Below are positions 1 to 32,334 of a DNA stretch of 32,334 nt, piece by piece. Each line of letters starts with the position of its first letter. The stretch's first letter is position 1. The stretch is from assembly GCA_028282195.1 (NCBI GenBank), contig JANQII010000340.1:1-32334 (forward strand). The letters are read 5' to 3'. Below the pieces are notes generated by a model that was not told the DNA's origin, searched no databases, and saw only the letters and a program-made list of their open reading frames with translations. This DNA comes from Prolixibacteraceae bacterium. Lineage in GTDB: Bacteria > Bacteroidota > Bacteroidia > Bacteroidales > Prolixibacteraceae. A program made the position numbers and the translations under genes.

Positions 1-18
1 TGGGTTTGATTTGTACAG

Positions 19-47
19 GGGTGTCATCTTTTGGAAAGATGACACCC
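19..47. terminator. Strong perfect hairpin, probable terminator of a gene outside the window
   Basis: A 13-bp perfect stem (19-31 with 35-47) closes a 3-base loop; its arms begin GGGTGTC and end GACACCC. No clear T-run follows on either strand, so the terminator reading rests on stem strength and on its place in a non-coding stretch at the window edge. It may belong to a gene to the left that is not visible here. Confidence 0.5.
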
Positions 48-62
48 ATTGTTTACAAAAAT

Positions 63-195
63 ACAGAAAGTCAAAATAAAAAATAAGGAACAAAAAATGT
101 AAAAGTACCGGCCAGGAACTTTCTGATTAGCTATTTCTTATTAGATATTTTACATTTCCCTGTATGAAAATCAAGGCACAGCCGTTTAAACATCA
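63..195. repeat. Dispersed intergenic repeat, copy A (133 bp, uninterrupted)
   Basis: Positions 63-195 match 12324-12604 almost base for base once two insertions in the second copy are removed; the lengths agree exactly (133 + 108 + 40 = 281). The repeat has internal inverted pairs: CAGAAAGT at 64-71 with ACTTTCTG at 118-125, and AAATGTAAAA with TTTTACATTT, so it can fold into a long hairpin. It has no convincing coding content; a 67-codon open frame starting at 164 only reads through repeat sequence. It could be a non-autonomous mobile element or a structured RNA. Confidence 0.8.
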
Positions 196-217
196 CCACC
201 ACCAAAGGAAGTGGTTT

Positions 218-394
218 CTAGTATCGTGTCACGCCTGTTCTGACAGCCTCCCGAGTACTCGGGATTCTTTTGATTTTTGGACTACGTTAAAAAATCTTTT
301 ATCCGGAAGCTGCCGGACTATGCGCAAATCTTTTGCCTTGCCAAAAACCAAAATAACTTCAACTTAACCGTCATTTCAGACATGACACGACTAG
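218..394. mobile_element. MITE-like imperfect palindrome, 177 bp
   Basis: The ends are inverted copies of each other: CTAGTATCGTGTCA at 218-231 and TGACACGACTAG at 383-394, with similarity continuing about 30 bp inward. Further in, a 13-base arm near 269-281 pairs with 340-352 with one mismatch, and there are two small palindromes (around CCCGAGTACTCGGG and TCCGG..CCGGA). The whole segment is therefore one long imperfect inverted repeat without a transposase gene, as in miniature inverted-repeat elements. No clear target-site duplication was found. Confidence 0.5.
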
Positions 395-417
395 ATTATA
401 ATAAAATCATGTACGTT

Positions 418-1629
418 TCATTCTTTACCTTCTAAATAGTCAGACAAATAGTTAAATTTTTCAGTGAGTTTCCCTTTATTCGTGATACTAGCCCTTCCAA
501 TAATATCATCCGGGTCGTCTCCTAAAAGATGAGGGATTACCTTTTCAGACAAGTTCTTTCCAAAATCAATGGAAGCATCTTTGGGTAACTCACACGGCAA
601 ATTATCAATGGCCATTACAGTAATATTTTCTTTTGAAGAAAAAGCTTCTTCCAACTCTCCGGTATCAGGATTATAATCATAAAATGGATTATCTATTGTA
701 CTTGCACGTTTGGTTGAAGGAATTGAACCTTCTATATCACAAGTTACATCAGCAATAACATCAATCTTAAAATCAAGGCCCCTCATTTCCTCAGCAGTAA
801 ATAATACCGGAGCTTTTGGATCCCAAAAGGCCGCAGCAACCAATAAATCAGTATGCGGTAAAAATCGACTGAAATTCCCTTTGTATTTTTGTGGGTATTG
901 AAAGAAATGGTGCAAATCAAACAATTTCCCTTCCTTATGCTGGTTATAATCCCCAGGGTTCAATTGGACATAAACCGGCTGAGAAAAGTCATCCGTAAGC
1001 AAATAATCTTCTACCGAAACTTTTTGAACCCCCGTAGCATCCAGCAATTCCATTGCACCATTGGCAACGCGCCCTCCTCCGGTAACAACAATTTTAACTG
1101 GAGGCAAATCAACAGACCTGGCCTGCTGTTTCATTTCAACCAAATCATCACAAAGGTGTGCTGGTTTCAAATCAAAAAGTTGATGACGTTTGCCATAAGT
1201 CAACCAACCATTGTACGCACCAACCAGACCTGCAAAACGTCCAAAACCAATAATGCGCAAGCCATCTTTTCCGGTTAATACTTCATAGTCAACCAAATGA
1301 ATATTCTTTTTGACAACTTCCTGTAATAGTTTTCGATTGTAAAATTGCTTTTTTATGGTATGAGAAAAGAAAAAGTAAGTTTTATCGGGAATCAAATCCT
1401 GTTTTGGAACTTCCTTTACTCCCATTAATACATCGCAATCAGCCATATCTTCAGTTACCGGAATTCCCACTTCAAAGTACTCATTGTCTTTATAACAACG
1501 AATATTACTAGTTTGAACAACAATTTCCAGTTCCGGATATTTATCCATTAATTCTTTGCACTGCTTAGGCGAAAATGGCACACGCTTATCAGGGGGCTGC
1601 TTCCCTTCCCTTAAAATTCCAATCTTCAT
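418..1629 (-). CDS. Stand-alone lysine-ketoglutarate reductase-like protein (saccharopine-forming, LYS1/AlaDH fold)
   Basis: The 403-residue protein resembles the N-terminal reductase half of eukaryotic alpha-aminoadipic semialdehyde synthase, which joins lysine and 2-oxoglutarate to give saccharopine. Family-like stretches are GILREGK and RVPFSP at the N-terminus, GVKEVP, FFSHTIK, the YEVLTG / GFGRFAG region, a Rossmann segment VVTGGGRV, and a C-terminal IDNLPCELP block. The start at 1629 was chosen because homologues begin at MKIGILRE; an upstream in-frame ATG would add 14 unlike residues. It is the last gene of the catabolic cluster, 147 bp after the ALDH7 gene. The partner half that cleaves saccharopine is missing here and must be encoded elsewhere if the pathway works. 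A related saccharopine or alanine dehydrogenase activity is the alternative. Confidence 0.8.
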   Translation of the reverse strand: MKIGILREGKQPPDKRVPFSPKQCKELMDKYPELEIVVQTSNIRCYKDNEYFEVGIPVTEDMADCDVLMGVKEVPKQDLIPDKTYFFFSHTIKKQFYNRKLLQEVVKKNIHLVDYEVLTGKDGLRIIGFGRFAGLVGAYNGWLTYGKRHQLFDLKPAHLCDDLVEMKQQARSVDLPPVKIVVTGGGRVANGAMELLDATGVQKVSVEDYLLTDDFSQPVYVQLNPGDYNQHKEGKLFDLHHFFQYPQKYKGNFSRFLPHTDLLVAAAFWDPKAPVLFTAEEMRGLDFKIDVIADVTCDIEGSIPSTKRASTIDNPFYDYNPDTGELEEAFSSKENITVMAIDNLPCELPKDASIDFGKNLSEKVIPHLLGDDPDDIIGRASITNKGKLTEKFNYLSDYLEGKE

Positions 1630-1704
1630 ATTAAGATGTATTGATTTTAATATTACCTGCATCAAAACCACAGGGTTTCCTTTATAATTTTTTATTTCAT
1701 TTTT

Positions 1705-1772
1705 GCTGGAAGCTGGAAGCCAGAAGAAAATATCCTAAAAAAACTTCCAGCTTCTGACTTCAGACTTCCAGC
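1705..1772. repeat. Two opposed heptanucleotide repeat arrays forming a hairpin
   Basis: The left arm (1705-1726) is three degenerate 7-mers of the type GCTGGAA on the plus strand; the right arm (1744-1772) is about four 7-mers of the same type on the minus strand (AGCTGGA, AGTCTGA, AGTCAGA, AGCTGGA). The arms are inverted and can pair across a short A-rich spacer. The element fills most of the gap between the ALDH7 and LKR-like genes and directly follows the ALDH7 stop codon, so it may act as a terminator, a message stabiliser, or be a neutral repeat. Confidence 0.6.
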
Positions 1773-1776
1773 TTTT

Positions 1777-3318
1777 TTATATATCAAACTTAATACCTTG
1801 CGCCAATGGCAACTCAGTACTGTAATTAACCGTGTTTGTTTGTCTGCGCATGTATGCTTTCCAGGCATCAGAGCCAGACTCGCGACCTCCGCCTGTATCT
1901 TTCTCACCACCAAATGCACCACCAATCTCAGCACCCGATGTTCCAATATTTACATTGGCAATTCCACAATCGGAACCAGCATGTGACAAGAAACGTTCTG
2001 ACTCCAAAATATTTGTTGTAAAGATTGCAGATGACAACCCTTGTGGCACACCGTTATGGATTTCTATTGCTTCATCAAGATCAGCATATTTTATCAAATA
2101 AAGAAGTGGAGCAAAAGTTTCATCCTGAACAATTTCATAATGATTTTCAACCTCTGCAATACATGGCACTACATAACAACCTGATTCATACCCTTCACCC
2201 TCAAGCACCGTTCCGCCATAAAGGATTTTTCCACCTTCAGCTTTTACTTTCTCTATAGACTCAAGGAATGTATCTCTCGACCAGGTATCAATAAGTGGCC
2301 CAACCAAGGTATTTTCATCAAGTGGATGGCCGATATTAATATTTTTATAAACTGAAATCAGCTTATCCCTGAACTGATCAAAGATTGATTCATGAAGGAT
2401 GATTCTCCGGGTTGAGGTACAGCGCTGACCACAAGTTCCCACAGCACCAAAAGTCACTGCCCTCAAAGCCATCTCCAAATCAGCATTTTCAGTAACAATA
2501 ATTGCATTGTTTCCTCCCAACTCAAGAATTGAACGGCCTAAGCGTTCACCTACCAAACGGCCAACTTTTTTCCCAATTTTGGTTGAACCGGTAAACGAAA
2601 CCAATGGAATATTTTTGTCGCTGAACATATCGTCCCCCAAATATTTTGAGCTGGCAGCAACCAAACTCAATACGCCTTCAGGTACATTATTTCTTTTTAA
2701 TACATTCTGAACCACTTTATGGACTGCAACCGCACACAGGAAAACTTTAGAAGAAGGTTTCCAAACAACCACATCGCCACAAATCATGGCAATCATAGCA
2801 TTCCATGCCCAAACAGCAACGGGAAAATTGAATGCAGAAACGACACCTACAATTCCGAGCGGATGATATTGATCGTACATACGGTGCTCAGGGCGCTCTG
2901 AATGCATGGTGAAACCATACAACTGGCGGGACTGTCCCACAGCAAAGTCACAGATATCAATCATTTCCTGAACTTCTCCAAGACCTTCCTGATAAATTTT
3001 ACCCATTTCGTAGGAAACCAACTTACCAAGTGGTTCTTTGTACTTACGTAACTCAAGTCCGATTTGGCGAACGATTTCCCCGCGTACCGGTGCCGGATTC
3101 TTCCTCCAAACTTTAAAAGCTTCCTGAGCCTGTTTAATTACTCTCGTATAGTCATCACGAGTTGCCTGTTTGATGCCTGCAATTTCTTTTCCATCAGCCG
3201 GTGAATAAGATTTTAACACATCACCCTCAGTGTCTGCCCAAACAGTTCCGGTACAACAACCTTCGTTTACTTCTTTAATTCCAAGTTTTTGTAGTACTTC
3301 TTTAATGTCAAATTTCAT
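1777..3318 (-). CDS. ALDH7-family dehydrogenase, probable L-aminoadipate-semialdehyde dehydrogenase
   Basis: A 513-residue full-length NAD(P)-dependent aldehyde dehydrogenase. The ALDH7 (antiquitin) pattern is clear: FNFPVAVW near 163-170, the cofactor loop SFTGST near 241-246, the general base Glu266 in ELGGNNAI, and the nucleophile Cys300 in GQRCTSTRR. Antiquitin oxidises alpha-aminoadipate semialdehyde (or its cyclic form P6C) to L-alpha-aminoadipate, the step expected after saccharopine in lysine breakdown, which fits the LKR-like gene next to it. A 217-bp gap with a small hairpin separates it from the thiolase gene upstream, so it may have its own promoter. Other ALDH7 substrates such as betaine aldehyde cannot be excluded from sequence. 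Confidence 0.88.
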   Translation of the reverse strand: MKFDIKEVLQKLGIKEVNEGCCTGTVWADTEGDVLKSYSPADGKEIAGIKQATRDDYTRVIKQAQEAFKVWRKNPAPVRGEIVRQIGLELRKYKEPLGKLVSYEMGKIYQEGLGEVQEMIDICDFAVGQSRQLYGFTMHSERPEHRMYDQYHPLGIVGVVSAFNFPVAVWAWNAMIAMICGDVVVWKPSSKVFLCAVAVHKVVQNVLKRNNVPEGVLSLVAASSKYLGDDMFSDKNIPLVSFTGSTKIGKKVGRLVGERLGRSILELGGNNAIIVTENADLEMALRAVTFGAVGTCGQRCTSTRRIILHESIFDQFRDKLISVYKNINIGHPLDENTLVGPLIDTWSRDTFLESIEKVKAEGGKILYGGTVLEGEGYESGCYVVPCIAEVENHYEIVQDETFAPLLYLIKYADLDEAIEIHNGVPQGLSSAIFTTNILESERFLSHAGSDCGIANVNIGTSGAEIGGAFGGEKDTGGGRESGSDAWKAYMRRQTNTVNYSTELPLAQGIKFDI

Positions 3319-3410
3319 ATTTCAAGTTATTTTGAAGTTTTTTTAATGTTAATCTATCGTTCCTTAATTTTATACTTTGATTTATTTAATGAACCCGAAA
3401 ACAATAGGGA

Positions 3411-3425
3411 ACGGTTGAAAACCGT
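3411..3425 (-). terminator. Small hairpin between thiolase and ALDH7 genes
   Basis: ACGGTT (3411-3416) pairs with AACCGT (3420-3425). On the minus strand a TTCCCTATTGTTTTC stretch follows. The stem is only 6 bp, so this is at best a weak terminator that could lower transcription into the last two genes of the cluster. Little else is recognisable in the 217-bp gap 3319-3535. Confidence 0.25.
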
Positions 3426-3535
3426 GGGAAACAATTGTCTGCAACAGTCTTCTATTATATCCCATTGTTTTTACCTTCCTGTTTGATTCCAATGGTTCAT
3501 TATCCTTATCTATAAATTTTCAAGTCTTGAATTCA

Positions 3536-4738
3536 TCAAACTCTTTCCAATACCATTGAAAGTCCTTGCCCAACACCGACACACATGGTGCACAAAGCAT
3601 ATTTTGAGTTGTTTTCCTGTAACTGATAATATGCAGTAGTTACCAAACGTGCGCCTGACATTCCCAAAGGATGACCTAATGCAATAGCACCTCCCAAAGG
3701 ATTGATTCTGGGATCATCATCTTTCAATCCCAGCTCACGGGTACATGCTAAGGATTGAGCTGCAAACGCTTCATTCAATTCAATAATATCCATTTGATCT
3801 AAGGTCATTCCTAATCGTGTTAATAGCTTATTTGTAGCAGGGACAGGACCTATTCCCATAATTCGAGGAGGTACACCAGCTGCCTGCATCCCAAGAATCT
3901 TTGCTTTAGGAGCCAGATTGTGTTTTATTACCGCCTCAGCAGATGCCACAATAACTGCTGCTGCTCCATCATTAATCCCTGAAGCATTTCCCGCGGTAAC
4001 CGTGCTTCCTTCACCAAAAACAGGTTTAAGGGTAGCCAGCTTTTCCAGGGAACTTAATCGTGGATGCCCGTCCTTATCAACAACCAGAGGATCACCCTTG
4101 CGTTGCGGTATTGATACAGGAATAATTTCTTTTGACAAAGCCCCGTTGCTTTGTGCTTCAGCAGCTTTTAGCTGACTGTTATGAGCAAATCTGTCCTGAT
4201 CTTCCCGATTGATATTTTGCTCTTTGGCCAGATTTTCAGCTGTACAAATCAGGGGATCTGTTCCATATCTTTTTTTGAATTCAGCATTTACAAAACGCCA
4301 TCCAATAGTGGTATCATACATTTCTGCATTGCGTGAAAAAGCCTGTGTTGCTTTTGCCATAACCATTGGAGCACGTGACATACTTTCAACACCACCGGCA
4401 ATAATTAAATCAGTTTCACCAGTTTTTATTGTGCGAGCTGCCAGGCCAATCGCTTCCATCCCAGATGAGCACAAACGATTAACGGTCATCCCCGGAACTG
4501 TTTCCGGATATCCGGCCAAAAGCAAAGCCATACGGGCTATATTTCGATTGTCTTCCCCTGCCTGATTTGCGCACCCCAGCATCACATCATCCACTGCTTC
4601 CAAATCCAGTTGTGGGTTTCGATCAACCAGGTTTTTCAATGGAATTGCAGCCAAATCATCTGTCCTGACTGAGGATAAGCCCCCTCCATATTTCCCTACC
4701 GGTGTACGGATAGCATCGCAAATAAAAACTTCTTTCAT
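3536..4738 (-). CDS. pcaF: PcaF/PaaJ-like 3-oxoadipyl-CoA thiolase
   Basis: A 400-residue thiolase that cleaves a 3-oxoacyl-CoA with CoA. It resembles beta-ketoadipyl-CoA thiolases over its full length rather than generic acetyl-CoA acetyltransferases: N-terminal VFICDAIRTPVG, GCANQAGEDNRN, MALLLAGYPE, DTTIGWRF, and MGIGPVPA. Catalytic residues are present: Cys90 in NRLCSSG, His356 in GHPLG, Cys386 in CVGVG. The expected products from 3-oxoadipyl-CoA are succinyl-CoA and acetyl-CoA. The start at 4738 gives the family N-terminus and lies one base after the aminotransferase stop; the ATG at 4762 would overlap that gene. No ring-cleavage or protocatechuate genes are nearby, so a non-aromatic source of 3-oxoadipate is suggested. 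Confidence 0.87.
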   Translation of the reverse strand: MKEVFICDAIRTPVGKYGGGLSSVRTDDLAAIPLKNLVDRNPQLDLEAVDDVMLGCANQAGEDNRNIARMALLLAGYPETVPGMTVNRLCSSGMEAIGLAARTIKTGETDLIIAGGVESMSRAPMVMAKATQAFSRNAEMYDTTIGWRFVNAEFKKRYGTDPLICTAENLAKEQNINREDQDRFAHNSQLKAAEAQSNGALSKEIIPVSIPQRKGDPLVVDKDGHPRLSSLEKLATLKPVFGEGSTVTAGNASGINDGAAAVIVASAEAVIKHNLAPKAKILGMQAAGVPPRIMGIGPVPATNKLLTRLGMTLDQMDIIELNEAFAAQSLACTRELGLKDDDPRINPLGGAIALGHPLGMSGARLVTTAYYQLQENNSKYALCTMCVGVGQGLSMVLERV

Positions 4739-4739
4739 A

Positions 4740-6074
4740 TTATAAGTTATTAAGTTTTTCAATCTTAGGTTTTAAAGCTACAAATGCACGCTGAATTCCT
4801 TCAGCAAGTTTATCAATCTCAGCTTGGGTCATTACTGTTGAAAGCATACAAGAAAAAGTATTAATCATTAAGGTATTTTCCTGATAATACATATAATCCA
4901 GCAACTCATTAATCAACATCTTTCCCTCTTGAGAAAGATATGCTTCCCGGTATGTAGTTGGTGGATCAGGGCGCAAATGCATTCGAAACATGGATCCCGC
5001 ACCGGTAACAGAAACAGGTACGTCTGCTATTTTGATTGCTTCACGTATTTGTTGTATTGCCTTATCAGCCAGAGCATTCAACCTGAGCACTGCTTTTTCA
5101 TCAAAATACTGCATGGCTGTATATCCTGCAGTCATCGTAATTGGATTTGCTGAAAACGTTCCTGAATGTGGAAGCAGAAGGTTTTTTTCATGTGGGTCGA
5201 AAACTTTCATAACTTCTGCACTACCAGCAACTGCCCCAACAGGAAATCCACCACCAATTATTTTCCCCAATGAAGTCAGGTCCGGTTTTACCCGATAGTT
5301 TTCCTGAGCACCTCCATGGTTTACCCTAAACGTTACCACCTCATCAAAAACCAGTAGTGCCCCATTTTTTCGTGTCCAGTTGTGAAGAGCTTCTACAAAC
5401 TCCTGGTTTCCGCGCATCAAGCCAACACGATGCGGAACCGGATCGACAATTACACATGCAATCTGCTCGTTTTGTTTATCAAGAATAGCTAGTGTTCGCT
5501 CAATGTCATTGTAAGGATAGATTATAACATCTTTCGAAACTGAAAGTGGTGTTCCATGCGCCAAAGGAACGCTACTCGGATTATCAACATCACCCCAATT
5601 GGATGGGTTGGCTGTTTGGCTAACCTCAGCAAAATCATAGGTGCCATGATAAGAACCTTCGGCTTTGGCAATTTTTGCCCTTCCTGTATAAGCCCGGGAA
5701 GCTTTAATCATAGCCATTACGGCTTCAGTTCCAGAGTTTACAAACCGAATCCGTTCAAAACTTTCTACCCGATCAATTAAATGTGACGCAAAGGCTACTT
5801 CAATTTCCGAAGCCAAAGTATAAGCAGTACCTTTTTTTAACTGCTCAATTACAGCATCTACTATTGGAGGGAAAGAATGGCCATGAATAAGTGCAGCCAT
5901 ATTATTGGCAAAATCGGTTCGAACTGTGCCTTCAATATCAGTTATAAAACAACCTGATGCTGCATTGGCATAATCAGGATAAGGTTTCCGGAAAACAGTA
6001 TTTCTGCTAACACCACCTACAATGACCTGACGAGCCTTTTTGTATATTTTTTCACTGTTCTTTTTGTTCGGCAT
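4740..6074 (-). CDS. Class III PLP aminotransferase of the beta-amino-acid / glutamate-1-semialdehyde type
   Basis: The 444-residue protein has the class III fold: SGTEA near 114-118 and YHG near 142-144 around the cofactor phosphate and ring, FDEV with Asp244, and the PLP lysine Lys271 in SLGKIIGGG. Overall it resembles glutamate-1-semialdehyde aminomutase, but the N-terminus reads GGVSRNTVFRKPYP rather than the aminomutase-type GGVNSPVRAF, closer to beta-amino-acid aminotransferases such as those acting on beta-phenylalanine. It lies between PcaJ-like and PcaF-like genes with gaps of 18 and 1 bp, so its product is probably a beta-keto acid. I infer that it converts beta-aminoadipate to 3-oxoadipate. 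It is unlikely to be the heme-pathway HemL because of this context. Confidence 0.75.
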   Translation of the reverse strand: MPNKKNSEKIYKKARQVIVGGVSRNTVFRKPYPDYANAASGCFITDIEGTVRTDFANNMAALIHGHSFPPIVDAVIEQLKKGTAYTLASEIEVAFASHLIDRVESFERIRFVNSGTEAVMAMIKASRAYTGRAKIAKAEGSYHGTYDFAEVSQTANPSNWGDVDNPSSVPLAHGTPLSVSKDVIIYPYNDIERTLAILDKQNEQIACVIVDPVPHRVGLMRGNQEFVEALHNWTRKNGALLVFDEVVTFRVNHGGAQENYRVKPDLTSLGKIIGGGFPVGAVAGSAEVMKVFDPHEKNLLLPHSGTFSANPITMTAGYTAMQYFDEKAVLRLNALADKAIQQIREAIKIADVPVSVTGAGSMFRMHLRPDPPTTYREAYLSQEGKMLINELLDYMYYQENTLMINTFSCMLSTVMTQAEIDKLAEGIQRAFVALKPKIEKLNNL

Positions 6075-6092
6075 AAATGACGTATTACTAAT

Positions 6093-6749
6093 TTACGGCA
6101 AATTCAATTTAGCATCGGTATTTTGTTGCAGATAATCAAAACTAACACCAGGTGCAAGCTCTCTCACCCTAAGCTGTTTGTCCTTTACATCAAGTATCGC
6201 AAGGTTAGTGTATATCCGACTTACTACATTTTTACCGGTAAGTGGATATGTGCAGTTTTCTACAACTTTTGACGCCCCGGTTTTTGTATTGTGTTTCGTA
6301 ATTACATAAATGGTTTTCACTCCAGCCACCAGGTCCATCGCTCCTCCTACAGCAGGGATATCGTCAGGGTTTCCGGTTGACCAGTTAGCAAGGTCTCCTT
6401 CTTCTGAAACCTGGTAAGCTCCTAAAACGCAAATATCGATATGGCCTCCGCGAATCATCGCAAAACTATCAGCATGATGAAAGTAAGTAGCACCGGGAAT
6501 GGTGGTCACATATTTCTTTCCGGCATTAACGAGCTCGGGATCTTCAAAGCCACTCTCAGCAACTTTGCCCATACCCAGCAAACCATTTTCAGTATGATAA
6601 ATCACCTCACGGGCTTCAGGAATAAAGTCGGCTACCATTTCAGGAATACCAATACCTAAATTCACATAAGCTCCATCGTGAATGTCCATGGCAACTTTTT
6701 GTGCCATTTCCGGCACGCCCCAACCAATTGTTTTAGTATTTGATTCCAT
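6093..6749 (-). CDS. pcaJ: 3-oxoacid CoA-transferase subunit B, PcaJ-like
   Basis: This 218-residue protein is the beta subunit of a family I CoA-transferase. It carries the SENG-type motif as HTENGLLGMG, holding the catalytic glutamate that forms the acyl-CoA intermediate, plus AYVNLGIG near the N-terminus, YFHHADSFAMIRGGH, and AVGGAMDL. The match to PcaJ (succinyl-CoA:3-oxoadipate CoA-transferase) continues to the C-terminus. The start at 6749 (MESNTK) overlaps the subunit A gene by 17 bases; an ATG at 6770 is possible but adds a non-family extension. With subunit A it would activate 3-oxoadipate using succinyl-CoA. The related acetoacetate enzyme (ScoB/AtoA) is the alternative. Confidence 0.86.
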   Translation of the reverse strand: MESNTKTIGWGVPEMAQKVAMDIHDGAYVNLGIGIPEMVADFIPEAREVIYHTENGLLGMGKVAESGFEDPELVNAGKKYVTTIPGATYFHHADSFAMIRGGHIDICVLGAYQVSEEGDLANWSTGNPDDIPAVGGAMDLVAGVKTIYVITKHNTKTGASKVVENCTYPLTGKNVVSRIYTNLAILDVKDKQLRVRELAPGVSFDYLQQNTDAKLNLP

Positions 6750-7455
6750 GGTATTTACTATTTTCAGCAACTAATTTTGATTCGTCAGCCGGATTTACAA
6801 TCTCTACAACCCGATTAACGAAAATGCCCGGCGTTACAACATGCTCCGGATTAATCTCTCCAACTAGTACAACTTTCTTCACCTGAACAATTGTTGTTTT
6901 GGCTGCCATGCACATTACAGGGCCAAAGTTTCTTGCCGTTTTGTTATAAATTAAGTTTCCATATTTATCAGCAGCATAAGATTTCACCAGCGCAAAATCG
7001 GCCTGTATCGCTTCTTCCAGAACATATTTCTGGCCGTTAAAAACCCGTTCTTCTTTGCCATCTTCCAATGGTGTATTTACAGAAGTTGGTGTATAAAAGG
7101 CTGGAATTCCTGCTCCGGCTGCCCGGATTCGTTCGGCTAAAGTTCCCTGAGGAACAAGCTCCAGTTCGATTTCACCTTTTCGATATAATTCAGGAAAAAC
7201 AACAGAAATTGCAGTACGGGGAAAGGAGCATATAATCTTCTTCACCTGCCTGTTTTCGATAAGAGCGGCTAATCCAACATGACCACTCCCAGCATTATTG
7301 CTTACAATGGTCAAGTCTTTTGCGCCTTGATCAACAAGAGCATGGATTAGCTCCACCGGACTTCCGGCTTCACCAAAACCACTGATCATTACAGTTGCTC
7401 CATCAAAAACATCGGCAACCGATTCAGCTGCTGATTGTACAATTTTGTTGATCAT
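6733..7455 (-). CDS. pcaI: 3-oxoacid CoA-transferase subunit A, PcaI-like
   Basis: A 240-residue alpha subunit of the family I CoA-transferase. Family signatures are the glycine-rich GFGEAGSPVELI near 27-38, LTIVSNNAG, CSFPRT, VPQGTLAERIRAAGAGIPAFYTPT (oxyanion and CoA-binding part), and ARNFGPVMCMAAKTTI, close to PcaI in wording and length. Its ATG overlaps the stop of the KamA-like gene by four bases (ATGA), which implies coupled translation of the aminomutase and the transferase. It forms a heteromer with the next gene product. Acetoacetate transferase (ScoA/AtoD) is the main alternative specificity. Confidence 0.86.
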   Translation of the reverse strand: MINKIVQSAAESVADVFDGATVMISGFGEAGSPVELIHALVDQGAKDLTIVSNNAGSGHVGLAALIENRQVKKIICSFPRTAISVVFPELYRKGEIELELVPQGTLAERIRAAGAGIPAFYTPTSVNTPLEDGKEERVFNGQKYVLEEAIQADFALVKSYAADKYGNLIYNKTARNFGPVMCMAAKTTIVQVKKVVLVGEINPEHVVTPGIFVNRVVEIVNPADESKLVAENSKYHGIKY

Positions 7456-9014
7456 TGTTGTCCTTTTACCGTTTCTCGTTTCAACGCTTCCTCAAGCTGG
7501 TTTTCAATCCCTTCCAACTCGTTTTCATAAAAGTATTTATCGGCATCATAAGGTTTTAGCTTCTCGATGGTATTCTCTTGCTCATCGTACTTAGCAAAAT
7601 ATACGCTGTCCATCCATTCCATGTTTCGCGCTTCGTTGAACTTTAGTGCAAAAACTTTTTCTCCATTTATCATCGTCGTACCTAACAATGAAGTTTTGCC
7701 CGCAGAAGAAGTCATGGTAATATGCCGGGAAGGACGATTAATGGATGCCAACTCACGATATACCTTGCTGAATATTTTGGTGATGTCAGCCAATGGGGCT
7801 GTAAAATAATGGTGCTCACCTGTTGGCCTTGCGCAGTACATTGAATGGAATCCAACCCCAACCATTGCAAGCACATTCCCTAAATCAATCCAGTTCTGTG
7901 CCGAGTGATCAACATCTACTTTGCCCTTCTCATTTTTAAACAGACTGATGTGATTCATGACCGGGCTCTGGCTTTTAATGTTTAAGCCGTACTTTTTTAA
8001 ACGACGAATTGCGGCCAATGCTCCCGGATTTAAGACTTCGCGTGGAGTTGAAAGATGAGCCATCCAAACCACCTGAATACCACTATCAACTACTTCTTTT
8101 AATAATTCCAGAATCTTAGTGAACTTCTCACTAAACAAAAATTCCGGGTGAAAAGTAATTGCTCTCGAACCAATCCGAAGACTTCTGATATGTAACAAAT
8201 CTTCGTCTTCCATCAAAGGAGTAACATATTCTTTTAACCGATCATAAGAAATGTATCCTCCATCTCCTCCGGTTATCAAAACATCAGTAATTTCTTTATG
8301 CTTTTTAAGGTAATTGTGCACCTGGGCGATGTCCCGCTGAACAAACATATCCTCATCACCACGAACCTGTGCATGCCTAAAACAGTAAGTACAAAATGCA
8401 AAACAGTTTTGCGTTCCAACATCAAGAACCAACTTAATTGGAGGATACTTGTGCTGACTACCTTCAAGGATTTCCAACTGCCCATCCCCATTCTTAAAGA
8501 ATGGCTTGTTTAGCTTTTGTTTTCCATCGTGAGGGTTTGTTTTTAGCTGGTAATCCTCAACTACCTGTTCACGTTCCTTATCCGTTTTGGCTTCAAGATA
8601 TTTCTGAACATCTTCTTTATTGATCATCCCCGGTTGCGGAAATATCAGGTGGTAGTTAGAATCTTGTTCATAGTTCTCCCAATCCATTGTATTCAGAATA
8701 TGCTTGGTCGCCATAAAACGATATACTTCAAGAAAAAATTCTCTTTCTTCAACATCCTGAATATGAATACCACGCAGACTGAGTTGCTCCAAAATTTCGC
8801 GAAACCCTTTTATGCCTGTATAATGCGTTTTGCCCTTAAACATGGCCTTTCCTGATTTCAAAAATCCAGAATAATTCGGGAAACATTTATGCAAACGATT
8901 TATCAATCCTAACGGAAGTAAATCTTCGTTTCTGATCATTTGAATGGTCTCTTGATCAAAATCATATGCCAGGAGCATTTTGTTAATATCTGACTGATCA
9001 ATCTCTCTCTTCAT
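7452..9014 (-). CDS. Divergent KamA-family radical SAM aminomutase (candidate alpha-aminoadipate 2,3-aminomutase)
   Basis: The 520-residue protein is a PLP-dependent radical SAM enzyme of the lysine 2,3-aminomutase family. Visible are the cluster cysteines Cys204, Cys208 and Cys211 (CxxxCxxC), Arg213 two residues after the last cysteine as in KamA (substrate carboxylate), the SAM-binding ITGGDGG near 247-253, and the PLP lysine Lys440 in SSAGKTSL. By-eye alignment to clostridial KamA puts Ala395 or Arg396 at its Asp293 and Thr433 at its Asp330; these two aspartates hold the lysine epsilon-amino group and are known to be replaced in glutamate 2,3-aminomutase. The substrate is therefore probably not lysine. 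It is first gene of the cluster and overlaps pcaI by four bases. kamDE, kdd and kce of lysine fermentation are absent. Confidence 0.82.
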   Translation of the reverse strand: MKREIDQSDINKMLLAYDFDQETIQMIRNEDLLPLGLINRLHKCFPNYSGFLKSGKAMFKGKTHYTGIKGFREILEQLSLRGIHIQDVEEREFFLEVYRFMATKHILNTMDWENYEQDSNYHLIFPQPGMINKEDVQKYLEAKTDKEREQVVEDYQLKTNPHDGKQKLNKPFFKNGDGQLEILEGSQHKYPPIKLVLDVGTQNCFAFCTYCFRHAQVRGDEDMFVQRDIAQVHNYLKKHKEITDVLITGGDGGYISYDRLKEYVTPLMEDEDLLHIRSLRIGSRAITFHPEFLFSEKFTKILELLKEVVDSGIQVVWMAHLSTPREVLNPGALAAIRRLKKYGLNIKSQSPVMNHISLFKNEKGKVDVDHSAQNWIDLGNVLAMVGVGFHSMYCARPTGEHHYFTAPLADITKIFSKVYRELASINRPSRHITMTSSAGKTSLLGTTMINGEKVFALKFNEARNMEWMDSVYFAKYDEQENTIEKLKPYDADKYFYENELEGIENQLEEALKRETVKGQQ

Positions 9015-9372
9015 TTTATTGATTGTCTTAAGTTTTTACAGTGAAATAAATTGTCGTAAAAAATCGCCTGTACACAGACGTGTGCCGGAACGCAGATAAG
9101 CTTCTAATCATAATACGTATTTCTGTTATCAACAGTTCGTGCTAAAGACATAAAAGCTTAAAAACTTGAAAGCGTGCCCAAAAGAGTAACTAAATAAAGT
9201 TAACTGCAAGCGCAGCTAATGCGACACAGTATCTTCATCGAGGCACTCAGGAAGCCCGATGTAAAAGAAGATGGGACATTGATAAGACTGAATTGTATCC
9301 ATGATAAAATAAATCAGATAATCATCAATCAAATAGCCCTTAAAAGATAAAGCTTTTCAAAAAATAAAAATA
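9015..9372. other. Non-coding leader and intergenic region upstream of the KamA-like gene
   Basis: About 360 bases lie between the kamA-like start and the terminators of the secG operon. I see no open frame of useful length, no tRNA, and no match I trust to a lysine, SAM or cobalamin riboswitch. No TAnnTTTG box was found on the minus strand close to the start codon. The promoter of the catabolic cluster must lie here, and the length leaves room for a long leader. Confidence 0.4.
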
Positions 9373-9399
9373 TGAGATTTTGCAGGATTTGAAATCTCA
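9373..9399 (-). terminator. Second (downstream) terminator of the secG operon
   Basis: TGAGATTT (9373-9380) and AAATCTCA (9392-9399) form a perfect 8-bp stem. On the minus strand it is followed by a T-rich run (complement of 9360-9372). It lies just beyond the stronger terminator at 9411-9439, giving a tandem pair. Confidence 0.65.
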
Positions 9400-9410
9400 G
9401 GAAAAAGGCA

Positions 9411-9439
9411 TAAAAAAACCGTCCCAAAACTGAGACGGT
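9411..9439 (-). terminator. Rho-independent terminator after secG
   Basis: On the minus strand ACCGTCTC pairs with GGGACGGT (8 bp with one G:T pair) around a 6-base loop and is followed by seven T residues (complement of 9412-9418). It begins 23 bases after the secG stop and closes the sigma54-lptE-TPR-secG operon. Confidence 0.9.
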
Positions 9440-9461
9440 CCTGCAATATCTTTGAATAAAA

Positions 9462-9812
9462 TTATTCTGCCGGAGTTTCTTCCTCTGCGCCTTCTACAGG
9501 TACTGAAGTAGGGAAGTTAGGAACCTGAGTTGGATCAATTGCATTCTCAATTTGTTCCTGAATTTCTGATTGATTTACCTGCTCTGCCGTACGTGGAATA
9601 AAGGCACTGCTTACTACTGATAAGAACAACAGTACCCCCGCTAAAACCCAGGTTGCTTTTTCAAGGAAATCGGTTGTTTTACGAACTCCCATAATTTGAT
9701 TTGATGACTGGAAGTTACTTGCTAAACCACCACCTTTTGAGTTTTGCACCAAAACGATTAGTACTAAAAGAATACAGGTGATAAATATTATGACTGTTAT
9801 CAGCGTATACAT
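9462..9812 (-). CDS. secG: Preprotein translocase subunit SecG
   Basis: A 116-residue inner-membrane subunit of the SecYEG channel. It has two membrane segments (about 3-22 and 55-75) separated by a loop with the family motif VQNSKGGGLAS and the conserved Gly/Phe-rich loop end, then an acidic, proline-rich tail usual for Bacteroidota SecG. It is the last gene of the operon, 14 bp after the TPR-protein gene and followed by two terminators. Confidence 0.93.
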   Translation of the reverse strand: MYTLITVIIFITCILLVLIVLVQNSKGGGLASNFQSSNQIMGVRKTTDFLEKATWVLAGVLLFLSVVSSAFIPRTAEQVNQSEIQEQIENAIDPTQVPNFPTSVPVEGAEEETPAE

Positions 9813-9826
9813 GACTTGATCCTATT

Positions 9827-10384
9827 TTAATCTATTAATTTTTTAAGTTCTTCAATCTGACCGGCAAAGTAAGTATTTTTTTCTGGATATTTCAAACTTA
9901 ATTTTTCATACGAATTTATCGCTTCTTTATAAAGTCCCTGCCTGGCATAAATCTTCGCCAGCGTTTCTGTAACAAACTCACTGGGAGTATTTTCTGAAGT
10001 TTCAGTCGGAGTTGTATTAACACTTTTTTTCTGGATTGATCGAACCAAATTAGCCAATGATTCTTCTTCTGCCTGACCATCATCCATTAAAGTGTATGCA
10101 GACTGAGCAGTATATTGGTCAATTTGCAGATCATCAGTTTTAACTTCTTGTCCTTTTTCCCCAGTTAAGAAGAAATATAATTGCCTCCTGTCAGGCACCC
10201 GAATTGCACCTTTCTTTAAGTATTGATCAAACTCAGGATCATTCAGCAGTTTCAGGTTTTTTAATAAGAGCATCCAGGCAGTTTGAAATGAGGGATAAAG
10301 TTCTACCAACTGTTTTAACTTTGGTAAACTCTCCTCGTTTAAAAACTCAGGATGTTTCAGGTATTTGTAAAATTCTTCAACCAT
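9827..10384 (-). CDS. Small TPR-containing protein of the lptE-secG cluster
   Basis: A 185-residue soluble protein with no signal peptide. The N-terminal part is helical (LKQLVELYPSFQTAWMLLLKNLK), the middle is acidic and low-complexity, and residues from about 137 onward (VTETLAKIYARQGLYKEAINSYEKLSLKYP) form one clear tetratricopeptide repeat. No catalytic motif is seen. Genes of this type sit between lptE and secG in many Bacteroidota; the function is not known to me. Its start is 2 bp after the lptE stop, consistent with one transcript. Confidence 0.75.
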   Translation of the reverse strand: MVEEFYKYLKHPEFLNEESLPKLKQLVELYPSFQTAWMLLLKNLKLLNDPEFDQYLKKGAIRVPDRRQLYFFLTGEKGQEVKTDDLQIDQYTAQSAYTLMDDGQAEEESLANLVRSIQKKSVNTTPTETSENTPSEFVTETLAKIYARQGLYKEAINSYEKLSLKYPEKNTYFAGQIEELKKLID

Positions 10385-10386
10385 TA

Positions 10387-10917
10387 CTACCAGTTAGCAA
10401 TTGAAGCATTAAAGATATCTTCTGTTAGCTTTTCAATAATATCGACCATCAATTGATCTTCAACATCACTCAAAATATCCGTGGCACTAAAATCTTCGTA
10501 AGCAGAGAACGTTTTTTCCCAATCGTCATCACGATTCTTGTTGTTGGTATATTTCACTTTAACCGTAACTGTTAACCGGGTTTGTGCTGCAAAGTCACCT
10601 TCAGAAATATTCATTGGACGTGTGTCATAACCCGTAATTTGACCTTCAAACTCAAGATCACCGCTCTCTTCCAATTGATCTAGCGACGTTTGCCTTAACA
10701 ATTTATCCTGTAGGGCTTCAGTAATCTGCTGACTCAAATTTGGGTTAACCAACCTGGCCCGGTTAGGAAAATAATAAACCGAAAATGTCTTTACATCAGG
10801 AGATATTGATGCCCCGGTAAAAGAATAGGACATTTTACAATTGGTTAAAAAGCCATTTGCCCCAATAACAAGGGCAACTAATAATAATAGTGTTTTCAAA
10901 TGCTTAACGTATGTCAT
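10387..10917 (-). CDS. lptE: LptE-like lipoprotein (LPS assembly)
   Basis: The 176-residue protein starts with a hydrophobic export signal (LKTLLLLVALVIGANG) and a probable lipid-attachment cysteine in LTNC, an unusual lipobox with Asn before Cys. The mature start YSFTGASI and the NPNLSQQITEALQDKL region are typical of Bacteroidota LptE, the outer-membrane lipoprotein that plugs LptD and helps insert lipopolysaccharide. The start at 10917 (MTYVKHL) was chosen because the signal peptide begins there; a longer frame starting at 11001 would run through the sigma54 gene. It overlaps the upstream gene by 14 bases. Confidence 0.82.
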   Translation of the reverse strand: MTYVKHLKTLLLLVALVIGANGFLTNCKMSYSFTGASISPDVKTFSVYYFPNRARLVNPNLSQQITEALQDKLLRQTSLDQLEESGDLEFEGQITGYDTRPMNISEGDFAAQTRLTVTVKVKYTNNKNRDDDWEKTFSAYEDFSATDILSDVEDQLMVDIIEKLTEDIFNASIANW

Positions 10918-12136
10918 ATTCTTTAATTTTCCGGTACAAAGTACGTTCTGAAATTCCAAGTTCCTGAGCGGCATATTTACGTTTTCCTTTATGCTTTTCA
11001 AGAGCTTTTCTAATTAATTCAATTTCTTTTTCCTCTAACGATAAAGATTCTTCAACAAACTCTTCGGTATCCTGAATGTCTTGTCCTTCAACAGGTTCAT
11101 ACTGAACCTGTGCCGGCTGGGATTCTTCCGGCACAAAATGCCCTTCTTCTTTTTCGTAAAGTTTTCTTATGATCTGAGCATTCTCAGAATGAAAATCCGG
11201 ATGCTGGGTACCGTCTTGCATCATATCAAGCACAAGCTTTTTCAGGTCAGTCATATCCTTTTTCATATCGAAAAGAACCTTGTAAAGAATTTCGCGTTCG
11301 GTAGCGAAAGTTTCTTCATCAACACCTTTATAAATGGCAGGTAATTTTGCACCTCCATTCGCAGGTAAATATGCGCGCATTACATCGCCACTAATCGATC
11401 TTTCTTTTTCAATAATTGAAATTTGCTCCGTTACATTTTTAAGTTGGCGGACATTGCCCGGCCATTCAAAATTGGTCAGTACAAGCTGTGCTTCTTCATT
11501 TAAACGAACAGGAGGCATTCGATAACGTTCAGCGAAATCAAGAGCAAATTTTCTAAACAAAAGATGAATATCATCTTTCCTGTCCCTTAATGGAATTACC
11601 CGGATAGGGACAGTATTCAATCGATAATACAAATCCTCCCGGAATTTGCCTCCCTGAATCGCAGATGGAATATCGACATTGGTTGCTGCAACAACCCTCA
11701 CATCGGTCTTCAATACTTTAGAAGAACCTACTTTTATAAATTCACCTGCTTCCAAAACACGAAGTAAGCGAACCTGGGTTGACAAGGGTAGTTCACCAAT
11801 CTCATCAAGGAAAATAGTTCCTCCATTTGCTTCTTCGAAATACCCTTTACGGTCGGAAAGTGCACCGGTGAAAGCTCCTTTCTCATGGCCAAAAAGCTCT
11901 GAGTCAATGGTGCCTTCCGGAATTGCGCCACAGTTCACGGCAATGTATTTTCCGTGTTTACGAGCTGAAAATTGATGTATAATTTGTGGAAAGGCTTCTT
12001 TACCAGTTCCGCTTTCACCAGTTATTAAAACCGACAAATCGGTAGGAGCAACCTGTACTGCTACCTCAATGGCCCTGTTTAAGCCGGAAGCATTCCCAAT
12101 AATTCCAAAACGTTGTTTTATTTCCTGAACATCCAT
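10904..12136 (-). CDS. Sigma54-dependent transcriptional activator without receiver domain
   Basis: A 410-residue AAA+ enhancer-binding protein. Walker A is GESGTGKE (40-47), the sigma54-contact loop is GAFTGA (87-92), and Walker B is GGTIFLDE (105-112). The C-terminal 25 residues are a Fis-type helix-turn-helix (AAQELGISERTLYRKIKEY). There is no N-terminal receiver or GAF domain, so activity is probably set by level or by a partner. A variable acidic linker lies at about 280-375. It heads the lptE-TPR-secG operon, an arrangement common in Bacteroidota; its own targets cannot be told from this sequence. Confidence 0.9.
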   Translation of the reverse strand: MDVQEIKQRFGIIGNASGLNRAIEVAVQVAPTDLSVLITGESGTGKEAFPQIIHQFSARKHGKYIAVNCGAIPEGTIDSELFGHEKGAFTGALSDRKGYFEEANGGTIFLDEIGELPLSTQVRLLRVLEAGEFIKVGSSKVLKTDVRVVAATNVDIPSAIQGGKFREDLYYRLNTVPIRVIPLRDRKDDIHLLFRKFALDFAERYRMPPVRLNEEAQLVLTNFEWPGNVRQLKNVTEQISIIEKERSISGDVMRAYLPANGGAKLPAIYKGVDEETFATEREILYKVLFDMKKDMTDLKKLVLDMMQDGTQHPDFHSENAQIIRKLYEKEEGHFVPEESQPAQVQYEPVEGQDIQDTEEFVEESLSLEEKEIELIRKALEKHKGKRKYAAQELGISERTLYRKIKEYDIR

Positions 12137-12160
12137 AGAAATGAATCTTATTTAGTTTTG

Positions 12161-12168
12161 CAAAGTTA
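12161..12168 (-). promoter_or_regulatory. Candidate -7 promoter box for the sigma54-activator operon
   Basis: The minus strand reads TAACTTTG, matching the Bacteroidota -7 consensus TAnnTTTG, 25 bases before the start codon. No convincing TTG at -33 was found, so only half of the promoter is supported. Confidence 0.45.
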
Positions 12169-12372
12169 AAATTTTAAGCAAAATCAGAAGCTAAAAAAAG
12201 GTTAAAGTCTGCCATTTTGTCGGTAAACAGACTTCATTTAACTTTCTTTAATAATATTAAATATCCACCCTCAAAGAAGGTGGACTTGATTTGCACCCAT
12301 AGAGAGCTTTAAGGGAAAACAAAACAGAAAGTCAAAATAAGAAATAAGGAACAAAAAATGTAAAAGTATCGG

Positions 12373-12480
12373 TTAGTAGTGTGTTCATAAAGTTTCATTG
12401 CAAAACTCATCGGATTAATATATTGATATAGATAATTTTAGATATCCAATGAATGATACATTAATTCATAAAACCCACTA
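12373..12480. mobile_element. 108-bp MITE-like insertion inside repeat copy B
   Basis: Absent from copy A, where the flanking bases CGG and CCAGG are adjacent. The ends are imperfect inverted repeats (TAGTGTGTT at 12377-12385 against AACCCACTA at 12472-12480), and the centre is AT-rich and partly self-complementary. It is too short to code for a transposase. Confidence 0.55.
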
Positions 12481-12506
12481 CCAGGAACTTTCTGATTAGA
12501 TATTTC

Positions 12507-12546
12507 CTGTCTGCTGTCCCTTCGGGAGGAAATCCGACAGGCAGGC
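12507..12546. repeat. 40-bp palindromic REP-like insertion inside repeat copy B
   Basis: This GC-rich 40-mer is absent from copy A. Its ends are near-inverted (CCTGTCTG against GACAGGCAGG) and its centre contains TCCC-TTC-GGGA, so it can fold as a hairpin. A related CCTGCC/GGCAGG palindrome is at 32280-32299. Confidence 0.55.
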
Positions 12547-12657
12547 TTATTCGATATTTTACATTTCCCTGTATGAAAATCAAGGTTCAGCCGTTTAAAC
12601 ATCATTTTATAATGAAGTTAACTGAAAACAACTTCAATTCCTTCAAGTGCAAAATTG

Positions 12658-12665
12658 TATCTTTG
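12658..12665 (+). promoter_or_regulatory. Candidate -7 promoter box for the secreted glycoside-hydrolase-like gene
   Basis: TATCTTTG matches the Bacteroidota -7 consensus TAnnTTTG and lies 48 bases before the start codon at 12714. A -33 TTG is not evident. Confidence 0.5.
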
Positions 12666-12713
12666 CTTGATATATGATTGGCAAAGATTAAAACCTGAAT
12701 AAAACCAGCTTTA

Positions 12714-15350
12714 ATGAAAAGATATTTACCTCTTATGCTTTTCTTCTTTTTTATCTGTTACGGGTTAATGGCGGTGACCGACACAAAAAAAAGGGAAGCA
12801 AACCTGAGCGAACTGAGTAGCTGTGTGCAACATTCGAAAATACCATTCAAAGCTAAAGGAAACTTTCTCTCGGTTTGGGACGGAAGGGATTATACCCCTC
12901 TTTTTATTAAAGGTATTAACCTGGGTGTATCTATTCCCGGAACTTATCCGGGTGAATTAGCGGCTACTCGTGAACAGTACCAAAGATGGTTTAAAGAGAT
13001 TAAAGAAATAGGTTACAATTGCATTCAACTTTACACCTTGCATTTTCCTCGATTTTACCAGGAATTATTCAATTACAACATTCAGCATCCCGAAAGTCCG
13101 CTATTGGTAATCCAAGGTGTTTGGCTTGATGAACTTTCCAACCAAAATCTTTACTCGCAAACTTCATCATTTGAGCAAGAAATTGAGTACGTTATCGACT
13201 GTGTTCATGGAAATAAAATAATCTCATCCCGACTTGGGAAAGCTTATGGGAATTATAGTTCTGATATCTCGCAATGGGTAATTGCATATAGCATTGGCCG
13301 TGAAGTTTATCCATCAGAAGTTCGTACAACCAACTCTCAAGATGCAGGTTCAAATTCGTATAATGGTTCTTTTTTGTCAATTTCAACAGCAAGCCCAACT
13401 GAAACCTGGGTTACTGCAAGAATGGACAAAGTAATTGCTTATGAGCATAGCAACTACGATGTTCAGCGTCCGGTTTGTTTTTCAAGCTGGGCTGCACTTG
13501 ACCCGCTTGATCATCCAACCGAGTTAAATTATCCCGACAGCCAGCAGGATAAGCAAGAAATTGATTTCATAAAAATTAATGGTTCAAAAGCTGAAGCTGG
13601 GTTTTATGTAAATTATCATGCTTATCCATATTTCCCTGATTTTATTTCTGATGAACCTTCCTATCAAACCAAACAGGATTTTTTCGGTCCTAATAGTTAC
13701 TTGGGTTACCTTATGGATTTAAAAAGCCATTACGAAGATGTCCCATTAATTATTGGCGAATTTGGAGTTCCTACGAGTTGGGGAATTGCTCATTTCGCAC
13801 ACAGTAAAATGCACCAGGGGGGAATAACTGAAGAACTGCAAGGGCTTTATTCAATACGAATGCTGGATAATATCCAGGAAGCTGAACTTGCAGGCGGTAT
13901 TCAATTTTCGTGGCTGGATGAGTGGTTTAAAAATACCTGGATAACTGCTCCCCTTTCAAACTCTGATTCTCGTCCTTTATGGCATAACATTACAACCCCG
14001 GAGCAGAATTATGGATTGGTTTCTTTTGCACAGAAGATTGGGAAAACATCTTCTATTGGAAAATATAGTTCAACAAATGTTTCTGAAATAAAAACTTCAG
14101 CTGACCCGACTTACTTTAACGTAGTTATCAGAACAAATACAGACAATCATCTTGAAGATGATTATTGGCTTGCAATTGACACGCATGATAAGAATGCAGG
14201 GGAATCCATTCTTCCTAACGGACAATCCATTTCAAATCGTGCTGAATTTGCCCTAAAAATCAATTTAAGCGATACCATTGCCAGGCTATATGTAACCAAA
14301 GCTTACGATGTTTTTAATGTAAACTCTGATGTCAGGGAAGGCAACACAATCTCCACTGTGACAAATGGCGAACCCTGGGAATTAGTTCGGTGGAGAACCA
14401 ATTATTCCAAAAACAACATTCAATATATTGGAAAAATTAAAGTTGAACATATTGATAAACCCTACAGCTTTTTGAGTGGTGTAAACTGGAATTCCGATAG
14501 TATTTGTGTAAGGTTGCCATGGACATTGATCAATTTTAGGGATCCATCGCAAATGGAAGTAATGCATTATACTTCCGAAAAGGTGGGAAGTACAATTAAT
14601 GTTCTTACGACCGATAAAGTTTCTGATGGTATCGCATTGACTTTATCACTGAATAATGAGAAGTTTCAAACATCCAGGTTTAAATGGGACACCTGGAATA
14701 TTTCAGGTATTACCAATAATCCACCATTGGAAAGACAAAAACGATCTGTTCTCTATATCAGGGAACACCTTCGGGACTTCAACAATGCACCATTAGCTCA
14801 ATGTGACAGTTATTCTGTTCTACCAAACGGACTGCTTGAAGTAGATGTTGACGAAGGGCTTCTGTCAAATGATTTGGATTATGACGGGGATGAATTGGAA
14901 GTAGTTCAACCATACGGCTATACCACTTTTAAAGGCAATCTCTTTTTGCATCCTAATGGTTCTTTTGTGTACGAACCTGCAAATGGACAATCAGGCGATG
15001 ACGAGTTTATGTACTATGCTTCAGATGGTGAAATGTATAGCAAGCTGGTAACTGTTACCATCACTATAAAAGATAACAACGTAGGCACAGGTAATGAGAT
15101 TATTGCTATAAATAAAGACTTTCGAATCTATCCGAATCCCGGGAATGGATTATTCAATGTAAAGATTTCAGGTTTTAAATATGGGATAAAAAACTTAATG
15201 ATTTATAATTCCACCGGACAGCTTGTAAAAATTATTAATCGTATTGAAGACGGTGAACAAATCAATTTAAACAACCAACAGAGCGGCATCTTCTACCTTA
15301 AATTCCTTGAAGACGGTAAGCAGGTTGTGAAACGCATTGTAAAAATCTAA
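12714..15350 (+). CDS. T9SS-secreted multidomain protein with a glycoside-hydrolase-like TIM barrel
   Basis: The 878-residue protein starts with a signal peptide (about 1-20). Residues from about 45 to 430 look like a clan GH-A barrel: FIKGINLG, the segment YSIGREVYP with Glu197 as possible acid/base, VNYHAYPYFP, and LIIGEFGVPTSWG with Glu349 as possible nucleophile. I cannot assign the family or substrate. A beta-rich region follows; about 700-790 resembles a cadherin or VCBS-type Ig fold (LLSNDLDYDGDELEV, PNGSFVYEPANGQSGDDEF). The end (from about 800) is a T9SS type A sorting domain: FRIYPNPGNG and a Lys-rich final strand. It converges on the glycosyltransferase operon, so it may process that polymer outside the cell. 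Confidence 0.8.
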   Translation: MKRYLPLMLFFFFICYGLMAVTDTKKREANLSELSSCVQHSKIPFKAKGNFLSVWDGRDYTPLFIKGINLGVSIPGTYPGELAATREQYQRWFKEIKEIGYNCIQLYTLHFPRFYQELFNYNIQHPESPLLVIQGVWLDELSNQNLYSQTSSFEQEIEYVIDCVHGNKIISSRLGKAYGNYSSDISQWVIAYSIGREVYPSEVRTTNSQDAGSNSYNGSFLSISTASPTETWVTARMDKVIAYEHSNYDVQRPVCFSSWAALDPLDHPTELNYPDSQQDKQEIDFIKINGSKAEAGFYVNYHAYPYFPDFISDEPSYQTKQDFFGPNSYLGYLMDLKSHYEDVPLIIGEFGVPTSWGIAHFAHSKMHQGGITEELQGLYSIRMLDNIQEAELAGGIQFSWLDEWFKNTWITAPLSNSDSRPLWHNITTPEQNYGLVSFAQKIGKTSSIGKYSSTNVSEIKTSADPTYFNVVIRTNTDNHLEDDYWLAIDTHDKNAGESILPNGQSISNRAEFALKINLSDTIARLYVTKAYDVFNVNSDVREGNTISTVTNGEPWELVRWRTNYSKNNIQYIGKIKVEHIDKPYSFLSGVNWNSDSICVRLPWTLINFRDPSQMEVMHYTSEKVGSTINVLTTDKVSDGIALTLSLNNEKFQTSRFKWDTWNISGITNNPPLERQKRSVLYIREHLRDFNNAPLAQCDSYSVLPNGLLEVDVDEGLLSNDLDYDGDELEVVQPYGYTTFKGNLFLHPNGSFVYEPANGQSGDDEFMYYASDGEMYSKLVTVTITIKDNNVGTGNEIIAINKDFRIYPNPGNGLFNVKISGFKYGIKNLMIYNSTGQLVKIINRIEDGEQINLNNQQSGIFYLKFLEDGKQVVKRIVKI

Positions 15351-15451
15351 GAAAACCTGAGCTCGGATTAAGAACTTTGATTACTGTATTGATAATGAAC
15401 AATTAATTCAGTCATAGATTTCTGAAAAGTTGAGAAACAATTGAATACAGT

Positions 15452-15487
15452 CGGATACAATTGTTTTCCCCGGAACCGGGGCATCCG
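15452..15487. terminator. Probable bidirectional terminator between convergent genes
   Basis: CCCC (15468-15471) pairs with GGGG (15478-15481) and, outside it, CGGAT (15452-15456) with ATCCG (15483-15487). A T-rich stretch follows on the plus strand (15493-15505). It lies in the 218-bp space between the converging glycoside-hydrolase-like and glycosyltransferase genes. Confidence 0.5.
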
Positions 15488-15568
15488 ATTGTCTTCATTT
15501 TTTGTTTAAATCAAAATTTACAGGTAATGAATGATGAATATCCTTAACGTGGGTTCACATTAAGAAAG

Positions 15569-17002
15569 CTATTTTTTCTGAAGATTATTCAAACCAATTC
15601 TTGACATGTTACCCCAGGTTCTTTTCTTCAGGATAAAATAATCAATGTTTCCCCGAATTGACCAGTAGAGGACCATTGGATGGTAAAAGAATGGTTCGAG
15701 CCATGCAGCCATCAAAAGCCTAAACACCATACTTTTTTTCTTATAACGGTGGAATGCAATATGATCAAAAAGAATAGCGTAAGTTGTGAATGAAATCGAA
15801 AAGAAGTAAACAAACAACAGCATCACAAAGAAATAAGGCCAGTTTGCCTGTCCAAGACTGGCAACAACAATGAAGTAGATAATTCCAAACATCTCAACCA
15901 AAGGAGCAAGCCATTCAAAAACAACCCAGAACGGATGGGAAACCATGCCCATTAGCCCATATTTTGGACGAAGGAAAATATCCCAATGGCTGAATAAGGT
16001 CTCAATAGTTCCTCTTGTCCAACGATTACGCTGCCTCCCAAGAACGTTCAATTTCGACGGAGCTTCCGTCCAGCACAACGGATCAGGAATGTACACAACC
16101 TTATACTTTTCTTTTTGGTTCGCCATGTACTTACGCATACGAACCACCATCTCCATGTCTTCACCAACGGTAAACCGTTGATAACCACCACATGCGATCA
16201 CAATATCTTTATCAAAAAGACCAAGTGCACCAGATATAATTAGCAAACCATTTAATCGGCTCCATGCCAGTCGTCCGAGCAAAAATGCACGATTATACTC
16301 CAACACCTGGAACAATGGTAACAGTTTCTTTGGTAGCCGAATATCAACAAGATGCCCATCTTCAATTTTACAAGAGTTTGCAATACGAATAACACCCCCG
16401 GTAGCAATCACCTTTTCCCCTGTTTGTTCAAGGAAAGGCTTTACCATTTTTTGCAATGCATATGGGTCAATTATCGAATCGGCATCAATCGAAATAAAGT
16501 AATCGCCTTTTGCTACATTAAGGCCGGCATTTAATGCATCTGCCTTACCTCCATTTACTTTATCAATAATTGTAAGATTGTTATATGCCTTCTTTTTCGA
16601 TTTATATACACCTCTTACTTCCTGACATTTAATCTTTTCATTGAAAACATAATTGACTTTTTCCAACTCAAAAGCTTCAATTATCCTGATGAGTGTATCA
16701 TCCCGGCTGCCATCATTGATCACAATTACTTCAAAATTGGTATAGTAAAGTGCCAGAAGTGCCTTAACGTTTTCAACAATGTTAAGCGATTCATTAAATG
16801 CAGGGGCCAAAATTGAGATATTGGGTGCGAATGGGGAAGAAAGTACTTCAGTGCTACTACTAATTTTTGCCGTAAAGTAGAACCTCCTCAAAACAAAGGC
16901 TGAAATTACCGCAAGAATAGAGTAAACTGAGAAAATACTCAAAGCATAGTAAAGAATAAAATTCTCAACCCAAAACGATATTATTTTACCTACTACATCC
17001 AT
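15569..17002 (-). CDS. Processive family 2 glycosyltransferase (exopolysaccharide synthase)
   Basis: A 477-residue inner-membrane GT2 enzyme of the cellulose / poly-N-acetylglucosamine / hyaluronan synthase type. An N-terminal membrane helix (about 12-38) is followed by the catalytic domain with ILAPAFNES, DGS (97-99), the DAD metal-binding motif (173-175), GED as catalytic base (280-282) and the processivity motif QRNRW (324-328), then about three more membrane segments from 358 to 455. No PilZ domain for cyclic-di-GMP is seen. The start overlaps the preceding HEAT-protein stop by one base (TAATG), so translation is probably coupled. The sugar added cannot be deduced; the layout of the operon resembles Pga-like systems. 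Confidence 0.85.
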   Translation of the reverse strand: MDVVGKIISFWVENFILYYALSIFSVYSILAVISAFVLRRFYFTAKISSSTEVLSSPFAPNISILAPAFNESLNIVENVKALLALYYTNFEVIVINDGSRDDTLIRIIEAFELEKVNYVFNEKIKCQEVRGVYKSKKKAYNNLTIIDKVNGGKADALNAGLNVAKGDYFISIDADSIIDPYALQKMVKPFLEQTGEKVIATGGVIRIANSCKIEDGHLVDIRLPKKLLPLFQVLEYNRAFLLGRLAWSRLNGLLIISGALGLFDKDIVIACGGYQRFTVGEDMEMVVRMRKYMANQKEKYKVVYIPDPLCWTEAPSKLNVLGRQRNRWTRGTIETLFSHWDIFLRPKYGLMGMVSHPFWVVFEWLAPLVEMFGIIYFIVVASLGQANWPYFFVMLLFVYFFSISFTTYAILFDHIAFHRYKKKSMVFRLLMAAWLEPFFYHPMVLYWSIRGNIDYFILKKRTWGNMSRIGLNNLQKK

Positions 17003-18390
17003 TAATTTCTTGGGTCTTTAATGTGTTCAATAAATGGCCCTAAGTCTTGCTCTGCATTTGCGTTTAATTCATTTAAATGAGCTATTCCCTTTTCGCCCAT
17101 TTTATACAAAACCTTACAAACAGCAAGTTTTATTTCTATATCATCACCTAAAACAAGACGATCAAGGAAATCGAAATCATTCTCATCCCCAATATTTTCC
17201 AGGGCAGCTATTATCTCGAGCTTATTTCTTCTTGTTTCAAGTCCAAATTTGCCTTTAATAATTTCTTTAGCATCCAGCAAGTTCATACTTCTTACAGCCT
17301 GATAAGCATATAGGCGGGTTTGATCATTTGCATGCTCGAGCATTGAAATGATCTCATGAGAATTTTCAGTTTGCTGGTAATAGTTTATCATTCGCACACA
17401 AAAATCCTGAATGTCATTATTTTCAGAATGTATCCACTGATCAAAAGATGGCACTTCTTTTTCATGAAGCTTAACAAAGTTTAAAGCATTTAATTGTGCC
17501 CACCTGGAGAATGGTCTTTTAAGGTTATCAAGAAAGTCAAATGAAGCAGCTTGGTCCAAATACACATAAGCTATCTGAGCTTCATTTCGAACCATATCAT
17601 TTTTATCGCGGATGTACCTTACGATAATATTCTTTGCTCCTGAAGGGTACATATTGGACAGCTCCCTGATCCCCTGAATACGATTATGAAAAAACATGGA
17701 AGATATTTTCCGAATAGATTCATATTGCAAGCCTAACCGTAAATACAGCATCAGGATTCGATCGCTGTATTCACCACTCAGGTTATTCAAATAGTTGAAT
17801 AAGATATCAATCAGAATTTTTCGCCCGGATGTTGTTTTAACCTTTCCCAGTTTTTGAACCGTTTCCTGTGCTTCTATTTCTTCAAAAAGGAAACTCGTAA
17901 GAACTCCTTCATAACGCTCCCTTAAACCTGCATAGTATTTCTCCTTCGTATTTTTAAACAGGTTTGTTACAAGTACAAATATTGCAACAAGAAAAACATT
18001 CAGTAAAAAAGCAATTATCAAACTTAAAAGAACAATTAATAAGGGCACATTGAAAATCACTTCAATCACATAATCAAAAGCAGGCTCTGCATTGGGTCCA
18101 AAAATCTTATGCCCAAGCTCCAGTAATTTCTGTTTGGCTTCTTCCCTTTTGGTAGTCCAGAAGCTTTTATGCGGAAGTTGCTCTGATTTCTTTTGCCAGT
18201 ATTCCCTTCGTTCTTCAGGACTGGAGAAACGCTGAGGGTCAGCACTGCTCTCCGAAAAAACCAAGTCTCGTGATTTTTGATCAAGTACATGTTCTGCATT
18301 AGCTTCAGCATTATTGGATGCATAAATTACTCCATACCCCATCATAAGAAAGGTAAAACCGAAAATGATATGGAGTACCTTTTTATTCAT
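17002..18390 (-). CDS. HEAT-repeat membrane protein of the exopolysaccharide operon
   Basis: The 462-residue protein has an N-terminal export signal or membrane anchor (about 6-24), a periplasmic stretch, and a strong hydrophobic helix pair (about 110-145, VPLLIVLLSLIIAFLLNVFLVAIFVLV). From about 160 onward it is alpha-helical with recurring two-helix units of HEAT/Armadillo type (for example SGAKNIIVRYIRDKNDMVRNEAQ and LYAYQAVRSMNL). No enzyme motif is present. Lying between the outer-membrane barrel and the synthase genes, with abutting ends on both sides, it may be a scaffold or copolymerase-like regulator of the synthase; this is inference. Confidence 0.7.
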   Translation of the reverse strand: MNKKVLHIIFGFTFLMMGYGVIYASNNAEANAEHVLDQKSRDLVFSESSADPQRFSSPEERREYWQKKSEQLPHKSFWTTKREEAKQKLLELGHKIFGPNAEPAFDYVIEVIFNVPLLIVLLSLIIAFLLNVFLVAIFVLVTNLFKNTKEKYYAGLRERYEGVLTSFLFEEIEAQETVQKLGKVKTTSGRKILIDILFNYLNNLSGEYSDRILMLYLRLGLQYESIRKISSMFFHNRIQGIRELSNMYPSGAKNIIVRYIRDKNDMVRNEAQIAYVYLDQAASFDFLDNLKRPFSRWAQLNALNFVKLHEKEVPSFDQWIHSENNDIQDFCVRMINYYQQTENSHEIISMLEHANDQTRLYAYQAVRSMNLLDAKEIIKGKFGLETRRNKLEIIAALENIGDENDFDFLDRLVLGDDIEIKLAVCKVLYKMGEKGIAHLNELNANAEQDLGPFIEHIKDPRN

Positions 18391-19683
18391 TTAGAACAGG
18401 AATGAAATTGCACTTCTTAAAATCACCTGATTTCTTCTCCGTTCGTAATTAAATTCAGAGTTTACAAAACCGGCTTCAAGTTCCAACGATATTAGTTTTG
18501 AAACTCTTTGCTTCCACTGCATCTCTACACGCCAAGTATCCAAACCATCACTTGGAGGGCCTGATGTATAAAAAACAGGGTTTTCTGTTGATGTGCCTGT
18601 ACCAACCAGCCACTGAACATAGCTCATTTCCGGCTTCAGGAAAGTTCGAACAGATAGTGAATATCTAAAAAAAGTATCATCACCGTTATCAATCACATAT
18701 GGCCTGAATGTTACCCAGTAATTCCTGAAATACTTCGCCAGCGTACCTGTAAAAATATTTACATTTACTTCCGGATCTTCAGCTGGTGTAAACTGCATAT
18801 AACGATACCCTAAAGAAATTTCAACCGCACTTTTTTTGAAAACATGATAATATTCAGTCCCAATCCGGTTCTTCGGGAAAAATTCATCGTCTGAAATAGC
18901 ATAATTTAAGTACATGTAATCGTACTTCCCAAATTTTGGATAAAACTCTAAAGAATACTGGACTGACACATCGGTATCATAAAGGGCATCTCCTTCATGA
19001 AGGAAATCACCGATATAAGCTTTGGCCGAATACATTCCAAAAGAAGTATTTCTTCCATATCCGATAGAACTCATATGCCAGCGCCGGCGAAAGGGTTTAT
19101 TATGACCATCGACATAATGCTCTAAACGAATTTCATTCCGCCATTTTCTCATTTCGATGGTTCTCAAAATCTCTTTTGTTTCCTTATTGGAAGGATATTT
19201 TTCCAATAAATCGTTTCCACTTTCTTTCGCAGACTCATATTCTTCCGCAACAAAATCAGCTTTCGTTAATTGCAGCAGAAGCTTTTCATTTTCAGGAAAA
19301 ATCTCCAGCGCATTTTGGGCTACCCTCTTTGAAGACTCAAAGTCTTCATTCCAACGATAAAAATCGCAAAGTGCCAAATGCGCATCCAGATTTTCAGAAT
19401 CCTCCTGAATATATTTATTTATCTCGTTGATTGCAGCTACATAATTCTTCTCCCAGGCCATTACCCGGGCCTTAAGCACATACGCATCGCTATATTCCGG
19501 GAAACGATCCAGTAGGTCTTCAGCCATTGCAATAGCTTTCTTATACTTACCTGCAATTGCTAAATCGTGAGCGGTGTGCATCAAAGAATCGGCATTAACC
19601 GTGTTTTGTGCCCATGCTGATACCTGAAATAAAATCGCAATTTGTAAAAGAAGTAGTTTAATTGATAGTCGTCCCTTTTTCAT
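18391..19683 (-). CDS. TPR plus YaiO-type outer-membrane beta-barrel protein
   Basis: The 430-residue protein has a signal peptide (about 1-25, ending SAWAQ), several tetratricopeptide repeats to about residue 180 (AGKYKKAIAMAEDLLDRFPEYSDAY, NEDFESSKRVAQNALEIFPENE), and a C-terminal barrel of alternating strands ending in the aromatic SAISFLF. This is the domain order of YaiO and, more distantly, of the exopolysaccharide exporter PgaA. The ATG at 19683 is preferred; a GTG three bases earlier is in frame. Its start overlaps the receiver gene stop (TGATG). I infer a role in passing the polymer made by the GT2 enzyme through the outer membrane. Confidence 0.78.
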   Translation of the reverse strand: MKKGRLSIKLLLLQIAILFQVSAWAQNTVNADSLMHTAHDLAIAGKYKKAIAMAEDLLDRFPEYSDAYVLKARVMAWEKNYVAAINEINKYIQEDSENLDAHLALCDFYRWNEDFESSKRVAQNALEIFPENEKLLLQLTKADFVAEEYESAKESGNDLLEKYPSNKETKEILRTIEMRKWRNEIRLEHYVDGHNKPFRRRWHMSSIGYGRNTSFGMYSAKAYIGDFLHEGDALYDTDVSVQYSLEFYPKFGKYDYMYLNYAISDDEFFPKNRIGTEYYHVFKKSAVEISLGYRYMQFTPAEDPEVNVNIFTGTLAKYFRNYWVTFRPYVIDNGDDTFFRYSLSVRTFLKPEMSYVQWLVGTGTSTENPVFYTSGPPSDGLDTWRVEMQWKQRVSKLISLELEAGFVNSEFNYERRRNQVILRSAISFLF

Positions 19684-20045
19684 CACGTAGCCAGAAGTTT
19701 TCTTATTCGGACTGTCAACTCACTTAAACTAAATGGTTTTACAACATAGTCATCAGCACCAAGTTCAAAAGCTTTCAAAACGGTGTCTTCAGCACCATCA
19801 GCAGACAAGACCAAAATTGGTGTTTTTCTGCTCCATTCGTTCCTTACAGTATTAATCACTTCATGCCCATTAACAAAAGGCATGTACAAATCTGTAATTA
19901 GTAAATCTACATCATTGTCTTGCAGATGTTCTAAACAGTCTTTCCCATTTAGTACTTTAACTACGTCATAACCATCTTTTTGAAGCTTATGATTAATAGT
20001 TTCCAGAATTAACTTATTATCCTCTGCTACAAGAATCTTTTTCAT
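19683..20045 (-). CDS. Single-domain response regulator (receiver only)
   Basis: A 120-residue CheY-like receiver with all active-site residues: Asp9 in the acidic pair, the phosphoacceptor Asp52 (TDLYMP), Ser81 and Lys103 (VKPF). There is no DNA-binding or enzymatic output domain, so it should act by protein contact. It is the first gene of the operon and is translationally coupled to the YaiO-type gene, which suggests post-translational control of polymer synthesis or export. No histidine kinase is in the window. Confidence 0.87.
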   Translation of the reverse strand: MKKILVAEDNKLILETINHKLQKDGYDVVKVLNGKDCLEHLQDNDVDLLITDLYMPFVNGHEVINTVRNEWSRKTPILVLSADGAEDTVLKAFELGADDYVVKPFSLSELTVRIRKLLAT

Positions 20046-20208
20046 AGAATCGAATTTTACAAGTTCATAAAGAAACAGTCCACTTTAAGTCCACTTAATC
20101 ACTCATCCACTACTACCATGTTGTGATGAATTACCCTACTTTATTTTGAACAATTTTTTAAAATGCCTTAGACAATCCTTCACATAAAAACGGAAATACA
20201 AATTATCA

Positions 20209-20239
20209 CTATTGAATCTTTTTTCAAACGATTCAATAG
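20209..20239. other. Inverted repeat in the divergent region upstream of the EPS operon and kdsB
   Basis: CTATTGAATC (20209-20218) and GATTCAATAG (20230-20239) form a perfect 10-bp pair around 11 bases. It lies about 165 bp upstream of the receiver gene and 250 bp upstream of kdsB. It may be an operator or a hairpin of a short transcript. The rest of the 443-bp gap is AT-rich with no clear promoter. Confidence 0.35.
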
Positions 20240-20429
20240 AAATATTTTAAAATAATTACCAATTTAAAATGATTCGTTAACGTTTTATACAAATCTCCGA
20301 CTAAAATAGTTAAAAAATATGTTACCTGACATGGCTGAAATCAAAAAGTATTTCCGTTTCGAAGATATTTTGTTCTTTTGCATGTACACTATGCATTTTA
20401 GCTGTTTAAATGATTTTAAGCTGATTTTG

Positions 20430-20447
20430 GCTCAATAAAAATTGAGC
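20430..20447. other. Small perfect hairpin in front of kdsB
   Basis: GCTCAAT (20430-20436) and ATTGAGC (20441-20447) pair around AAAA, 42 bases before the kdsB start. The meaning is unclear; it could sit in the kdsB leader. Confidence 0.3.
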
Positions 20448-20488
20448 GAAACAGGATTAATTAATTTGATATAATAATATAAATACAC

Positions 20489-21226
20489 ATGAAATTCATT
20501 GGAATAATCCCGGCCCGTTTTCAATCTTCCCGTTTCCCGGGAAAACCCCTGGCAAAGCTAGGCGATAAAACAATCATTCAGCACGTTTTTGATAATGCCT
20601 TAAAATCATTAGATAACGTATGGGTTGCAACCGATGATGTACGAATTGCCAATGCTGTAAAAGGGTTTGGCGGACAATTTGTAATGACTGGCTCACACCA
20701 CCAAAGTGGAACTGACCGATGTGCTGAAGCTGCAGATATTCTTTCAAATGAAACTGATTTTGATGTGATTGTTAATATTCAGGGAGACGAACCTTTTGTA
20801 AGAAAAGAACAAATCGAAGCTTTAAAATCGTGCTTTTTTGATACAAATACACAAATAGCCACACTTGTTAAAGTAATTGAAGATCAAAAAACATTATTCA
20901 ACCCTAATCGTCCAAAGGTGGTGCTGGACAAACAAATGAACGCTTTGCTTTTCAGCCGTTCAACCATTCCTTTTTTACGCGGCATTGAAAAAGAGAAATG
21001 GCTTTCAAGTACTAAGTTCTACAGTCACCTTGGAATGTATGCTTATAAAGCTGATACCCTCAAAGAAATTACAAAACTTACCCAAACACCCCTTGAGTTA
21101 TCTGAATCACTTGAGCAGCTTCGATGGCTGGAAAATGGTTATAAGATTAAAACAGCTGTTACTGAATTTGAAAGTATTGGAATTGACACCCCCGAAGATT
21201 TGAAATATGCAAAGTCATTCCTGTAA
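20489..21226 (+). CDS. kdsB: 3-deoxy-manno-octulosonate cytidylyltransferase
   Basis: A 245-residue cytoplasmic enzyme that joins CTP and Kdo to give CMP-Kdo for lipopolysaccharide inner core. Typical features are the nucleotidyltransferase start IIPARFQSSRFPGKPL (7-22), ATDD near 48-51, GTDRCAEA, the metal-binding NIQGDEPF, the SRSTIPF segment, and HLGMYAYK. Length is normal for KdsB. It is a single-gene unit read away from the exopolysaccharide operon and is followed by a probable terminator. Confidence 0.95.
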   Translation: MKFIGIIPARFQSSRFPGKPLAKLGDKTIIQHVFDNALKSLDNVWVATDDVRIANAVKGFGGQFVMTGSHHQSGTDRCAEAADILSNETDFDVIVNIQGDEPFVRKEQIEALKSCFFDTNTQIATLVKVIEDQKTLFNPNRPKVVLDKQMNALLFSRSTIPFLRGIEKEKWLSSTKFYSHLGMYAYKADTLKEITKLTQTPLELSESLEQLRWLENGYKIKTAVTEFESIGIDTPEDLKYAKSFL

Positions 21227-21255
21227 AAAATAAAGAAAATTCTTAAAGTTGACTA

Positions 21256-21285
21256 TCCCCGTGGCAAAGCCTCGGGGAATTCTTT
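21256..21285 (+). terminator. Probable terminator of kdsB
   Basis: TCCCCG (21256-21261) pairs with CGGGGA (21273-21278) around an 11-base loop, followed by ATTCTTT. It is 30 bases after the kdsB stop. Confidence 0.55.
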
Positions 21286-21483
21286 AGATTAAAATCACTC
21301 GCATTTTATGCCTTGGGATTATTTAATGAATTTTAATGACACGCATTGAAATCTGTTACCTAATGTTAAAATTAATATCATTGGGCATTTTTCTGAAATG
21401 GCTTAAGATTTAATAAATATTCAGTTCATAAAAGGCAATTACTTTTATGCTTCAAACTGATTTTTTCTTAACCAAAAGAAATT

Positions 21484-21780
21484 ATGCACGTATTTGAAAT
21501 AATTGGATGGATTGGAGCAATTTCATATATTCTGGCCTATTTGCTTCTTAGCCTGAAAAGAATATCTTCCGAGCAAGTATTTTACCACATACTCAACGCC
21601 TTAGGAGGGTTATGCCTGGTAATCAATTCAATTTTTTTTGAAGACCCGCCAAATTTCGTAGTAAATATTATTTGGATGTTAATTGCTCTTTATTCAATAA
21701 CGAGAATTACCAGGCCATTAGTCCTAAAATATAAAATTACAGGACGTTGGTCTTATAATTTCAACAAATCCAAAACGTAA
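21484..21780 (+). CDS. Small CBU_0592-like membrane protein
   Basis: A 98-residue protein with three hydrophobic segments (about 4-24, 34-51, 57-75). The pattern GWIGAISYILAYLLLS, FYHILNALGG and NIIWMLIALYS resembles the CBU_0592 family of small integral membrane proteins, whose function is not established. Its 3' end overlaps the end of the converging TetR gene by 28 bases. Confidence 0.7.
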   Translation: MHVFEIIGWIGAISYILAYLLLSLKRISSEQVFYHILNALGGLCLVINSIFFEDPPNFVVNIIWMLIALYSITRITRPLVLKYKITGRWSYNFNKSKT

Positions 21781-22343
21781 CTTTTATAAAGCTCCATCTT
21801 TATGTTATATTCTTCACTTGATGACGACATTCCCAGGTAATAATAAGCTCCTTCAAGAACAGCAAATATTGTTTCAGACAATTCGGTATGATTGTTATTT
21901 TTAATCACCCCATTTTTTTCTGCTTCGTCTAAAGCTTCTTTTAACATTAGCCTGAGAGAATCATGAAGCGATTTATACTTTTCTTTTATTTCTTTATTTC
22001 GGTAAGTCAAAGCATAACAACTGTAATAAACCCCATCGTCAAATAATCTATTCCATTTTTTCGAGAATAAATTATTGACCAACTCTCTAAGTTTTTCTAC
22101 AGTATCTAACTTACCCCCTTCAATATTGTACATTCCTTCATACCTTTCCAGATTGTAATCAATCAATCCAAGAACCAGGCCTTCCTTACTTTTAAAATAA
22201 TGAATAATTAAACTAGGATTAATTTGCATTGATTCTGCAACTTTTGCTATCGAAGTATTTTCCAAACCTTCTTTTTTAGCTACGGCATAAAAACCTTTTA
22301 TGATTTCTTTTTGCCTTACTTCTTTTAAACTTTTTCGACCCAC
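21753..22343 (-). CDS. TetR/AcrR-family transcriptional regulator
   Basis: The 196-residue protein has an N-terminal TetR helix-turn-helix (about 8-55: IIKGFYAVAKKEGLENTSIAKVAESMQINPSLIIHYFKSKEGL) and a helical ligand-binding and dimerisation part, somewhat like BetI-type regulators. The start is GTG at 22343; no in-frame ATG precedes it before a stop. It is transcribed divergently from the SusC/SusD locus, and three TGAA/TTCA palindromes lie between, so it probably represses that locus and possibly itself. The ligand is unknown. Confidence 0.87.
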   Translation of the reverse strand: MGRKSLKEVRQKEIIKGFYAVAKKEGLENTSIAKVAESMQINPSLIIHYFKSKEGLVLGLIDYNLERYEGMYNIEGGKLDTVEKLRELVNNLFSKKWNRLFDDGVYYSCYALTYRNKEIKEKYKSLHDSLRLMLKEALDEAEKNGVIKNNNHTELSETIFAVLEGAYYYLGMSSSSEEYNIKMELYKSYVLDLLKL

Positions 22344-22532
22344 ACTTCTTATTGTTTAGTTAAAAATAAGAATTAAATACTAACTGAGTAAAATCTTCAG
22401 ATATTTTTTGTTTCAAAAAAAACATCATTTTTTCATTACAATTACATTAAACTGCAAAATACAATTCAAAAACAATTCCGCAATTATAGATAAATCAAGT
22501 CGTAGAAAGATTATCTAATTGTTATTTTTAGT

Positions 22533-22613
22533 TTGAATACTCATTCAATCTATTAACACTATTATAACCTTAAATTAATTGAACGTTCATTCAAGATAAA
22601 TGAATAATATTCA
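22533..22613. promoter_or_regulatory. Cluster of three TetR-type operator-like palindromes
   Basis: Site 1 at 22533-22548 (TTGAATACTCATTCAA) and site 2 at 22579-22594 (TTGAACGTTCATTCAA) share TTGAA-4-CATTCAA and start 46 bp apart; site 3 at 22601-22613 is TGAAT-AAT-ATTCA. Their symmetry fits TetR dimers. They lie 60-140 bp before the susC-like start in the 329-bp divergent gap. Which protein binds is inferred from position. Confidence 0.55.
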
Positions 22614-22672
22614 ATTTTAAAACCTCACTTTAATCAAAAAATTTAAAACGCAGAACATTAAATTCAAAGAAA

Positions 22673-25600
22673 ATGTCTCAACTAAAAACCTATTTCAAAA
22701 CAATTGCAGTCTTTTGCTTGGCAAGCATGCTGACATTAGCAAGCACTGCTCAGGAAATTACCGTGAAAGGGAAGGTGAGTTCAAAAAGCGATGGTTCATT
22801 TTTACCCGGTGTTTCTATAGTAATTAAAGGAACCAACCAAGGTGTTGTCACTAATTTTGATGGGGAATACCAGATTGAAGCTCCTTCCGATGGCATTTTG
22901 ATTTTCTCTTTTATTGGAATGAAAAGCCAGGAAGTTAATGTTGGCGGAAGATCAACCATCAACATTGTTCTTGAAGATGAAACAACTGACATTAGTGAAG
23001 TTGTTGTAGTTGGTTATGGTACCCAGAAAAAAGTAAACCTGTCTGGTGCTGTTGATGCGATTGACTCCAAACAACTGGAAAGTCGTCCAATAAACAGCAT
23101 TTCACAGGGGTTGCAAGGTGCAGTTCCGAATCTTAATATTGATTTTGTAAGTGGCGAACCCGGACAAGTTGCACAAATCAACATAAGGGGTATTACTTCA
23201 ATTAATGGAGGAGATCCACTTATTTTGATCGATGGGGTACCTGCAAGTCCTGAAGAATTAAACAGGCTTTCCCCTGAAGATGTAAGCAATATCTCGGTAT
23301 TGAAAGATGCTTCTTCTGCTGCAATTTACGGAGCCAGAGCCGCTTTTGGGGTTATTCTCATTACTACTAAAGTAGGAAAAAAAGAGGGAGTTTTTATTAG
23401 CTATAACAACAACTTCTCATGGGATAAGCCAACTATCCTGCCGGACAAAATTACAGACCCTTATATTTATCTTCGATTACGCGAAACCTCTACAGACAAT
23501 ACACCGTGGGATAATCAGAATTACAGCGACGAAACGTATTTATGGGCAAAACAACGCTCTGATGATCCTTCGGGAACTGAAGGGGTAAGGGTAAACCCAA
23601 ATGATGCAAGTACCTGGGAATATATGGGAAACAGAGACTGGACGGACTATTTTTTAGGTGATTATACTTTTTCACAAAAACACCATATCACCATAGATGG
23701 CCGATCAGAAAAAGCACAATACTATTTGTCCGGATCATATGATAATCAGGCTGGTGCATTAAAACTTGCTGACGACTTATATGATCGCTACAGTATACGA
23801 AGTAAAGTGAACTATCAACCTTATTCATGGCTAACGGTAGGAAACAATACACTTATTACACTTACAGAACGTGAAAAACCGTCTTACTTATCCATGTGGG
23901 ATTTATACAATTTTCACCCAAATGAATGGGATAAGAACCCAGATGGGACATGGGCAAACACTTGGGTTGGTGAAACCGGTGCCAGATTAACAAAAGGAGG
24001 AGATGAAAATAAAAAATACAATACAGTACAATCTACTTTCACCGGTGAAATGCGTTTTTTTCATGATGCTTTAAAAATTAACGCTGACTACACTATTCGA
24101 AAAGGTACCGGGAATTACCGCTGGTACTATTCAAAATATAAAATTGGTTATGGCCCGGAAGACGTTCGTGAAATTGGGAACAATAAAGCTTTTAGAAGTG
24201 CGACTTTTGATACCTACAATGTATTTAATATTTACAGTACATTGAATAAAAAACTGAATAGTCATGAAATAACTGCAATTGTTGGGTTTAACCAGGAATA
24301 CAGTCGTTATGAATGGTTTAAAGCTGAAAAAGAAAAGGTAATTTCTTCATCGCTCCCAACGATTGCCCTTGCAACCGGAGAAGACCATGTTGATGAAGAT
24401 ATTGAAGACTGGTCAATCCGGGGACTGTTTTACCGATTAAATTATATGTATGCAGACAAATACATTGTAGAATTTAATGGCCGTTATGACGGATCATCAA
24501 AATTTCCGAAAGATGATCGTTTTGGGTTTTTCCCATCAGCTTCTGTAGCCTGGCGTATTGACAAAGAAAGCTTTATGTCCGCTGCAAATAATACCATTAG
24601 TCAATTTAAACTACGTGCATCATACGGCTCATTAGGTAACCAGGCAGTTGGTGCATATGGGTATATTCCTACAATGGATGCATCTATTGGCGATTATATT
24701 ATCGGTGATAACCGTCCACAAATTGTATCTCCTCCATCATTGGTATCATCAAACTACACGTGGGAAAAAGTTTCTACGATTAACTTTGGTTTCGACCTTG
24801 GCTTATTTGATGATCGCTTAACTGCCATGTTTGACATGTATACACGTAATACAGAGGGCATGCTTACATTAGGTAGGGATTTGCCAGATGTTTTGGGAGC
24901 TGATGAACCAATGGAAAATGCTGCTGACCTCAAAACTAATGGATGGGAACTTTCAATAAATTACCGTAATACATTTAAACTGGCAGGTAAACCTTTCTAT
25001 TTTGATACCAAGTTTATTTTATCTGATAGTCAGGCTGAAATTACAGAATTTGATAATCCAAACAGAAACCTAACACAATTCTACAAAGGAATGAAAATGG
25101 GTGAAATCTGGGGATTACAAAGTGATGGTTTATTCAAAACCCAGGAAGAAATTGATGCCCTGGATCAAACCAGCATTATCCCCTGGGGTGCCCTTTCAAT
25201 TGTTCCTGGCTGGCCAAAATACAAAGACCTTGATGGTAACAATGCCATTGAAAAAGGATTAACAGTTGATGACCCTAAAGATCTTTCTGTTATTGGAAAT
25301 ATTTCGCCCCGTTTACGTTTTGGGTTGAACCTGAATTTTGAATGGAATGGCTTTGATTTAAGAGCATTTTTCCAGGGAATTGGCAAACGTGATTATTATC
25401 CGCTTGACTATCTTTACTGGGGCTTTTACCAACAGCCGTATGCGGGCGGATATCAACACTTAACCGACTTTTACCGTGGTTCTGATGATAGTGATGTTAA
25501 TCGTGCCAAACATTCTCAATCCTATATTGATGCCGGGCTCGCTGATGCAAATACTGATTCCAAATATCCAATCCTGCAATCCTGGCTGGCAGACCGTAAC

Positions 25601-25936
25601 CTGGGGGAACGTATCGATGAATCGAAAGGTTTGGCCATTCCTCAAACCGATTATTTACTTGATGCTTCTTACATCCGATTTAAAAATTTAACCGTAGGGT
25701 ACACGCTTCCAAAATCATTAACAAAAAAAATTAATATTGACCGTATTCGGATATTCGTAAGTGGTGAAAACCTGGCTGAATGGTCAGAACTAAAAGACTA
25801 CTACGACCCGGAAGCAATTACCGATGTCTTCTACAAGTATAATCCAGAAGACAATCCTGATGAAAGGGAAAATGGCAAAGGCTATGCTTATCCGTTCCAA
25901 CGCAGATACTCATTTGGTATAAACGTCAACTTTTAA
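22673..25936 (+). CDS. SusC/RagA-family TonB-dependent outer-membrane receptor
   Basis: A 1087-residue outer-membrane active transporter. After a signal peptide (about 1-26) comes a carboxypeptidase-like regulatory domain (about 29-105, ITVKGKVSSKSDGSFLPGVSIVIKGTNQGVVTNFDGEYQIE), then the plug (about 110-225, VVVGYGTQKKVNLSGAV, ISVLKDASSAAIYGARAAFGVILITTK) and a long beta-barrel ending in the aromatic GINVNF. There is no N-terminal STN signalling domain, so it is not coupled to an ECF anti-sigma factor. It pairs with the SusD-like gene 23 bp downstream. The cargo is not readable from the barrel; neighbours suggest a phosphorylated compound. Confidence 0.93.
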   Translation: MSQLKTYFKTIAVFCLASMLTLASTAQEITVKGKVSSKSDGSFLPGVSIVIKGTNQGVVTNFDGEYQIEAPSDGILIFSFIGMKSQEVNVGGRSTINIVLEDETTDISEVVVVGYGTQKKVNLSGAVDAIDSKQLESRPINSISQGLQGAVPNLNIDFVSGEPGQVAQINIRGITSINGGDPLILIDGVPASPEELNRLSPEDVSNISVLKDASSAAIYGARAAFGVILITTKVGKKEGVFISYNNNFSWDKPTILPDKITDPYIYLRLRETSTDNTPWDNQNYSDETYLWAKQRSDDPSGTEGVRVNPNDASTWEYMGNRDWTDYFLGDYTFSQKHHITIDGRSEKAQYYLSGSYDNQAGALKLADDLYDRYSIRSKVNYQPYSWLTVGNNTLITLTEREKPSYLSMWDLYNFHPNEWDKNPDGTWANTWVGETGARLTKGGDENKKYNTVQSTFTGEMRFFHDALKINADYTIRKGTGNYRWYYSKYKIGYGPEDVREIGNNKAFRSATFDTYNVFNIYSTLNKKLNSHEITAIVGFNQEYSRYEWFKAEKEKVISSSLPTIALATGEDHVDEDIEDWSIRGLFYRLNYMYADKYIVEFNGRYDGSSKFPKDDRFGFFPSASVAWRIDKESFMSAANNTISQFKLRASYGSLGNQAVGAYGYIPTMDASIGDYIIGDNRPQIVSPPSLVSSNYTWEKVSTINFGFDLGLFDDRLTAMFDMYTRNTEGMLTLGRDLPDVLGADEPMENAADLKTNGWELSINYRNTFKLAGKPFYFDTKFILSDSQAEITEFDNPNRNLTQFYKGMKMGEIWGLQSDGLFKTQEEIDALDQTSIIPWGALSIVPGWPKYKDLDGNNAIEKGLTVDDPKDLSVIGNISPRLRFGLNLNFEWNGFDLRAFFQGIGKRDYYPLDYLYWGFYQQPYAGGYQHLTDFYRGSDDSDVNRAKHSQSYIDAGLADANTDSKYPILQSWLADRNLGERIDESKGLAIPQTDYLLDASYIRFKNLTVGYTLPKSLTKKINIDRIRIFVSGENLAEWSELKDYYDPEAITDVFYKYNPEDNPDERENGKGYAYPFQRRYSFGINVNF

Positions 25937-25959
25937 ACTGAATTGAAAAACATTGAATC

Positions 25960-27768
25960 ATGAAAAAGATATTAAACTTACTTACAATTTTTTCGATCAT
26001 TCTGCTCTCAGCCTGTAATGACGAATTTATGGATCGATTTCCTGAAACTTCAATTGGGACTGAAAATTTCTTTAAAAGCGAAGAAGATTTAGCCATGTAC
26101 GTTTTTAATCTCTATGATTTCCCGGGACTGGATATCTATGGAGACGATGCATATAATACTTCAGATAATGCAACTACCACAGGTAATACTGAGCTTAAAA
26201 CCATGATGATCAGCAATCCATCATCAGCTACCATTACCGGAGGATGGGATTGGGAACAATTAAGAAGCATAAACTTATTTCTTGAAAATGCTGACCGTGC
26301 AGATGTACCCGAAGATATACTGAACCATTATAAAGGCATTGCACGTTTTTTTCGTGCCAAGTTTTATATGCATAAAGTAAAAAGATATTCCGATGTGCCC
26401 TGGTATGACCAAACGATAGGTACCAGCAACGAAGAATTACTTTTTAAAGGACGCGATTCCCGAACAATGATCGTTGATAAGATTTTTGAAGACTATAGTT
26501 TTGCGGCACAACATGTAAAAACGGATCAGAAATCAGGTGCTGTTGACAAATGGGTTGTTTTAGCATACCAGGCCCGACATGCATTATACGAAGGTACTTT
26601 CAGAAAGTACCATCCGGAACTGGAGCTTGAATCTTCTGCAAATAACTATCTTGAAATGGCAGCAAACTTGTCAAAGCAAATTATGGATAATGGGGGATTT
26701 GCGATTCACAATACCGGTAACCCATCTTCTGACTATGCCTCTCTATTCGTAAATACCGATCTGCAATCCAATCCTGAAGTTATTTTAACTACCATTTTTG
26801 AACAGGATGTCCGCAACAGTGGTTTTTGGGCATGGTATTTTGGTGATTATGAAGTGGGACCGTCCAAAGACTTACTTCAGTCTTACCTGATGGCTGATGG
26901 TACATACTATTCGAGTGTTGCAAATTATCAAACAAAGCTATTTGTTGAAGAATTTGAGAACCGTGACCCACGATTAATGCAAACTTACGCGTACCCGGGA
27001 TGGGAACTGATTAATACCGAAACTTATTCGCAAGGTGGAGGTATTTACAAGCAACGCTTGCAAAAAAACTTTTCCGGCTACCATCAAATAAAAGGATTTG
27101 TTAACGACAAATCTGAAACCGTTCAGGAGAGTATTGATGTTCCTGTTATCCGATATGCTGAAATACTTCTTACCTATGCCGAAGCAAAAGCTGAGTTAGG
27201 ACAACTTACACAGGGAGACTTAGATATTACCATCAATGTTCTTCGTGATCGTGCAGGAATGCCAAACCTTTCCCTGAACCCATCAATTGATCCGGTTCAG
27301 GAATCTCGTTACACAAATGTTACATCTTCACAGAAAAATGAAATTCTTGAAATCCGTCGCGAACGAAGAATCGAGTTAGCATTGGAAGGTTTCAGACACG
27401 ACGATTTGATGAGATATGCCGCAGGGAAGCTTTTGGAAAATGAACCAGAAGGTTTGTATTTCCCCGGATTAGGCAGGTATGATTTGACTGGTGATGGTGT
27501 TGAAGACATTATTCTGCTTGACCTGTCAGAATCTATCCCTGCTGCCGCTGATAAAGAGAAGAATTCATTGGGTGAAACTTTTATTTATTACCGGGTTGGA
27601 CCGCAGGATTCTGATGCTTCATTCTATTTAAATAATGGAACAAGCGGAACTGTTGGAACTGTAAAGGAAAGGGGCACATTTGTTGATCCAAAATATTACT
27701 ATCGTCCAATTCCGCAGACTCATGTTACTGTAAATCCAAATCTGACACAACTATTTGGTTGGGAATAA
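25960..27768 (+). CDS. SusD/RagB-family substrate-binding lipoprotein
   Basis: A 602-residue surface lipoprotein with a lipobox LLSAC (Cys near 19) followed by acidic residues at +2 and +3, as in export to the cell surface. It has the SusD start FMDRFPETSIGTENFF, helical TPR-like parts (AIARFFRAKFYMHKVKRYSDVP) and the C-terminal block VIRYAEILLTYAEAKAELG and EIRRERRIELALEGFRHDDLMRYAAG. It caps the SusC-like barrel and captures ligand. A long stem-loop after it probably ends or attenuates the transcript before the phosphoesterase genes. Confidence 0.92.
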   Translation: MKKILNLLTIFSIILLSACNDEFMDRFPETSIGTENFFKSEEDLAMYVFNLYDFPGLDIYGDDAYNTSDNATTTGNTELKTMMISNPSSATITGGWDWEQLRSINLFLENADRADVPEDILNHYKGIARFFRAKFYMHKVKRYSDVPWYDQTIGTSNEELLFKGRDSRTMIVDKIFEDYSFAAQHVKTDQKSGAVDKWVVLAYQARHALYEGTFRKYHPELELESSANNYLEMAANLSKQIMDNGGFAIHNTGNPSSDYASLFVNTDLQSNPEVILTTIFEQDVRNSGFWAWYFGDYEVGPSKDLLQSYLMADGTYYSSVANYQTKLFVEEFENRDPRLMQTYAYPGWELINTETYSQGGGIYKQRLQKNFSGYHQIKGFVNDKSETVQESIDVPVIRYAEILLTYAEAKAELGQLTQGDLDITINVLRDRAGMPNLSLNPSIDPVQESRYTNVTSSQKNEILEIRRERRIELALEGFRHDDLMRYAAGKLLENEPEGLYFPGLGRYDLTGDGVEDIILLDLSESIPAAADKEKNSLGETFIYYRVGPQDSDASFYLNNGTSGTVGTVKERGTFVDPKYYYRPIPQTHVTVNPNLTQLFGWE

Positions 27769-27836
27769 TTATTTTTAAATTACTGGTACTGGTTTTACTG
27801 AAGGCAGTCTAAAAAGTGTTGAAAAATTGATTCTTA

Positions 27837-27921
27837 GTCAGGGCGTGAATACTTAATTAACTAACTACATGTATTTTGTCTTTTGAAAAATTTTGCAAAT
27901 AAATTCACACCCTGACTTTTT
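27837..27921 (+). terminator. Long stem-loop with T-run after the SusD-like gene
   Basis: GTCAGGGCGTGAAT (27837-27850) pairs with ATTCACACCCTGAC (27903-27916) over 14 bp with one G:T pair, around a 52-base loop, and is followed by TTTTT. It acts like a terminator or partial attenuator between the SusC/SusD genes and the phosphoesterase genes. Confidence 0.6.
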
Positions 27922-27972
27922 GGGACACCTTCTTTTGCCGCTTACACCATTTAAAACTAAAACACGACTACC

Positions 27973-28848
27973 ATGAAAAACTTAGTTTTTTTAGTTATTC
28001 TTTTTATCATCTATTCTTGTACGCCTCAAGAAAAAACAAACAATACAAGTACACATCAGGAGGGATTCAGCTTTGCTTTTTTGACTGATATTCACTTAAA
28101 TAGCAAAGACAATGGATGTTTTGACGGATTAAATAAAGCTATTGAAACAGCCAAATCCAATGAAGTAGACTTTATTTTAACCGGAGGGGACAATGTAGAC
28201 ATCGATGTTCTTGGAAAAGATTCTTTAACTGCCCATACGCTTATGAAACGTTATGCTGACACCATTGCAAATGCTGGCATAGATTATTATCCAACCATGG
28301 GAAATCATGACCGTTTCTGGGGAGTTGAAAAGGATAATCCACTTTACAATGAAGGTTTATTTGAACATTATATACACAAAAGTTATTACTCATTCGATCA
28401 TAAAGGTTGGCATTTCATTATCCTTAACACCGCACAGGTTTGCGAAGATTCCTATTGTGTTGGAGAAGAACAGATGACCTGGCTTGAAAAAGATATTGCT
28501 AAACTTGATGCCAAAACACCAATAATTGTTTCGGCCCATGTTCCGTTCCTTTCACTTTACTATCCGGCACTGGAAGGCAGGTACACCGATAAAGATACGT
28601 TTAAAAACTTTAAACAGGTTTGGGATTTGTTTGATGGTAAGAATCTTAAACTGGTACTGCAAGGACATCAGCATTTATATGAAGAAATTAATGTATTGGG
28701 CACTCAGTTTATCACTGGTGGTGCCGTTTCTGCCAAATGGTGGGGAGGTGCTTATCATGATACTGAAGAAGGCTTTGTTAAAGTTTCGATAACCGGAGAT
28801 GACTTTGACTGGGAGTACATTGATTATGGATGGGAAGTAAAAAAATAG
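27973..28848 (+). CDS. Calcineurin-like metallophosphoesterase lipoprotein
   Basis: A 291-residue exported phosphoesterase. The short signal ends in a lipobox-like IIYSC (Cys16). The two-metal site of the calcineurin fold is complete: TDIH (Asp39, His41), GGDN (71-74), GNHDR (110-114), AHVP, and GHQH. The substrate may be a phosphomonoester or diester on the cell surface or in the periplasm. It lies in the SusC/SusD locus and is followed 18 bp later by a PHP-domain phosphoesterase gene, suggesting joint removal of phosphate from an imported or surface-bound compound. Confidence 0.88.
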   Translation: MKNLVFLVILFIIYSCTPQEKTNNTSTHQEGFSFAFLTDIHLNSKDNGCFDGLNKAIETAKSNEVDFILTGGDNVDIDVLGKDSLTAHTLMKRYADTIANAGIDYYPTMGNHDRFWGVEKDNPLYNEGLFEHYIHKSYYSFDHKGWHFIILNTAQVCEDSYCVGEEQMTWLEKDIAKLDAKTPIIVSAHVPFLSLYYPALEGRYTDKDTFKNFKQVWDLFDGKNLKLVLQGHQHLYEEINVLGTQFITGGAVSAKWWGGAYHDTEEGFVKVSITGDDFDWEYIDYGWEVKK

Positions 28849-28866
28849 CTCAAAAGTAAATAACCA

Positions 28867-29985
28867 ATGAGAAAGATTTTAATTATCCTATTATTGATAG
28901 GGGTACAAACAACAATTTTCGCACAAAACTTCAATGTTGTAAAAGAAAAGGACGCATTGCGCAAGTTGTATAGAAAAGAAATTCGCATTCCGAATATCGG
29001 AGATTATACAACTTTAAAGTGTGATTTTCACATGCATACTATTTTCTCAGACGGATCAGTTTGGCCAACCGTCCGGGTTCAGGAAGCCTATTATGAAGGA
29101 TTGGATGCAATTGCCATTACCGATCATATTGAAAATCAACCAGGCAAAAAGTATGTTGAGGGTGATCAAAATTCAGCTTTCGAAATAGCAAAACCTGAAG
29201 CTGAAAATTTGAATTTATTGCTTGTTAAAGCTGGCGAAATAACCAGAGGTATGCCTCCAGGTCACCTAAATGCTCTTTTTGTTTCAGATGTTGCAGCCCT
29301 TGAAACAGAAAAATACATGGATGCTATTAAGGAAGCTAACAACCAGGGAGCTTTTGTAATGTGGAACCATCCGGGCTGGCAGGCAATGCAACCAGATACC
29401 TGTAAGTGGTGGGATATTCATGAAGAAATATACAAAAGAGGCTGGCTGCATGGAATTGAAGTTTATAACTGGGATGAGTGGTATCCTGTTTCCTTTGATT
29501 GGTGCATAAACAAAAATCTGTCTTTTATCGCAAATTCCGATATTCATATTGTTGCATCACATCGTTTCAATTACGAAAAATACAAACGTCCAATGACCCT
29601 GGTTTTTGCAAAAACACGCAGCCTTGAGGACTTAAAAAATGCGATGTTTGAAAGAAGAACTGTTGCTTTTTTTGCCAACCAGCTGGCAGGACCGGAAAAC
29701 CTTTTAAAACAATTGTTTGAAACTTCAATTGAGATAAAAAAACCGTTTAAAACAGAAAAGGGAATAGTTTTTTTTGAAATCTCAAATCCAACAGATTTGA
29801 CTTTTATTCTTGAAAACGGATCCCCCAAAAATAAATCCCCCAAAAAGATTGAAATATTTCCAGGTTCTACGGTAATAGTCAATTGTGCAGTAACGAATGA
29901 AAATATTACCCTCCCCTATACCATAACGAACCTTCATACCGGAATGGGTAAAAATTTATCTGTTGAAATACAGGTTGGTAAATAA
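28867..29985 (+). CDS. Exported PHP-domain phosphoesterase (Sb-PDE-like)
   Basis: The 372-residue protein has a signal peptide (about 1-20, ending IFAQ) and a PHP metal-dependent phosphoesterase domain: CDFHMHTIFSDG (His55, His57, Asp62), AITDH (83-87), GEITRG, WNHPGW, and the C-terminal metal ligands in NSDIH. The stretch DGSVWPTVRVQEAYYEGLDAIAITDHIE resembles bacterial PHP phosphodiesterases grouped as Sb-PDE type; I am moderately sure of that subgroup. A small beta domain follows (about 290-372). It likely acts outside the cytoplasm with the metallophosphoesterase gene just upstream. Confidence 0.83.
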   Translation: MRKILIILLLIGVQTTIFAQNFNVVKEKDALRKLYRKEIRIPNIGDYTTLKCDFHMHTIFSDGSVWPTVRVQEAYYEGLDAIAITDHIENQPGKKYVEGDQNSAFEIAKPEAENLNLLLVKAGEITRGMPPGHLNALFVSDVAALETEKYMDAIKEANNQGAFVMWNHPGWQAMQPDTCKWWDIHEEIYKRGWLHGIEVYNWDEWYPVSFDWCINKNLSFIANSDIHIVASHRFNYEKYKRPMTLVFAKTRSLEDLKNAMFERRTVAFFANQLAGPENLLKQLFETSIEIKKPFKTEKGIVFFEISNPTDLTFILENGSPKNKSPKKIEIFPGSTVIVNCAVTNENITLPYTITNLHTGMGKNLSVEIQVGK

Positions 29986-30023
29986 TAATTTGGGAATGAT
30001 TGGGTCAAAGTAGCCAGATGCTA

Positions 30024-30058
30024 TACTGATCGGATGACTTGAAGTCATCCGATCAGTA
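30024..30058. terminator. Very strong palindromic hairpin after the PHP gene
   Basis: A 17-bp perfect inverted repeat with a single central base (arms TACTGATCGGATGACTT and its complement) spans 30024-30058, 39 bases after the PHP stop codon. No T-run follows on the plus strand, so it may be a terminator of low T content, a message-end stabiliser, or a protein site. Confidence 0.55.
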
Positions 30059-30167
30059 AAAACAGTTATCGGCTGAGCGGTTTTAAAACGGTCTGTTTTG
30101 CCAACACGCTGTTCTTTTCCAGCATACTTTGCTGAAAAAATCTACTTCATTTCTATATTTTTATTGA

Positions 30168-30668
30168 ATGAAGCTGAAAAGAATAATAAGTGGCGGCCAA
30201 ACCGGTGTTGACCGGGCAGCCTTAGATGCCTGCTTAAAATTAGATTTTGATTGCGGTGGGTGGTGCCCTGCAGGTCGAAAAGCCGAAGATGGTGAGATAC
30301 CACTTAACTATCCTTTAAAAGAAATTTGGAGCACCAGCTATGAAGACCGGACCCGAAAAAACATTCGGGAATCAGATGCTACCTTGATCATTTACAAAGA
30401 TGAACTATCCGGCGGAACCCTGTTAACATTCGACTACGCCAAAGAAACCGGACAGCCTGTCTTTCTTTTTAAACTTAGTCCTTTTTTTATTGATGACCCT
30501 ATGGAGCAGCTTATTCATTTTCTTGAAATAAATGAAGTTGAAACGCTTAATGTTGCCGGGCCAAGAATTAGTCAATGGAATGAAGCCTATAAGTATAGTT
30601 ATCTTATTTGCTCCAGGTTAATTAAGTGGAAAACACAAAAAAAGCCCTCCGGGAAAGAAGAGCTTTAA
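30168..30668 (+). CDS. YpsA/SLOG-related putative molybdenum carrier-like protein
   Basis: A 166-residue cytoplasmic Rossmann-like protein. The N-terminus IISGGQTGVDRAALDACLKL with GWCPAGRKAEDGEIP and the RTRKNIRESDATLIIY and SGGTLLTFDYAKE motifs match the family annotated as putative molybdenum carrier proteins, related to nucleotide-sensing SLOG/YpsA folds. The nucleotide or ligand is not known. It stands alone, 180 bp after the phosphoesterase genes, and converges on the oxidoreductase-like gene with only 20 bp between. Confidence 0.82.
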   Translation: MKLKRIISGGQTGVDRAALDACLKLDFDCGGWCPAGRKAEDGEIPLNYPLKEIWSTSYEDRTRKNIRESDATLIIYKDELSGGTLLTFDYAKETGQPVFLFKLSPFFIDDPMEQLIHFLEINEVETLNVAGPRISQWNEAYKYSYLICSRLIKWKTQKKPSGKEEL

Positions 30669-30688
30669 TATGATCGAACACACAATTT

Positions 30689-32089
30689 CTATTTAGCCAT
30701 TTCAAGGGCTTTCGTAGTTGTGTAATACTTTACGATCATATTTGGAACTTCCCACTCAGGCAGTTTTCCTTCTTGCAAAAACCTTAAGTATTTCTCGGTT
30801 ACCTGACCAAAGTGTGCTTCGTGGCCTACTTTGTATTTATCCGGAATATTTAGTGCCCATTTCTTATCACCAAGTTTTTCAAGAGCAAGCCCCGGGTACT
30901 TTGAAGAAAGCGTTTGAATAGCAGCTTCAAGACTTGCACTTAAGTTTTCATCTGCAGTAGCCTCGATGTACAGTTTTGGTTTGTAGCCTTCTTTTTCACC
31001 TTGCTCAATAATTAGGTCACATTTAGTACCTCTCATAATTGAGTAGTGCGTATCCTTAGCACCTTCAGGAGCCTGATAATTCCAAATTACAGAAGCTTTT
31101 GCGTGAATTCCTTTTAGTTTATAGTTGATTTCTCCATTACTGTAAACTTTCAAAACCCCATCCTCAACATCTTTTTGAAGGTATTCCGGATACTCATCCA
31201 GGTGAGTTACCTTTTTAAACATTTCAGGGGTCATATCTGTAGTCCAACGCTTTGCTGAAATAATTTCAACATCGTCTTTTGAAAGAACTACTTCAGGAAA
31301 AGCTTCCCATTGAATCAAGTCAACCAAGTGCGTATTTACATCAACAATACCTTCTCCTTGTTGCTCTGTATCAAAAAACCAGGCCGGACGTTTTAACGGG
31401 CTGCCAGCAACATACTTGTAAAAATGATGTATACTTTCTTTTGTTATAGCAGGCTCTTTTTCCGATCCAACCTGTAGCTGACCAAATACGTCTGAAATCT
31501 GTGACAATTCACGCTGAAGCATCGTTGTAATTTCATAACGTTCAGTCATGATATCATAAAGCAATACCCCATTTGCCTCAGCTGATTGGAATGCTTCCTC
31601 CAGAAGAGCAAAGTCTGCAGAATTAATTGCCATTGGCTTATCTGAAAAAACATTAATACCAGCATCAACAGTAGCTTTGATGTATTCAGTCTTTTTTGCA
31701 TTATTACCAGAAACGTTCATCACGTTTCCTGGTTTTTCAGCTATCATTTTTTCAAAAAAATCGTCGCCTTTGTATACTTTCAAATCCCATGAAGTTGGAT
31801 TCTCAGCTCTGGTATTGAAACCTTCAATTCGCTTAATATGATCATCGACATCCTGACCATCGGGAGCATAGACATGAACCACAGGGTTCATTTCATCATA
31901 CATTACTTTTTGAATCAATGCTGCGTGAAAATGCCCCGGATCCAGGGTCATTAATTTCACTTCACCTTTTGCTCCGGTAAACATGTTTTTCTTTTCTTCA
32001 GTTTGAGTTGATTTAGTGCCGCTGTTGCATGCAGAAAAAAGTACTGTAACAGCAAGTAGGACAAGTAGTAGGTTGTTTTGCATATCCAT
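30689..32089 (-). CDS. Gfo/Idh/MocA-type oxidoreductase-like lipoprotein
   Basis: The 466-residue protein has a lipoprotein signal (LLLVLLAVTVLFSAC, Cys near 21) before a Gfo/Idh/MocA-like domain. The Rossmann part includes KPGNVMNVSGNN and the sugar-dehydrogenase-like motif SDKPMAINS (usual EKP); HLVDLIQWEAFP lies in the catalytic region. The C-terminal third (VEDGVLKVYSNGEINYKLKG to the end) resembles the oxidoreductase C-terminal domain found in Bacteroidota proteins of this kind. The start could also be the ATG at 32083. Export of a predicted NAD(P)-binding enzyme is odd and suggests a tightly bound cofactor or a non-redox role. The substrate is unknown. Confidence 0.8.
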   Translation of the reverse strand: MDMQNNLLLVLLAVTVLFSACNSGTKSTQTEEKKNMFTGAKGEVKLMTLDPGHFHAALIQKVMYDEMNPVVHVYAPDGQDVDDHIKRIEGFNTRAENPTSWDLKVYKGDDFFEKMIAEKPGNVMNVSGNNAKKTEYIKATVDAGINVFSDKPMAINSADFALLEEAFQSAEANGVLLYDIMTERYEITTMLQRELSQISDVFGQLQVGSEKEPAITKESIHHFYKYVAGSPLKRPAWFFDTEQQGEGIVDVNTHLVDLIQWEAFPEVVLSKDDVEIISAKRWTTDMTPEMFKKVTHLDEYPEYLQKDVEDGVLKVYSNGEINYKLKGIHAKASVIWNYQAPEGAKDTHYSIMRGTKCDLIIEQGEKEGYKPKLYIEATADENLSASLEAAIQTLSSKYPGLALEKLGDKKWALNIPDKYKVGHEAHFGQVTEKYLRFLQEGKLPEWEVPNMIVKYYTTTKALEMAK

Positions 32090-32279
32090 ATAGTTTTTAG
32101 ATGATTATCATTTCCGTTAACGTACACAAAAATATAATTTTAATCGGATTCAGGAAGTATTTTCCCATATTGCAATAAAAATATTTACTGCTTTTTAATG
32201 AACTATCCTGCTGCAAACAAATAGGGTATCACCTAAGAAGCTGTCTAAAAATTATCCTTTCATTTTATTAGGCGTCTTA

Positions 32280-32299
32280 CCTGCCAGCCGGCAGGCTGG
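32280..32299. repeat. GC-rich palindrome near the window end
   Basis: CCTGCC/GGCAGG and, shifted by four bases, CCAGCC/GGCTGG form two alternative 6-bp hairpins. It resembles the GC-rich ends of the 40-bp insertion at 12507-12546. Otherwise 32090-32334 shows no gene. Confidence 0.45.
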
Positions 32300-32334
32300 T
32301 TTCGGTTATCCTGCGTCGAATTTTCCTTAAATAG

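Follow-up and report, generated by a model that had tools for sequence, protein, structure and literature searches.

A conserved gene cluster around a KamA-like radical SAM protein likely encodes lysine degradation through beta-aminoadipate and 3-oxoadipate

What is the function of a gene cluster in which a KamA-like protein stands among genes of the beta-ketoadipate type and beside genes for the conversion of lysine to alpha-aminoadipate? The question is raised by a 32,334-nt stretch of DNA from a Prolixibacteraceae bacterium (contig JANQII010000340.1), referred to below as the window. The original prediction, made from sequence alone, described seven consecutive genes on one strand (positions 418 to 9014, minus strand), and all seven were confirmed as real. 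The listed starts of three of them (LKR, PcaF, and PcaJ) are probably too early, and in-frame ATG codons at 1629, 4738, and 6749, respectively, match the family starts better. We consider it likely that the operon encodes a complete route of lysine degradation through beta-aminoadipate and 3-oxoadipate.

In the proposed route, a lysine-2-oxoglutarate reductase (LKR) would join lysine and 2-oxoglutarate into saccharopine, which a saccharopine dehydrogenase (SDH) would convert to aminoadipate semialdehyde and an ALDH7-type dehydrogenase would carry on to L-alpha-aminoadipate. The KamA-like protein (KAM), as a radical SAM/PLP 2,3-aminomutase, would shift the amino group of alpha-aminoadipate to give beta-aminoadipate (3-aminoadipate), and a class III aminotransferase would produce 3-oxoadipate. 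PcaIJ-like subunits would then form 3-oxoadipyl-CoA, with succinyl-CoA as the presumed donor, and a PcaF-like thiolase would yield succinyl-CoA and acetyl-CoA. The route would retain all six carbons of lysine and involve no oxidative decarboxylation of 2-oxoadipate. This is the chain of the original prediction, and it is supported by the results below; the CoA donor and the direction are inferred, as is the substrate of KAM, and no assay exists.

The KAM gene (7452..9014, minus strand) encodes a radical SAM/PLP protein of 520 aa, the putative L-alpha-aminoadipate 2,3-aminomutase. In the profile search it scored 50.5 to 72.9 bits against six KamA-type models with cut-offs of 199 to 650, meeting neither the lysine 2,3-aminomutase equivalog (TIGR03820; 59.8 bits, cut-off 525.4) nor the glutamate 2,3-aminomutase equivalog (TIGR04368; 54.5 bits, cut-off 650). 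The KAM clade received 100/100 support. Its closest fold is that of lysine 2,3-aminomutase (KamA/AblA of Clostridium subterminale, 2a5h; E 1.5e-14), with 17 to 18% identity and TM-scores of 0.53/0.66 in the structure alignment. KAM has in common with this 416-aa enzyme the fold, the radical SAM cysteines, the PLP lysine, and the carboxylate arginine. The corresponding residues C204/C208/C211, K440, and R213, which we take to be the radical SAM CxxxCxxC motif, the PLP-binding lysine, and the carboxylate-binding arginine, are invariant in a 48-row alignment and align with LAM-type proteins. In contrast, both lysine-binding aspartates of lysine 2,3-aminomutase are absent, KAM having A395 at one position and T433 (replaced by S in some rows) at the other. 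On its low model scores and the loss of these aspartates, KAM was rejected as a close lysine 2,3-aminomutase. A precedent is provided by glutamate 2,3-aminomutase, in which the two aspartates are replaced by Lys and Asn and an acidic substrate is taken (PMC3965090), but KAM has A395/T433 instead of that pair (the alignment itself did not include the glutamate enzyme). The prediction of a KamA-like 2,3-aminomutase therefore held in part: family, fold, and aspartate loss place KAM in a new subfamily remote from KamA, while its activity on L-alpha-aminoadipate, and hence its product, is inferred. The specificity of KAM cannot be read from known members. Three arginines (R396, R427, and R430) were considered as markers of a diacid site and are weak candidates, as the aligned arginines are common to the 35% paralogues. 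No close KAM was found in plasmid records, where all 86 matches fell below 60% identity (the best of those inspected had 32.3%).

The thiolase and CoA-transferase genes resemble 3-oxoadipate-type more than acetoacetate-type references. The PcaF-like 3-oxoadipyl-CoA thiolase (3536..4762, minus strand; likely start 4738) met the TIGR02430 cut-off (666 bits against 597) and is 65% identical to Rhizobium PcaF, 62% to E. coli PaaJ, and 44% to AtoB. The PcaI-like 3-oxoacid CoA-transferase subunit A (6733..7455, minus strand; TIGR02429, 357.5 bits, cut-off 128.5) shares 57% identity with the Rhizobium subunit encoded beside pcaF and 40% with E. coli AtoD, and the PcaJ-like subunit B (6093..6770, minus strand, likely start 6749; TIGR02428, 294.6 bits, cut-off 243.55) shares 56% with the Rhizobium subunit and 42% with E. 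coli AtoA. The comparison of PcaIJ with AtoDA comprised four reference pairs, and the pcaI_scoA and pcaJ_scoB models also span other 3-oxoacids; the choice of substrate is thus inferred from sequence comparison. At the level of sequence similarity, the original prediction held for these three genes. The class III aminotransferase (4740..6074, minus strand; PF00202) is the putative beta-aminoadipate (3-aminoadipate) aminotransferase, its substrate being inferred. Its best solved relatives (6k8h, ForI) are followed by GSAM and beta-transaminases, and it fell below the cut-offs of all 25 NCBIfam models inspected (of 68 matched), giving no equivalog call. Its R24 is kept in 67/67 aligned sequences.

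The remaining two genes belong to the conversion of lysine to aminoadipate. The ALDH7-type L-piperidine-6-carboxylate/aminoadipate-semialdehyde dehydrogenase (1777..3318, minus strand) met the NF050084 cut-off (807 bits against 730). LKR (418..1671, minus strand; likely start 1629), a saccharopine dehydrogenase of the lysine-forming type, has AlaDh_PNT_N/C domains and no NCBIfam equivalog match. Its best solved relative comes from human alpha-aminoadipic semialdehyde synthase (AASS; LKR part, 8dda, 3e-43), followed by lysine-forming saccharopine dehydrogenases (e.g., 2qrj); its identity rests on this match to a solved LKR, and its activity is inferred. The original prediction had left the saccharopine dehydrogenase to be supplied from elsewhere. 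Relatives have it in the same operon, and in the window's own genome it sits at the overlapping edge of another contig. The first 99 bases of the window (1..99, no strand assigned), which form the end of its contig, consist of a dispersed repeat containing a 13-bp hairpin (19-47); they overlap exactly with the end of contig C73, which bears a saccharopine dehydrogenase gene at 239-1561. An eighth gene, saccharopine dehydrogenase, therefore likely follows LKR, but the join is inferred and passes through a repeat that matches the genome at 71 places, with exact matches over the full length at 3 of these. In three other genomes (G031, G035, and G016), ALDH7 is followed by a human-AASS-like saccharopine dehydrogenase (the solved-structure match was run for the G031 protein only).

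Conservation of the core was examined in 84 loci (two of which, L023 and L046, are apparently one contig), and loci with at least 4.6 kb of sequence after KAM were regarded as testable. The order KAM-PcaI-PcaJ-aminotransferase-PcaF is complete in 65 of the 67 testable loci, and the association of these genes is therefore not due to chance. Two loci, L113 and L119, lack PcaF next to the core. The core ranges across Bacteroidota and records labelled as several other phyla. Where flanking sequence was examined, ALDH7 occurs in 16/84 loci (the Draconibacterium/Maribellus group and relatives, Desulfuromusa, Geobacter, and alphaproteobacterial records) and SDH-type genes in 15/84; a Cloacimonadota record carries LKR and SDH-type genes upstream of the core. 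ALDH7, or LKR with SDH, lies near the core in lineages separate from that of the window. Co-occurrence of KAM with pcaIJF, ALDH7, and LKR genes had been proposed as a check: the five-gene core is conserved and ALDH7 recurs near it; apart from the window, a single locus of the 84 (L075) has LKR next to the core.

At the genome level, none of the following figures is corrected for relatedness. A phylum-wide sample was uninformative on co-occurrence because KAM was found at E 1e-120 in only 2/296 genomes, including the window's own. Among 61 relatives, ALDH7 was present in all five KAM genomes versus 14 of the 56 lacking KAM. The 19 ALDH7 genomes comprise 5 with KAM, 11 with CitF, and 3 with neither; KAM and CitF were never found together among the 61, and a single genus contains one genome of each kind (G031, G010). 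A homoaconitase-type module is joined by the same lysine genes in 6/9 examined neighbourhoods of KAM-lacking relatives. Six same-genus genomes in the sample had no close KAM and no ALDH7 above cut-off. LKR was detected in 36/54 KAM genomes and also in 28/56 KAM-lacking relatives. NF050084 exceeded its cut-off in only 28 of the 50 core-bearing genomes searched, and LKR was present in 10 of the other 22. Neither LodA (PF17990; 1/28, G100) nor lysine 6-aminotransferase (LAT; TIGR03251 at E 1e-60; 1/28, G070) explains the Shewanella-type genomes, the 28 genomes being the 22 without cut-off ALDH7 and six others. Because all four families (ALDH7 over cut-off, LKR, LAT, and LodA) are missing from 11/50 core-bearing genomes searched, which include six genomes of Shewanella and one each of Photobacterium and Aliivibrio, the full lysine route is supported in only part of the core's range.

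These 11 genomes favor the strongest rival explanation, in which the substrate of the core is a different alpha-amino acid, either glutamate or one not yet identified, and chance or shared regulation accounts for the neighbouring lysine genes. The known members, which do not reveal KAM specificity, also leave room for it. We regard it as unlikely, since lysine-to-aminoadipate genes recur by the core in separate lineages and the thiolase type indicates a six-carbon oxodiacid. Less plausible still is a lysine 2,3-aminomutase role, in which lysine would pass through beta-lysine, 6-amino-3-oxohexanoate, and its CoA ester to acetyl-CoA and 4-aminobutyryl-CoA, with LKR and ALDH7 forming a separate lysine route. 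It needs no ALDH7, LKR, or SDH and would suit genomes where none was found, but both lysine-binding aspartates are replaced in KAM, PcaF and PcaIJ match the 3-oxoadipate type, and window-type operons devote up to three genes to aminoadipate synthesis. Operation in reverse, from succinyl-CoA and acetyl-CoA to aminoadipate or lysine, is likewise very improbable: thiolases, transaminases, and aminomutases can in principle work in both directions, but ALDH-type semialdehyde oxidation is effectively one-way, and amino-acid-ABC-transporter-like genes lie between ALDH7 and KAM in one locus (L103; its binding protein is below the cut-offs of all 14 matched models). A role of the pca-type genes in the aromatic beta-ketoadipate pathway, with KAM unrelated, is all but excluded and was rejected on the near-absence of intradiol dioxygenases (PF00775 in only 1/54 KAM genomes), KAM and the aminotransferase being interleaved with the pca-type genes in 65/67 loci, even though the equivalog whose cut-off PcaF exceeds takes its name from that pathway and the sole PF00775 genome (G102) could use both. 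The predicted lack of a ring-cleavage gene held for the intradiol type, with no PF00775 in the window's genome (extradiol enzymes were outside the search).

The preferred lysine route through beta-aminoadipate overlaps with several known systems. The first three steps to alpha-aminoadipate are shared with the saccharopine pathway (2-oxoadipate, glutaryl-CoA), which transaminates aminoadipate to 2-oxoadipate, whereas the proposed route would isomerise it without glutaryl-CoA. The last two steps and their enzyme types are those of the lower beta-ketoadipate pathway (PcaIJ, PcaF), where 3-oxoadipate comes from ring cleavage; here it would derive from an amino acid. Lysine fermentation in clostridia, with its 2,3- and 6,5-shifts (PMC8473912), also combines a 2,3-aminomutase with CoA-dependent C-C cleavage, but its intermediates and products differ, and no B12-type mutase was found in the scanned window genes. 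The genes of that fermentation are kamA, kamDE, kdd, kce, and kal; the predicted absence of kamDE, kdd, and kce held in the profile search of the seven genes only. The Bacillus yod operon has a mix of enzyme types similar to the core, with kamA and genes for a class III aminotransferase and a CoA-transferase, together with an acetyltransferase and a deacylase; it is not known to contain PcaF or saccharopine genes. The original prediction knew of no pathway with this order of steps, and no description was found in the open-access literature searched (coverage was partial, with subscription papers mostly outside it). In the sections bearing on the topic, PMC9007349 contained no aminoadipate or aminomutase, PMC9309667 nothing on the proposed route, and PMC9105233 none of the residue numbers sought; beta-aminoadipic acid appeared in PMC9854754 only in one reference title, on lysine 6-aminotransferase.

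A bolder reading, toward which we lean only slightly, is that an undescribed multi-phylum lysine route is built around the new radical SAM subfamily, with alpha-aminoadipate as a branch point. Some lineages would isomerise it toward 3-oxoadipate; in sister lineages it would enter the homocitrate (AAA) pathway run in reverse, with a homocitrate-lyase-like cleavage as the last step; and in lineages free of lysine genes the core would serve as an aminoadipate module on its own. The proposed route through beta-aminoadipate would give environmental bacteria a further way of degrading lysine and radical SAM aminomutases a new substrate. PcaIJ/PcaF-type genes would then be used outside aromatic degradation, where name-based annotation would misread them, and retention of six carbons with avoidance of the glutaryl-CoA steps may suit anaerobes. 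The core is present in the named isolates Draconibacterium sediminis, D. mangrovi, Maribellus sediminis, and Marinifilum fragile, and the route is therefore directly testable.

The seven genes at 418-9014 lie on the minus strand of the window and are transcribed in the order KAM (the KamA-like radical SAM/PLP protein, 7452-9014), PcaI, PcaJ, AT3 (a class III aminotransferase), PcaF, ALDH7, and LKR (lysine-2-oxoglutarate reductase); the first five are referred to here as the core. ALDH7 (NF050084, 807 bits against a cut-off of 730) and PcaF (TIGR02430, 666 bits against 597) exceed NCBIfam equivalog thresholds, and the CoA-transferase subunits PcaI and PcaJ are each above an NCBIfam subfamily cut-off. 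AT3 is closest to GSAM-type models and falls below the cut-off of all 25 NCBIfam models shown (68 matched), while KAM matched six KamA-type models at 50.5 to 72.9 bits against cut-offs of 199 to 650. The top solved relative of LKR is the LKR part of human alpha-aminoadipic semialdehyde synthase (AASS) (8dda, 3e-43). The original prediction read these genes as a route from lysine through alpha-aminoadipate, beta-aminoadipate, and 3-oxoadipate to succinyl-CoA and acetyl-CoA, with KAM as the putative L-alpha-aminoadipate 2,3-aminomutase. Such a route would, by inference, arrange familiar reaction types in a new sequence and add one new enzyme subfamily; we have seen no biochemical support for any of its steps in the organisms concerned. 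No description of an aminoadipate 2,3-aminomutase or of the route was found in the part of the open-access literature searched, with subscription journals mostly outside coverage. Elsewhere in the window (22673-27768), a large pair resembling SusC/SusD outer-membrane uptake proteins by eye is followed by a phosphoesterase-like gene.

Saccharopine dehydrogenase (SDH) had been expected to be encoded elsewhere. The window is an entire contig of a 5.8-Mb, 348-contig genome and stops 417 bases beyond LKR. In three relatives (G031, G035, and G016), the run from KAM through PcaF and ALDH7 is followed by a protein of ∼446 amino acids, whose G031 copy is similar to the saccharopine dehydrogenase portion of human AASS (5l78, 1.5e-63). 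A gene with 65% identity starts at base 239 of contig C73 in the window's genome, and the first 99 bases of C73 are the exact reverse complement of the window's low end. The two contigs are likely joined, which would place SDH after LKR in one operon; this is not proven because the shared stretch (1-99) is a dispersed palindromic repeat, with 71 matches in the genome (some palindromes being counted once per strand), of which three (C308, C73, and C108) are exact over the full length, and a 13-bp hairpin at 19-47. The order ALDH7-LKR-SDH occurs in 5 of 9 opened neighborhoods of KAM-lacking relatives (L141 to L145). LKR lies away from the KAM run in G016, G034, and G035 and on another contig in G031. 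A second piperidine-6-carboxylate dehydrogenase gene over the cut-off (783 bits; contig C334, L127 5622-7175) lies off the operon in the window's genome, adjoining another aldehyde-dehydrogenase-like gene.

Scanning named genomes with a four-row KAM alignment returned 122 relatives, of which 80 were kept. Their records are labeled, among others, Bacteroidota (several families), Balneolales, Ignavibacteria, Cloacimonadota, Acidobacteria, Sumerlaeaceae, Geobacter, Desulfuromusa, Shewanella, Photobacterium, Aliivibrio, and Motiliproteus; many are MAGs, and taxon labels may err. With L021, L022, L023, and L149, these make 84 loci (L023 and L046 are apparently one contig, counted twice), 67 of which extend at least 4.6 kb past KAM. 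Close KAM orthologues occur in 5 of 61 relatives of the window's genome (the G034 copy is split across two contigs), with none found in the six same-genus genomes among them, and KAM is present in 2 genomes of a 296-genome phylum sample, including the window's own.

The co-occurrence check suggested with the original prediction was run. The complete core was found in the same order at 65 of the 67 loci; the exceptions, L113 and L119, are without PcaF at that place. Intradiol dioxygenases, expected to be absent, were found in 1 of 54 KAM genomes (G102). The link to lysine genes held in part: NF050084 scores over the cut-off in 28/50 KAM genomes, and LKR is present in 36/54, including 10 of the 22 without a cut-off ALDH7; one of these 22 (G070) has lysine 6-aminotransferase. 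Among the 61 relatives, ALDH7 is found in 5/5 KAM genomes versus 14/56 others, and LKR in 5/5 versus 28/56. In the examined DNA of the 84 loci, ALDH7 occurs at 16, SDH-type genes at 15, and LKR at 1. Beyond the relatives of the window's genome, four loci show such linkage. A Cloacimonadota locus (L075) has SDH-like and LKR genes and one other gene, then the core, and ALDH7 flanks both sides at a Geobacter locus (L113). Desulfuromusa (L103) has ALDH7 (801.6 bits), genes resembling an amino acid ABC transporter, a LysR-like gene, and the core, followed by an ornithine-aminotransferase-like gene below the cut-off. An alphaproteobacterial MAG (L115) has a LysR-like gene, KAM, AT3, ALDH7, and a 358-aa saccharopine-dehydrogenase-family gene, with the contig ending soon after; we infer that this last protein could be a lysine 6-dehydrogenase.

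In the lower part of the proposed route, PcaF shares 65% identity with a Rhizobium PcaF, 62% with Escherichia coli PaaJ, and 44% with AtoB. PcaI shares 57% identity with the Rhizobium subunit adjoining pcaF, 53% with a Sphingobium CoA-transferase, and 40% with AtoD (PcaJ, 56% Rhizobium, 44% Sphingobium, and 42% AtoA). These comparisons used few references and no tree. The closest solved relatives of AT3 are 6k8h, ForI, GSAM, and beta-transaminases. PcaI and PcaJ are closest to an unassigned CoA-transferase pair from Tistrella (66% and 62%). This pair, on a Tistrella mobilis plasmid (L163 1-6391), lies near DUF1338 and aldehyde dehydrogenase genes. DUF1338 is a family acting on 2-oxoadipate; if that holds here, its proximity would be another hint of lysine.

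The substrate of KAM remains inferred. Its AlphaFold2 model (mean pLDDT, 86.5; pTM, 0.89; cluster stretch 212-215, including R213, poor) best matches lysine 2,3-aminomutase 2a5h (E value, 1.5e-14; TM-score, 0.53 by query and 0.66 by target; rmsd, 8.8; 17 to 18% identity), and comparing its profile to three LAM-type proteins puts the match over residues 183-447 at 99.3% probability. In lysine 2,3-aminomutase, single-residue roles are known for aspartates, an arginine, and the PLP lysine. All 48 aligned rows keep the cluster cysteines, R213 (the arginine that follows the cluster), and K440, the PLP lysine. In the columns of the two lysine-binding aspartates, KAM has A395 and T433, the latter being serine in some rows. 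Having other residues in place of both aspartates is a hallmark of glutamate 2,3-aminomutase (PMC3965090). R396, R427, and R430, invariant near these columns, might hold the far carboxylate, though the case is weak because paralogues at 35% identity also have aligned arginines. A 68-row tree separates KAM from all other rows at a branch supported 100/100; a long-branch warning concerns other parts of the tree. Those ∼35% paralogues, of unknown function (contig C175 of the window's genome, L026 7646-8941; also L029, L030, L031, L032, L038, and L039), lack the two aspartates and adjoin genes that look by eye like mreB, mreC, mreD, a penicillin-binding protein, and rodA. A second paralogue group at about 30% (contig C200 of the same genome, L027 8527-9798; also L033, L034, and L040) adjoins a 530- to 560-aa protein resembling, by eye, a flavodoxin/diflavin reductase.

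Counting against the route, no cut-off ALDH7, LKR, lysine 6-aminotransferase, or LodA was found in 11 of 50 core-bearing genomes (six Shewanella and one each of Photobacterium, Aliivibrio, Motiliproteus, Sumerlaeaceae, and a Bacteroidales record). None of the four lysine-to-aminoadipate families was found in the eight Shewanella, Photobacterium, and Aliivibrio genomes searched. Aminoadipate uptake, other aminoadipate-making enzymes, or a different core substrate are all possible in these 11 genomes. Eight loci from these three genera (L082, L087, L090, L091, L100, L101, L102, and L104) carry the five-gene core with a LysR-like gene close by, the family scan covering L082 only.

Support for alpha-aminoadipate as the entry point of the core comes from relatives lacking KAM, in which 9 of 14 ALDH7 neighborhoods were opened (L141 to L147, L157, and L158). 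Homoaconitase-like genes lie near ALDH7 in six (not L146, L157, or L158). At four of the six (L141 499-12074, L142 550-11739, L143 7846-19154, and L144 2563-14044), an unbroken row runs from genes for a citrate-lyase-type subunit (CitF) and an isocitrate/homoisocitrate-dehydrogenase-like protein, through one encoding ∼184 aa and a pair of homoaconitase-like genes, to ALDH7, LKR, and SDH; at L147 (3633-10481) and L145 (1616-8867), ALDH7 and saccharopine genes adjoin homoaconitase-like genes. Family scans covered L142, L159, and one L147 gene, and CitF was placed in all four rows (L141 to L144); the remaining names rest on alike protein openings. These gene sets may be a reversed alpha-aminoadipate pathway, from 2-oxoadipate to homocitrate, which would be cleaved to 2-oxoglutarate and acetate, and possibly a second undescribed lysine route. 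CitF is present in 16/61 genomes, 0/5 KAM genomes, and 11/14 ALDH7 genomes without KAM, not always adjoining ALDH7. KAM or CitF, never both, occurs in 16/19 ALDH7 genomes and, always as CitF, in 5/42 without ALDH7 (Fisher P = 7e-8, uncorrected for relatedness). Within a single genus, G031 carries one module and G010 the other. The joining of two unrelated modules to ALDH7 is best explained if each uses up whatever arises from the ALDH7 product, alpha-aminoadipate. At L159 (9355-12091), the citrate-lyase-like genes include CitF and an ACP-plus-CitE-like fusion.
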